Source of the DNA: Actinomycetes bacterium
GTDB lineage: Bacteria > Actinomycetota > Acidimicrobiia > Acidimicrobiales > JABEUL01
Direction of reading: 5' to 3'
DNA length: 57,314 nucleotides
Assembly: GCA_021790815.1 (NCBI GenBank)
Contig: JAJYFT010000005.1
Coordinates: 1 to 57,314, forward strand
Shown here: positions 1 to 57,314 of the stretch, one piece after another
Position numbering within the stretch: the first letter of the stretch is position 1
Layout: the number at the start of each line of letters is the position of its first letter
Made by a program: the position numbers and the translations under genes
Notes under the pieces: model-generated
Databases searched by the model: none
Seen by the model: only the letters and a program-made list of their open reading frames with translations
What the model was told of the DNA's origin: nothing

Positions 1-1664
1 TCCCTAATGGAGTTTCCCTTCAGCCGTCATCAAGTCCTATATTAAGACAGAGCACTCCTACAGTTTTGTCAGTAAGCAACTTAAAGAAAACTAAAGGAGT
101 TCAGGATAACATTCGAGCTCTAAAAGTTTTAAACGACAAAGGAATCGAGATTAATTACTGGATCATTGGTGATGGCAAAAACAGGCAACATCTAGAAAAC
201 CTGGTTAAAGAACTTGGACTTTGTAATCATGTCAAGTTCTTGGGTATGGTAGAGCGAGACAAGATTACTCACTATTTAGAATCAGCTGATATTTTTTCCC
301 TAGCGTCATTCCCAGAGACTTTTGGGATTGCTCACTTTGAAGCAGCATCAAAGAAAAAACCGATCGTCCTTGCAAAAGATAGCGGACCTGCACAGTTTTT
401 TGTCGATAAAGAGTCCGCGCTTTTCGTAGAGTATGGAGATTTTCAAGCTATTGCACACAGTTGGTACGAAATTTTGCACAATAGATTAACCGCAAAGAGT
501 CTTGGCGAAAACGCTTTTGAAGTTTCACGTCGATTTACATGGGATAACAATGCAAGAGAACTTATCCGTCTTGTCGAAGGTTTGAGACTTGAGAAAGAGT
601 ATGAACAAAGAAAAATATCGGTGGGCTGGTTTTTCGTTCAACGAGAACACTACACGATTGAAGCAGTTAGAGAGATGAGAAATAGATTTGGATTTAACGT
701 TAATCCTTTCTACCAAAATTTTTTTAGTTCAATAAGTCTTTTTAAGTCTATTTTGAAACATGACTTTCAAGTTGTTCTAGTTGAAGGCTGGGCGAATCCG
801 TACTCTGTTGGTTCAATGGCTCTACTGCATTTAACTAAGACTCCTTTTTACGTAGTTGGAGATACATTTGTTCAAGTAGCAAAATTAGGTCGCATTAAAT
901 CATCGATCAAATTCTTGGTTATGAACTACATTGTAAGAAAAGCAGAGGCACTATTTCCAGGGGGAACTCCCCAGTCAAGATACTTTGCCTCTCTTTTCAA
1001 GAAACATTCACCACAAATAACCATAGCTAAAGTATCATCAGATCTCAGTGAGTTCAAAACTCTTCAAGGCAACATTGAGGTGAAGAATACATTTAGATCT
1101 AAACACGGTATTTTACAAGATGATATTTTGGTTTTGTATGTTGGCCGTCTAGAGGTTATTAAAGGTCCGGAAACCTTAATAAAAGCTTTTGAACTTTCAT
1201 CAGTAACCGTTCCTAATCTTAAGTTAATAATTATTGGAGCAGGATCACTTAAGTCAGGCCTCGAGGCAAAGTATGCAAAGAACTTAAAAATTCATTTCTT
1301 GAGCTCTTTATTTGGAAGCGAAGTCGCGCAGGCAATGGTTTCTTCGGATATATTTGTAATACCATCTAAAGTCGACCAATGGGGAATTGTTGTGAACGAA
1401 GCATTAGCCTCACAGCTACCAGTAATTGCATCAGATAAAGTTGGTTCGGTTGAAGACCTCATTGAACCATATAATGCAGGAATTACCTTTAAGTCCGGAG
1501 ACTACGAAGATCTATCTGAAAAAATAACCTTACTGGCACTAGACGAGAAACTACGTTATAAACTGGCATCCAACGGTCCAAAAGCTGTTTCGAACTGGGA
1601 TTTAAAAGATCGAATAAACATTATCGGAAACGAACTTCAAAGGCTACTTTATAAAAATTCTTAA
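1..1664 (+). CDS. Partial (5' end outside window) tandem GT4-GT4 glycosyltransferase fusion
   Basis: The frame is open to the window edge (PNGVSLQPSSSPILRQSTPTVLSVSNLKKTKG...), so the listed start at 66 (TTG) is artefactual. Two GT-B/GT4 C-terminal halves: 'FSLASFPETFGIAHFEAASKKKPIV' and 'VLYVGRLEVIKGPETLIKAFE...IFVIPSKVDQWGIVVNEALASQLPVIAS'. Confidence 0.85.
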   Translation, partial: PNGVSLQPSSSPILRQSTPTVLSVSNLKKTKGVQDNIRALKVLNDKGIEINYWIIGDGKNRQHLENLVKELGLCNHVKFLGMVERDKITHYLESADIFSLASFPETFGIAHFEAASKKKPIVLAKDSGPAQFFVDKESALFVEYGDFQAIAHSWYEILHNRLTAKSLGENAFEVSRRFTWDNNARELIRLVEGLRLEKEYEQRKISVGWFFVQREHYTIEAVREMRNRFGFNVNPFYQNFFSSISLFKSILKHDFQVVLVEGWANPYSVGSMALLHLTKTPFYVVGDTFVQVAKLGRIKSSIKFLVMNYIVRKAEALFPGGTPQSRYFASLFKKHSPQITIAKVSSDLSEFKTLQGNIEVKNTFRSKHGILQDDILVLYVGRLEVIKGPETLIKAFELSSVTVPNLKLIIIGAGSLKSGLEAKYAKNLKIHFLSSLFGSEVAQAMVSSDIFVIPSKVDQWGIVVNEALASQLPVIASDKVGSVEDLIEPYNAGITFKSGDYEDLSEKITLLALDEKLRYKLASNGPKAVSNWDLKDRINIIGNELQRLLYKNS

Positions 1665-1675
1665 GCAATCGTCTT

Positions 1676-3817
1676 TTATAAAGTTAATAAACTTTGCGCT
1701 GCAATTATAGTCATTATAGAAGATTCATAAACCCATTCTGGAGTTGAACTACCTGATTTTAGAAGCCTCTTAAACTCTAAAAATGCGCCTAGCTGACCTT
1801 TGTCTTGATGTTTAAATACCTCTTTTTTGCCATCAAGTTCAACTGATTTAAAATCATCGACTATTGCAGTCTTCTTCCTACCTAGGATTTCTATTCTCTC
1901 TTTTGGCGTTGATACGTGACCGTCTACCGAATAAGTAATTGTAGCTATCGAACCATCTTCATAGCTAATCATTACAGCTACGTCTTCAGCCAGTATTTTC
2001 GCATCAAAACCTGACCCAAATGCTTTAATATTTCTAGCTTTCTGACCTACAATTGCCGAACAAGTATCTATGAAGTGACAGACTTCACCAAGCAGCCTAC
2101 CTCCTTCTCTCCTGTCCTTATACCAATGAGTATCCGGCACTCGATTCGAAGCCACTCTATAAGTAATCATTAAGGGGCCTCTACTGACCGTCGATCCTAA
2201 ATCGCCTTCAAAATGTCTCTTCACTCTTTCAATTGCGGGTGAAAACCTCCTATTAAAACCGACAAAAAGTAGTGACTCATCACTGTCTTTTATGCTATTT
2301 AAACTTGTATCGTCTAAACAAAGAGGTTTTTCGCACCAAACATTCTTTTTGCTTTGTAGTGCTAATTCAACTATTTTAGAGTGAGAACTATGTGGGGTAG
2401 TTACAAAAATCGTATTTATTTCGCTGGCTCCAATTAACTCTGAATAGCTAGAAAATACTTTCCCACCTTCTCTATTTGCAAGCCTTTGGGCGCTAAGTCC
2501 AGTCTCTGATACAACGCCAACTATCGAGCCAAGACTAGCTTCTTTTATCTTTGGAACAATTACTGAATTTGTGTAAGCGCCAGCTCCGATGAGACCGATT
2601 TTGACATTCTGGACTTTCTTTTTTGCCGACTCAGAAACAGGATATTTGACATCACTTTCAATTTTAACAGAACTCATTTTCGATTGCGAAGCTAAGTTAT
2701 CTTTGCCATAGGTAAATAGCATTCCTAGTACTTTAGGATTCTTGTTTAACTTTTCATAGGCAATTGGAGCATCGTCTATTTTAAACCGATCACTAACTAG
2801 GCCATCAAACGATACTCTCTTTGTCGATAGCAGATCCAATACTGACTCCATGTTGCGACCTTCACTGAACCTTACATAACCTAAAGGATAATCAATGCCG
2901 AACTCTTCGTAATTTCTATCATATCTCCCAGGTCCGTAGGATCTTGCTACTTTTAAGGTCAACTCCTTCATGTAAAGAGGAGTTCGATCCTGCTCTAGTG
3001 CGACATCGCCAACTATTACAATTGAACCTCTGTCTCTCAAAAGTTCAGGAGCCCGTTTTATTGGCCCATTTGACTTCCCACCCGCAGTGATAACTACGAG
3101 ATCTGCCCCTCTGCCTCTAGTGTGGCTAAGTACAGCTTCAGTCGTAGAAGCACCTTCTTCTAATAGTCCGACGCATCCATAACTACTTAATAGGTCAACT
3201 TTGTCTTTATCGATATCGATTCCAACGACATTACAACCTGCTGCAAGCCCTAAACGGGCTGCAATTTGACCTATTAGTCCAAGTCCTATGATTACGAGAT
3301 TAGTTCCTGCCTCAATCCCTCCTAAACGCAGACCATGTAACGATATTGAAGCTATTGTTGAAAACGCCGCATCGGCTGGGCTTACGTTTGAAGGAACCTT
3401 TGCCGTTAACAAACCTGGAACCGCTTGAAACTCAGCATGATTTGCGTAACTTGCACCACCTGTTGCAACGATGTCACCAACTGAGATTCCCTCTACATAC
3501 TCTCCTACTGCTCTCACAAGTCCACAGCCAGAGTAGCCAAGTGGTAAATCGCTATCAAGTCTACTTCGAACTGTTTTTAAAGTATTAATTGGTCCATCAG
3601 ACTTTGCCTTTTCAATGACTTGCCTTACTAAATCCGGTCGAGCCTTTGCTTTTGATATCAAACTTGACTGAGCTAGCTGGGTCACCATTCTTTCGGTTCC
3701 GGGAGATACGACTGTAGCTATAGTCTCAACTAACACTTGACTGGGGGAATTTATCGGGTCAGGCACTTCAACTAACCTTACATTTCCACCAGAAACACCT
3801 TGGACAACTTGTTTCAT
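1676..3817 (-). CDS. Bi-domain oxidoreductase: N-terminal zinc-type MDR dehydrogenase fused to C-terminal Gfo/Idh/MocA oxidoreductase
   Basis: MDR features (GYSGCGLVRAVGEYVEG, NLVIIGLGLIGQIAARLGLAAGCNVVGIDID), then a second Rossmann fold (VKIGLIGAGAYTNSVIVPKIKE) with Gfo/Idh motif VWCEKPLCLDD. Confidence 0.88.
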   Translation of the reverse strand: MKQVVQGVSGGNVRLVEVPDPINSPSQVLVETIATVVSPGTERMVTQLAQSSLISKAKARPDLVRQVIEKAKSDGPINTLKTVRSRLDSDLPLGYSGCGLVRAVGEYVEGISVGDIVATGGASYANHAEFQAVPGLLTAKVPSNVSPADAAFSTIASISLHGLRLGGIEAGTNLVIIGLGLIGQIAARLGLAAGCNVVGIDIDKDKVDLLSSYGCVGLLEEGASTTEAVLSHTRGRGADLVVITAGGKSNGPIKRAPELLRDRGSIVIVGDVALEQDRTPLYMKELTLKVARSYGPGRYDRNYEEFGIDYPLGYVRFSEGRNMESVLDLLSTKRVSFDGLVSDRFKIDDAPIAYEKLNKNPKVLGMLFTYGKDNLASQSKMSSVKIESDVKYPVSESAKKKVQNVKIGLIGAGAYTNSVIVPKIKEASLGSIVGVVSETGLSAQRLANREGGKVFSSYSELIGASEINTIFVTTPHSSHSKIVELALQSKKNVWCEKPLCLDDTSLNSIKDSDESLLFVGFNRRFSPAIERVKRHFEGDLGSTVSRGPLMITYRVASNRVPDTHWYKDRREGGRLLGEVCHFIDTCSAIVGQKARNIKAFGSGFDAKILAEDVAVMISYEDGSIATITYSVDGHVSTPKERIEILGRKKTAIVDDFKSVELDGKKEVFKHQDKGQLGAFLEFKRLLKSGSSTPEWVYESSIMTIIAAQSLLTL

Positions 3818-5847
3818 ATGTTGTTTATCTTCTCCTCTTTAAAGTTATCAATAGTAACTTTAACCTTAATTGGAAGCTCACCGTTGAAAGTCCAACTCAA
3901 TAGTGAACCTTGAACAACCTTTCCAAAGTCTTTTGCTAAGTAGTTTGGAATGTCTATCCCTGAATTAAATCTTACGTCTAACGCTTTATCGCACTCTACA
4001 GTACATCTAAAGGAATACTCACTAAGTACTTTTTTCTTAGCATCTAATGTGTCTGTACTTTCCTTCATGTTAGGCGATGGACTAGTCGAAGACCATCTGG
4101 GACATGGAACTTTTGCATAAAATTCACACTCATAGATTTCTACATTGTTGCTGTTTTTCGGGTTTTTGTCTTCCTTAAGGTTTCTGAGCGCAGCAATGTT
4201 GAACTGTGTGTTTCCCTGCCCTGTGTTTCCCAGCTCTGTGTTTACCGTCTCTGTGTTTACATCTTTGGAGTTATTTGCAACCTTGATCAATGAATCCATA
4301 TGAAAATTTGCATCTACTTTGTGAGTACCACTGCCTTTTATTTGATCAATAACTTCAATCTTATTTGTCAATCTAGACACTATTAATTTCCGTTTGTGTA
4401 CTGGACTTCCCGGTAAATGCATATATCCATCATGACTTGCAACAATTTCAATTAATTGAGACTTATTTGATATCGATAGATCAGTAACATTGGCTTTCCT
4501 CCCAGCTCTAAAAGCTCCCCAGACTTCAGTTGAATTTCTTGAATCTACTTCAACTGTGTTATGTGCTTTTGTTGATCTCTCATACTGTCTAGCTTCCCCA
4601 ATTTCATAAGTCGACGTACTCGTGTCGCAAAAGACATCGAGGTCATTAAAAGAAAAAAGGATGTTAAAAGTGTCAGCATGTACGTGTGCTGGAAGCTCTT
4701 TCGGGCACGGATCTCCAACGTCAAAGAGTACTTTAAGTCCAAGTGTGTTATCAAACACGAGATACCCTGAACTCTTTTTTATTTTCTTGGCATCTCCCTG
4801 AGTTTCAAGCGTCTTATCGGCTCTCATATTTTTGCTTTGCCTTATATTGGAATTAACTAGGCCCTCAACGACTCCATCTTCAACTGGAAATGAGTCATTG
4901 ACCATATATATGCCATTTCTTGTTTGCATCTTGCTGAGCCAATTTGACATATCTTCGATTGTTATATCTAGCCAAGACAGGTCAAATTTACTTGAAGTTT
5001 GAGAATTAAAAGAATTTAGTGCACTTCTTATGTCTATTAAGTCTATTAAGACCTGAATGTGGTATGAAACAGACCTCTCGTAATGAGCACCGTCGTTAAG
5101 TATCTGCTCTTTAACCGTCTTTTTTAAGATTTTAACTTCTTTTTCTAGAACTTTCCCGTTTCCAAAATAGCTGCCTATTACGATTAGAGCTTTTACATTC
5201 TTAATGAGATGATTACCTTCAACATCTCTCTCCATAAATACCTTCAGAAAAGAAAATGACTTAGTGATACTTTCTTCAAGTCGCACTTTAATTGAGTCAT
5301 CCAACTCCCAGCGATTTAAAATATCTGCAAACACTACAGCTCTAAGTGAAACTACATAAGGCGACCAAACTACTTTAGTCAGAAACTCACTATTTTTACA
5401 CCAAGAGTTAAAATACTCAACAAAAATATCATTTCGCTTCATTGTTGAATAAGAGCGCTCAAGATCGTAAACCCATTCAAAATAATTAATATAGAAACGG
5501 TAAAGAAGTGGTTCACTACTACATCTCCAGTTGTCAACGCCATCTACCGTTAAAATCTCCTTCGTGACTCCAACTCCAGAGATGATTCCTTTGTCAAGGT
5601 CACAGTTAGCAATTGAGGTTTTATTGATAGTTATCTCGAATGGAATAAATGATGCAAGGGAATTAGACTTTCTTAATCTTGCGCCGTACTTAAGCGCAAT
5701 ATTAGATGCAAGCGATTTTGGGAGAAAAATGGTGAACTTTCCTAGCCCTCTAAGTAACGCTCTATAAATTAACATCTTTAACTTCATATCAGTAGCCGTT
5801 GTTAAATAGAGTTCAGCACTATGCAGGCGGGATTTAAATGATTTCAT
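3814..5847 (-). CDS. Heparinase II/III-like (alginate lyase family) protein
   Basis: 'PAHVHADTFNILFSFNDLDVFCDTSTSTYEIGEARQYERSTKAHNTVEVDSRNSTEVWGAFRAGRKA' is typical of the heparinase II/III C-terminal domain. Overlaps the upstream and downstream genes of the same operon. Confidence 0.82.
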   Translation of the reverse strand: MKSFKSRLHSAELYLTTATDMKLKMLIYRALLRGLGKFTIFLPKSLASNIALKYGARLRKSNSLASFIPFEITINKTSIANCDLDKGIISGVGVTKEILTVDGVDNWRCSSEPLLYRFYINYFEWVYDLERSYSTMKRNDIFVEYFNSWCKNSEFLTKVVWSPYVVSLRAVVFADILNRWELDDSIKVRLEESITKSFSFLKVFMERDVEGNHLIKNVKALIVIGSYFGNGKVLEKEVKILKKTVKEQILNDGAHYERSVSYHIQVLIDLIDIRSALNSFNSQTSSKFDLSWLDITIEDMSNWLSKMQTRNGIYMVNDSFPVEDGVVEGLVNSNIRQSKNMRADKTLETQGDAKKIKKSSGYLVFDNTLGLKVLFDVGDPCPKELPAHVHADTFNILFSFNDLDVFCDTSTSTYEIGEARQYERSTKAHNTVEVDSRNSTEVWGAFRAGRKANVTDLSISNKSQLIEIVASHDGYMHLPGSPVHKRKLIVSRLTNKIEVIDQIKGSGTHKVDANFHMDSLIKVANNSKDVNTETVNTELGNTGQGNTQFNIAALRNLKEDKNPKNSNNVEIYECEFYAKVPCPRWSSTSPSPNMKESTDTLDAKKKVLSEYSFRCTVECDKALDVRFNSGIDIPNYLAKDFGKVVQGSLLSWTFNGELPIKVKVTIDNFKEEKINNI
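4206..4265 (-). repeat. Four-copy 15-bp in-frame tandem repeat in the heparinase-like gene
   Basis: (c)tgtgtttccctgcc / ctgtgtttcccagct / ctgtgtttaccgtct / ctgtgtttacatctt, encoding VNTETVNTELGNTGQGNTQ. Confidence 0.85.
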
Positions 5848-6779
5848 TTTCTCGCTGATTTAATCGAAATGAACTCTCCTGTGACACCTTGTTGAAAATT
5901 GCGTGGATTATAGTTTAGCTGGTCTCTTGCTTTTTCGATTGACACGTTCTTATCCTCAGTTATCCGCTTAATCTGCTCTCCTTTGATACGAGGCTTTTTC
6001 GATATTTTTTCATAAACATTAAAGATCGGTAAAATTGCTCGTGACGGTACCTCAACTGGAATAAACTTTTTCCCAACACTATTACATACAATCTTAAAAA
6101 GCTCTTTTAAAGAAAGTGCTTCTGGGCCACCTATCTCATAAGACTGCCCAATTGCTTTTTCTCTTCCAAGTGCTTCGACCATTGCACGTGCTAGATCTTC
6201 GACATGAACAGGTTGTTGTAATGCATCTCCTCTGTCAATAGCTGGAAGAACTCCAAATGGAGATTTTAATAAGTACTTTATTAGTCTTTCGATATTTCTA
6301 TCTCCAATATCGCCATAAATCATAGTTGGTCTTATTATTGTCCAATCTAGGTTAGAGATTTTAACTGCTTCCTCAGCTTTCATTCTCACTTCTTTTGACG
6401 CAGTCGGAATTTTAGTGAAAATCGAAGAAGTGGACGTAAACAGAGCTCTTTTTATCCCACTTTCATTAAGAGCTTGAACAACTGGTTCAACATGACCGAA
6501 ACCCATGGACGCTAAATACATAAAAGCAGTTCTTTCTAAATTTGATGCAGAACTTAAAAGCCTACCAATATTTCCTTCGTCTAAACTGCCAGCAACTGCT
6601 ACTGCACCTATGGCTTCCAAGATATTTTTTGCCACACTTGACCGAGCTAAGCCATAAACCTTCTTATCAAGTTCAGTTAGCTTTTTAACAACTCTTTGAC
6701 CGGTAAAACCCGATCCACCAACAATTATTACTTCATCAAAAGTTTCCAACATAGCTAACCTAATTGACTGGTGGTACAT
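5844..6779 (-). CDS. NAD(P)-dependent epimerase/SDR (NmrA/NDUFA9-like)
   Basis: VIIVGGSGFTGQRVVKKLTELDKKVYGLARS; DWTIIRPTMIYG; HVEDLARAMVEAL. True start is probably the internal Met of MLETFDE, given the overlap with the upstream gene. Confidence 0.82.
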   Translation of the reverse strand: MYHQSIRLAMLETFDEVIIVGGSGFTGQRVVKKLTELDKKVYGLARSSVAKNILEAIGAVAVAGSLDEGNIGRLLSSASNLERTAFMYLASMGFGHVEPVVQALNESGIKRALFTSTSSIFTKIPTASKEVRMKAEEAVKISNLDWTIIRPTMIYGDIGDRNIERLIKYLLKSPFGVLPAIDRGDALQQPVHVEDLARAMVEALGREKAIGQSYEIGGPEALSLKELFKIVCNSVGKKFIPVEVPSRAILPIFNVYEKISKKPRIKGEQIKRITEDKNVSIEKARDQLNYNPRNFQQGVTGEFISIKSARK

Positions 6780-7344
6780 CTCTTAAGAAATTAACAACTT
6801 CAGTGGTAAGGCTATCAAGTTCCGTTGCCACATCGTGGAACGCGTCACCACCTTTATCAAATGGATCAACTACGTCCAGGCGTAAGTCGGCCCCTAGCAG
6901 GTCACTCGTACTCCTCCCATGCCCGACTAGTTTTAGCCAATCCTCAATCGGTTCACTTTCTCTCTTTGGTCCAACAGTGTAAGCCCTCTTGACAAACTCC
7001 TTGATTGTAAAGGAACAGTTGAGTTTATCTTTATTTATTATTGCCACTTCCCTCACATGTTCTTTTGCCATTCCAAGTATCAAATCGAAATTATCCAAAT
7101 CTATCGATTCAACTAAACGGGACACATGTTTCGTGATATCGATCCCGTAGCGTGACATCGCCTCAATCGCTTCACTTGGCGGAGTTCTGCCTTGTGTTAT
7201 CAATCCAGCTGACGATACAGAGTAGTCAAGCTTAAATTTCTTAAACTTAGCTTTTAGGAATCCTTCTGCCATCGGAGATCTACAAATATTTCCTGTGCAA
7301 ACTATTAAGATACTACTTTGATCCATATTAAAACTTACCAACAA
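6760..7344 (-). CDS. Low-molecular-weight protein-tyrosine phosphatase (Wzb/Ptp-like)
   Basis: P-loop VCTGNICRSPMAEGFLKAKF and C-terminal acid loop VVDPFDKGGDAFHDV. Confidence 0.9.
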   Translation of the reverse strand: MLVSFNMDQSSILIVCTGNICRSPMAEGFLKAKFKKFKLDYSVSSAGLITQGRTPPSEAIEAMSRYGIDITKHVSRLVESIDLDNFDLILGMAKEHVREVAIINKDKLNCSFTIKEFVKRAYTVGPKRESEPIEDWLKLVGHGRSTSDLLGADLRLDVVDPFDKGGDAFHDVATELDSLTTEVVNFLRDVPPVN

Positions 7345-7646
7345 GATCCTTTAACCTAGCACTTCTAAGCAACCTACTTGTCACTTACATTATAGGCTAC
7401 AGGATTTTTATCCCAAGGATTATTATCCACTTGAACAGGCTTTTACTGCTTACAATTCATCAATACAACGCTGGTTTATCCAGTCAACACCAGTTCGATA
7501 TTTTTTTAATAGGTTATGCATCGGCTTCTAATTTCGCATGTCAAAGACGGTATTCGTCTCCTATAAAAATTACCTATAGACTAAATAGCAAACCAATTTT
7601 AAACTTATTTTAGACTTATTAGATACGTTGCAAATGCCCGGTATTG

Positions 7647-8615
7647 TTAGAAACTTGCAGGGAGCCCTTTTGCAACCTCTTGAAATAGATAGAACAATAT
7701 ATACCACTCACAAAGTAGTCCAGCCGCAAGTAATAATAGGGCAAATCGGAGCTTGAGTTTTCGAAAACCTAACCTTAACAATGCATAAACAAAAAAGGCA
7801 AGTGCCCCAGGAAGTATTGATCCCTTATAACCACTTCCTGCATTACCCAACACGATTTGGCTTCCAATACCACTATTTCCACTTTTTTGCACAACTTTTT
7901 TAGGGGTAGAAGGGACTCCAGATGTCTTTGTCTCAACAGTTCCGTAATAGTGGGCAGTCACTACCAATCTTGTAGCTGCAGAGTACCGAGGATTGCATGT
8001 TGTGAGTGTTAAAATATCATTTGTTGGAGATGGATTTAACACCCAAATCGAGCTCGGGCTTCTTACGTCAATATTTGTTACCAAATACTCCAATGTTCCA
8101 TTCGGAGTAGAAAGAAATATTTGACTTCCTGCTTGAACATTGTTGAGAGAGTAAAAAGGATGCAGATACGTTGTCCTGTGACCTGCAATCGCGACGTTTC
8201 CGCCGTAGCCAGGGAGGGAAGAGTTTACATAGTGTCCCGGTCCGAGTTTGAGATCGTTTGTATCTGTTCCCTGAACAACTACCATTTGAAGCCCAATGAC
8301 TGGGATAGTAATTGTTGCAAGCGCCGATCCAGAAGGGGGCTGAGTTTTTGGACTTGGTGGGAGGTTGACGGGCTCAACGACAGTTTTTGAAACTTTTGTC
8401 CCAGGGATAAGTGGTGCTGGCATAAGGTTTTTAATCTCAATTTTTAATTTGTCTTGACTCGCTTGAGTAATAGATCCAGTTCCCCAAAGCATGTAGGCTA
8501 AAAACGCTAAAAACGCCAGTGAAAAAAAGATTAGAAACCGACCCACCTCACCAGAAACAATCTGAAAAAGTGATCTATCATTAGTTTTATCTCGAAAATA
8601 CTTTGAAGAGTCCAT
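7647..8615 (-). CDS. Class E sortase
   Basis: N-terminal TM; IPVIGLQMVVVQGTDTNDLKLGPGHY; catalytic His in GGNVAIAGHRTTYLHPF; catalytic Cys in ILTLTTCNPRYSAATRLVVTA (Arg downstream); C-terminal TM segments. Confidence 0.9.
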   Translation of the reverse strand: MDSSKYFRDKTNDRSLFQIVSGEVGRFLIFFSLAFLAFLAYMLWGTGSITQASQDKLKIEIKNLMPAPLIPGTKVSKTVVEPVNLPPSPKTQPPSGSALATITIPVIGLQMVVVQGTDTNDLKLGPGHYVNSSLPGYGGNVAIAGHRTTYLHPFYSLNNVQAGSQIFLSTPNGTLEYLVTNIDVRSPSSIWVLNPSPTNDILTLTTCNPRYSAATRLVVTAHYYGTVETKTSGVPSTPKKVVQKSGNSGIGSQIVLGNAGSGYKGSILPGALAFFVYALLRLGFRKLKLRFALLLLAAGLLCEWYILFYLFQEVAKGLPASF

Positions 8616-9002
8616 AATATGCGGTTAAGTTTTGGGCCAAATTGATACAGAAATCGTATCGGACTCAATACTAGCCTGAAAAAAACATCACATTGTAATC
8701 GCGTTTTCAACACCACTGTTCACATTGCATGTATCAAAACTTGAGATCAATAATATACAGAATCAATAATTTAAATCAAATTCTACTTGACAAACATACG
8801 TGCTTATCGACTAAATTTAAGTGACTACCAAAATTATTTATGATGGTCTAGCGATGTAGTGACTTTGAGACTTTGTAGAATGCCTCAAATTTAGTTGAAA
8901 TGGAGGCGAATGTCATTCAAATTCAAGCTAGTAACGGTTATGATAAATAGATTCGATTTATACTGCTAATTAAAGTTTAAGAAACAAAAGAAAGAAGTCG
9001 AT

Positions 9003-10622
9003 TTGCAGAGTTATTTGGACAGAAATAAAGACTCACTGCGTAGTGTTGGAAAACTACCAAGAAGACGAGCAAATTCAGTCTTATTCGTTTACTCTCCCTT
9101 GGCAATTGTTTTAGTCGTAATTGTTGTACTGGTCGCAGTTTTTCCCTCAAAAGCAAAAAGTAGTTCGGAGTTTACTATTGGAAATGCAAAATTAGGAATG
9201 TACTTCGCTGAAAAACCCGGGTACACTGTAGCTGGTGTTAAATGTGCTCCAAATATCAGACAAGTTCCATGGTCAAAATATGCACCCTACTGTGAACCAA
9301 AATGGACTGGAAATAACGGGGGTACAACATCATTTGGAGTCACTAAATCAACAATAACTATCACTTATCGTGAACCTGCAAGTTCACTTTCAGGATTAGC
9401 GGCTTTATTTTTTCCTCCCCAGTTAATTGGAACTGAAGCACAGGCTCTTCAAACAATGCAGACTTACATTGATCTCTTTAACAAAAGTTACGAGCTTTAT
9501 GGTCGTCGGGTCGTACTTAAAACCTTCGTTGGTAAAGGTGATGAGCTTAGTGAACTTCAAGGACAAGATTTAGAGCAAGCACAACAAGATTCTCTATCTG
9601 CCAAACAACTAGGTGCTTTTGCTGATATAAGTTTGCTCGCCTCTACCCAAATCTATGACCAAGACCTTGCTGACCAAGATATTATTGCAATCGGTGCTTT
9701 AGCACAGCCTCAAAGTTGGTTTCAATCGTACGCACCCTATGAATATTCACCAACTTCAACTTGTGATCAAGGTGCTAAAGTTGTGGCAACTGTTATAGGA
9801 AGAGAGATGGCTAACCTTCCAGCAATTTTTGCAGGGGATCCAAACTTTGTAAAAAGAGTTCGAAAGTTTGGGCTTATCTATCCTGAAAATCCTAATTACG
9901 CGGGTTGTGCTCTTGAACTAGCCAAAATTCTCAGTACCCAGTACAATTCACCAATGACTAGAGAAGTCGGGTACACAATTAATATTGCCCAGGCAACCAC
10001 ACAAGCAACTAACATAGTTGCTCAAATGAAATCACGAGGGGTAACTTCAGTAATATGTGCTTGCGATCCTCTTTTTCCAATTTTTCTTGCAAGTACAGCG
10101 ACTCAACAAAACTACAATCCTGAGTGGTTGGCACTTGACTTTGGTGACATATTCAGTCAAAAAGTTACGCCACAGAGTCAATGGGCACACGAAATAAGCG
10201 GTGGAATTGTCATGCCGCCAAATAAAGATGAAGAAGCTTACAAAGCCTACAAACTAGAAGACCCAACCGGAACTCCAAGCCCTGAGTTTTACGATATTTA
10301 TCAACCACTCTTAGAGTTTTTTGCAGGGCTCCAGGCTGCAGGTCCAGACCTCACTCCTTACACCTTTGAACATGGTATATTTAGTCTTCCACCGTCTCTT
10401 CCAAATGGAGACTACGGTGCATGGCAGTATGGAAATAATGTGTTTAATCCTCCAGCGGACTTTGGCATCCTGCGATGGGATCCAAATCTTGTGAGTCCTT
10501 CGGACGGATTAAAAGGAACAATGATTGCATGTGACAATGGTAAACGTTTTCCATTCTCAACTTCGGGAGCTAATCAACTTCCATTTCATAAGCAAATTAA
10601 TTGTCCGAGTGTGCAAGGATGA
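9003..10622 (+). CDS. ABC transporter substrate-binding protein (Leu/Ile/Val-type), N-terminally TM-anchored
   Basis: Type I periplasmic binding protein pattern. Directly precedes the Liv-type transporter with an ATGA overlap and is paralogous to 15770-17404. TTG start. Confidence 0.82.
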   Translation: MQSYLDRNKDSLRSVGKLPRRRANSVLFVYSPLAIVLVVIVVLVAVFPSKAKSSSEFTIGNAKLGMYFAEKPGYTVAGVKCAPNIRQVPWSKYAPYCEPKWTGNNGGTTSFGVTKSTITITYREPASSLSGLAALFFPPQLIGTEAQALQTMQTYIDLFNKSYELYGRRVVLKTFVGKGDELSELQGQDLEQAQQDSLSAKQLGAFADISLLASTQIYDQDLADQDIIAIGALAQPQSWFQSYAPYEYSPTSTCDQGAKVVATVIGREMANLPAIFAGDPNFVKRVRKFGLIYPENPNYAGCALELAKILSTQYNSPMTREVGYTINIAQATTQATNIVAQMKSRGVTSVICACDPLFPIFLASTATQQNYNPEWLALDFGDIFSQKVTPQSQWAHEISGGIVMPPNKDEEAYKAYKLEDPTGTPSPEFYDIYQPLLEFFAGLQAAGPDLTPYTFEHGIFSLPPSLPNGDYGAWQYGNNVFNPPADFGILRWDPNLVSPSDGLKGTMIACDNGKRFPFSTSGANQLPFHKQINCPSVQG

Positions 10623-13600
10623 AACAACTTTTAAAAGATCAGCCAGCTTATAGGTGGTTAACTGCCTTTATAGTTCTCATTGTTCTTTGGTTAGTTCTCA
10701 GAGAAGCAATGCCAAGTGGGATGCCTAACGGAATTATTTTCTTTGGAGCCGTCCAAGGTGGTCTGTACTCATTGACTGCAATTGGCTTAGTGCTGCTATA
10801 CCGCTCACAAAAAATTGTTAACTTTTCTCAAAGCGCAATAGGCGGGATTGCGGTGAGTGTTGCAGTCGTACTAGTCGATAAGTGGCACGTATCATTCTGG
10901 ATTGCCTTGATTGTCGGACTAATTTCATCTGTCATAACTGGAGCAGTTGTAGAAATCTTGATCATAAGGAGGTTTTCAAATGCTCCTCGATTAATACTAA
11001 CCGTTGCAACCTTAGGAATTGCACAAGTTATCGGTGCACTTGGAGTTGCGATACCTTCCATGTTCAACCAACAATCTTTGATCTCTTTTCAAACACCTTT
11101 TACCCTAAAATTCACCATTATGCCGCTTCTTTTTACTGGAGACCACATTGTAGCGATTTCTTCAGTAGTAATTTGTCTTGCACTAGTTTGGTGGTTTCTA
11201 GATCGAACAAGGACAGGGATTGCAATTAGAGCCGCAGCTGACTCTAGAGACAGAGCTCGGTTATTAGGAATACCAGTGAAGAGACTTTCACTAATAACTT
11301 GGATGGTTGCAGCAGGACTATCCGGAGTTGCCGCGATGGTCTCAGCCCCACCAGATATGGGGAATCCACCCGATCTGGCAATTGCAGCGGGTCCAATTGT
11401 CCTATTGGCTCCTTTAGCGGCAGCAGTTTTAGGGAGAATGGAGTCTCTCCCCATCACTGCTTTGGCAGGAATTCTACTTGGGGTTTTTCAACAAACGGTT
11501 TTTTGGTCGTTCCCTCACTCAACCGTAGTCGACGTTGGTTTTTTCGTTATAATTATTGTTTCACTTCTTGTACAACCTCCACCTCATAAAAGAGGTGACT
11601 TCTCTGGACCTGGAAGTTTTGTCACAATACGTGAAGTTAGACCGCTTTCTAAAGAACTTTCAAAACTGTTTGAAGTCAGACTTCTTAAATTTGGGCTACC
11701 AATCCTGATTCTTGGTGCAGCAATAATTATCCCCCTCCATTTAAGTCAAGTTGACGTCTTGCCATTTGCATACATTGCAATATATGGCATCGTCGCAGTC
11801 TCACTCGTGATACTGGCTGGATGGTCTGGGCAGATCAGTTTAGGGCAGTTTGGTTTTGCGGGCGTTGGAGCTGCTGTAACCGCAGGATTTACAGTTCATC
11901 TTCAGACTGATCTCTTCGTTTCTCTTTTTCTTTCGGCTACATTTGGTGCTCTGACCGCAATGGTTGTTGGTATTCCTGCACTTAGAATAAGCGGTCTATT
12001 CCTAGCGGTAGCGACGATGGCTTTTGCTGTACCAGTTAATACTTATTTACTAAATGCTACTGAATTTCCTTGGCTCAACCCTGCCCACATCAATCCTCCT
12101 TATCTTTTTGGTCATTTTAATCTTCAAGATATACACGTAATATACGAATTTTCAATTATTACACTTGCTGTCTGCGTAATCGCCACCTTTAACCTGCGTC
12201 GCGGAAGAACAGGCCGTGCTTTAATTGCATTGCGCGAAAACCAACCCTCAGCTGAAGCTTACGGAATTAACCCCCTGCTAGCAAGACTTGGATCATTTGC
12301 AGTATCAGGAGCAATTGCTGGCATTGCTGGAGCTCTACTTGTGATACTTCAGCAAGGAACTAGTTTCTCAGGTTTTGACCCTGAACTATCAATTAGCGTA
12401 TTTACAATTGTGGTAATTGGGGGCCTTGGATCACTTTCTGGAGCATTGTTTGGAGCTATATACGTTGGTTTAGCAAGCTACGAACTAAGTGGAGCAGGTC
12501 AGCTCCTCGCAACAGGAGCGGGGCTTTTGCTTTTGCTAATGTTTCTTCCGGAAGGTCTGGGCGGCATAATCTACCGCCTGAGAGATTTGCTGATGAAGAA
12601 AATTGCAAAGTTACACAAAATTGAAGTTCCAAACATACTTGAGCACGCAGCTTTCCACTCTATCGAAGAGAATGCAGCAACAAGTTCCTCTTTTAATGCA
12701 AGTCAAATTAATCCTGTTGAAATTAACACAACTCAAAACCAGACATCTAAAACTAACATGCAAGCTGATATTAGCCAACATGCAACTACACTTGAAGAAA
12801 CTGAGATGGACATTGTTTATGAAACTCAGCATGCGGTAACGACATCCAGATCAAATTCAAATGCACTAATCTCAATAAATGGTGTCGATGCTTCCTACAG
12901 CCAAGTACAGGTACTGTTTGGAGTAAATATTGAGGTTGAAGAGAACTCGGTTAAAGCAATTTTAGGAACAAATGGAGCCGGCAAATCGACAATTCTTAGA
13001 GTTATTTCTGGGCTTATGAAACCTTCACATGGATCGATTACATACTCAGGGAAAGACGTCACCTCTCTCTCCCCAGAAGACAGAGTGAAACTTGGCCTTG
13101 TAACCGTTCCAGGTGGGCGAGGAATCTTCGCATCTCTTAGCGTGGAAGAGAACTTAAAGATGGCGATGTGGACCGTCAAAGACGACAATGAATTTATTGA
13201 TTTAACGATTAACAATATTTATAAGCTATTTCCTGTTCTCAAAGACAGATTGAAATCAAAAGCATGGATGCTCTCTGGTGGGGAGCAACAGATGCTGACT
13301 TTAAGTCAGTCACTTCTTTGCAAACCAAAAGTTCTCTTAATCGATGAGCTCTCACTTGGACTTTCACCATTAATCGTAAGTCAGCTATTGGATGCTGTGC
13401 GGGAGATGATCGCGAATGGAATCACTATAGTTGTAGTTGAACAGTCTATTAACGTAGCATCTTCAATAGCCCACAACTCTGTTTTTCTCGAAAGAGGGCA
13501 GGTTCGATTTGACGGCGATACTTCGGATCTTCTAACTCGAGAAGACCTCCTGAGATCAATATTTTTGAAACCTACAATAAATTCAGACGAACCATTTGAA

Positions 13601-14434
13601 GCTCCACCTGGTTTCATCCAAGGACCTCTAAAAGAAGCTCGATTTGAGATTTTAAGGGTATCAAAAAGATTTGGTGGTGTAGCTGCGATAGAAGAAGTTT
13701 CACTTCAAGTCATGCCTGGAGAAATTCACGGCATTATAGGGTCAAATGGAGCTGGGAAAACGACTCTTTTTGACTTGTGCTCAGGGTTCACACTTACAGA
13801 TCACGGCAACATTTATCTCGATGGAACTGATATTACTCATTTCAGCCCTTCAAAGAGAGCGCACAATGGCATAGGGCGAGTTTTCCAACATGCTGGACTG
13901 TTTCCCGCCTTAACGGTTAAAGAGACGCTAGCGTGTGCTTACGAACGGTTCATATACCCACGTGATCCAATTTCAAACATGTGCAGACTTCCACAGGTAG
14001 TGATGAATGAAAAGTTGATCAAAGAAAACACTGACTATCTTTTGGAACTTCTCCATTTAGAAAGATTTAGGGATTCGTTTATCTCTGAACTGTCAACTGG
14101 CACGAGAAGAATTGTTGAGCTTGCGTGTGCACTAGCTCATCGACCTTTAGTGCTTCTTCTGGATGAACCTTCGAGTGGTCTAGCTCAAAAAGAGTCCGAG
14201 TCACTTGGTAGTCTGTTAAATGACATTAGAAACCAAACCGGTGCATCCTTGCTCGTCATTGAACACGATGTACCTCTCGTATCTTCTATTTCCGACACAA
14301 TGACTTGTCTGCACCTAGGTGAAGTTCTCACTTCGGGAAAGCCAGGCGAGGTTTTAAGTAATGAATCCGTAGTCGCATCGTATCTTGGGACAGATAACAC
14401 GGCAATCTTTCGCTCAAACGCTGGATCAAATTAA
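10619..14434 (+). CDS. Fused LivH-LivM-LivF-LivG branched-chain amino-acid-type ABC transporter
   Basis: LivH-like permease (GAVQGGLYSLTAIGLVLLYRSQKIVNFSQSAIGG), LivM-like permease (YGIVAVSLVILAGWSGQISLGQFGFAGVGAA), LivF-like ATPase (ILGTNGAGKSTILR ... MLSGGEQQMLTLSQSLL), LivG-like ATPase (IIGSNGAGKTTLFD ... STGTRRIVELACALAHRPLVLLLDEPSSGLA). ATG at 10619 overlaps the SBP stop; the track start 10601 is an upstream TTG. Confidence 0.92.
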   Translation: MKQLLKDQPAYRWLTAFIVLIVLWLVLREAMPSGMPNGIIFFGAVQGGLYSLTAIGLVLLYRSQKIVNFSQSAIGGIAVSVAVVLVDKWHVSFWIALIVGLISSVITGAVVEILIIRRFSNAPRLILTVATLGIAQVIGALGVAIPSMFNQQSLISFQTPFTLKFTIMPLLFTGDHIVAISSVVICLALVWWFLDRTRTGIAIRAAADSRDRARLLGIPVKRLSLITWMVAAGLSGVAAMVSAPPDMGNPPDLAIAAGPIVLLAPLAAAVLGRMESLPITALAGILLGVFQQTVFWSFPHSTVVDVGFFVIIIVSLLVQPPPHKRGDFSGPGSFVTIREVRPLSKELSKLFEVRLLKFGLPILILGAAIIIPLHLSQVDVLPFAYIAIYGIVAVSLVILAGWSGQISLGQFGFAGVGAAVTAGFTVHLQTDLFVSLFLSATFGALTAMVVGIPALRISGLFLAVATMAFAVPVNTYLLNATEFPWLNPAHINPPYLFGHFNLQDIHVIYEFSIITLAVCVIATFNLRRGRTGRALIALRENQPSAEAYGINPLLARLGSFAVSGAIAGIAGALLVILQQGTSFSGFDPELSISVFTIVVIGGLGSLSGALFGAIYVGLASYELSGAGQLLATGAGLLLLLMFLPEGLGGIIYRLRDLLMKKIAKLHKIEVPNILEHAAFHSIEENAATSSSFNASQINPVEINTTQNQTSKTNMQADISQHATTLEETEMDIVYETQHAVTTSRSNSNALISINGVDASYSQVQVLFGVNIEVEENSVKAILGTNGAGKSTILRVISGLMKPSHGSITYSGKDVTSLSPEDRVKLGLVTVPGGRGIFASLSVEENLKMAMWTVKDDNEFIDLTINNIYKLFPVLKDRLKSKAWMLSGGEQQMLTLSQSLLCKPKVLLIDELSLGLSPLIVSQLLDAVREMIANGITIVVVEQSINVASSIAHNSVFLERGQVRFDGDTSDLLTREDLLRSIFLKPTINSDEPFEAPPGFIQGPLKEARFEILRVSKRFGGVAAIEEVSLQVMPGEIHGIIGSNGAGKTTLFDLCSGFTLTDHGNIYLDGTDITHFSPSKRAHNGIGRVFQHAGLFPALTVKETLACAYERFIYPRDPISNMCRLPQVVMNEKLIKENTDYLLELLHLERFRDSFISELSTGTRRIVELACALAHRPLVLLLDEPSSGLAQKESESLGSLLNDIRNQTGASLLVIEHDVPLVSSISDTMTCLHLGEVLTSGKPGEVLSNESVVASYLGTDNTAIFRSNAGSN

Positions 14435-14586
14435 CTAAATTTGATTTCAGCTAGAATTATGACTTAAGTTCAACAGTATCTGTCTGTTTATAGGTAATGT
14501 AGTATTGATCATTGTTTACATCTCGACGAATGATAATTGAAATCATATGAACGTTTCCCTAATTTTTGATTTAAGACTATAATTTT

Positions 14587-15468
14587 ATGCTTATTGTCGT
14601 TCCAACAAGTATATTTGCTGCATTTTGTTTCGCAGTCGCTGCAGTGATTCAACAGTATCGAGCTTCAAGTGAGCCAGATAGTTTAAACTTACACCCGAAC
14701 CTGATCGTAAAGTTAGCAAAGCAGCCAGTTTGGCTTTTGGGAATCGTTGCAAGCATTGCAGGATTTGGATTTCAAGCTGTTGCACTATGGAAGGGTTCCC
14801 TAACTACCGTGCAGCCTCTGCTAGTTCTAGGTCTCGTTTTTGCAATTCCACTTTCAAAAGCGACAATTTACAAGAAATTACCAAATGTTCGTGAATGGCT
14901 AGCAACATTTCTAGTTACTGGTGGGATAGTTTGGTTCTTAATAGTCGCCAAGGCTAAAGGTGGGAATCCTACTGCTTCAACAAAGGACTGGATTTCTACA
15001 ATTTTTATTGTTTTTCTAATTGCAATTTTTATAATATTTCTATCGCGCTTTCAAAATCCAGCTGGAAGATCAATAATGCAGGCAACAGCTGCAGGAATAG
15101 TAAACGGCCTAGCTGCAGCTTTTACAAAAGGTGTAGCCCATAACGTGGGAATACTATTCCAAGGAAAGCACTCCTACGTGTTCATTGTGACCCATGCAAT
15201 ATTTGAGTGGCAGCTATTCGCGCTTCTAATTGATTACTTTTTGGTACTTCTGCTTGTCCAAAGTGCATTTCAAGGCATTCAGATTGGTTGGTCACTTCCA
15301 GCTCTCACGGTTGCTAATCCATTTGCAAGTTTAACTATTGGTATCGTTGCTTTTCACGAAAGTATTGGTCTTAATGCGCTTTCAATCGGACTAGAAATTA
15401 TTGGTATTGTAACAATGCTCATTGGGATGATAGTTTTAGCGATGCTTCCGCCGAATACTAAGGCTTAA
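14587..15468 (+). CDS. DMT/EamA-like multi-TM transporter
   Basis: Hydrophobic protein with about 9-10 TM segments and repeated DMT pattern (VQPLLVLGLVFAIPLSKA; LTVANPFASLTIGIVAFHESI). Confidence 0.75.
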   Translation: MLIVVPTSIFAAFCFAVAAVIQQYRASSEPDSLNLHPNLIVKLAKQPVWLLGIVASIAGFGFQAVALWKGSLTTVQPLLVLGLVFAIPLSKATIYKKLPNVREWLATFLVTGGIVWFLIVAKAKGGNPTASTKDWISTIFIVFLIAIFIIFLSRFQNPAGRSIMQATAAGIVNGLAAAFTKGVAHNVGILFQGKHSYVFIVTHAIFEWQLFALLIDYFLVLLLVQSAFQGIQIGWSLPALTVANPFASLTIGIVAFHESIGLNALSIGLEIIGIVTMLIGMIVLAMLPPNTKA

Positions 15469-15769
15469 CTAACTTTTAAATTAAAATTGAGAGATGACAG
15501 TAGTTGTCTCAGCAAACCACATTAAAAGTGTTTGAATAAACTAATCAAAGCTCAGTAACGTGTTCATCCAAAAGTTAGATAATCTGGTTTAACATTTAAA
15601 TCAATTTAAGCTTCAAGATACGATAAAAGTTTAGCTGAAAGAATGCAAGAACTTCTTGGTAGTTGCACTGACCTACTCTTGGCTTAAGAGCACTGTACTA
15701 ATTAGAATTACTTCTGATTGAACTTGCCCTGGTTGAACTACTTCCAAATGATCAATCGTAGTGTGACAT

Positions 15770-17404
15770 CTATTTATTAGCGTTTTGGAAACAGTTTAAA
15801 GGTTGACCAACTGGCAAAGTTGGGGCAAAATTAAAGCTGTACTCTTTCCCTCCATTACAAGGTTCAATGGCCCCTGGTTTTCCATTGACTTCACTGATTG
15901 TATTTGCGGCGTAGTAATCAATCTGAAAACTTGCAGCTGGTGAAAATGTACCTTGGCTAAAGTCCCACTTTCCAAACTCTCCACCTGGGAGTGATGTCGG
16001 GAGTGAGTCAAGTCCTTCTTTAAACGTCTGCGGATTTAGATCAGGTCCTGCCGCTTGCAACGCATCAAATAACATTAACATGTTTGCGTAAATTAGTGGG
16101 TATACAGGCTCTAGTTGAGTTGTAGATGTTGCTCCCATCTTATAGACATTATATGCCTCAATGTCTTGCTTTGGAGGAGTTGGTCGTGAAACGATAATCG
16201 TATGATCCATCTCTTTTTGATCCATCCCTTGCAAGAAGGCATCTATGCCTCCAGTTGGGGCACCAGTTGCTTCAGCATACCATTGTGGATAGAAGTGGTT
16301 TTGGTCTGCAAATGAAGTAAATAACTTTGGTGTGACTGGGTCACAAGCAGCACATACTACAGTATTAACGCCGTTTTCTTTGAACTGAGCTAGTATGCTC
16401 TCTTCTTGTTGGGTCAAAGTATTGAAATCAAGTGCCACTTCTTTCACAACTGCCGGGACAACATTGTACTTTGATTTTAGAAGAGTTAGCATATTGTCGG
16501 CACACTCTTGGGTTGAGCTACCCTGGGGAAATATAATTCCGAGTTTTGCAGTCTCATGAATAAATCTGGCATCTCCTGCATACATTGCAGGTTGATTAGC
16601 TATTGCCTTCCCGATTACAGCTGCATCTGCTTGCGCTGAGGTGTCACAACTTGGATAGGGTGAATACACATATGGGGAATAAGTTTGGTAGTAAGAATTG
16701 GGGAGAAAACCAAGGTTAAAAGCAACTACCTTGTTGTCTGCCAAGTACTGATCATAGATAGAAGTTGAGTCGATCATTGAAAGATCGGCAAAAGCATGGA
16801 TATTATTTGCTACGTTAATTGCATCGGCCTGTGCTTTTGCATTATTTCCAGTCAGATCTTCTTGTAAGAAGTCACTTGTGCCGTTATAAGCAACAAGCTT
16901 AACTTTCCTTCCGTATAACTCAAAGTACTTGTTAAACACATTGATATAAGCTTGCATCGTCGAAATAGCCTCTTCGTTTGTTCCAATTAGTGCAGGAGGA
17001 ATCAACGAATACGCAATCTGCAGGTCAGCTGAAGCTGCCGCTCTATAAGTAATTGTTATTGTGGTTGAAGTTACACCATTCGACGTAGCTCCACCATTGT
17101 TTCCAGTAAACTTTGGTTCACAAATTGGTGAGTAATGCGACCAACTAACTTGTCTTATGCCAGGGCCACACTGACTTCCATATACAGTTGCGCCGGGTTG
17201 ACCCAACATATTAGCTACTGGGCTTCCTGATAAGTTAAGCCCAAGGGATGCTGAACTTGCCAGCTTGGGAGTAAGATAAAACCCAACGCCAATCAGGACC
17301 ATCACAACTATAACTACAGTAATGCGTCTTGTTCCCCGCAAAGGGAAAAATGGCTGCTCTTTAACTGCCGTTTTCCCTGAGATTTCAACTTTATATCGTG
17401 CCAT
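15770..17404 (-). CDS. ABC transporter substrate-binding protein, paralog of 9003-10622
   Basis: Shares CGPGIRQVSWSHYSPICEPKFTGNNGGATSNGVTSTTITITYR with the first SBP (CAPNIRQVPWSKYAPYCEPKWTGNNGGTTSFGVTKSTITITYR). Confidence 0.82.
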   Translation of the reverse strand: MARYKVEISGKTAVKEQPFFPLRGTRRITVVIVVMVLIGVGFYLTPKLASSASLGLNLSGSPVANMLGQPGATVYGSQCGPGIRQVSWSHYSPICEPKFTGNNGGATSNGVTSTTITITYRAAASADLQIAYSLIPPALIGTNEEAISTMQAYINVFNKYFELYGRKVKLVAYNGTSDFLQEDLTGNNAKAQADAINVANNIHAFADLSMIDSTSIYDQYLADNKVVAFNLGFLPNSYYQTYSPYVYSPYPSCDTSAQADAAVIGKAIANQPAMYAGDARFIHETAKLGIIFPQGSSTQECADNMLTLLKSKYNVVPAVVKEVALDFNTLTQQEESILAQFKENGVNTVVCAACDPVTPKLFTSFADQNHFYPQWYAEATGAPTGGIDAFLQGMDQKEMDHTIIVSRPTPPKQDIEAYNVYKMGATSTTQLEPVYPLIYANMLMLFDALQAAGPDLNPQTFKEGLDSLPTSLPGGEFGKWDFSQGTFSPAASFQIDYYAANTISEVNGKPGAIEPCNGGKEYSFNFAPTLPVGQPLNCFQNANK

Positions 17405-17507
17405 AATGTGACTCCTAGTGCCTCGGTGACAACTCTAAAATAGTATCGCAAATTTTTCAAGTTTGCACGTCAAATAATCGACGCTTCCCATTTCCATGGG
17501 ATTTTTC

Positions 17508-18614
17508 CTATTCTGAAACTTTTGCTTCATTAGAAACTTTAACTAGCCTATCAAGAACTTCGAGTGCATTTCCATTGTCTATTGACTCTTTTGCTAAATC
17601 TATCCCAATCTCAATTGATTCAGCCCTATTAGCTGCATATATTGCTGCACCCGCATTTATTAAAACTACGTCTCGCTTCGGGCCTTTTTCGCCATTTAAT
17701 ATAGATCGAACAATTTCAGCATTATCTTTGGGGCTTCCACCAAGCAGATCTTCCATTTTTGCACTTTTAAAACCGTAATCAGATGGATCAATTTCAAAAT
17801 TTGTCTCTTTTACTAGTCTCTCTCCATTTTCACCGATTTGTACCTCCGACTGGAAGACAAAAGTTGGCGAAACTGTAGAAATTTCATCTAAGCCTTCTTT
17901 TGAGTGAACAATTAAAGCTTTTTTACAACCCATCTCCATGAGAACTTGTCTCATGTGGTTTGCAACATTTATATTCGAGACTCCAAGTAAGTGAAATGCT
18001 GGCCTTGCAGGATTTGATAGAGGACCCAGTAAATTAAATACTGTTGGAATTCCCAGCTCCTTTCTTACTGGTCCCACAAAACGCATCGCTGGATGAAATT
18101 TTTGAGCCAAAAAGAATCCAATGCCAACTTCATCTAAACATTTTTTGACTCCATCAGGACCCAGATCAATTGCAACACCTAAGGCTTCTAACACATCGGC
18201 TGAACCAGAATTTGAACTTGCCGCCCGATTCCCATGTTTTGCTACTTTGACACCACTTGCTGCAACAACTATTGAAGATGTTGTTGAAATGTTAAAAGTT
18301 CCAGATCTATCCCCTCCAGTTCCACAGGTGTCAAGTAAAGCCTCATTATAATCAATCGTAATTTTCTCAGCTGCATTAAGCATTGCTTTAACAAGCCCCA
18401 TTAGTTCGTGAATGGTCTCGCCTTTTGACTTAAGCGCAATTAAAAATGCTGCTATCTGAGAGTCTTTTGCTTGTCCTAAAAGCATCTGAGACATAATTGC
18501 CTCAGACTCATCCTCTGAAAGGTCGATATTATCGAGAATTCGAGAGATAAAGTAAGACCATCCTTCAAAGGTAGTTTTTGGAATGGGCTCCACTAAAATT
18601 TGTCTCCTATCCAC
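17508..18614 (-). CDS. trpD: Anthranilate phosphoribosyltransferase
   Basis: LLDTCGTGGDRSGTFNISTTSSIVVAASGVKVAKHGNRAASSNSGSADVLEALGV; FNLLGPLSNPARPAFHLLGV. Confidence 0.96.
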   Translation of the reverse strand: MDRRQILVEPIPKTTFEGWSYFISRILDNIDLSEDESEAIMSQMLLGQAKDSQIAAFLIALKSKGETIHELMGLVKAMLNAAEKITIDYNEALLDTCGTGGDRSGTFNISTTSSIVVAASGVKVAKHGNRAASSNSGSADVLEALGVAIDLGPDGVKKCLDEVGIGFFLAQKFHPAMRFVGPVRKELGIPTVFNLLGPLSNPARPAFHLLGVSNINVANHMRQVLMEMGCKKALIVHSKEGLDEISTVSPTFVFQSEVQIGENGERLVKETNFEIDPSDYGFKSAKMEDLLGGSPKDNAEIVRSILNGEKGPKRDVVLINAGAAIYAANRAESIEIGIDLAKESIDNGNALEVLDRLVKVSNEAKVSE

Positions 18615-18910
18615 ACTCTACCGTACTTGAATTCCTCTGTTCTTGACATCCTTAATAGTGTATCCGTTAACCGCCCTAAAGTTATGAGGTCAGTTACCAA
18701 TGGTCCAGTGGCCAATGTTCCAGTTCCGGAATTCCTGCTACTAGTGTTCCAGATTGCAAGAGTCGACGAGTCGAAACGAAACGGATTGTGTGTCAGGTTT
18801 ATACGAATTTAAGTTAAAGCCAGCATTTTGATTAGTGCTATTTAAAACAATCTTTCCAATTTCAGTTAAAAGATTTAGTTCAATTCTTGATTTCAGTCTT
18901 CTTTGAGACG

Positions 18911-20080
18911 TTAATCCCACCAAAGATCTCTATCTAATACTCCTTTTGCTATAAGACCTAACTGAATCTGGCTACTTCCTTCAACTATTGTTAGCTGTTT
19001 TGCATCACGGTAGTAGAGTTCTGTCATATGATCTTCCATATATCCCGCTGCTCCAAGCATTTGAAGTGCAATATTTGAGGCCTTAACTGCCAACTCAGTC
19101 GCGTAGTACTTGGAAGCCGACAAAAATGGCACATACTCCTTGGTAAACTTCCCCTCGTCAGCATATGTCGCTGCTCTGTAGGTTAAAAGTCTTGCAGCTT
19201 CAATTTCGACTGCAAGCTTTGCAATTTCCCACTGAAGTCCTTGTTGAGTAGAGAGTGGGCGACCAAATGCTTCACGTTCTTCTAGATACTTTGTTGCATA
19301 CATAAGGGCACCTTCAGCCAGTCCAATGCCTCTAGCTGCGACAATTGGGCGCATTGAGTTAAGTCCAAGCATTGCAAGTCTAAAACCGCCAACTTCACCA
19401 ATCAAATTTTCACTAGGAACTTCAACATTTTCTAGAATAAGTTCACCCGTGTCAACTCCTTTGACTCCCATTTTCTTATCGAGTCTTCCAACGCTCAAGC
19501 CTTTTGAGTTCCTCTCAACTACAAATGCAGAAATGGAATCATGAGACCTACTCGATGGATTTTGCGTTTTCGCAAATACCGTGTACCAATCAGCTTGTTT
19601 TACACCCGACATCCAGCATTTCACGCCGTTTAAGATCCAATTCCCATTCTTATTCAACGAAGCAGAAGTTCTAATGCCCATGACATCACTCCCGGCCTGC
19701 GGTTCAGATAGTGCAAATGAGGCACGAGACGTTCCATTTGCAATACCAGGTAGGTAACGCTCCTTTTGTTCTTTCGAACCAGCAATCATCATCGGACCAG
19801 TTGGAAGACGAGTTAGCAAAAGCATTAAGGCAGCTGTATTTGAATACTTCGCGACCTCTTCGATAGCTACTGCGAGCCCTAAAATGCCTGCTCCTGAACC
19901 TCCATACTCCTCCGGAATGCAAAGCCCTAGTAAACCGGCATCCTTAAATGCATTAAAAAAATCATTAGGGTACTCGCCAGTATGATCAACTTCTCTAGCT
20001 CGATTTGCAATTTTATCTTGTGAGAGCTTTCTAACCGTAGCTTGAAGCATCTGCATCTCGTCTGAGAGATCAAAACTCAT
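18911..20080 (-). CDS. Acyl-CoA dehydrogenase
   Basis: ASFALSEPQAGSDVMGIRTSA; LQMLGAAGYMEDHMTELYYRDAKQLTIVEGSSQIQ (catalytic Glu present). Confidence 0.95.
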   Translation of the reverse strand: MSFDLSDEMQMLQATVRKLSQDKIANRAREVDHTGEYPNDFFNAFKDAGLLGLCIPEEYGGSGAGILGLAVAIEEVAKYSNTAALMLLLTRLPTGPMMIAGSKEQKERYLPGIANGTSRASFALSEPQAGSDVMGIRTSASLNKNGNWILNGVKCWMSGVKQADWYTVFAKTQNPSSRSHDSISAFVVERNSKGLSVGRLDKKMGVKGVDTGELILENVEVPSENLIGEVGGFRLAMLGLNSMRPIVAARGIGLAEGALMYATKYLEEREAFGRPLSTQQGLQWEIAKLAVEIEAARLLTYRAATYADEGKFTKEYVPFLSASKYYATELAVKASNIALQMLGAAGYMEDHMTELYYRDAKQLTIVEGSSQIQLGLIAKGVLDRDLWWD

Positions 20081-20179
20081 AAATTATTTCTCCAGTTAGA
20101 AGTTACACTGTACAAAGTGTTAAATTATAAACTTATATACCGCTTACATTGCAAATAAGTTTACTTAAGACTTAAGGTC

Positions 20180-20431
20180 TTAGGCAGACTTTCTTCTTTG
20201 GCGCAATATTCGACGCCTTTCACGCTCAGTAGCTCCACCCCACACACCATCTTTTTCACGGTAAGTTAGCGCGTGCTCCAAGCACAACTGCCTTACAGTA
20301 CACATGGCACATATACTTTTAGCTTCCTGGGCTCCAATATCATCTTCTGGTTCGGGGTAAAAGACATCTGCGTCTAGACCTTTACAGGCAGCTTTAGCCC
20401 TCCATGCTGGGTTAATCTGGGTTGATTTCAT
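20180..20431 (-). CDS. WhiB-family iron-sulfur transcriptional regulator
   Basis: Four-Cys pattern (AACKGL...ICAMCTVRQLC), GVWGG turn, basic C-terminus RERRRILRQRRKS. Confidence 0.95.
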   Translation of the reverse strand: MKSTQINPAWRAKAACKGLDADVFYPEPEDDIGAQEAKSICAMCTVRQLCLEHALTYREKDGVWGGATERERRRILRQRRKSA

Positions 20432-20670
20432 CCTATCTTCCGTTCGTATTCCTTTAAAAATCTTATCTCAATTACTAGTTTCAGTGCAATACCAAAAACA
20501 GTTTTTTTGAAAATCTTTTCTACACAGTATTTTTAGTAGAAATATTCATTTAGGTCATAGTATCACTAATGTGTATTGATTGTCCAGACTAATGCACAAA
20601 AATTTATAACTCCAGCATATAGGGTATATATAAGTTACTTTTGGTTACATTTTAATGGGAATAACTACTT

Positions 20671-21069
20671 TTAGGTACTACTTCCTACTGCACTTGCTAA
20701 TTTAGCTTCACTTTTTGACGAATCTGCCTTTTTCCCATTGTCGGTCTTTGTGCTATCACTTTTCCCTAAATCCCCTGGTTTATTTGAAGTATTTGCGGCG
20801 ACATCTTTGGTGCTGCTATCTTTTGATCCAGCTTCTTTTGATCCTGCTTCTTTTGCAGCAACGGCGTTTGGGGCGGAAGCTGACTTCTTATCCCTGCTAT
20901 CTGTTTTATAGAATCCTGAACCTTTAAAAACAATGCCGACTGAGCCAAACACTTTTTTTAAATTCGAAGATCCACACAACGTGCAAGCACTCAATGGAGG
21001 GTCAGTAAATGATTGAACTATCTCTATAGTTTCACCACAATCTTTACATTTGTATTCGTACGCAGGCAT
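20671..21069 (-). CDS. FmdB-family zinc-ribbon protein with low-complexity C-terminus
   Basis: MPAYEYKCKDCGETIEIVQSF...CTLCGSSNLKKVFGSVGIVFKGSGFYKTD, then a Lys/Ser/Ala-rich tail. Confidence 0.9.
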   Translation of the reverse strand: MPAYEYKCKDCGETIEIVQSFTDPPLSACTLCGSSNLKKVFGSVGIVFKGSGFYKTDSRDKKSASAPNAVAAKEAGSKEAGSKDSSTKDVAANTSNKPGDLGKSDSTKTDNGKKADSSKSEAKLASAVGSST

Positions 21070-21343
21070 TTTAGATCCTTTTCTAATAAATCAATCAAAA
21101 TCTTAACAGTTTGCAAAAGATATTACTTTTTACTTAAAGTTTAAACAAATTAAAACCAGCCACTATTTCCATGTTTCCCAATCAATTTGATTCAACATTC
21201 TGGGAAAATAGCTAATTACTCAGTAAAAGTTTGGTCTAATTATTTTGGCTATGCTTAGCAAAGGTTCATTTTGACTCTAAAACTACATTAGTAATTCATT
21301 TGTAGAACAAACTGCACTATATAGAGGTTAAGGCATTTTAAAC

Positions 21344-22225
21344 ATGAAAAATTCAAACCGAGTAAAAAAAGCAATAATTCCTGCTGCTGGTCTTGGTACT
21401 CGATTTCTGCCAGCAACTAAAGCCCAGCCTAAAGAGATGTTACCTGTGGTTGACAAGCCTGCAATACAGTACGTTGTCGAGGAAGCTGTTGCTGCTGGTC
21501 TTAAAGATCTACTGATTATAACTGGACGAGGGAAAAGAGCAATCGAAGATCACTTTGACCGATCATTTGAACTCGAGCACTATCTAGAAAGTTCAGGTAG
21601 ACTCTCAGAACTTTCTAGAATACAGGAAATTGCCCAACTGGCTGATTTTCATTACGTAAGGCAAGCTTCGCCAAGAGGACTTGGTGATGCGGTATCAGCT
21701 GCTAAATCTCACGTCGGAAATGAACCTTTTGCTGTCCTTCTCGCGGACGACCTAATGGACATTAAAGAGGGCGTATTAAATTCAATGCTCCAAGCATACT
21801 CAAATGCTCCTTCAACTATCCTTGCCCTTAAAGAGGTATCAGATGAAGAGATATCACTTTACGGCTGTGTCGAAATAGATGGGGAAGACAGTTCAGGCCT
21901 TAAAATTGTGACTGGAATCGTTGAAAAGCCAGATTTAATTGATGCGCCATCCAACCTAGCTGTAATGGGTCGCTACGTTTTTACTCCATCAATTTTTGAA
22001 GCGCTTAATGAAGTAACACCTGGGAAAGGCGGTGAGATACAACTAACCGATGCAATAGATATCCAGCTTAAAAACGAACCAGTAAGAGGATTTGTCTTCT
22101 CGAAAGGGCGCTATGACATTGGAAATAAAATTGACTATCTTAGGGCTACTATTGAAATCGCACTCACAAGACCGGATATCAAGGACGAAATCCTAAAGTT
22201 TATAAAGAAGATCTCACTTTCCTAA
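21344..22225 (+). CDS. galU: UTP-glucose-1-phosphate uridylyltransferase
   Basis: KAIIPAAGLGTRFLPATKAQPKEMLPVVDKPAIQYVVEEAV; EVTPGKGGEIQLTDAI. Confidence 0.95.
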   Translation: MKNSNRVKKAIIPAAGLGTRFLPATKAQPKEMLPVVDKPAIQYVVEEAVAAGLKDLLIITGRGKRAIEDHFDRSFELEHYLESSGRLSELSRIQEIAQLADFHYVRQASPRGLGDAVSAAKSHVGNEPFAVLLADDLMDIKEGVLNSMLQAYSNAPSTILALKEVSDEEISLYGCVEIDGEDSSGLKIVTGIVEKPDLIDAPSNLAVMGRYVFTPSIFEALNEVTPGKGGEIQLTDAIDIQLKNEPVRGFVFSKGRYDIGNKIDYLRATIEIALTRPDIKDEILKFIKKISLS

Positions 22226-22285
22226 CAAACTTCGTAAAATTAGATTTTGAAAATCTGAATTATAAATTAGGCGTAAACTTCTAAT

Positions 22286-22771
22286 ATGTCTGAAACGTCT
22301 TTAACCCATCTTGATCACCTAGGAAGAGCCCAAATGGTCGATGTAACTCCAAAAGAGCCATCACATAGGCGAGCTCTCGCCAAAGGGAAAATACATATGC
22401 TACCCGAAACAACTGCAAAAGTTGCAAGTAATGCTATTGCAAAAGGTGACGTTTTAGCTGCCGCTCGAATTGCTGGAATACAAGCAGCAAAGCGATGCTC
22501 TGACCTTATCCCCCTTTGCCACCCGCTACTTGTCGGTTCAGTATCTGTAAATTTTAATCTCGGTGATGATTTCGTGGAAGTAGAAGTCCAGGTAGAGACA
22601 GTAGATCGAACGGGAGTTGAGATGGAAGCCCTGACTGCTGCGACAATTGCTTGCTTAACAATCTACGACATGTGTAAATCAGCAGACAAATCAATGACAA
22701 TCGATGAGATCGCTCTATGGGAAAAAATGGGTGGAAGATCAGGCACTTGGAAACGAGAAAACAAGGTTTAA
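22286..22771 (+). CDS. moaC: Cyclic pyranopterin monophosphate synthase
   Basis: MVDVTPKEPSHRRALAKGKI; AGIQAAKRCSDLIPLCHPL; VDRTGVEMEALTAATIACLTIYDMCKS. Confidence 0.96.
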   Translation: MSETSLTHLDHLGRAQMVDVTPKEPSHRRALAKGKIHMLPETTAKVASNAIAKGDVLAAARIAGIQAAKRCSDLIPLCHPLLVGSVSVNFNLGDDFVEVEVQVETVDRTGVEMEALTAATIACLTIYDMCKSADKSMTIDEIALWEKMGGRSGTWKRENKV

Positions 22772-22975
22772 CGATATCTAAAATAAAAATCTTTTAGCAT
22801 CTAGCTGGAAACTTAGATTTTTCGGCCTTACACCTTAATTAACCATGCTAAAAATGGTGTTAAGGTTTAGTCGATGCGATGGCGGGTAGTTCGGCAAATG
22901 GAATGGGAGAATTTAATACCATCCACCACTTTGAGTATAGGAATGACTAGTTTTAATGAGAGGTAGGCGAGGAGT

Positions 22976-23524
22976 TTGACAGAGGTGTTCTCAGTTGTTG
23001 TGGTGCTAGGCATTCTATGGGCCGTTATATTCGGTCCTAGTATACTTCGCTTCATACGAGATGAGATGGACAGAAGATCTGGTGGCTCAATAGGAAGCTT
23101 CAATAAGTCCATGGGGGTACTACATAATACTAAGCAAAGACATGCAGTTCCATCTGGCAAAGGGAGGTATAGCTATGCAGACTCAAACTACTCAAGACAA
23201 CCTATTCGATCTCAATATTCAAAGGAAGATCGACGTGCGATATCACATGAGATTGCACTTAAAAAGCAGAGGCTCGTTATCTTGGTCCTTGGTTTTACAA
23301 CTTTATTAACCGGTTTTATTGGGATGCTACCACCACTCAGTGCTATATGGGTTTTAACAGTTTTTTCAGCTGTCCTCCTATTCATTTACATAGGAGCAGT
23401 AAAATATATATCATCAATCCAGGCAGAGAAACGTCAAAAATTAACACCTATTCAAAGACCCCGAATCCAGACTCCCATTGGCTCACCGTCTGTCGTAATT
23501 ATTGAAAAGACTAAAGCAAACTAA
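22976..23524 (+). CDS. Conserved hypothetical membrane protein
   Basis: N-terminal TM (VVVVLGILWAVIFGPSILRFIRDEM) and two later TM helices. TTG start. Family not recognised. Confidence 0.6.
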   Translation: MTEVFSVVVVLGILWAVIFGPSILRFIRDEMDRRSGGSIGSFNKSMGVLHNTKQRHAVPSGKGRYSYADSNYSRQPIRSQYSKEDRRAISHEIALKKQRLVILVLGFTTLLTGFIGMLPPLSAIWVLTVFSAVLLFIYIGAVKYISSIQAEKRQKLTPIQRPRIQTPIGSPSVVIIEKTKAN

Positions 23525-23670
23525 TCCCAATCAAATAGTTTCTTATATTTGATCGCCTTCTTTTACGGGTCTATAATTAGCAAGTACCCTTGCGAAGTTT
23601 ATAAATGTTTTTTGACATAACATTTTCGATGTTGTCCAAATTTACTTTGTAGAATATTTTTTGACATAAT

Positions 23671-23746
23671 GGGGGTGTAGCTCAGCTGGTAGAGCGCCAC
23701 GTTCGCAACGTGGAAGTCGGCGGTTCGAGTCCGCTCACCTCCACCA
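23671..23746 (+). tRNA. tRNA-Ala(CGC), CCA encoded
   Basis: Acceptor GGGGGTG/CACCTCC, D-arm GCTCAGCTGGTAGAGC, anticodon stem-loop CCACG-TTCGCAA-CGTGG, T-arm CGGTTCGAGTCCG, encoded CCA. Confidence 0.95.
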
Positions 23747-23801
23747 AACCGTGAAAGTTATATGAATATCAGTCATAATTCACGATTTATTTAGATATAA
23801 C

Positions 23802-24698
23802 GTGAAAATATGCAACAATTCAAGTACGCCAAAAAATTTTAGCTATTTTGCAAATATTCAATTACTAAGACTGAGATACTATAAAAATATTTCTGGCAAA
23901 GAGTCACTGCTTCAAATAATCTCTGAGACTAAAGTTGCTGAACACGTATACAACTCAAACGCCATCGAGAATTCAACTCTTACATTAGAAGAAACTGAAA
24001 AGATACTTTTACAAATTGAGTTAGATCGATTCATATCAGAACGAGAACTATTTGAAGCTAAGAATTTAGCAAGGGTTGTTGAATACACCAAGAAGGTTGC
24101 TAAACAAAATGAACTTAATCTAGGAGTAATACTACTTCTACATAAGATGCTGATTAGTAATATACATGATGATATTGCTGGTAGATTTCGAACGACAGGT
24201 GAATATGTAAAAGTTTCAAATCATGTCGCCCCTAGACCAGAGGTTATAGAGGATCTACTAACTGAGGCATTGACTGATTATTACACAAATACAAGCGATA
24301 GCTTTGCGACACGAATTGCTCGCCTTCATTTACAGTTCGAAACCATCCACCCATTTATGGATGGCAATGGAAGAATTGGCAGAGTTATTAACAACTATCT
24401 GCTTATACGTGACGGTTATGTTCCAATCAATATTAAATTTATAGATCGGCTATCGTATTCAACGCATTTAAGGAGTATGGACTTACAAATACACTTTCGA
24501 TTATGGAAAGCATCGTGGCAAAGGCATTAACCAAAAGTTATCACAAACGATTAGCTTGTCTTGAAGGGAAGAACATTATAACTTTGGCTAACTTTGCCAA
24601 AACATAATATCTCCCATTCAAATCTTAAAAATAAAGCACAGCGACAAACTATTGAGGCTTTTCTGGAAAAATGTGTTTGGAAAATCGGAACTACCTAA
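23802..24698 (+). pseudogene. Frameshifted Fic-domain (class II-like AMPylase) gene
   Basis: Fic motif HPFMDGNGRIGR and inhibitory-type motif SNAIEN in frame 1. C-terminal sequence continues in other frames: FNAFKEYGLTNTLSIMESIVAKALTKSYHKRLACLEGKNIITLANFAK, then KHNISHSNLKNKAQRQTIEAFLEKCVWKIG. Confidence 0.85.
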
Positions 24699-25128
24699 CT
24701 TTATTAATTTCGATAATTGATTTGCACAATTTAGAGGAAACAAAAAAGCGTTATATCTTCTCACCCATTGTGTGCGAAGCCTGCTGTCTAAGCATGTACT
24801 CATGCTATACGTAGATAAAATGGTTGACACTTCATAGAGTTGCTTTGCTGAGAATTATCTTACGTAACTTGCGAAGCACTCCACGGCATGTGATCGCCAG
24901 TTATTAAATAGCATACTTAATTTCAGTACCAACTGAAGTTGGTAAGTAATAGGCAGTCTGTTTGTAATATACGTGGGACGGTTTCCCATTGACGCCTAAA
25001 CTCCGGTCTCTATTGCATAATTTTTAGCATTCGAGACCCCAACAAATCATACTGAATCAATAGTGAGACCGTAACGTTGGACTGTGCGCACTTTCACTAG
25101 GGGGGAATGATGTACATTAGATATGACG

Positions 25129-25455
25129 TCAAGACTTTTTGAAAATCTGGTGACTGCCCAATCTTCTCCAACACACGGCTGGTAAAGATTGACCATGGGC
25201 ATCGAGAACAGTTGTCCATTCCCATGTGGCAGGACCATCTGGCCCTTTGAAGCTCCATGTCATTTCAAAAACTCCAGGTGCATTAACAATTTGTTTAACG
25301 CGTAAAGCAGAGGGCCATGCTGCCAAGCCTTTGGACTTGACAAAGCTACCGCATGCAGAATAGAACACTTGGAGAGCAACGCGAAACTTTTCGCGTTCGT
25401 CATCAGATAGCCTTTTATAGTCTGCCTTGAATAATTTAGTTATCTCAAATCTCAT
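25129..25455 (-). CDS. RelE/ParE-superfamily-like toxin
   Basis: Small basic protein MRFEITKLFKADYKRLSDDEREKF...PGVFEMTWSFKGPDGPATWEWTTV, coupled (ATGA overlap) to the AbrB-type gene upstream. Confidence 0.65.
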   Translation of the reverse strand: MRFEITKLFKADYKRLSDDEREKFRVALQVFYSACGSFVKSKGLAAWPSALRVKQIVNAPGVFEMTWSFKGPDGPATWEWTTVLDAHGQSLPAVCWRRLGSHQIFKKS

Positions 25456-25739
25456 GAGTCGAGATCTGTCAAGAATTCCTCAACGTCATCAAACTTTGTT
25501 ACAAGCCCGTCTGCGATAGCTTCATTTGCTTCGCGTTCCATTTTCTGCCAGCGTTCTGCCCTGTACCATGCCTGGTCTGCCGGTATCGGCACATGCGGAC
25601 GTAACACGATTTCCCCTTCTCTTTCAATCATTTCAAGTTGTATACCAGGCTTATACAGACCAAAATGGCGCCTGATTGCAGTCGGGATAGTGATGAGACC
25701 TCGACTTTGCATTGTAACGAAATTTTGATTATCTACCAT
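25452..25739 (-). CDS. AbrB/MazE/SpoVT-family antitoxin
   Basis: Swapped-hairpin AbrB pattern NFVTMQSRGLITIPTAIRRHFGLYKPGIQLEMIEREGEIVLRP. Confidence 0.8.
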   Translation of the reverse strand: MVDNQNFVTMQSRGLITIPTAIRRHFGLYKPGIQLEMIEREGEIVLRPHVPIPADQAWYRAERWQKMEREANEAIADGLVTKFDDVEEFLTDLDS

Positions 25740-26023
25740 GAAAACAGTTTCACAGAATTACTGTATTACTGCATAACGGCCAGGAAATATCGAGTTAATT
25801 TTACTCTATGGATATCCTTTTGAGTGCTTTTCTATTAATTTAATGTCTGTCGGGACATATTACTTAAACGGTTTGAAAGCGGTCTTTAGCAGCCCACCCA
25901 TACTATTTCCAACAGCGCATTATGCAGCGACTATATCGGAGTATCTAAATGGGCCTTCCTGTTTTATTGGTAACACTAACACAGTTGTTTCTTCGTAGAA
26001 CACCAAGCCACAATCAATATTCT

Positions 26024-26899
26024 TTACTGTTTTTCGTTAAGGATAAATTCATTCCACTGCTTGTCTATCCGGTCATGGTCGTGCTCTCCTCGAAAGGTGA
26101 CCACCCTATGTTTTAAATTAATTCCTTCTAACGGAACAACTCTTTCACCGCTCTGACTTCCAAAAGGTGTAAACCACCCAAAGGGTCGAGTAAACCAAAT
26201 ATTTGGATAACCTGGATTTGAGGGATGCTCCAATACTGCTAATCCACCATAAGAAGATATGGCAGGAGGAGATCCGTCTATCTTGCCCCATGCAACCATC
26301 CATTTTGAACTATTCGTTGGTGGATCAAATAGAAACTCTATCCCATTGTCATCCACTAAATGGCCTCCATCGAATACGTCAATAATGTCTGCAACGCGAA
26401 AAGCCGGAAATCCTGAGTCAACTACCTTCATTAGAGTAATTGGTTCTTCGACAGGAACAATTTTATAATCAATATCAAGAACCCAACCCGGTTCTTGATC
26501 AGATGGTCTGCTCACTTTAAAAGTACGATAATCTTTCGCACATACCCTTCCATCATTTGATTCCCATGTCGAAACACATGCAAACGAAGCATAAGTTTCC
26601 TTGGTAACGATAACATCAAATTCCACATGGTTAATCCTTCCAGAAGTATTATTCTCGAGCCAAAACTCAGTTCCTTTAATTTCATCTTGTCCCCACCATA
26701 TCCCATGGTGGTGCAAATGATCAGCAGGTGAATCTTGAATAACCGATTTTGATAGACCAGGAACAGCTGAGTTTGGAGCTAAAAGATGTGATACGTATGG
26801 CTTCGGACCAAAGTATCGATAACGTAATACATTCCAAGGTCCATCGTATATGTCAAGAACACCATCTTTTTCTATTAGTACAATCTGAAAAGAACTCAT
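26024..26899 (-). CDS. DUF6807/PmoA-like family protein
   Basis: Characteristic YRYFGPKPYVSHLLAPN...DSPADHLHHHGIWWGQDEIKGTEFW and C-terminal PGYPNIWFTRPFGWFTPF. Confidence 0.8.
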   Translation of the reverse strand: MSSFQIVLIEKDGVLDIYDGPWNVLRYRYFGPKPYVSHLLAPNSAVPGLSKSVIQDSPADHLHHHGIWWGQDEIKGTEFWLENNTSGRINHVEFDVIVTKETYASFACVSTWESNDGRVCAKDYRTFKVSRPSDQEPGWVLDIDYKIVPVEEPITLMKVVDSGFPAFRVADIIDVFDGGHLVDDNGIEFLFDPPTNSSKWMVAWGKIDGSPPAISSYGGLAVLEHPSNPGYPNIWFTRPFGWFTPFGSQSGERVVPLEGINLKHRVVTFRGEHDHDRIDKQWNEFILNEKQ

Positions 26900-27915
26900 T
26901 AAGTGTTCCTTTTCTCATAAATATTAAGTATCGCTTCATGTGCGGGTAAGACATCTGCCATTGTTGCTATTCCGCTATCAATAAATCCAGCCCTGGAACA
27001 TAAAGCCTTTATAACCGAATCAATTAGATTCATCAATAGAGGAGGTGTATCGTTAGTAGTTAAAGTACCACAAAGTTCTTGTATGTTTTCGCCTATCTCA
27101 GTGTTCGCAGAATTCCAAATAAAGCTAACCGAGGTTGGATCGTTTCCTCCACCATCTAGCCGTCCAGTGACCCCATTCCCACAAACTGTAAGTGAAGTAG
27201 AGTCTCGCCCCCCATTTAAACTAACACGAACTGTAGCCAACGCGTCATTTTTAAATGTGAACATTGCAATCGCTGCACTTTCCATGTCTGATCTTTCGTC
27301 CATTTTCAAGACACCTGAACTATAAACAGGTGGCCCTAGAAGTGCAGATACTAAATCAACCATATGAATCCCAACAGATAGAAGTGCCCCAGCCCCCCAA
27401 ACACTTTTACTTGATCGACCAGAGGAGAAATACTCCGCGTCCCGATACCATGCTAAGTCACCAACGAAACTAGGTGAATCACCTAAATAACCGGCTTCAT
27501 ACACTGCTTTTAGTTGTTGAAAAGCTCGTCCATACCTCCATTGAACAACAGGTACCGCCCTATCTAACTTAGAAGCTCTTTCCAAGTCTGCCAGTGAAAC
27601 AATTACCGGCTTTTCTACTAAAGCTATTAGTGAGTGATCTTGAGCTTTAATCGCCTGATCGATGTGCATTGCTGGCGGAGTTGTTATAGAAATTAGATCT
27701 GCACCCATTTCAAATAGTTCATCTTCCGAACTAGCAGCATTACAAAGATGCGTCTGTGCGAAAACTGCGCTACGAATTGGATCAGGATCGTAGGCACCAA
27801 GAATTTCAACTCCTAGGGTCCTATAAACCATTGCATGAAGATGACCTGCTCCTCCCGCACCTAACACGACCGCTCTTAGCACGCTTTTCTCTTGATCCAT
27901 CGGTGACTCCTTCAT
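26899..27915 (-). CDS. Gfo/Idh/MocA-family oxidoreductase
   Basis: AVVLGAGGAGHLHAMVYRTLGVEILGAYDPD; VEKPVIVSLADLERA. Confidence 0.9.
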   Translation of the reverse strand: MKESPMDQEKSVLRAVVLGAGGAGHLHAMVYRTLGVEILGAYDPDPIRSAVFAQTHLCNAASSEDELFEMGADLISITTPPAMHIDQAIKAQDHSLIALVEKPVIVSLADLERASKLDRAVPVVQWRYGRAFQQLKAVYEAGYLGDSPSFVGDLAWYRDAEYFSSGRSSKSVWGAGALLSVGIHMVDLVSALLGPPVYSSGVLKMDERSDMESAAIAMFTFKNDALATVRVSLNGGRDSTSLTVCGNGVTGRLDGGGNDPTSVSFIWNSANTEIGENIQELCGTLTTNDTPPLLMNLIDSVIKALCSRAGFIDSGIATMADVLPAHEAILNIYEKRNT

Positions 27916-28017
27916 GAAGCATTTAGAAATGTATATTGAAATTTAACTTGACATTTAAGTTAAAGATTCATTACGCTTCAAACTTAATCTGATTATAGCT
28001 TAATTTTATTATTTTGC

Positions 28018-28029
28018 GCAAGCGCTTGC
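28018..28029. promoter_or_regulatory. LacI-family operator candidate (GCAAGCGCTTGC, perfect palindrome)
   Basis: 12-bp perfect palindrome in the divergent intergenic region of 26899-27915(-) and 28061-30367(+). LacI regulators commonly bind CG-centred palindromes of this type. Confidence 0.75.
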
Positions 28030-28060
28030 ATTAATAACATTATTACGCTAAATTTGTTCC

Positions 28061-30367
28061 ATGAAGATATCCGACGCCGATAAATCACATGTGAACCAAG
28101 CTGCTTCAAGCCTCAAACATTCAAGAGGCAAACATCAAAAACGAGCTCTTGGTGCGATTGCGCTATGTTCATTGCTTCTCTCCATTGCGCTTGGTGCATG
28201 TTCAAACAGCGTTAATTCAAGTTCTACATCAGCCTCTATAAGTGGCATGGGCGATACCAGTGGTTTAGTTTCGCCGAGTTGGTGGAAAGCTCGTCAAATA
28301 GGGTACTTAAAGTATGTGAATTCATCACCACTCGATCCAACTAACGTATATTCGATAATTGATCACATTGCTTGGTTAAAACTCGGGCACAGCAGTGCCT
28401 GGAATCCACAGGACGTTACGGTGGCAGATTTTGCACCCACATTTGCCCACATAAAAGCTGAAGATGATACAACAGACTTTGACGTTAACTTACTTTTGTT
28501 CCTTTGGACTAACTATCACAGTTCACTAAGTCCTCAGGTGCAAAGTGCTATCCAAGAGGCTCTACTTTCATTTAAGTATTGGTACACAGAGCCAACTCCA
28601 AGTGGAATTACAGACAACCAAGACTTTTGGACTGAAAATCATCAAATCATTTACTTCTCAGATCAGTATATTGCAGGACAGACATTTGAGAACTCTATTT
28701 TTTCAATCGATGGCAAAACGGGTAAAGTCCACATGCAAGAAGCTGCTTCTTTAATCAATCAATGGATGAATCTCCGAGCACACTACGGTTTTTCAGAATG
28801 GCTTTCAGATCCCTACTATACGGAAGATTTGATGGGACTACTACTGCTGGCTGACCATGCAAACGACATGACGATTGCTCGAAAAGCAGAGATGCTCTTA
28901 GACATACTATTTTTTGATATGGCAATTAATAGCCACGACAACATTTTGGCTTCTACCCACGGTCGCAGCTACGCTCAAAAAGATACCAACGGGAATCAAG
29001 AGAGCACAACCAGCATTGAACAACTAATCCTTGAAAAAGGAACCCCTAACTATCAGAGCTTGGAACAAAGTGCGCTGCTAGCTGTATCGAATCGCTACCG
29101 TCCACCTGAAGTCCTACGCAAAATTGCTAACGATCCACGAACCATTACAGTAAATGAACAGGCTGGGATTCCACTTAACGCAGTTGCCCCAATTAACAGT
29201 GCAAACAAAGTGGCACCCTATGGACTTAGCTTTACGAATCCTAATGACTTAATAGATTGGTGGGGAATGGGTGCCCAACTTACTTGGCAAGTTGGCCCGC
29301 TGAGCTTAGCAACGATTAATAAGTACAATCTGTGGAGCAACGCTACGTTTTCTCCAGCAATTCCTTTTAAGTCTGTCATTGAAAATGATAACGCTTCTCA
29401 ACTTCAAAAGCTTGCTCTGTCAGTAGCAAATGAAATCGACTCTCCCCTTCTAAGCCAGGCAGCCTGGACTACTTGGCGATCCTCAGATGTCTCTCTTTCA
29501 AGTGTTCAAAATTGGAGAGTAGGACAGAGAGCTGGCCAAGTACATGTTTGGCAAGCCTCAATAAACCCAAATGCTGAAGTTTATACAAATAGCCCATCAA
29601 TTCCTTTATCAAACGATGAATTTGACTCAGGTGGCGCATATTGGGCTGGTGAGGCATACTCTCCAAGTAGTGGTCAGGATAAAAATGTCGGCATATTTAT
29701 GTACTCACCAGGATATACTCCTATTCCATCTCTAGGTACTTACTTCAATTATCCAGGGTTTACCCATGCTTACTTTCCAACCCAATATTTTGATCAGGTT
29801 GTGCAGTCAGGGAATTGGACGATTGGACGATCAGGAAGTGGATATATTGCTCTATGGTCATGGAGAACGCCAACTTGGAGAACAACTCCTTCCACCTCCG
29901 CATCACAACCAATGACAGCTCCATTTGACCTACAAGCTTTAGGTGGACCGGACAACGTATGGATTACCGAAGTTGGTTCTGCGTCACAGTGGCAGTCTAA
30001 AGCTGGGACAGGAGGAAACCCATTTAATGCATTTGTCAGTGCTATTGAAAGTTCAAACCCACAAGTTACCCCACTTGAATCTAACCATGTTCCATGCCCT
30101 TCCACGCCAACAATTTGCACCGGACATCAGCCTTCTGATGGCTTTAACGTTTCGTATAACTCGCCAACCATTGGTCAAATTAGCTTTGGGACCTACTCAC
30201 CCTTTAAGGTGAACAACTCTCAACTTAATTTAACGCCTGGAGATAGATATAACACGCCATTCGCAGTTGTCCCATTTGGTTCTCAAGATTATAATATTCA
30301 GGACGGTGGATGGTCATTAGACCTTAACTTTAATAATTCTTCTTTGACAAGCAGTGGACCAAAGTAA
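28061..30367 (+). CDS. Large secreted lipoprotein of unrecognised family
   Basis: Signal peptide with lipobox (LLLSIALGAC|SNS). Aromatic-rich, helical N-terminal half (TDNQDFWTENHQIIYFSDQYIAGQTF) suggests an alpha/alpha-toroid-like enzyme. Confidence 0.7.
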   Translation: MKISDADKSHVNQAASSLKHSRGKHQKRALGAIALCSLLLSIALGACSNSVNSSSTSASISGMGDTSGLVSPSWWKARQIGYLKYVNSSPLDPTNVYSIIDHIAWLKLGHSSAWNPQDVTVADFAPTFAHIKAEDDTTDFDVNLLLFLWTNYHSSLSPQVQSAIQEALLSFKYWYTEPTPSGITDNQDFWTENHQIIYFSDQYIAGQTFENSIFSIDGKTGKVHMQEAASLINQWMNLRAHYGFSEWLSDPYYTEDLMGLLLLADHANDMTIARKAEMLLDILFFDMAINSHDNILASTHGRSYAQKDTNGNQESTTSIEQLILEKGTPNYQSLEQSALLAVSNRYRPPEVLRKIANDPRTITVNEQAGIPLNAVAPINSANKVAPYGLSFTNPNDLIDWWGMGAQLTWQVGPLSLATINKYNLWSNATFSPAIPFKSVIENDNASQLQKLALSVANEIDSPLLSQAAWTTWRSSDVSLSSVQNWRVGQRAGQVHVWQASINPNAEVYTNSPSIPLSNDEFDSGGAYWAGEAYSPSSGQDKNVGIFMYSPGYTPIPSLGTYFNYPGFTHAYFPTQYFDQVVQSGNWTIGRSGSGYIALWSWRTPTWRTTPSTSASQPMTAPFDLQALGGPDNVWITEVGSASQWQSKAGTGGNPFNAFVSAIESSNPQVTPLESNHVPCPSTPTICTGHQPSDGFNVSYNSPTIGQISFGTYSPFKVNNSQLNLTPGDRYNTPFAVVPFGSQDYNIQDGGWSLDLNFNNSSLTSSGPK

Positions 30368-30483
30368 GGATACTTTCTGACACGCTCTAAAAAGTAGATT
30401 TCATACTTGGCTGACTTGCACAAATTGAATCAGCCAAAAGTTGAGATACTCAACAATTCTCGACGGCTTTGTGAGTTATTAGG

Positions 30484-30521
30484 CTTTTAACACAGTATGT
30501 TTTAACACAGTATGTTTTAAC
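30484..30521. repeat. Short tandem duplication ttttaacacagtatg at the 3' end of the LacI gene
   Basis: cttttaacacagtatgttttaacacagtatgttttaaca read directly. Confidence 0.85.
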
Positions 30522-31503
30522 AAGGTGCCGTTGAACCTCTCGGAATCAAGTAGGGACTTACTTTAACTAAAAGTTCCGATTCTCCATGAATTCTTTTGTC
30601 CATTAGTTCAAGTGCAACTTCACCGATCCTATTTAATGGAGCTACGATAGATGTTAAACTCGGAATCATAATTTCACCAATTGGGAGTCCATCGGACCCT
30701 ACCACACTTACCTCGTTAGGAACGCCTACTCCGAATCCAGTTAAACCAACAATTACTCCTAAAGCTTGGAGATCGTTAAACGCCGCCACAGCGGTTACTC
30801 TTAAAGACCGTATTTCTTTTGCACAACTCTTTCCCCCTTCGAAATTAGGCTCAACCGCTTTTAGCAAAGAAATATTTAGTTCTCTTCTGCTTTTTATGAG
30901 ATTACTCAGTACTTTGTTTCTAATTTTAGTCGACCAAAAAGAACGTGGACCAGAAACAACTGCGATATTTGTGTGTCCTAAAACCATCAAGTGTTCTATC
31001 GCAAGCTTTATAATTGCTTCTTGGTCAATAACTACAGATGTGTTCTTGCCACCCTCACTGTTGACAAATACAACTGGAACCCCCAAGGCAGCTTTTGCCA
31101 GTTCGTTAGGATCTGACACTGGAGCACAGACGATTATGCCATCCACGTTTCTAGCAAGGGAGATTATAGCTTCTCTTTCCTCCATTGCACTGCTGTTGCA
31201 GTCAGCAAATAGCACTAATCTTTCTGATCTTCTAGCCGTGTACTGTACTGAATGCGCTATAGCAGCAAAGAATGGATTCATGATGTCCGGTACGATGATT
31301 GCAATGGTTGCACTTTTCCCACCTGCAAGGTGTCGTGCTGCAAGATTCGGAACGTATCCTGTCTCCTCAACAGCCTTAATAACTTTTTCTCTCGTTTGTG
31401 AATTCACCAGTTCGGGACGTGACAGCACCCTAGACACAGTTCCGGGATGCACACCTGCTAAGCGTGCTACATCATTTAGCGTAACCGAATTTGCCATGCG
31501 CAC
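30517..31503 (-). CDS. LacI-family transcriptional regulator
   Basis: HTH VTLNDVARLAGVHPGTVSRVLSRPELVNSQTREKV; sugar-binding-like domain IAIIVPDIMNPFFAAIAHSVQ. Confidence 0.96.
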   Translation of the reverse strand: MRMANSVTLNDVARLAGVHPGTVSRVLSRPELVNSQTREKVIKAVEETGYVPNLAARHLAGGKSATIAIIVPDIMNPFFAAIAHSVQYTARRSERLVLFADCNSSAMEEREAIISLARNVDGIIVCAPVSDPNELAKAALGVPVVFVNSEGGKNTSVVIDQEAIIKLAIEHLMVLGHTNIAVVSGPRSFWSTKIRNKVLSNLIKSRRELNISLLKAVEPNFEGGKSCAKEIRSLRVTAVAAFNDLQALGVIVGLTGFGVGVPNEVSVVGSDGLPIGEIMIPSLTSIVAPLNRIGEVALELMDKRIHGESELLVKVSPYLIPRGSTAPC

Positions 31504-31613
31504 TCTATAGTTTTAGCAAAGTTAAATCCGTCGCATGGAGCATCGTGATTAAAAACTGTTGCCAAATCAATTAATCTATTTTCCATCGTTCATTAAAAGA
31601 CTATTACAATTTT

Positions 31614-31627
31614 TGCAATCGCTTGCA
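31614..31627. promoter_or_regulatory. Second LacI-family operator candidate (TGCAATCGCTTGCA)
   Basis: Imperfect palindrome matching the site at 28018-28029, located upstream of the LacI gene. Confidence 0.65.
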
Positions 31628-31857
31628 CTTTTTAGGTAAAACCTTTCGAGAATTCAGCAATACATCGTCAACCTACTTATTTAGTGCTTGGTGAGCATTC
31701 TTCACCATCCCAGTAAGGAGTCCGAAACAGATCCAAACGCTTTTGGGACTTTATACCCTATTTTGCCAACCGCACATTACGTAAAGTATCAAGTATAACG
31801 TGATACTTATTACACGTTACTTCAAAGATAGTAATTGATTTTTAGAGTGAGAATAGA

Positions 31858-32592
31858 GTGAAAAAACCAAAAGATTTTATTTCAATTGCAAAACTTGCGT
31901 ACCTATCAGGTGTATCGAGATCGACAATACACCACTACTTAATGGTTGGAATCGTTCCAGAGCCAATTAAGACGTCAAAAAACATGGCCTACTACGACCC
32001 AGCATCAGTCGAAATTATTAAAGTTGCGAAGGAGCTGAGATCTCGAAATATACCCATTTCGTCAGTTAAGGACATACTGCATAAGTACGGTACACAAAAA
32101 ACCAATGAACTCCTCACCCAGAGTAAGGATATAACGTTGGCACTTTTAGGACCTCTCAAACCACCGCACTCTAACAAGACGGAGTCTGAATTAAGCGCCT
32201 ACCCTAACATCACCCAAAGTTCATTAAAAGACTTAGAAATGTTAGGTTTAGTAAAAAGAGATGAATCAGGTCTCTTCGACAGTCTGAGCGTTGAACTTGT
32301 TGAAGTTCTTTCAAAAATGCGAGAACAAGGGATGAATGAAGATACTGGTTTTGAACCTAAAGATATGCAACTCTATATCGACGCAATAGGAAATCTGCTG
32401 GAACATGAGCTTGAATATTTCAATAAGCGACTACTCGATCAAGTGAACCCGGAAGAGTACCCGAATATCTTGCACGCTGCATTAGAGCACGCAGAAACTC
32501 TTTGTGTAGTCGTTAGAAGAAGATTACTTTTAAACATGCTCCAAAGAATGGAGAAAGAACCACAAACTCTAAACGAGTCGTATTCGGCATAG
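31858..32592 (+). CDS. MerR-family transcriptional regulator
   Basis: N-terminal FISIAKLAYLSGVSRSTIHHYLMVGIVPEPIKTSKNMAYYDPASVEIIKVAKELRSRNIPISSVKDIL. Confidence 0.85.
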   Translation: MKKPKDFISIAKLAYLSGVSRSTIHHYLMVGIVPEPIKTSKNMAYYDPASVEIIKVAKELRSRNIPISSVKDILHKYGTQKTNELLTQSKDITLALLGPLKPPHSNKTESELSAYPNITQSSLKDLEMLGLVKRDESGLFDSLSVELVEVLSKMREQGMNEDTGFEPKDMQLYIDAIGNLLEHELEYFNKRLLDQVNPEEYPNILHAALEHAETLCVVVRRRLLLNMLQRMEKEPQTLNESYSA

Positions 32593-32603
32593 AAGGAGGA
32601 TTA

Positions 32604-32948
32604 ATGAAAATAAGATCGAGAGGCCTCGGGAAAAGAGAGCTTCACGTTGACCTACACGAATTTTCCATTGAACAAGTAGGTTACGAAGTTGTATTAAGTG
32701 GGGTCACTCACGCACCGGTAACGTGGGAGACAAATATTCGCTTCCAAGCTGAAGATATTGGTGGTCTTATAAGAGTTGCGCTTAGCCCTAAAATACTTAA
32801 GCTGGCTCTAAGGTGGGCACTGCGCATGAAAACTCCGGAAACTCAAAATGAAGAAGTGAGTTGGGAGAGAAAAAGGACTTCAACCAAACTCCATCGCATA
32901 AACGATGAGGATCAAACCGCTTTAGAAGTAAGTGTTGATAAACACTAA
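32604..32948 (+). CDS. Small hypothetical protein of unrecognised family
   Basis: ORF 11 nt after the MerR gene, preceded by GGAGGA; same strand as the operon. Confidence 0.6.
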   Translation: MKIRSRGLGKRELHVDLHEFSIEQVGYEVVLSGVTHAPVTWETNIRFQAEDIGGLIRVALSPKILKLALRWALRMKTPETQNEEVSWERKRTSTKLHRINDEDQTALEVSVDKH

Positions 32949-33003
32949 CTACTCAAATTTAGCTACGCATTCAGTTTGGCGCAATTAATCTAAGGAGTAC
33001 ATA

Positions 33004-34644
33004 TTGAAATCTGAATATGATGTTGTGATAGTAGGAGCAGGAGTGAATGGTCTCGCATGTGGAGCCTACCTAGCAAAGTGTGGACTAAGCGTTGCAATTG
33101 CTGAAGCTAGAAATGAGTGTGGTGCCTTTGCTCTAACTGAAGATCTTTTTGGGGGAGAAAATCCAACAGATACTCATGCAGCGGTATGCTTCTTGCCAAT
33201 GAGCCCTGTATGGGGGGACCTAGAACTTGACAAGTTCGGGTTCGAGCTACTTACCGGAAAGTCAGGGGCTGCAGTTGTCTGGCCTGATGGAAAGAACTAT
33301 GTTTACTACTACGATCTCGATCTACAGCGTCAAGAGCTAGAAAGGCTTAGCCAAAAAGATACCTTAACAACTATGAGTATGCGACAAAAACTGCTTCCTG
33401 ACGCACTTGATCTTCTATGGCGCTTCTTCACGCCTCCATCGAAAGAAGGTGAGGAACAGTTTTTTAACCTTGGGAAGTATGTCGGTATATCTCCAAGTGA
33501 GATGAGAAATTTAAACGGTCTTGAACTTCTAGACAACCTATTCGAAGATGAGCACGTAAAAATGCTCTGGTTAGCCGCAGCTGACATTGGCCTTTTTGGT
33601 GATGTTGCAATGAAAGGTGAGGGTTCAGTTGCAGTAATGCTTTCTTCACTGCTCGCAACAGGAACGCCTAAAGGAGGAATGCATACACTCGTTCATGCTC
33701 TTGTAAGGTGTTTTCGTTACTACGGTGGAACACTTTTTCTCAACGCCCCAGTAGAAAAAGTTGAAAAAATAAACAACTCGGATGCTAATAGCAATTTAGT
33801 TTATCTCTCACAAGACTCGCCGTATCAGATAAAAGAGTTAAAAGCAAACGATGCAGTTGTTTTCAACGTATCTCCTCCACTTGTAAAGAATATACTCGGA
33901 GAAAAAAGATTAGCCTTAGGAGATTCCAGCCTTTTATCAAAAATAAATTCCTGGGAGTCACAAGGCCATTGTGCATTTATCTCACACTTTTTAATCAATG
34001 GCCTTCCAAACTGGGGCTCTCGTGACTGGAATCCTGATGTTGATATATCACCTTTCATACTTCGCCCGTACGACTCTTGGGAACATGCACATATTTCTCA
34101 AGAACACTATCACAGAGGTGAGACCATGGAGGTATTGGGCGACATTGCAGAGATATACAACCAAACTGGTCAAGACCGATCGCGAATGAGCTCAAACGGC
34201 CGATGCACACTCTCAGTTGAGATTGAGTACCCAGTGTCTCTCGAACAGTATGGCGGATTTAAAGCATGGGACAACAAGGATTTGATCGATCAAGTGCACG
34301 AAGCTCACTCTGACATGATGGAAAAGTTAGCCCCAGGTTTTCGCTCCCAAATAGTTAACAGCCTGTACTTTACCCCCCTTGATAACTGGAGGAGAAACCC
34401 TTCAGCTGTTTTTGGTCATGAAATTGGTGGCGACAACAGTGGACCACAGTGGTATACCGGTCGAATACCACCAAGGTCTTCTATTCCTGGTCTATATTTC
34501 TCACAAGGTATTTGGCCTGCATCGTTAACACATCTTGGGAATGGATATGTAGCAGCAGGTTGTGTTGCGGAGGATTTAGGAGTGCGTAATCAAGATTGGT
34601 GGCGGTATGCACCAATGGAGAAGTTTATAGAGGGGTTTAAATGA
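33004..34644 (+). CDS. CrtI/phytoene-desaturase-like FAD-dependent oxidoreductase
   Basis: N-terminal DVVIVGAGVNGLACGAYLAKCGLSVAIAEA; C-terminal IPGLYFSQGIWPASLTHLGNGYVAAGCVAEDL. Confidence 0.88.
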   Translation: MKSEYDVVIVGAGVNGLACGAYLAKCGLSVAIAEARNECGAFALTEDLFGGENPTDTHAAVCFLPMSPVWGDLELDKFGFELLTGKSGAAVVWPDGKNYVYYYDLDLQRQELERLSQKDTLTTMSMRQKLLPDALDLLWRFFTPPSKEGEEQFFNLGKYVGISPSEMRNLNGLELLDNLFEDEHVKMLWLAAADIGLFGDVAMKGEGSVAVMLSSLLATGTPKGGMHTLVHALVRCFRYYGGTLFLNAPVEKVEKINNSDANSNLVYLSQDSPYQIKELKANDAVVFNVSPPLVKNILGEKRLALGDSSLLSKINSWESQGHCAFISHFLINGLPNWGSRDWNPDVDISPFILRPYDSWEHAHISQEHYHRGETMEVLGDIAEIYNQTGQDRSRMSSNGRCTLSVEIEYPVSLEQYGGFKAWDNKDLIDQVHEAHSDMMEKLAPGFRSQIVNSLYFTPLDNWRRNPSAVFGHEIGGDNSGPQWYTGRIPPRSSIPGLYFSQGIWPASLTHLGNGYVAAGCVAEDLGVRNQDWWRYAPMEKFIEGFK

Positions 34645-36263
34645 ATACTGATGTCGACGTTCTAGTAATTGGAGCCGGACCTAATGGACTCACATGTGCC
34701 GCTTACTTAGCAAGATGTGGTTTAAAGGTGAAAGTTGTTGAAGCGAACGTTGAAAGCGGAGGGGGTCTGATGACCCAAGAGATCTCTGGCTTTAAAGTCA
34801 ACAATCACGCTATCTACATGTTACTTGCTGAACAAATGCCTCCGTTCCACGACCTTGAGCTAGCTAAGTATGGAGTATCGTTTATCCGCCCAGATGCTCA
34901 GGCAGCTTTCTTATTTAACGACTCTTCCTTTGTGCTCTACTCAGACGTTGATCGTTCGACCCAGTCAATTTCGGCAATATCTCCCCAGGATGCTGAAACT
35001 TTCAAACAGCTTTACAACGACTTCAAAACTGCCTGCGATGCTTTTATTATTCCTGCCACCTACTACCCTCCAGTAGACCCACTCGAACAGATTGAGCTTC
35101 TTGAAAACTCTGGAGCAGTTGGACGATGGTTAAATGAATTAGCAGAACTCTCCCCGCGAGAAGTTATAGAAGGTTACGACTTTAAGGACGAACGGATTGA
35201 AGCTTCATTGCTCTATTTGACCAACATGTTTGGACTAGACCTTGACAGTGGGGGTATGGGATTCTTAACGCCAATCTACGTGTATCGACTTCTTCAAGCT
35301 GCGCTTGTTCGCGGTGGATCACATCAGATGGCATCGGCTCTTCGTCGAGCAATTGAACAGTATAAAGGTCAAATAGTTACCGCTCAGCACGTCAGGGAAA
35401 TAATAGTAAGAGATGGTGTCGCAAAAGGGGTTAATCTCGCAAATGGAGAAACAGTTTCTGCTCGTGTAATAATAAGTTCACTCAATCCAGAACAAAACTT
35501 CCTACAGCTTATTGATTCACGAGAAGTCCCAACATCCTTAATTGAGAGTTCAACAATGTGGGAGTGGGATGAAACTAGCCTATTCGTAGCAAACTACGGA
35601 ATTGTCGGTGATCCACCTAAATATCCTCTAAGCTCAGCAGCTGATAAAGCACTTAACGTTGTGATGGGAATTGAATCCAAACAAGATGTAATAGATCATT
35701 TCAACCAAGCTCAGAATGGTAAAGTCCCAACTGGCAAAATTGGTCACGGAAGTTGTCCATCGCTTTTTGACAATTTATTGGCACACAATCATCTGAAAGA
35801 GTACGGGAACTGTTCTGTTTTAAGATGGGAATGTTTAGCACCATACGATGTTGACTGGTCACATGAAAGACAACTACTTAGTGAAAGAGCCCTTATGCAG
35901 TGGTCGAACTATGCTCCTAACATTAAGAGTGCAAATGTTAGGCTCAACCTCCCATGGAGCCCTCAAGACATTGAAAGACATCTTCCGACCATGAAGCGAG
36001 GATCGATAAAACACGGAGCTTATACATCCATTCAAATGGGATATAACAGACCAAGCGATGACTGTTCGTCTTACAGAACCCCAATAGAAAACTTTTACGT
36101 TTGCGGTGCCAGCACCCATCCAGGGGGAATGGTTTTATTAGGCGGTGGCTACAACGCTGCAAACGTAGTTGCTCACGACTATAACTTTCCGGTATGGTGG
36201 GAGATTCCTAAGATGGTTAAAGAAGCGATAAACAACGGTTACCTTCCAAGGATGGAAGCCTAA
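34641..36263 (+). CDS. CrtI/phytoene-desaturase-like FAD-dependent oxidoreductase (tandem paralog)
   Basis: DVLVIGAGPNGLTCAAYLARCGLKVKVVEAN; C-terminal NFYVCGASTHPGGMVLLGGGYNAANVV. ATGA overlap with the upstream paralog. Confidence 0.9.
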   Translation: MNTDVDVLVIGAGPNGLTCAAYLARCGLKVKVVEANVESGGGLMTQEISGFKVNNHAIYMLLAEQMPPFHDLELAKYGVSFIRPDAQAAFLFNDSSFVLYSDVDRSTQSISAISPQDAETFKQLYNDFKTACDAFIIPATYYPPVDPLEQIELLENSGAVGRWLNELAELSPREVIEGYDFKDERIEASLLYLTNMFGLDLDSGGMGFLTPIYVYRLLQAALVRGGSHQMASALRRAIEQYKGQIVTAQHVREIIVRDGVAKGVNLANGETVSARVIISSLNPEQNFLQLIDSREVPTSLIESSTMWEWDETSLFVANYGIVGDPPKYPLSSAADKALNVVMGIESKQDVIDHFNQAQNGKVPTGKIGHGSCPSLFDNLLAHNHLKEYGNCSVLRWECLAPYDVDWSHERQLLSERALMQWSNYAPNIKSANVRLNLPWSPQDIERHLPTMKRGSIKHGAYTSIQMGYNRPSDDCSSYRTPIENFYVCGASTHPGGMVLLGGGYNAANVVAHDYNFPVWWEIPKMVKEAINNGYLPRMEA

Positions 36264-36316
36264 ACTATGACCTGGTTGGGTAAACCATTAGATACGTTTA
36301 GGAACGGAGCCTTGCA

Positions 36317-37750
36317 ATGAAACTACCGGCTCTAGGTTCAATAGTTGGCACAGAGACAGTTAGCTCTGATCTGGTTTTCAAAGTTGACAATCCAGCTACG
36401 GGCGACACTATATGCACACTAACTTCAGCCAACGCTGAAATTGTCACCAAAGCTGTAGAATCGTCACGAGATACTTATTCAAATATCTGGAGAGAGTCAT
36501 CACTTGGAAAACGACAGAAACTACTCAAATCCTTTTGTAATGTTTTAAGCGCAAACAAGGATAGGTTTGCAGAACTTGAATCTTGTGAAAATGGCGTACC
36601 TATAAATATCGTTAAACAGTTCTCAGCAAGTGCTCTTGTAAAAAACATGGAATTCTACGCATCACTGATCGATAAAGTATCAGGTGAAGTTATTTCAACT
36701 ACAGCAAATAATGCACTTGACTATGTTTTATATGTCCCATTTGGGATAGCTGCAATTATTACCGCTTACAATACCCCGAGTCTATTTTTAGGTTCAAAAG
36801 CTGGACCTGCTTTATGTGCTGGAAACGTCGTCATAATAAAACCTTCACCAATGGCCAGTCTTCCCGCACTTTTATTTGGAGAATTAGCTCTGGAAGCTGG
36901 AATCCCCCCAGGAGTCATAAATGTTATTGTAGGAGATTCACACACTTCAAAACTTTTGGTATCAAATCCTGACGTGGATATTATCTCTTTTACGGGCTCA
37001 AAACAAGCAGGAGTTGAAGTAGCAACACTGGCCGGCAAAAACCTCACTCCTACAATATTAGAACTCGGTGGCAAGTCACCTAGCATCATATTCGGAGATG
37101 CTGACCTTGATGCAGCGGCTTTCTCCAGTGCTCTGGGGGCTTTTGGTTTAAGTGGACAAGCGTGTGTTGCGGCAAGCAGAATTTACGTTTCAAGAGATGT
37201 TTACGATGAATTCTTGACTAAATTTGTGTCAATAACAAAACACTTTAAGATTGGAGATCCAAGTAACCCCGAAACGGTGCTCGGACCACTTATTTCTAAA
37301 GAGCATAAACAGAGTGTCGTTAAGGCAGTGAACACATTAGTAAAACATGGTGCTCAAATAGTAACTGGCCCGGAAGATTTAACTTATGAAGGCACTTTTA
37401 TGAGTCCAACAATTCTTTCCAGCGTTAATGATTCAAGTGAACTAACAGACTTGGAGATGTTTGGCCCAGTTACTACCGTACAAGCATTTGATAGCGAAGA
37501 AGAAGCTGTGGCCAAAGCTAATCGGACTTCATACGGATTAGGAGCGGCGGTTTGGACAAAGGACTTATCCAGAGCTCATAGAGTTGCTTCAAAGGTTGAA
37601 GCCGGAACTGTTTGGATAAATACATATGGAACAATCCCCCATACCGCGCCTTTTGGCGGATTCAAAGACAGCGGATATGGAAGAGAAGGAGGTAAATGGG
37701 GTTTGTATGGATTTCTTCAAAGCAAGAATATCTACATAAATTTAGCCTAA
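36317..37750 (+). CDS. Aldehyde dehydrogenase
   Basis: ISFTGSKQAGVEVATLAGKNLTPTILELGGKSPSIIFGDADLDAAA; SGQACVAASRIYV; EMFGPVTTVQAF. Confidence 0.95.
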   Translation: MKLPALGSIVGTETVSSDLVFKVDNPATGDTICTLTSANAEIVTKAVESSRDTYSNIWRESSLGKRQKLLKSFCNVLSANKDRFAELESCENGVPINIVKQFSASALVKNMEFYASLIDKVSGEVISTTANNALDYVLYVPFGIAAIITAYNTPSLFLGSKAGPALCAGNVVIIKPSPMASLPALLFGELALEAGIPPGVINVIVGDSHTSKLLVSNPDVDIISFTGSKQAGVEVATLAGKNLTPTILELGGKSPSIIFGDADLDAAAFSSALGAFGLSGQACVAASRIYVSRDVYDEFLTKFVSITKHFKIGDPSNPETVLGPLISKEHKQSVVKAVNTLVKHGAQIVTGPEDLTYEGTFMSPTILSSVNDSSELTDLEMFGPVTTVQAFDSEEEAVAKANRTSYGLGAAVWTKDLSRAHRVASKVEAGTVWINTYGTIPHTAPFGGFKDSGYGREGGKWGLYGFLQSKNIYINLA

Positions 37751-37947
37751 TAAAAATTAAAATGAAGAGTACTTACACCTTGAAAGAATTCATAGATACA
37801 TTACAAGTTAGATGTTCCAACTTTAGTAACTTCTGTATTTCGGAAAGCTCTTTTGCAATATGTCATAACTTATCTATGCCTAGTATCACGTATTTTCATA
37901 CATCACCGCGTTCCTTTCATTTACATAATTTTTTGCAGGAATAAATA

Positions 37948-39033
37948 ATGGATTTTTCGATCGACGAAAGTATTGAAGAGCTCATAGCTCAAGTTGATAA
38001 ATTTAGCTCTAAGACCTTACGCCATAAGGCTCGGTTGTTTGAAAGCAATCGAAGTTGGGACCAAAACACTTTAAACACTTTTACAAGTCTAGGAATATCG
38101 GAGTTGAATTTACCGTTCCATGAAAACGGCCCATCAGAGCTTTTGGCATATTTCATTGCGCTAGAACATCTCGCAAAAGGAGACGCTGGAGGACTTCTAT
38201 ATGCTGACACACCTGGGCCGTACTCGTGGGCCATATCAGCACTATTAGAACATCTACCTAAAAACTTTTTTGGTGATTTGTCTAAATCACGATTTGCTGC
38301 CATCTACATTAAAGATATTAAAGATTCGTCGAATAAAGTGCTTGCTTGGGCCCCGGGTTCTGTCGATGAATGGAATGGCAGTTTGGGGTCTGCGTCAACT
38401 CTCATAGTATTCGGGAACGAATATATTTCGTACCTTGACTCTCATCATCTCAAATTTCAACAGTCAGCTCTTGATGCTTTGGATGCTTCAAACGGAGTAG
38501 AAATATCGTGGAACTCTCTGCTTGACTCCCAAACGTTTAAAATCGATGCTATTTCAAGCTACTTTATCCGAACAATGATGAGACAATGGGTTACTGCGGT
38601 AATGCTTGGGGTCAGTCAGGCTTCGATCGATTACGCAATTGACTATGGAAACGAGCGAGTTGTATTTAACAACACAGTTACGGGTCATCAAGCCAATGCA
38701 TTTGAAATCGCAAAAGTGTATACTGAAATTGAAGCATCTCGACTTGCCTATCGCGCTGCTGTTTCAATGATTAAAAATCATTCCAATAGTTTAGACAATT
38801 ACGACTTAAGTCAAATGATAAATCAAAACTATATAGTTGCCGGAGAAGTGTCCCTTAGCGCAACAGATCTTAGCCTCCAACTTCTTGGAGGACACGGTTA
38901 TCTCAAAGATCATTTCGTTGAGAAGTGGTGGCGAGAAGTTCGAACTCTATCGATTCTTTTTGGCGGGCTTGAGCAAGCACACGAAGACGCTGGTAATGAA
39001 GCTCTTAATTACCATGATTTTTTGGTCTTTTAG
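37948..39033 (+). CDS. Acyl-CoA dehydrogenase-like subunit lacking the catalytic Glu
   Basis: LQLLGGHGYLKDHFVEKWWREVRTLSILFGGLEQ aligns with the ACAD C-terminal motif but has ILFGG in place of I(Y/V)EGT. Confidence 0.85.
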   Translation: MDFSIDESIEELIAQVDKFSSKTLRHKARLFESNRSWDQNTLNTFTSLGISELNLPFHENGPSELLAYFIALEHLAKGDAGGLLYADTPGPYSWAISALLEHLPKNFFGDLSKSRFAAIYIKDIKDSSNKVLAWAPGSVDEWNGSLGSASTLIVFGNEYISYLDSHHLKFQQSALDALDASNGVEISWNSLLDSQTFKIDAISSYFIRTMMRQWVTAVMLGVSQASIDYAIDYGNERVVFNNTVTGHQANAFEIAKVYTEIEASRLAYRAAVSMIKNHSNSLDNYDLSQMINQNYIVAGEVSLSATDLSLQLLGGHGYLKDHFVEKWWREVRTLSILFGGLEQAHEDAGNEALNYHDFLVF

Positions 39034-39054
39034 AGAGGATGTACTGGACTTAAA

Positions 39055-40260
39055 ATGTTGATTGAACTGAATAAGGAATTAAAAAAGTCTATAGAGTTGC
39101 TGCGTGAAATTGGCAAAGAGTATCTAAGGCCGCTAGGAATTGAGGCTGACAGATCCTCACAAGCAATCCCGGTCGATCATCCATTTTACAATCTTGTCGC
39201 TCAAACTGGATTTATGGCCCGAGGAATAGGATCTACTTTTGAATCAGGAAATTCTGAAAAATCAACAAACGGTAGAAGTAACAATGGTAACTCAGTAAGA
39301 AATGTGCTGATGGCTGAAGAAGGTTCTTACTGGGACCGTGGAACTCTTGTGTCTCTTCCTGGCCCAGGTCTTGGTGGTCCACCTGTCATGCAAATGGGAA
39401 CAAGTCAACAAAGAGAGCGGTTTATGTCTATTTTCAAACAAAGAGACAAACCACTCTGGGCGGCATTTGCTATGACCGAGCCTGAAGCTGGTAGCGATGT
39501 TGCAAAAATAAACACTCGTGCAATCAAATCCGAAAAAGGCTGGATATTAAATGGAGAGAAAATGTTTTCATCAAACTCCAGCAGGGCTGAATGGGTTGTG
39601 GTATTCGCTACGATCGATCCTAACCTTGGAAGACGAGGGCACCGAGCTTTTGTGGTAGAAAAAGGAACTCCCGGATTTGATATTTCTAGAATTGAGCAGA
39701 AAATGGGGATCAAAGCTTACGAAACAGCAAGTTTTAAACTTGCAGACTGTGTTGTAGATTTTGATAATTTATTAGGAGGCGAAAGTTACTACAGTTCGAC
39801 CTCAAAATCTGGTTTCGAAGGAGCGATGAGCACTTTCAATGCAACGAGACCAATTGTGGCAGCAATGGGTGTAGGTATAGCAAGGGCTGCATACGACATA
39901 GCGAAAGAGTTCGTGTTAAACGAAGTTCCTAAAAACTCTTCTTTGCGCCTTAGGCGCTACAGGGAGAAACTTCAAGTTATGCAGGCTAAACTAACCCACG
40001 CAAAACTTCTGTGCCTTAGAGCTGCGTGGCTTTTAGATTGCAATAAACCTAACGGTTTTGAAGCTTCCATGGCAAAACTCTACGCTCCTCCAGCATCACT
40101 ATCAGTAGTAACAGAGGCATCAAACATAGTAGGTCTTGAAAATAAGGATAAAAGTATTTACTTACAAAAACTTGCAAGGGACGTCAAGGCAATTGACATT
40201 GTTGAAGGGACTCAACAGATTCAAAGAAGAGTTGTTGCAAGAAACATAATAGTAAATTAG
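39055..40260 (+). CDS. Acyl-CoA dehydrogenase (catalytic Glu present)
   Basis: AAFAMTEPEAGSDVAKINTRA; LARDVKAIDIVEGTQQIQRRVVARNI. Confidence 0.93.
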   Translation: MLIELNKELKKSIELLREIGKEYLRPLGIEADRSSQAIPVDHPFYNLVAQTGFMARGIGSTFESGNSEKSTNGRSNNGNSVRNVLMAEEGSYWDRGTLVSLPGPGLGGPPVMQMGTSQQRERFMSIFKQRDKPLWAAFAMTEPEAGSDVAKINTRAIKSEKGWILNGEKMFSSNSSRAEWVVVFATIDPNLGRRGHRAFVVEKGTPGFDISRIEQKMGIKAYETASFKLADCVVDFDNLLGGESYYSSTSKSGFEGAMSTFNATRPIVAAMGVGIARAAYDIAKEFVLNEVPKNSSLRLRRYREKLQVMQAKLTHAKLLCLRAAWLLDCNKPNGFEASMAKLYAPPASLSVVTEASNIVGLENKDKSIYLQKLARDVKAIDIVEGTQQIQRRVVARNIIVN

Positions 40261-40467
40261 AAAATACACTTTACGTAAATTGGTAAAACGTAGGCATAAT
40301 AGATTGGAACATTTAGTACCGGTAGTCTTAAAATGCATTATTTACTAAACGCTCAAAAGGATTATCTCGACTGCTAGAGTTGGATCAAAACAATTGCACG
40401 TCTAAAAAGTTTAAATCTGCATAAGAAGCGCTAGATCCAGTCAGAGATACCTGCTATATTGGTTAGG

Positions 40468-41121
40468 TCAAGGTCGTAGTGGGTCAGATTGAACACTACT
40501 TACTTGGTCTGTCCACATCTGCCCATTCCAGTAGCGAAAAGCATACCTGCCAGATGGATCTCTATACCACTGTGGGATCACATTACCTGAGGCATCTAGC
40601 CATCTTATCTTCTTCAAAGCGTTCTGATTCTTAATCAGCGCCATAGAAGTCCAGACAACCCCAAAAGGAAAGCCGAACCATCCCAAAAGTAAATTATGGA
40701 TTAAAACACGCTTATAAAGTTTCTCGCACTGCTCTCGACTTCCTGTAACACTAAGAACTTTTCTCTGTGTAAACAGTATTAAACTAGTCACCTGAATAAC
40801 TGCAATTCGAAATGCTCGGGGTGGGGGTGCCCAACTTGCACTTTGCATAAAATCGAGGTTAGATGTTTGACCAAAACTCTCACTTAATTGATTTGCCTCG
40901 AAATTTGCTTGATCTGGTGGCTTAAGTATGTCATCGCTTTTTAATGTTGATCCGGAAACTTCGTTTTGCGCATTTTGGTTACAGCTAGTTTCAGGTGCAG
41001 GTACATTTTCTAAACCCCCATTAATGCCTAATGATACGTCTTGCAACCCGCCTTTAGAATAGAGAGTTGAAGAAGTTTCAGTATTAATTAATTCATTATT
41101 GATGATATTCCATTCGGTCAT
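40468..41121 (-). CDS. DUF2510-domain membrane protein
   Basis: TM segment LLLGWFGFPFGVVWTSMALI and C-terminal PQWYRDPSGRYAFRYWNGQMWTDQV. Confidence 0.8.
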   Translation of the reverse strand: MTEWNIINNELINTETSSTLYSKGGLQDVSLGINGGLENVPAPETSCNQNAQNEVSGSTLKSDDILKPPDQANFEANQLSESFGQTSNLDFMQSASWAPPPRAFRIAVIQVTSLILFTQRKVLSVTGSREQCEKLYKRVLIHNLLLGWFGFPFGVVWTSMALIKNQNALKKIRWLDASGNVIPQWYRDPSGRYAFRYWNGQMWTDQVSSVQSDPLRP

Positions 41122-41213
41122 TCACTTACTCCATTCATTTCAACCATCCTTCAAGCTCTAGATAAAATTAATGTCAAATTTAAAAAATAAACTATAAGGA
41201 TTAAAATCCATTT

Positions 41214-43682
41214 TTAAGCAGAAATTTCAGCCAACTCATTTTGAGGATCATAATCGGAGCCAGAGTTTTCATATCGTTTGACGATTCCTCTAGAAACCCA
41301 TTTGTGTTCTTCAGCCCAAACTAAAACAGGTGGAAGAATAACTAATGCGCAGAACAAAGCAACAGTTACATTCATAGCAACTATTATTCCAAAACCACGA
41401 AGTAATGGCATGCTAGACGTTGCCATTACACCAATTCCTGCAATTGCAGTTAAAGCTGAAACAAGAAATGCTCTTCCAGTTCTCTGCGAAGTTATATCCA
41501 TTGCTTGGCGAGGGTTTAAGCCTCTCCCGATCTCTTCAACAAACCTCAGTAGAATCAAAGAGGTGAACTCTGTACAAACTGCAACCACTAATGGACCAGC
41601 TATTGCAGTCATAGGTGAAAGCTTTAGATTGAGAGCAAAAGCTATTAGCGAAACAGCACCAACAGCAATCGTGACAGGGACTAGTGACAAAACTGCTCTC
41701 ACTAGACTTCGCAACCTAACAGTCAAGAAAGCTCCAACTAGAATTATTGAAAGATAGGTCAATATTTTTCTAGAAGCCGCCAAGTTCTCAATTAGACCTA
41801 CCCCAACTACTGCAATTCCTCCAGGGGCTTCGTTAACTCCAACAGGGATATTGACGATAGGTGTTCCTTGAAGTGCTTGTACCACGGGTTGAAGACCCTC
41901 TAAGGTCTCCGTTTTTGCCCGAAAGATAATGCTCATATAGGTTCCACCATTTGCAACCATTAATTTTTGAATTGCAGGTGGCGTCAGCTCATAGGCTTGC
42001 AAAACTTCTCCCGCTGTTGGAGTCATCTTTGATGCACCAGGAACGTCTATGATCTGATCCAAAAAGTTCACAAGGCCAATACCTTGAAATACGACAGTAC
42101 CATACTGACTCTGTATAGTTCTACTAAGTTGACTCACATAGTTGATAGTTGTTGATGAAAAAGGTTGATCAGTTTTAACCATTACACCCATTAGATTGTC
42201 TGAACCAGTTCCGGCTCGCAAAGTTTCAATTCCTTGAATAGCTTTAGAATGTGGGTTAACCCATTGAATTGGATCTGTTTGTAGTACAAGTTTCCCTTCA
42301 ACAAAAATGCCCCCGAAAAATATTAAGATACTTACAACGGAGAGGGGAATAGCTGCTTGCTTAGGGAGACTTCCTAAAAATACAACTATTCGAGAGAGAA
42401 CTCCTTTCGAAAAGTCCTTTCCCTTAGTTGGTGATTTGTACTCCCTAATTCCTAATACTGCCAACGGGATTATAATGCTGCCTACACAAACGGCAACTAT
42501 TCCGACTACAAGCAACTCTCCAAACTGCCTAATCATCGGAACCTTAGCGACAAGAAGTGCCGTGAAGGCAAAAACAGCATCAAAGGTGACAACTAAAAGC
42601 GCAGGTCCCAAGTTCCTTGCAGTTTCTTGAATCGGATGTGAAGATCTGGCTAAAACTACCTCTTCTTCAACTCTAGAATGCATCTGAATCGCATAGTCAA
42701 TCCCAACCCCCAAAAGAACGGGCAATCCTGCAATACTAGAAAGCGTTAACGGTATTCCAAAGTACCCAGCTACCCCAAAAGCCCAAATTAATCCGATCCC
42801 AACCACAATAAATGGAAGTAGTCTCCACCTGACGCTAAATGTGAGCAACAATATGAGAATCATTATCAAAGCTGCGATTGAGCCCAGAGTAAACATGCCG
42901 CCCTTTAAGTAATCATTAATTGTTTTCAATAAAGCTGGTACACCAGTTGTATCGATTGAAACATTTTGAAACGAAGTTTGGTTGACTATCTGCTGAACAG
43001 AAGCCGCAGCATTTGACTCTTGATCTATACTTAACCCTCCTTTAAGAAAGACATAGATCAGCGCGTGCGTACTATTCGGGAAAAAAGACTTGACCGCTTC
43101 TCTGAGAGTCCCGTCCGGATTATGTGTCAACACATTGACCCAGTTTGGGTTAGTTTCAACTCGTTGATTAACTGGAACTGCAGTCATCTGCTTTAACTGA
43201 GCCTGAATGTTGGCCAAACGGGCCGCTTTACCCGACGCAGAAGGGTCGGTTTGGTAGGCATTTAAAAGTAACCCGGCTACAGCTGTATCAACTGGAGAAC
43301 CGCTCTTTGAGGACAACAGGTTCTCAGAAAGGGTGTACTCATCTTGTGGTGTCGCTACGGAAAACACTGATGGATCCTTTGAAAGTTTCGCCTCAATAGA
43401 TTTAAAAGCAGCCTGATTTTGAGGAGTAAAAACATTATTTATTGTAAGTGGAGAATGCATCGTTAACATAATCGCCATCGGATCTCCTCCGAAAACTTTT
43501 TCATATGCAGCGTTTTCTTGTTGGGCTATGTCGCTTTGATTCAAATAACTAGCGTTACTCGTAACAAACTTAAGGTGAACTATTCCTAATCCGAGGCTCA
43601 AAGTCACTAATAGACCTACTACCGATACTATTCCAGCCCTTTTGCCTAGGTTCAACCCAAGCCACGACCACCAGCGTCTCAT
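41214..43682 (-). CDS. RND-superfamily (MMPL/HpnN-like) transporter
   Basis: Two 6-TM modules; GLPVLLGVGIDYAIQMHSRVEEE and SPMTAIAGPLVVAVCTEFTSLILLRFVEE. Confidence 0.9.
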   Translation of the reverse strand: MRRWWSWLGLNLGKRAGIVSVVGLLVTLSLGLGIVHLKFVTSNASYLNQSDIAQQENAAYEKVFGGDPMAIMLTMHSPLTINNVFTPQNQAAFKSIEAKLSKDPSVFSVATPQDEYTLSENLLSSKSGSPVDTAVAGLLLNAYQTDPSASGKAARLANIQAQLKQMTAVPVNQRVETNPNWVNVLTHNPDGTLREAVKSFFPNSTHALIYVFLKGGLSIDQESNAAASVQQIVNQTSFQNVSIDTTGVPALLKTINDYLKGGMFTLGSIAALIMILILLLTFSVRWRLLPFIVVGIGLIWAFGVAGYFGIPLTLSSIAGLPVLLGVGIDYAIQMHSRVEEEVVLARSSHPIQETARNLGPALLVVTFDAVFAFTALLVAKVPMIRQFGELLVVGIVAVCVGSIIIPLAVLGIREYKSPTKGKDFSKGVLSRIVVFLGSLPKQAAIPLSVVSILIFFGGIFVEGKLVLQTDPIQWVNPHSKAIQGIETLRAGTGSDNLMGVMVKTDQPFSSTTINYVSQLSRTIQSQYGTVVFQGIGLVNFLDQIIDVPGASKMTPTAGEVLQAYELTPPAIQKLMVANGGTYMSIIFRAKTETLEGLQPVVQALQGTPIVNIPVGVNEAPGGIAVVGVGLIENLAASRKILTYLSIILVGAFLTVRLRSLVRAVLSLVPVTIAVGAVSLIAFALNLKLSPMTAIAGPLVVAVCTEFTSLILLRFVEEIGRGLNPRQAMDITSQRTGRAFLVSALTAIAGIGVMATSSMPLLRGFGIIVAMNVTVALFCALVILPPVLVWAEEHKWVSRGIVKRYENSGSDYDPQNELAEISA

Positions 43683-43847
43683 TTGTCTCCTTCACAATAG
43701 GTAAGAACTTACTATAATTTGTCAACCGACCTCATTGAGTGGTCATAATTGACGAAAATGACAATAAGACGGCAGGCTATCACCAAACACCCCCTCCCTG
43801 TCCAGTCATTCTTATTTATTGTATCTGACTTGGAGTTTAACAATAAA

Positions 43848-43874
43848 CACAAGCCCTATAAAATAGGGCTTGTG
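43848..43874 (-). terminator. Hairpin terminator downstream of the sigma-factor gene
   Basis: CACAAGCCCTA-TAAAA-TAGGGCTTGTG, an 11-bp perfect stem followed on the minus strand by the T-rich TTTATTGTT. Confidence 0.8.
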
Positions 43875-43908
43875 CTGGTAAAATAAATTTCAAAATGTCT
43901 AAATATTA

Positions 43909-44586
43909 TTAAGCGGACAGTGCTAGCGCTGCCACTTCAGGTCGTGATCCTAATCTCTTAAGAGCTTCACGTTCAATTCGTCGAATTCTCCTAACTCCGA
44001 CTCCAAGTTGATTTGCTACGCTTTCAAGTGATGCTGGTGGTTTACCTCTCAGCCCAAATCTTAGCTCTACAACATCTCTTTCCATTCCGATTAGTTCTAT
44101 AACCGCTTTCCTAAGATCGTCCTTTGTAATTTCCATCTCAACGTCGCCTTCAAATCCCGAGTCTTCACCTGCTACTAACTCCCCTAGCGTCACGCTTCCT
44201 TCGTCCTCAGCAACTGGCTGATCAAGAGAAACGTCACTCAGACGATTCCTCTCTACTGCCCTCTGCAAAGACTGCCGGATCCACCAGGTTGCATACGTCG
44301 AGAATTTAAAACCTCTTTCCCACTCGAATTTGTCGACGGCTCGCATTAAGCCTATAGTGCCTTCCTGAACTAAATCATCAAAATCAGCCGAACCTTGATA
44401 TCTCTTAGCCCAGTGAACAACCAACCTCACATTTGCGGCCACCATTGCCCGTCTCGCTTCTTCGTCACCGTTACGAATCCTTTTAGCTAGTTCAATCTGC
44501 TCATTATGGCTTAACACTCGGTGACTAGTAAGGGTAGTACCAAGCCTGTAGTTTCTTTCATCGTTTAAATCGTCTCTATTACTCAC
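43909..44586 (-). CDS. RNA polymerase sigma-70 family factor (SigA/SigB-like, no long region 1.1)
   Basis: [61 protein letters not shown]; region 4 EEGSVTL...[16 protein letters not shown]. Confidence 0.92.
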
Positions 44587-44718
44587 ATATCCTCCAATCA
44601 GTTCTATTAGTGGTCAACAAGGTAGCTGGTTGTATAATTCCATGATTGGCAAGAAATTTTAAAAAAACGCTTGAAACCAACTAAAAATCAATATAATGTT
44701 TTGAGTTGCTGGCGCACT

Positions 44719-45573
44719 TTACTCTTGTGACATCTCAATCGAGCGCGATGTCGCCTGTTTGATAGCGTTCTTAACTGCATCATAGAAGCCTTCTTGATCC
44801 AATGTCTCAATCCCTTTCGCAGTCGTTCCATTTGGAGATGTAACCATCTCTCTAAGTTCTCTTGCACTCTCTTTTGACTGAGCCATTAGTGTAGCGGATC
44901 CCAAAAAAGTCTGAGTAACTAGATTTTTGGATATTTGAGGGTCTAAGCCAAGTTCAATCCCAGCTTCAATCATTGCCTGAGCTAAATAAAAAATATAAGC
45001 TGGGCCCGATCCACTAAGACCCGTAACAGCATCCAACTTTTCTTCGTCCACTATTTCAACCGCACCTAAAGCGAGAAGAATTTGCCTCCCCCACTCCAAA
45101 TCTTCGTCAGTTGCATTTTCACCTTTCGCAAGAGCAGACGCAGCACTTAATACAAGCGCTGGAGTGTTTGGCATAGCTCGCAAAATTGGAACTCTACCAT
45201 GGGAATATTGAATTAGCTTTTCAGTTCTAATTCCTGCCATGACTGAAAGAATCCTTTTAGGCAAGGTTTTTTGGGAAACAAATGCTTCAAGTGTTTCTTT
45301 CGCATCTTTTGGTTTAACCACAATTACTGCACCAGATGCTTCAACATAAGACTCTGAAACAAATAGCCCTTTAAAGTTATCCTTCAAAAACACTTGTCTC
45401 AAAGCATCTTTTTCAACGATTGCCACCTCTTTAGGCTTAGCCCATTCAGATTCGATCAATCCAGAAACCAAAGCTGAACCAAGGCGACCTCCTCCAACTA
45501 TCATCAATTTAAATTGTAAATCATCATTCACTCTAGATTGCCTCGCTTTATTATAAGTAACATATTTTACCAA
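44719..45573 (-). CDS. proC: Pyrroline-5-carboxylate reductase
   Basis: LMIVGGGRLGSALVSGLIES; LRAMPNTPALVLSAASAL; VTGLSGSGPAYIFYLAQAMIEAGIELGL; MVTSPNGTTAKGI. Confidence 0.95.
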   Translation of the reverse strand: MVKYVTYNKARQSRVNDDLQFKLMIVGGGRLGSALVSGLIESEWAKPKEVAIVEKDALRQVFLKDNFKGLFVSESYVEASGAVIVVKPKDAKETLEAFVSQKTLPKRILSVMAGIRTEKLIQYSHGRVPILRAMPNTPALVLSAASALAKGENATDEDLEWGRQILLALGAVEIVDEEKLDAVTGLSGSGPAYIFYLAQAMIEAGIELGLDPQISKNLVTQTFLGSATLMAQSKESARELREMVTSPNGTTAKGIETLDQEGFYDAVKNAIKQATSRSIEMSQE

Positions 45574-45617
45574 CCAACATTGGACTTCTATACGTCAAAA
45601 TCTACGTTCAACACTAC

Positions 45618-46106
45618 TTAACTATTTTTAGATTTTTTATACTTATAAGAACCTTTATAGCCGATTGACATTGCGGTCGGAAAGAACTCTTCTGAATACG
45701 CGTATATCGCGCCTACAATTTCATCCAGCTTCAACTCTGTGACTCCCACAACTGGTTCACTGCCAACAAGATAAATGGCGTTCTCTAAGCCAAGAGAGAA
45801 ATGGACAATGTTTAACGTCGAATTCTTCCGCAATAGATAGCTATAACATTGATTCTCTTCAACAATTGGGCCGGGCATAAATTGAGATTCAAAAAAAAGG
45901 CTCCTTTGATCCATATCAAACCAAATTGAAATAAAACTCTTTGCCTCTCCTTTAAGCCTTACAAACCATCTATCATTATCTGGTTCTCCACCCACGGCAT
46001 CGACTAAATCATCGAATCTCTGCGACGATGTTTCCATCCAATTGCAAATTACCTCTCGCGCTCGATCTCTTTCAAAATCTGTCGCGACAGAAAAAGTCAA
46101 GAGCAC
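45618..46106 (-). CDS. YbjN-domain protein
   Basis: Position directly downstream of mshA and the fold-typical pattern; overlaps the mshA 3' end. Confidence 0.7.
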   Translation of the reverse strand: MLLTFSVATDFERDRAREVICNWMETSSQRFDDLVDAVGGEPDNDRWFVRLKGEAKSFISIWFDMDQRSLFFESQFMPGPIVEENQCYSYLLRKNSTLNIVHFSLGLENAIYLVGSEPVVGVTELKLDEIVGAIYAYSEEFFPTAMSIGYKGSYKYKKSKNS

Positions 46107-47344
46107 ATCACCAGAGATTTACTCATAAGCTCTTCTTGAACTCTTAAAATAGCCACTGCGGTCTCTTTCCAAGTGTACTTTGAAGCCATTTCGGCTGCTC
46201 TGTGTGCCATTGCTTCAGCCAGTTCCGGATTTGTCAAGATTCGTAATATCGCATTTGCGTAGTTCTTTGTTTCACGCGAGTCAATCAAGAATCCAGTCAA
46301 ACCATCTTCGACTAGTGTGGTTAAGCCTCCAACGTTGCTTGCAACAACAGGAGTCCCACATGCGAGAGATTCAAGAGCAACAAGCCCGAATGACTCAGAA
46401 TGACTAGGTACTAATGTCACATCACTTGCACGATAAAATGTCGAAAGCACGTGATGCGGTTGTGGTTCAATAAATTGCACTCGTTTTGTTAGGTCTAAGT
46501 CTTTGATCAATTGCATTGAAAGTTCGAACTCTTCTTCACCGTGCACACCGCTCTTGCCGCCTATAACGATCATATTCGCGTCTATTTGCTGAACCACCTC
46601 ATGAAATGCTTGAATCCCAATCGATAGGCCCTTGAGTGGTTGAATTCGTCCAACGAAGGTGACAATATTGCTATTAACGTCATAACCAATTGCTTTTTTT
46701 GCTTGAAATTTTACACCACTTGTAAAATAAGCACGATCGATACCTAGAGGGGCAATTAGCACTTTCGACCTATCTGTAGAGTAAAGATCGACAAGTTGCT
46801 CTCTTTCCACTTCACTAGAAGCGAGAACCACGTCAGAACATTCAATCACTGAAGCTTCAGCTTTTTGCCGCCTAATTGATTCATGGGCATTAATTTCTTC
46901 AATGCTTTCTTGAGCCTTAACTCTATCTAAAGTATGGAAGGTTGAAAATAGCGGGACATCAAAAGCATGTTTCAAAACATGACCTGCAAGCCCACTTAAC
47001 CAGTAATTTGCATGAATGAAATCAATTTTCTGACCTACTGCTTCCAGTTCAATTAATAGTTTTTCAACGCCATCAACAAATTCGGGTACCAGTTCCCAGA
47101 GTCTTTCTTTCGGAAATTCACCGACAGGACCAGCCTTAATGTTATATACAACTACACCCGGTTCTACATAAACCTTATCGGGTTCATTTTCCGATATTTT
47201 TCTGACAAATATGTGGCAATCTACCCCAAGGCGCGCTAAGGCACTCGTCAGTTCTTTCACATAAACGTTCATTCCCCCGCCATCTCCAACACCAGGTTGC
47301 GCTAGTGGCGATGTATGCATTGAAATTACAGCGACTCGTGTCAC
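46097..47344 (-). CDS. mshA: D-inositol-3-phosphate glycosyltransferase (mycothiol biosynthesis)
   Basis: VAVISMHTSPLAQPGVGDGGGMNVYVKELTSALARLGV; FVGRIQPLKG; PSHSESFGLVALESLACGTPVVASNVGGL. Confidence 0.92.
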   Translation of the reverse strand: MTRVAVISMHTSPLAQPGVGDGGGMNVYVKELTSALARLGVDCHIFVRKISENEPDKVYVEPGVVVYNIKAGPVGEFPKERLWELVPEFVDGVEKLLIELEAVGQKIDFIHANYWLSGLAGHVLKHAFDVPLFSTFHTLDRVKAQESIEEINAHESIRRQKAEASVIECSDVVLASSEVEREQLVDLYSTDRSKVLIAPLGIDRAYFTSGVKFQAKKAIGYDVNSNIVTFVGRIQPLKGLSIGIQAFHEVVQQIDANMIVIGGKSGVHGEEEFELSMQLIKDLDLTKRVQFIEPQPHHVLSTFYRASDVTLVPSHSESFGLVALESLACGTPVVASNVGGLTTLVEDGLTGFLIDSRETKNYANAILRILTNPELAEAMAHRAAEMASKYTWKETAVAILRVQEELMSKSLVMCS

Positions 47345-47359
47345 AATGTCTTTAGAACT

Positions 47360-47752
47360 CTATAAGTCAATTTCGGCTTCCAGTTCAGTTTCCACATCAT
47401 CTTTACTAGATGTGTTCTGCTTTAAAAAGAGTCTGTACAGTTGCAATAACGCACTTCTCTGCTCGTCATTCAACTGAGAGTCTGCCAAAATAGCACGACC
47501 TAAATCCAATTCACTGTCTTGGCTTTCAAGGATTCCAGCCCTAAGATAAAGTGTTTCGGCTGAAATGCGCAGAGCTTTGGCTATCTGCTGAAGAATTTCA
47601 GCAGACGGATGCCGAAGTCCTCGTTCGATTTGGCTTAAGTATGGATTTGATATGCCTGCAAGCTCGGAAAGACGTCGAACCGACAGGCGGGCAGAATTTC
47701 TTTGCTCTCTTATGAAAGTGCCAAGTTCTTCGAGTCGGCTTCCATGGCTCAC
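47360..47752 (-). CDS. XRE-family HTH regulator
   Basis: LGTFIREQRNSARLSVRRLSELAGISNPYLSQIERGLRHPSAEILQQIAKALRISAETLYLRAGIL. Confidence 0.95.
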   Translation of the reverse strand: MSHGSRLEELGTFIREQRNSARLSVRRLSELAGISNPYLSQIERGLRHPSAEILQQIAKALRISAETLYLRAGILESQDSELDLGRAILADSQLNDEQRSALLQLYRLFLKQNTSSKDDVETELEAEIDL

Positions 47753-48327
47753 TTAAGCCATCCATCAGCAGAAGCCTTACCGAGTTTATATCGGCGTACA
47801 ATCTCTTCCTGAATTACATCAATAGCTTCATGACATTTCCGTCTTGAGTCAGACAGTTCTCGTTCAAAGTTTGCTAAACGCTCTGTAATACGCTTTGCTT
47901 GATCAGCTTCTAAGTTGGTCAGCTCCCCAACGGACTTTCCTTCGAGTACATTGCTAACTACTGAGTTGAGTTCTTCGAACAGATCCACATCATGATCATT
48001 TCCAGTAGGCGATGACACTTGCAACCTTGATGGATCTGCAAGCGAAGCTTGAGAAAGTATTCCAGGTAACCTATTTACCAGATCATGTATATCAGCAACT
48101 GACAACTCTGCCTCTCCTCCCAGATCAGTTTTGTCGATTAAACCTGCGTGAGAAATGTCTAACCAACCCTGAGAAATTCTTCTCATTATCGATAATGAAG
48201 TTTCAATCGCCTGAAGCTCACTACGCTTAGCTCTTAGATCTTCCACTGAGTAGACGCTTAAGTCATTCCTTAGAATTTCTAAACAACGTTCTTTCACTCC
48301 TGCTAATGCTTCTGTCTCTAATCCCAT
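47749..48327 (-). CDS. rsiG: RsiG/AmfC-like c-di-GMP-responsive anti-sigma factor
   Basis: Exact E(X)3S(X)2R(X)3Q(X)3D at aa 42-57 (ETSLSIMRRISQGWLD), and a second copy at aa 155-170 (ERELSDSRRKCHEAID) with His at the Gln position. Confidence 0.82.
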   Translation of the reverse strand: MGLETEALAGVKERCLEILRNDLSVYSVEDLRAKRSELQAIETSLSIMRRISQGWLDISHAGLIDKTDLGGEAELSVADIHDLVNRLPGILSQASLADPSRLQVSSPTGNDHDVDLFEELNSVVSNVLEGKSVGELTNLEADQAKRITERLANFERELSDSRRKCHEAIDVIQEEIVRRYKLGKASADGWLK

Positions 48328-48610
48328 TTCACTCCAAAATACGAGGTCTTATGCCTACAACTAAATACTAATATATTTCAAGTTAAAGCACTTCAATAAG
48401 TAACTTCTTATTAACTCTAAAATATTTGCCTAAACTCGACTCTTTTGCGAGTTTCGCAGTTACTTAACTCAGAAAATACCTTCAAATGCCAAGTTTTCAT
48501 AAAAATACGCGTTTATCCTAGGTTGATTTAATTGGAATTGAAACCAGTAATTCCATTGCACAGCAACAGTTTAAACCTTGCAAATTAAATGGCAAAGCAC
48601 AAACTGGCAA

Positions 48611-48979
48611 TCAGCTTAATCGTCTCAAAATCTTAATCACTTTTGAGTCTAACATTTCGAGTTTTATTGAACCAAATATTCTAGAATCAGTTGATTGGCC
48701 AGGTTGATCTCCCACCAAAACTCCATAATTCCTGTCAACGACAACCAGTCTCTTAATAATTTGTCTCTTACTGGTTCTAGGATCTTTAAGAACAACAATA
48801 TCGCCAGATCTCGATCTAAATGGAATTAGTTTTATCTTAAGTGTAACCACGTAATCACCATCTCTTAGAGTTGGTTCCATGCTATTTCCAGACACTTTTA
48901 GAATGTTAAACGCATACAGTTTAACTGCAGATATAGAAATTAGCGTAGATATCCACAACATTACTTTTTTTGAAAACAC
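48611..48979 (-). CDS. sodX: S26-family signal peptidase, probable Ni-SOD maturation protease
   Basis: VSGNSMEPTLRDGDYVV (catalytic Ser), RQIIKRLVVV (Lys), GDQPGQSTDSRIFG. Divergent from sodN. Confidence 0.85.
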   Translation of the reverse strand: MFSKKVMLWISTLISISAVKLYAFNILKVSGNSMEPTLRDGDYVVTLKIKLIPFRSRSGDIVVLKDPRTSKRQIIKRLVVVDRNYGVLVGDQPGQSTDSRIFGSIKLEMLDSKVIKILRRLS

Positions 48980-49524
48980 TCAAATTCCTACTAAAACCTT
49001 TATAAAACTATTACAAAAATCTTAGTGTAACATCTTCCCTTCCATACTAACCCACTACCTACTAACCAAGCTTTGTCGTCTAAAATTCGTTCAAGGTGTA
49101 CCTCCCTTTGCTACAACCATTTCCGGTATATAGTGCGATACCGCTCTACATCGAGTGGCTCCCTACTTGCGACAAGGATTTTTAAGGCTCATTAATAAGT
49201 GTTTTGTTCGGATAACCACATGGGTGGCTTGGAAGACCCCATCGCTCTTGAGAGCCTACATTATTATGTGCCTAGTTCCCTAAAGATGCCTGGATTGGGG
49301 TTTAGAGCTAATCATCCATCACCTCGCATGCTTTATATTTTGCTTACTCACAGATTCACTTAATTTCACTCATTCCAGTGACCATACCAGCGAAAAATTA
49401 CTTTAAAGTAAAGCGATTTTCTTAAAGTAATTACAAACGTCCTTTAATATTCAAGATAAAGTCACTTCGAACAAGATTTGCGTATAATCTAATTACTAAT
49501 GAAAACCATTTATTAGGAGGAAAA

Positions 49525-49932
49525 ATGTCAATTAAGCACAAACTTTTAAAATTTATTAACACTGGAACGGTAAATGCACACTGTGACTTACCATGTGGTA
49601 TTTACGATCCCACACAAGCAAGAATTGAAGCTCAATCAGTGAAAGCTTGCATGGAAAAATTTAACGCTTCAGACGACGATGTTTTTCGTGGAAGAGCTGT
49701 TTCAATCAAAGAGGAGAGGTCAGAGCTTGTAAAACATCATTTGTGGGTGCTTTGGACTGACTATTTTAAGCCAGAGCATAAAGATAAATTCCCTGAACTG
49801 CACGATCTTTTCTGGAGGGCAACCAAATCTGCTGGTGAGGCCAAAAAAACAAATGATACTGCCGTAGCCGATAAGCTTCTTGATGAAATAGCAGAGATTG
49901 ACAGAATTTTCTGGGAGACCAAGAAAGGCTAA
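49525..49932 (+). CDS. sodN: Nickel superoxide dismutase
   Basis: Ni-hook HCDLPCGIYDP after a short propeptide (MSIKHKLLKFINTGTVNA|HCDLPCG); KHHLWVLWTDYFKPEHK. Confidence 0.97.
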   Translation: MSIKHKLLKFINTGTVNAHCDLPCGIYDPTQARIEAQSVKACMEKFNASDDDVFRGRAVSIKEERSELVKHHLWVLWTDYFKPEHKDKFPELHDLFWRATKSAGEAKKTNDTAVADKLLDEIAEIDRIFWETKKG

Positions 49933-50243
49933 CTGCCTGAAGAAGACTCGTCTTCTGATTCTCCAACATTGACGACGGTATTTGTAACTTCGGTAACATC
50001 TGCCAGAGTATCTCTATGAGCAGGGATGCCGATACCATTTGGGATTTCGGTAGGGAAAGGGGCATTTACAACAACAGGTACGGTGCCGTGTTCATTACAT
50101 GCGTCTCGTAGCGGATTCGTGAGCATGGCATCCTTGTTGATAGCAGCACTACACAGGACACAAATACCATAAGTTGACTTGTTCATCCTCTCCAAAGCTT
50201 TTTCGATATCATCAAGTTTTTTGGAATATTCAATTGTATCCAT
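49929..50243 (-). CDS. TraR/DksA-like zinc-finger protein with CxxC-x17-CxxH arrangement
   Basis: ALERMNKSTYGICVLCSAAINKDAMLTNPLRDACNEH resembles the DksA/TraR C4 finger, with the last Cys replaced by His. Confidence 0.72.
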   Translation of the reverse strand: MDTIEYSKKLDDIEKALERMNKSTYGICVLCSAAINKDAMLTNPLRDACNEHGTVPVVVNAPFPTEIPNGIGIPAHRDTLADVTEVTNTVVNVGESEDESSSGS

Positions 50244-50462
50244 TACCTAAACTCTAGAACTTTTCGCAATAATTAAGTTAAAAATAGATAATTTTTATTT
50301 ACACGTGATAAAAAAGTGTGTATAATCACTGGTAGTGGTTGTCACGTATATTGGAGTAGTTTTTTATGCCGATTTCTTAAGAAATACGGTATTTAGTTCC
50401 GATATTTGACAAAAGAGATATTATAGATTTTATACAATCGACCGCCTCTGGGAGGTTTAATT

Positions 50463-51455
50463 ATGGCCCAATTTGCAGCAAATAGAAAAGGTTACGATCC
50501 TGACCAAGTAGATCAGTTCATAGCTTCTCAGACAAAACAGCTCCAAGATGCTGTCGCGCGAGCAGCTTCTGCTGAGTCACAATTAGCTCAGACATCTCAG
50601 AATCTGGCTGAGTTACAAAAACGTCTGGACGACCTTGAAACTACCTTTTTACACACTGGTCAGCAACCGGTTGTAAGCGATACTCAAGAAGAACATCTTG
50701 AACTGCCAGAAACTGCGTCTACAATAGGTGAGCAAGTTCAACACATCATTTCTGAAGCGTGGGAATCGGCTAAGAGCATCAAGGCTGCTGCAGAGGAAGA
50801 AATGAAAGAGCGTAAAGCTGAAGCAGAAAATAAGGTCGCTCAGCTATCAGCAGAGGCAGCTAAGCTTCAGAACACAATTGAACAGGCACAAAATCAAGCC
50901 GACATGAAAGTTGCTGAAGCGATGAGAGAGTTAGAGTCAACTTTAGCTGCAAAGCGTGAGGCCCAAGAGGTTGAATTTGCAAGAAAGAAAGCTGATCTCG
51001 ACCAACTTGAGTCCAATCGGGAACAAGAGCTCAAACTTCGAATTGAAGATCGTCAAGCTCAAGCTGAAAGTGAACACAGGGAGCGCATGGAAGCGTTTGC
51101 GGTACAACAACGTGAAGAGCAAGCTAAAATCGCTGCTTTAAATGCTGAAAGAGAACATGTTTTAGCTGATCTGCAAAAACTGCAAGATGCTTTGCGCCAG
51201 GCAGTAGGGAAAATAGATATACCTGACTTTGCTGCGCACGCTTCTCCCTCAGAACCTGCTCCTCCAGCTGAAAATAGTGATGCCCAACGTCAATCACCAA
51301 AAATAGCACCTATGGGTGCATCGAGTGTGCCTTTTGAAGAGTCAGTCGATTCTGGCGCTGGAGGTGGAAGTGGCGAAGTCATTATGGTTCCTACGATTGC
51401 TGGATTTGTAGCAGTTCCAGTTGACTCTAATCCGGACTCGAATATTACAACCTAA
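50463..51455 (+). CDS. DivIVA/Wag31-like coiled-coil protein
   Basis: N-terminal RKGYDPDQVDQFIASQTKQLQDAV, then about 200 aa of coiled-coil heptads. Confidence 0.75.
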   Translation: MAQFAANRKGYDPDQVDQFIASQTKQLQDAVARAASAESQLAQTSQNLAELQKRLDDLETTFLHTGQQPVVSDTQEEHLELPETASTIGEQVQHIISEAWESAKSIKAAAEEEMKERKAEAENKVAQLSAEAAKLQNTIEQAQNQADMKVAEAMRELESTLAAKREAQEVEFARKKADLDQLESNREQELKLRIEDRQAQAESEHRERMEAFAVQQREEQAKIAALNAEREHVLADLQKLQDALRQAVGKIDIPDFAAHASPSEPAPPAENSDAQRQSPKIAPMGASSVPFEESVDSGAGGGSGEVIMVPTIAGFVAVPVDSNPDSNITT

Positions 51456-51738
51456 GGCCAAGATTTGCTTGGTTACTCCAGTTCAGGTACCTGCCTTATA
51501 GTAAAAAGACAACTTTAAGTATCCTCACGGATTAACTAAGATCATGATTTGTGAGTAGCGAGGCTTTTATAAAACGTTCAAGAGCAGAAGTCTTTTTTCG
51601 CTGCCTCCACGATGCTAAGCTTTCAAAAGAATTACAAATTCTAAGTTAGAAACTTTGTTTTTCTGCTCTGTCCAACTACATCTAACCAACTATTTTATTT
51701 CACTACCTGCCCATCCAATTTGGCACATAATGAATTCC

Positions 51739-54272
51739 TTATTGGTACCAACCAATTACGTCAGCTATCACGTCAGCACTACCTAAATAATTGTACAAAT
51801 TAATTTGACCATTAGACCCTAGCTTAACTACAACAAGATTCGCTGTCGTCTGACCACTACTCCAATTTAAGTCAGAAGTAGTATTCCGAATCTGACCTGT
51901 TGGCCAAACAGTCAAATAACCTCCGTTAGAATTTGTGTTAGTAACAGTTACGTTTAAGACAACTGCAGTTGCATTTGCTGGAACACCACCAACGCCTCCG
52001 ACTTGGACTGAAAGGACGGTGCCAGATGCAAATGTACTATTTTCATAAGGCACTCCGCTGTTTGATCTTGTGTCGAGCACTCGGGCAGGCGTAATACCAG
52101 AGAACTGCGTAATAAGTGTTCCGCTTCCACCAGGAGCAGAAAACCATCCTCCTACGTCAACAATGACATCTACACTTCCAATGGAATTGTAGATTGATAC
52201 CATTCCAGTAGAACCAACAGGCACTACAACTCTATTAGGACTAGTTTGCCCAGGAACCCAGTTTAAGTTAGAAGCCAATGGCCTAGAAGTTCCATCAGGC
52301 CAAACAGTCAAGTAACTCGTTGCAGTTGCATTCGTTTCTGTAACGTTAAGAACTACTGCCGAAACTCCTGATGACGGCACACCACCTTTACCGTCCACTT
52401 GAATACTTAAGGTTGAACCTGCACCGAGTGTACTCCCAGAGTAAGGCATCGACATATTTGGACGAGTGTCACATATCCTACTAGGCGAAAGAGGATTATA
52501 AAGTCCTTCACCACTTGGTGCTGATCCAACATAGCCTTCAACGTCAACGATTATATCTGTAGTTCCAAGGGAATTATATATTGAAATCATCCCAGAGCTA
52601 GGAAGTGCAACCTGAACTAGATTCGGAACTGTTTGTCCGGGAGCAAAGTTAACATTTGAGGCAAGAGGCGGGTTTGTCCCACTTGGGAAAACTGTTAGAT
52701 AAGATACCTGAGTTGGATTGGTTACCGTCACATTTAAAATAACAGCGTCAGCTCCAGATGATGGTACTCCTACAGAAGCTGTTCCATTCGGGTTAGTTCC
52801 AGAGACGTTTATAGTTAGCTTCATTCCTTGTGTAATAGGCTTTCCATTGCACTGCCCATTAGTCCCAGTTAGGTTATTAGGTGTTCTTGAATCACAGATT
52901 CTATAGGGAGAAAGTGGGTTATAAGGATAAGGCGTAGTTGGTGCTGAGGGTATTATTGGCACGGAAGCTGGCGAGGCGACTGAAGCTCCATCACAGTTAA
53001 TCGCAGATACAGTAAATGTGTAAGTTTGGCCATTAGTTAGGCCGTAACTGTTGCCGTGAGGGCACTAATAGAAACAGTTTTTACCAATGTCGTTCCAGAA
53101 TATACATTTATTTGATAGCTGGAGACTGAACAAGCACCTTGAGAACTCGGAAATTGCCAAGACAAATTTGCGGAAGCATTAGACGGAGTTGCCGTAACAC
53201 TTTGCGGTGCGCTCGGAAGGATATTCAAATCATTATAGATAAACACGTTTCCATTTCCATCATCACCAGCAATACAAAAAGCAATAGATGGACACGCGCC
53301 GGCTACTACCGCGTTTCCCGTTGTATCAACACTTTGTGGGCTTGACCAAACACCATTCGAATACATTACAACGTAACCAAAGTATGAAGACCCTCCTGAA
53401 GTATTAATGGTTGCAAGACAAAAGCTCGAACTTGGACAGGAAATAGTAGAAAGCGAAGAATAATCTGGAACTATTAACGTTGGCGTAGTCCAAGATAATC
53501 CATTAAATGATAAGGCATTCCCACCCTGGTCAATAGCCATACAAAAATTGGGAACTGGGCAGGATATACTAGCAACAGAGTAATTATTGCCCCCAGAAGT
53601 GTCAACCAACTTGCCTGAGCCAAAACTTGAACCGTTATAAGTAAAAACATATCCATTCACGTCACCCGCAACACATAAATTCGAGCTCGGACACGAAACC
53701 GCCTTAACATTTGTGCTTGGATCAAAAGCTACAGCAGTTGACCAAACAGATCCATTATAAGTAAATGCATTTCCGTTACTATCAACTGCCATACAAAAAT
53801 TCTGACTGGGACATGACACTGAATTTAAAGATAACGCACCAGGTGTCGAAGCGCCAGTTCCAGTTATTAGCACCGGAGCACTCCTTAATCCATTCGTGCC
53901 GCTTACAGCATAGCCTTGGCTGTCTACGGCCACACATGAAGTAGTATTTAAGATGCAAGATATGGAATTAATTTGATTTCCATTACCGTTGACTTCATTG
54001 TCGATCTGAACTCCACTTGACCAAGTCGATCCATTATATGTAAACGTAGTTCCACTTCCATCAACTGCAAGACAGTATGTTTGCGAGGAACATGACATTG
54101 ATGTAAAGGCTGGGTTATAACTTGAATCAATATAATCTGCTGCCGACCATGTACCAGCGGCCACTGCTGGCGAAGGACTAAATACGACAACTCCAAAACC
54201 TAAAATACATGTCAATAAAACCAATAACACCCTGAATTGAAATTTCATGGTTTCTCCTCCTTTAGCAATCAC
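51739..54272 (-). pseudogene. Secreted repeat surface protein split by one frameshift (signal peptide + SC..FC repeats + FN3 + three '(P/S)xRxxD(T/S)R' domains)
   Basis: ORFs 53037-54272 and 51739-52962 join across a +1/-1 shift: ...SISALTATVT | GLTNGQTYTFTVSAINCDGASVASPASVPIIPSAPTTPYPYNPLSPYRICDSR. The FN3 domain is completed only in the shifted frame. Confidence 0.82.
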
Positions 54273-54772
54273 ATTTCATTCCGAAATATCCATATAAGGC
54301 GTCGGACTCCAAAACTCCTTCGCAGACCCTATCTCATGCCATTCGTATCCTATTAGCCATATAAGTATTAATAAATACGGCTCTTCTGGCATATCTGTGG
54401 GTATTCTCACCTGCCAGGTAATTCTATGGATTAATTAACTCGTATGGAGAGTAAGGTTTCGCATACTGTTTCTTTAGTTGCAGGTCGTATTTATTCAACA
54501 ATGTTAGCAACAAACAAGTAAGACATCAAATTGTTAAGTAGGTATGTGTTATTTCTAATTGAATTTAAATCATTGTTTCTTCCTGAGATAGTGTCGTGAC
54601 AGGTTTGACAGTAGTGTTAGACACTTCGCCATTCTCGTATTCGCGTATTTTAAACGCATGTCAGCTTTTCGCGGATAGGTGCCCCACACTATATACGCCC
54701 ATTTGCACAAATGTGCATGGTGCATAGTTAAATCGGGGATCTTATCTGCCAGTTTCGGCCGTCTCAAACCTG

Positions 54773-55125
54773 TCACGAGATCTTTTTGTCCGTTGCAACC
54801 ATCTCTGCCCATAGAAAGCCTGCTAGCTCTCTTGCAACAGCTGTAATTGCAACATTGGTATTTGTCTTGTCGGTAACTAATTTCCAGTACGACAACTAAG
54901 GCGTTTCTGAGCATTATATGAACGCTCTATAGTTTTAATACTTGCTCCTTCTTGACGTTTTTGAAGTCCTATTCCCACATATGGGTGATGTCTGTAATTC
55001 CAAGATGACTCTATTAGTTGAGTTCTTACGTGATGATTACCGCAATGTGTTATATGTTGGTAATGCAATAAAATCAACTCATTTGTTCCAAACACCTTTG
55101 CAAAAGTCGGAGCAAAATCAAACAA
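54773..55125 (-). mobile_element. Decayed IS110-family transposase C-terminal remnant
   Basis: CGNHHVRTQLIESSWNYRHHPYVGIGLQKRQEGASIKTIERSYNAQKRLSCR in one frame, then KLVTDKTNTNVAITAVARELAGFLWAE in another. Confidence 0.75.
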
Positions 55126-55314
55126 ACCACTTGACCAATTACCTATAGCTAGTTAAACTTATTAATGCGACAACAGGCCTGACAATTACCGCATTGGTGC
55201 TCTAACGCCAGTATCGCCAATTTGAACAACAATTTGCACAAGCGCCAGCTACAAAAATAGCATCTGAAGTGCGTCTGGTTTTAGGGGTCAAGTCTATGAA
55301 AGGATTATGCGCAA

Positions 55315-57314
55315 ATGAGCAATACCATCCAAGTTAGATTGAATAAAACATCTGAGAGAGTACCTGGGCCTAATTTGAGTCCGTCTATGTTCATCAAGCT
55401 ACTTTTTTTAATTTCAGTTGTGCTTTTGTCTACTGCCACAATGATCTACATCACAGGTGTACAACCAGCCAGTGCGACAAATTTAACCTGGTCAGCCCCC
55501 ACTAAAATCATTCCTAACGCTGGCGGTGGCGATCTTCACTCCGTGTCGTGTCCTACAGCCACCTTCTGTATGGCAGTTGATAATAGTGGCTATGCACTTA
55601 ACTTTAACAGGAGTACTTGGTCAAGGCCAGTTAATGTTGATGAAAGTGGCTATGCACTCAGCTCAGTGTCGTGTCCTACAGCCACCTTCTGTATGGCAGT
55701 TGATAATAGTGGCTATGCACTTAACTTTAACGGGGGTACTTGGTCAAGCCCAGTTAAGGTTGATGATGGTGTCTATGCACTCAGCTCAGTGTCGTGTCCT
55801 ACAGCCACCTTCTGTATGGCAGTAGATAATAGCGGCAATGCACTTAACTTTAACGGAAGTACTTGGTCAAGCCCAGTCCGTATTGATGGGAACAATGGTC
55901 TTCATTCAGTCTCGTGTCCTTCAGCCACCTTCTGTATGGCAGTAGATAATAGCGGCTATGCACTTAACTTTAACGGCAGTACTTGGTCAAGCCCAGTCCG
56001 TATTGATGGGAACAATGGTCTTCAGTCAGTCTCGTGTCCTACAGCCACCTTCTGTATGGCAGTAGATAATAGCGGCAATGCACTTAACTTTAACGGGAGT
56101 ACTTGGTCAAGCCCAGTTAATGTTGATGGGAACAATGGTCTTCACTCGGTGTCGTGTCCTACAGCCACCTTCTGTATGGCAGTAGATAATAGCGGCAATG
56201 CACTTAACTTTAACGGAAGTACTTGGTCAACAGTTGTTGGTGTTGACGTTTATAACCCTTTCAACTCAGTGTCGTGTCCTACAACCACCTTCTGTATGGC
56301 AGTAGATAATAGCGGCTATGCACTTAACTTTAACGGCAGTACTTGGTCAAGCCCAGTCCGTATTGATGGGACCAACTATCTTACCTCAGTGTCGTGTCTT
56401 ACAGTTACCTTCTGTATGGCAGTAGATCAAAATGGAAACGCACTAACATATAACGGAAGTACTTGGTCAACACCTGTCAATATTGATGGGACTAACTATC
56501 TCGATTCAGTGTCGTGCCCTACAGTTACCTTCTGTATGGCAGTAGATCAAAATGGAAACGCACTTAACTTTAACGGAAGTACTTGGTCAAGCCCAGTTTA
56601 TGTTGATGGAAATACATATCTCGATTCAGTGTCGTGCCCTACAGTTACCTTCTGTATGGCAGTAGATCAAAATGGAAACGCACTTAACTTTAACGGAAGT
56701 ACTTGGTCAAGCCCAGTTAATGTTGATAATAGTGGCTATGTACTTACCTCAGTGTCGTGTCCTTCAGCCACCTTTTGCGAAGCAGTTGATGGATCGGGCT
56801 ATGTAGTTACTTCTAATGGGAGTACTTGGTCAACGCCATTCAGTATTAGTCAAATAAACTGGCTCGAATCAGTGTCGTGTCCTACAACCACCTTCTGTAT
56901 GGCAGTTGATAATTATGGCAACGCACTTTCCTATAACGGGATTACTTGGTCAACCCCGGTTAATGTTGATGAGGCTAACGATCTCGCCTCAGTATCTTGT
57001 CCTACAACCACCTTCTGTATGGCAGTTGATAATTATGGCAACGCACTTACCTATGGAGGTCCCATACAAGGAAGCCCAGTAGTAACAGGAATTACTCCTT
57101 CATCAGGACCAACAACTGGTGGAACAAGTGTGACAATCACAGGATCTAACTTTAGTGGTGCAACAGCTGTTGACTTTGGATCAAACCCTGCCACTAGCTT
57201 TACTATTAATTCAAGTACCTCTATTACTGCCACATCACCTGCTGGATCTGGCAAGGTAGATATTACAGTTACTACTTCTTCTGGGGTATCTAGCGTTGTT
57301 AGTGCCGACGCTTT
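55315..57314 (+). CDS. Partial (3' end outside window) secreted surface protein with 13 tandem ~40-aa SC..FC repeats and an IPT/TIG domain
   Basis: ATG at 55315; TM/signal segment MFIKLLFLISVVLLSTATMIYI; repeats VSCPTATFCMAVDNSGNALNFNGSTWSSPVNVDGNNGLHS; then VTGITPSSGPTTGGTSVTITGSNFSGATAVDFG (IPT/TIG). Missing from the ORF track because it runs off the window. Confidence 0.9.
   Translation, partial: MSNTIQVRLNKTSERVPGPNLSPSMFIKLLFLISVVLLSTATMIYITGVQPASATNLTWSAPTKIIPNAGGGDLHSVSCPTATFCMAVDNSGYALNFNRSTWSRPVNVDESGYALSSVSCPTATFCMAVDNSGYALNFNGGTWSSPVKVDDGVYALSSVSCPTATFCMAVDNSGNALNFNGSTWSSPVRIDGNNGLHSVSCPSATFCMAVDNSGYALNFNGSTWSSPVRIDGNNGLQSVSCPTATFCMAVDNSGNALNFNGSTWSSPVNVDGNNGLHSVSCPTATFCMAVDNSGNALNFNGSTWSTVVGVDVYNPFNSVSCPTTTFCMAVDNSGYALNFNGSTWSSPVRIDGTNYLTSVSCLTVTFCMAVDQNGNALTYNGSTWSTPVNIDGTNYLDSVSCPTVTFCMAVDQNGNALNFNGSTWSSPVYVDGNTYLDSVSCPTVTFCMAVDQNGNALNFNGSTWSSPVNVDNSGYVLTSVSCPSATFCEAVDGSGYVVTSNGSTWSTPFSISQINWLESVSCPTTTFCMAVDNYGNALSYNGITWSTPVNVDEANDLASVSCPTTTFCMAVDNYGNALTYGGPIQGSPVVTGITPSSGPTTGGTSVTITGSNFSGATAVDFGSNPATSFTINSSTSITATSPAGSGKVDITVTTSSGVSSVVSADA
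55543..57050 (+). repeat. Thirteen tandem coding repeats, period 120-123 bp
   Basis: gt(g/c)tcgtgtcctacagccaccttctgtatggcagt... recurs at 55543, 55666, 55789, 55909, 56029, 56149, 56269, 56389, 56509, 56629, 56752, 56872 and 56992. Confidence 0.95.

What the first reader, a model, noticed from the sequence alone, without database searches (positions are those of the whole stretch)
47360..48327. RsiG/AmfC-like c-di-GMP sensor with two signature motifs, translationally coupled to an XRE regulator
The protein at 47749-48327 carries an exact E(X)3S(X)2R(X)3Q(X)3D motif (ETSLSIMRRISQGWLD, nt 48157-48204) and a second copy at nt 47818-47865 (ERELSDSRRKCHEAID) where Gln is His. Streptomyces RsiG uses two such coiled-coil motifs to bind c-di-GMP and sequester the sporulation sigma factor WhiG. 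Finding it in what appears to be a distant actinobacterium, in an ATGA overlap with an XRE regulator and without an adjacent whiG, suggests a c-di-GMP switch with a different or unlinked target. The Q-to-H change could alter ligand stoichiometry or affinity. Which sigma factor it binds is unknown; the one at 43909-44586 is SigA/B-like rather than clearly WhiG-like.
Basis: partly seen in the sequence, partly recalled or inferred. Interest (0 to 1): 0.78.

Follow-up and report, generated by a model that had tools for sequence, protein, structure and literature searches.

The report
Known c-di-GMP-dependent anti-sigma factor RsiG
This gene encodes an ordinary, divergent member of the known RsiG family, which uses the messenger molecule c-di-GMP to hold back the sigma factor WhiG; the genome carries a WhiG gene on another contig, so nothing exotic is needed, although which genes the switch controls in these uncultured actinobacteria is still open.

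Summary
In detail: the 192-aa protein at 47749-48327 (minus strand) holds two RsiG signature motifs, matches Pfam RsiG, and its AlphaFold model matches solved Streptomyces RsiG chains and nothing else significantly. It is very probably a c-di-GMP-armed anti-sigma factor, but no new target is needed: the same genome encodes a WhiG orthologue on contig C23, in the xerC-whiG-rpsB-tsf-pyrH-frr-cdsA order, and 13 GGDEF domains. Across 148 genomes of the class, RsiG and WhiG occur together (88 both, 57 neither, 3 discordant), and all 90 RsiG genomes have GGDEF proteins. The Q-to-H change is the majority state in the sampled relatives and is published as compatible with binding. The overlap with the XRE gene is GTGA, not ATGA; rsiG-XRE-mshA is a widely conserved gene order. 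RsiG in Acidimicrobiales was published in 2021. Remaining points: a family-specific Arg-to-Trp change inside motif 1, absence of PilM and flagellin from this genome, and a WhiG-like promoter ahead of a conserved GGDEF-EAL gene. These are leads only. Verdict: new member of a known kind.

The parts
47749..48327 (-). rsiG homologue, 192 aa, twin-motif c-di-GMP-dependent anti-sigma factor
   Evidence: PF22802 51.4 bits; 6pfj_T E 8.9e-9; AlphaFold model pLDDT 82.6, Foldseek top four = S. venezuelae RsiG chains, prob 1.00
48157..48204 (-). c-di-GMP motif 1 (helix 28-67 of the model): ETSLSIMRRISQGWLD
   Evidence: conserved in all six genomes of the family
47818..47865 (-). c-di-GMP motif 2 (helix 141-181 of the model): ERELSDSRRKCHEAID, His at the Gln position
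   Evidence: His in all six genomes of the family and in most of the sample
47360..47752 (-). XRE-type helix-turn-helix regulator, 130 aa, overlapping rsiG by GTGA (47749-47752)
   Evidence: HTH_3 53.9 bits; next gene after rsiG in 17 of 29 class loci where the downstream gene could be judged
46097..47344 (-). MshA-like glycosyltransferase (mycothiol pathway), next gene after XRE
   Evidence: TIGR03449 383.5 bits, below the equivalog cut-off 462.5; conserved gene order

Best explanation
The protein is a twin-motif RsiG. Two long helices form an antiparallel hairpin, and the two motifs bind an intercalated c-di-GMP dimer. Only this loaded form grips the sigma factor WhiG, encoded elsewhere in the genome, and keeps it from RNA polymerase. 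When the GGDEF/EAL enzymes lower c-di-GMP, WhiG is released and transcribes its regulon. Shown here: family, motifs, fold, presence of WhiG and of GGDEF proteins, near-perfect co-occurrence of RsiG with WhiG. Inferred from the solved homologues: c-di-GMP binding, WhiG binding and the direction of control. Not known: the regulon. The overlapping XRE gene is most simply part of an old conserved gene cluster (rsiG-XRE-mshA) that is expressed together; physical partnership is not implied.
For: Pfam RsiG above cut-off; homology to solved RsiG; AlphaFold helical hairpin with motif helices mostly at pLDDT 90 or more, and Foldseek hits to 6pfv/6pfj RsiG chains only (E 7e-5 to 9e-4, next best 0.19); motif residues kept in all six genomes of the family; WhiG in the same genome at G000:C23:17890-18561 next to rpsB-tsf-pyrH-frr-cdsA; 13 GGDEF matches in the genome; RsiG/WhiG co-occurrence 88 both, 57 neither, 3 discordant of 148, and 90 of 90 RsiG genomes with GGDEF; His tolerated (PMC8325347).
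Against: No binding or complex data for this protein. In this family the Arg two residues before the motif-1 Asp, whose equivalent in R. radiotolerans RsiG (R72, by my alignment) hydrogen-bonds WhiG, is Trp, so the interface is not identical. The WhiG here departs from residues invariant in 30 class WhiGs at several places. No genome-wide excess of WhiG-type promoters was found. Co-occurrence counts are not corrected for relatedness.
Confidence: 0.87

Rival explanations
1. The protein has the RsiG fold but in this family has been retargeted to another sigma factor, for instance the SigA/B-like one at 43909-44586, or to the XRE protein.
For: Trp instead of Arg at a WhiG-contacting position in all members of the family; overlapping, conserved XRE gene; an alternative sigma gene 3 kb away.
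Against: WhiG is present in the own genome and tracks RsiG through the class. XRE adjacency belongs to an old gene order also visible, spread over several kb, in Streptomyces, where the target is WhiG. No sequence evidence of binding.
Confidence: 0.08
2. RsiG relic or c-di-GMP-blind anti-sigma factor: fold kept, ligand control lost.
For: Overall divergence (about 30% identity to class homologues). Relatives in a neighbouring family of the order show Asp for Glu in motif 1 and Phe at the Gln position of motif 2 (L003, L010, L021, L174).
Against: In the window and its whole family all key motif residues are kept, with the tolerated His.
Confidence: 0.04
3. Chance coiled-coil motif in an unrelated helical protein.
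For: Coiled coils are of low complexity and often hit by chance.
Against: Family, phmmer and fold matches are specific; shuffled frames never give two motifs.
Confidence: 0.01

Closest known systems
RsiG of Streptomyces venezuelae (6pfj, 6pfv), twin-motif monomeric anti-sigma of WhiG
   Same: Length, two motifs on two long helices, fold (Foldseek prob 1.00), WhiG and GGDEF proteins in the same genome
   Different: About 30% identity; His in motif 2; Trp for Arg inside motif 1; rsiG directly followed by the XRE gene; regulon unknown
Single-motif homodimeric RsiG of Rubrobacter radiotolerans and Conexibacter woesei (7lq2-7lq4; PMC8325347)
   Same: Same motif and ligand logic; His at the Gln position in C. 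woesei
   Different: Those have one motif per chain and dimerise; this one has two motifs in one chain
XRE regulator of the Rv0474/MSMEG_0918 kind (identification from memory, not tested)
   Same: Small HTH regulator near mshA in actinobacteria
   Different: No sequence comparison to Rv0474 was made here; RsiG is not known to me from mycobacteria

Membership tests
RsiG (twin-motif) | Two E(X)3S(X)2R(X)3[Q/H](X)3D motifs | tested here: met
   kept in six of six family genomes
RsiG (twin-motif) | Match to the curated family model | tested here: met
   PF22802 51.4 bits, cut-off 27
RsiG (twin-motif) | Helical-hairpin fold of solved RsiG | tested here: met
   AlphaFold pLDDT 82.6, Foldseek 6pfv_T prob 1.00, TM 0.67 on target
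RsiG (twin-motif) | Cognate WhiG sigma factor in the genome | tested here: met
   G000:C23, 256 bits
RsiG (twin-motif) | c-di-GMP made in the organism | tested here: met
   13 GGDEF matches, (presence of genes only; enzyme activity not testable)
RsiG (twin-motif) | Binding of a c-di-GMP dimer, and c-di-GMP-dependent binding of WhiG | not testable with these tools
   needs purified proteins
WhiG (sigma-28/FliA clade), for the C23 protein | FliA_WhiG model above cut-off, regions 2, 3 and 4, Streptomyces-like gene context | tested here: met
   (context in Streptomyces from established knowledge)

The most novel reading that the evidence does not exclude
In a large part of the class (39 of 90 RsiG genomes sampled, the window's among them, have neither PilM nor flagellin) the RsiG-WhiG switch controls neither type IV pili nor flagella as known, but chiefly c-di-GMP enzymes themselves: a WhiG-like -10 element stands about 13-21 bases before a conserved GGDEF-EAL gene in all six genomes of the window's family (GCCGAT in five, GCCGAA in one), which would make a feedback loop. 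The family-specific Trp in RsiG would mark a co-evolved interface with a divergent WhiG.
Probability: 0.2. Interest if true: 0.5.

Novelty: new member of a known kind. Interest (0 to 1): 0.25.

Why it matters
It adds class-wide genomic support (148 genomes) for RsiG and WhiG as one functional unit outside the filamentous actinobacteria. It points to a group in which the output of the switch is unknown because the markers of the known outputs (pilus PilM, flagellin) are absent. The window gene itself changes little: RsiG in Acidimicrobiales was reported in 2021.

Tried and rejected
WhiG-promoter scan of the own genome (TAAA-N15-GCCGATAA, up to two mismatches): 299 sites against 313 for the reversed control, no excess. 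A tuned pattern in six family genomes: 36 listed sites against 30 for the control. Promoter element ahead of the GGDEF-EAL gene in other families of the order: not found ahead of the nine closest orthologues, whose starts are uncertain, so it is at most a family-level feature; in one genus of the family the -35 box is not TAAA. Type IV pilus as output: no PilM; two secretion ATPases only, a lone PilT-like one and a Tad type, with a prepilin peptidase nearby, and no convincing WhiG site there. A first genome search with PF01339 (CheB) was misdirected and of no use. XRE as a BldD-like c-di-GMP receptor: looked at by eye, no such signature recognised; not tested further.

Full report
Check of the observation. 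The gene is on the minus strand, 48327 to 47749, 192 aa. Pfam RsiG PF22802 matches at 51.4 bits with a cut-off of 27, and the Streptomyces venezuelae RsiG of the solved complex aligns over residues 19-190 at E = 8.9e-9. The overlap with the XRE gene is GTGA, not ATGA; it is the same in three of the family relatives.

Fold. An AlphaFold model from 22 aligned homologues has pLDDT 82.6. The motifs lie on helices 28-67 and 141-181, both mostly above 90, with a weak stretch at 95-105, which fits the published picture of a long RsiG loop whose folding depends on WhiG. Foldseek against the PDB gives four matches with E below 0.001, all S. venezuelae RsiG chains of the RsiG-(c-di-GMP)2-WhiG complex, probability 1.00, TM 0.67-0.69 on the target; the next match has E = 0.19.

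Partner. The window's genome (2.44 Mb, 179 contigs, 94.7% complete) has a WhiG at contig C23, closest to S. venezuelae WhiG among solved proteins, in the order xerC-whiG-rpsB-tsf-pyrH-frr-cdsA-dxr (gene names from the translations, by my reading), which is the Streptomyces arrangement (established knowledge). It has 13 GGDEF matches. In 148 genomes of the class, 88 have both RsiG and a strong WhiG (249 bits or more), 57 have neither, and three are discordant; one of these, G119, has a WhiG-like match cut by a contig end. All 90 RsiG genomes have GGDEF proteins, against 8 of 58 without RsiG. The presence/absence pattern changes in several families, so it is not one event, but no tree-aware test was made.

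Q to H. In 58 RsiG proteins collected here, Gln in helix 1 with His in helix 5 is the commonest state (34), His/Gln the reverse in six, Gln/Phe in seven (the motif picking was automatic and a few rows are misassigned). The published logo placed the frequent His in helix 1, and Conexibacter RsiG with His binds c-di-GMP with Kd 25 uM (PMC8325347). The change is ordinary. What is peculiar to the window's family is Trp in place of the Arg two residues before the motif-1 Asp (all six genomes; seen nowhere else in the sample). The equivalent Arg72 of R. radiotolerans RsiG bonds WhiG Asn47 (PMC8325347; the equivalence is my alignment). The own WhiG also departs from positions invariant in 30 class WhiGs. 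Co-evolution of the interface is a guess.

Neighbourhood. rsiG is followed by the XRE gene in 17 of 29 class loci where this could be judged (the 30 best-scoring loci, not a random draw), and in four more mshA follows directly. Loci L101-L180 were fetched with the XRE protein and so cannot be used for this rate. In three Streptomyces loci rsiG lies 2.6-5.6 kb upstream of the same XRE gene on the same strand, and mshA lies further down in many of the Streptomyces loci. The adjacency is thus an old gene order. A superoxide dismutase gene stands on the other side in many loci (nickel type in the window's family, Fe/Mn type elsewhere). Records near the window are named Acidimicrobiales: L109, 'isolate clean376', carries the same RsiG protein as family locus L096.

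Output. The own genome lacks PilM and flagellin matches, as do 39 of 90 RsiG genomes. One WhiG-like site with a single mismatch lies 18 bases before a 1010-aa GGDEF-EAL gene. The -10 core GCCGAT recurs at the same place in four of five family relatives, and GCCGAA in the fifth, but not in other families, and there is no genome-wide excess of sites. In Rubrobacter WhiG is thought to drive several c-di-GMP enzyme genes (PMC8325347), and in Streptomyces the GGDEF-EAL protein RmdB antagonises RsiG (PMC13232838). It is a lead, found after the fact.

Verdict. A divergent member of a known family with its known partner present; RsiG was reported from Acidimicrobiales (3 of 4 species) in 2021 (PMC8325347). 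Interest is low; the open question is the regulon in this class.

Noticed in passing
window 48611-48979 (-) and 49525-49932 (+): Nickel superoxide dismutase (PF09055, 148.6 bits) and a SodX-like maturation protease (TIGR02754 62.8 bits, just under its cut-off 63.25) upstream of rsiG; an SOD gene next to rsiG recurs in many class loci.
   Followed up: partly
L003, L010, L021, L174 (rsiG genes): A sub-lineage of RsiG with Asp for Glu in motif 1 and Phe at the Gln position of motif 2, possibly with altered or lost c-di-GMP binding although WhiG is kept in genomes of that family.
   Followed up: no
L008, L013, L016, L017, L022, L025, L027: A second RsiG type in the class with His in helix 1 (and mostly Gln in helix 5), in a different neighbourhood without the XRE gene and mshA.
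   Followed up: no
G000:C120:29169-29195 (L181:2170-2196): WhiG-like promoter 18 bases before a 1010-aa GAF-GGDEF-EAL gene; the -10 core recurs in the five other genomes of the family (GCCGAA in one) but not in other families.
   Followed up: partly
window 43909-44586 (-): Short SigA/B-like sigma factor (225 aa) with regions 1.2, 2 and 4 matched by Pfam but no region 3 match.
   Followed up: no
window 46097-47344 (-): MshA-like glycosyltransferase scores 383.5 bits, clearly under the MshA equivalog cut-off of 462.5; it may be a divergent MshA or a relative.
   Followed up: no
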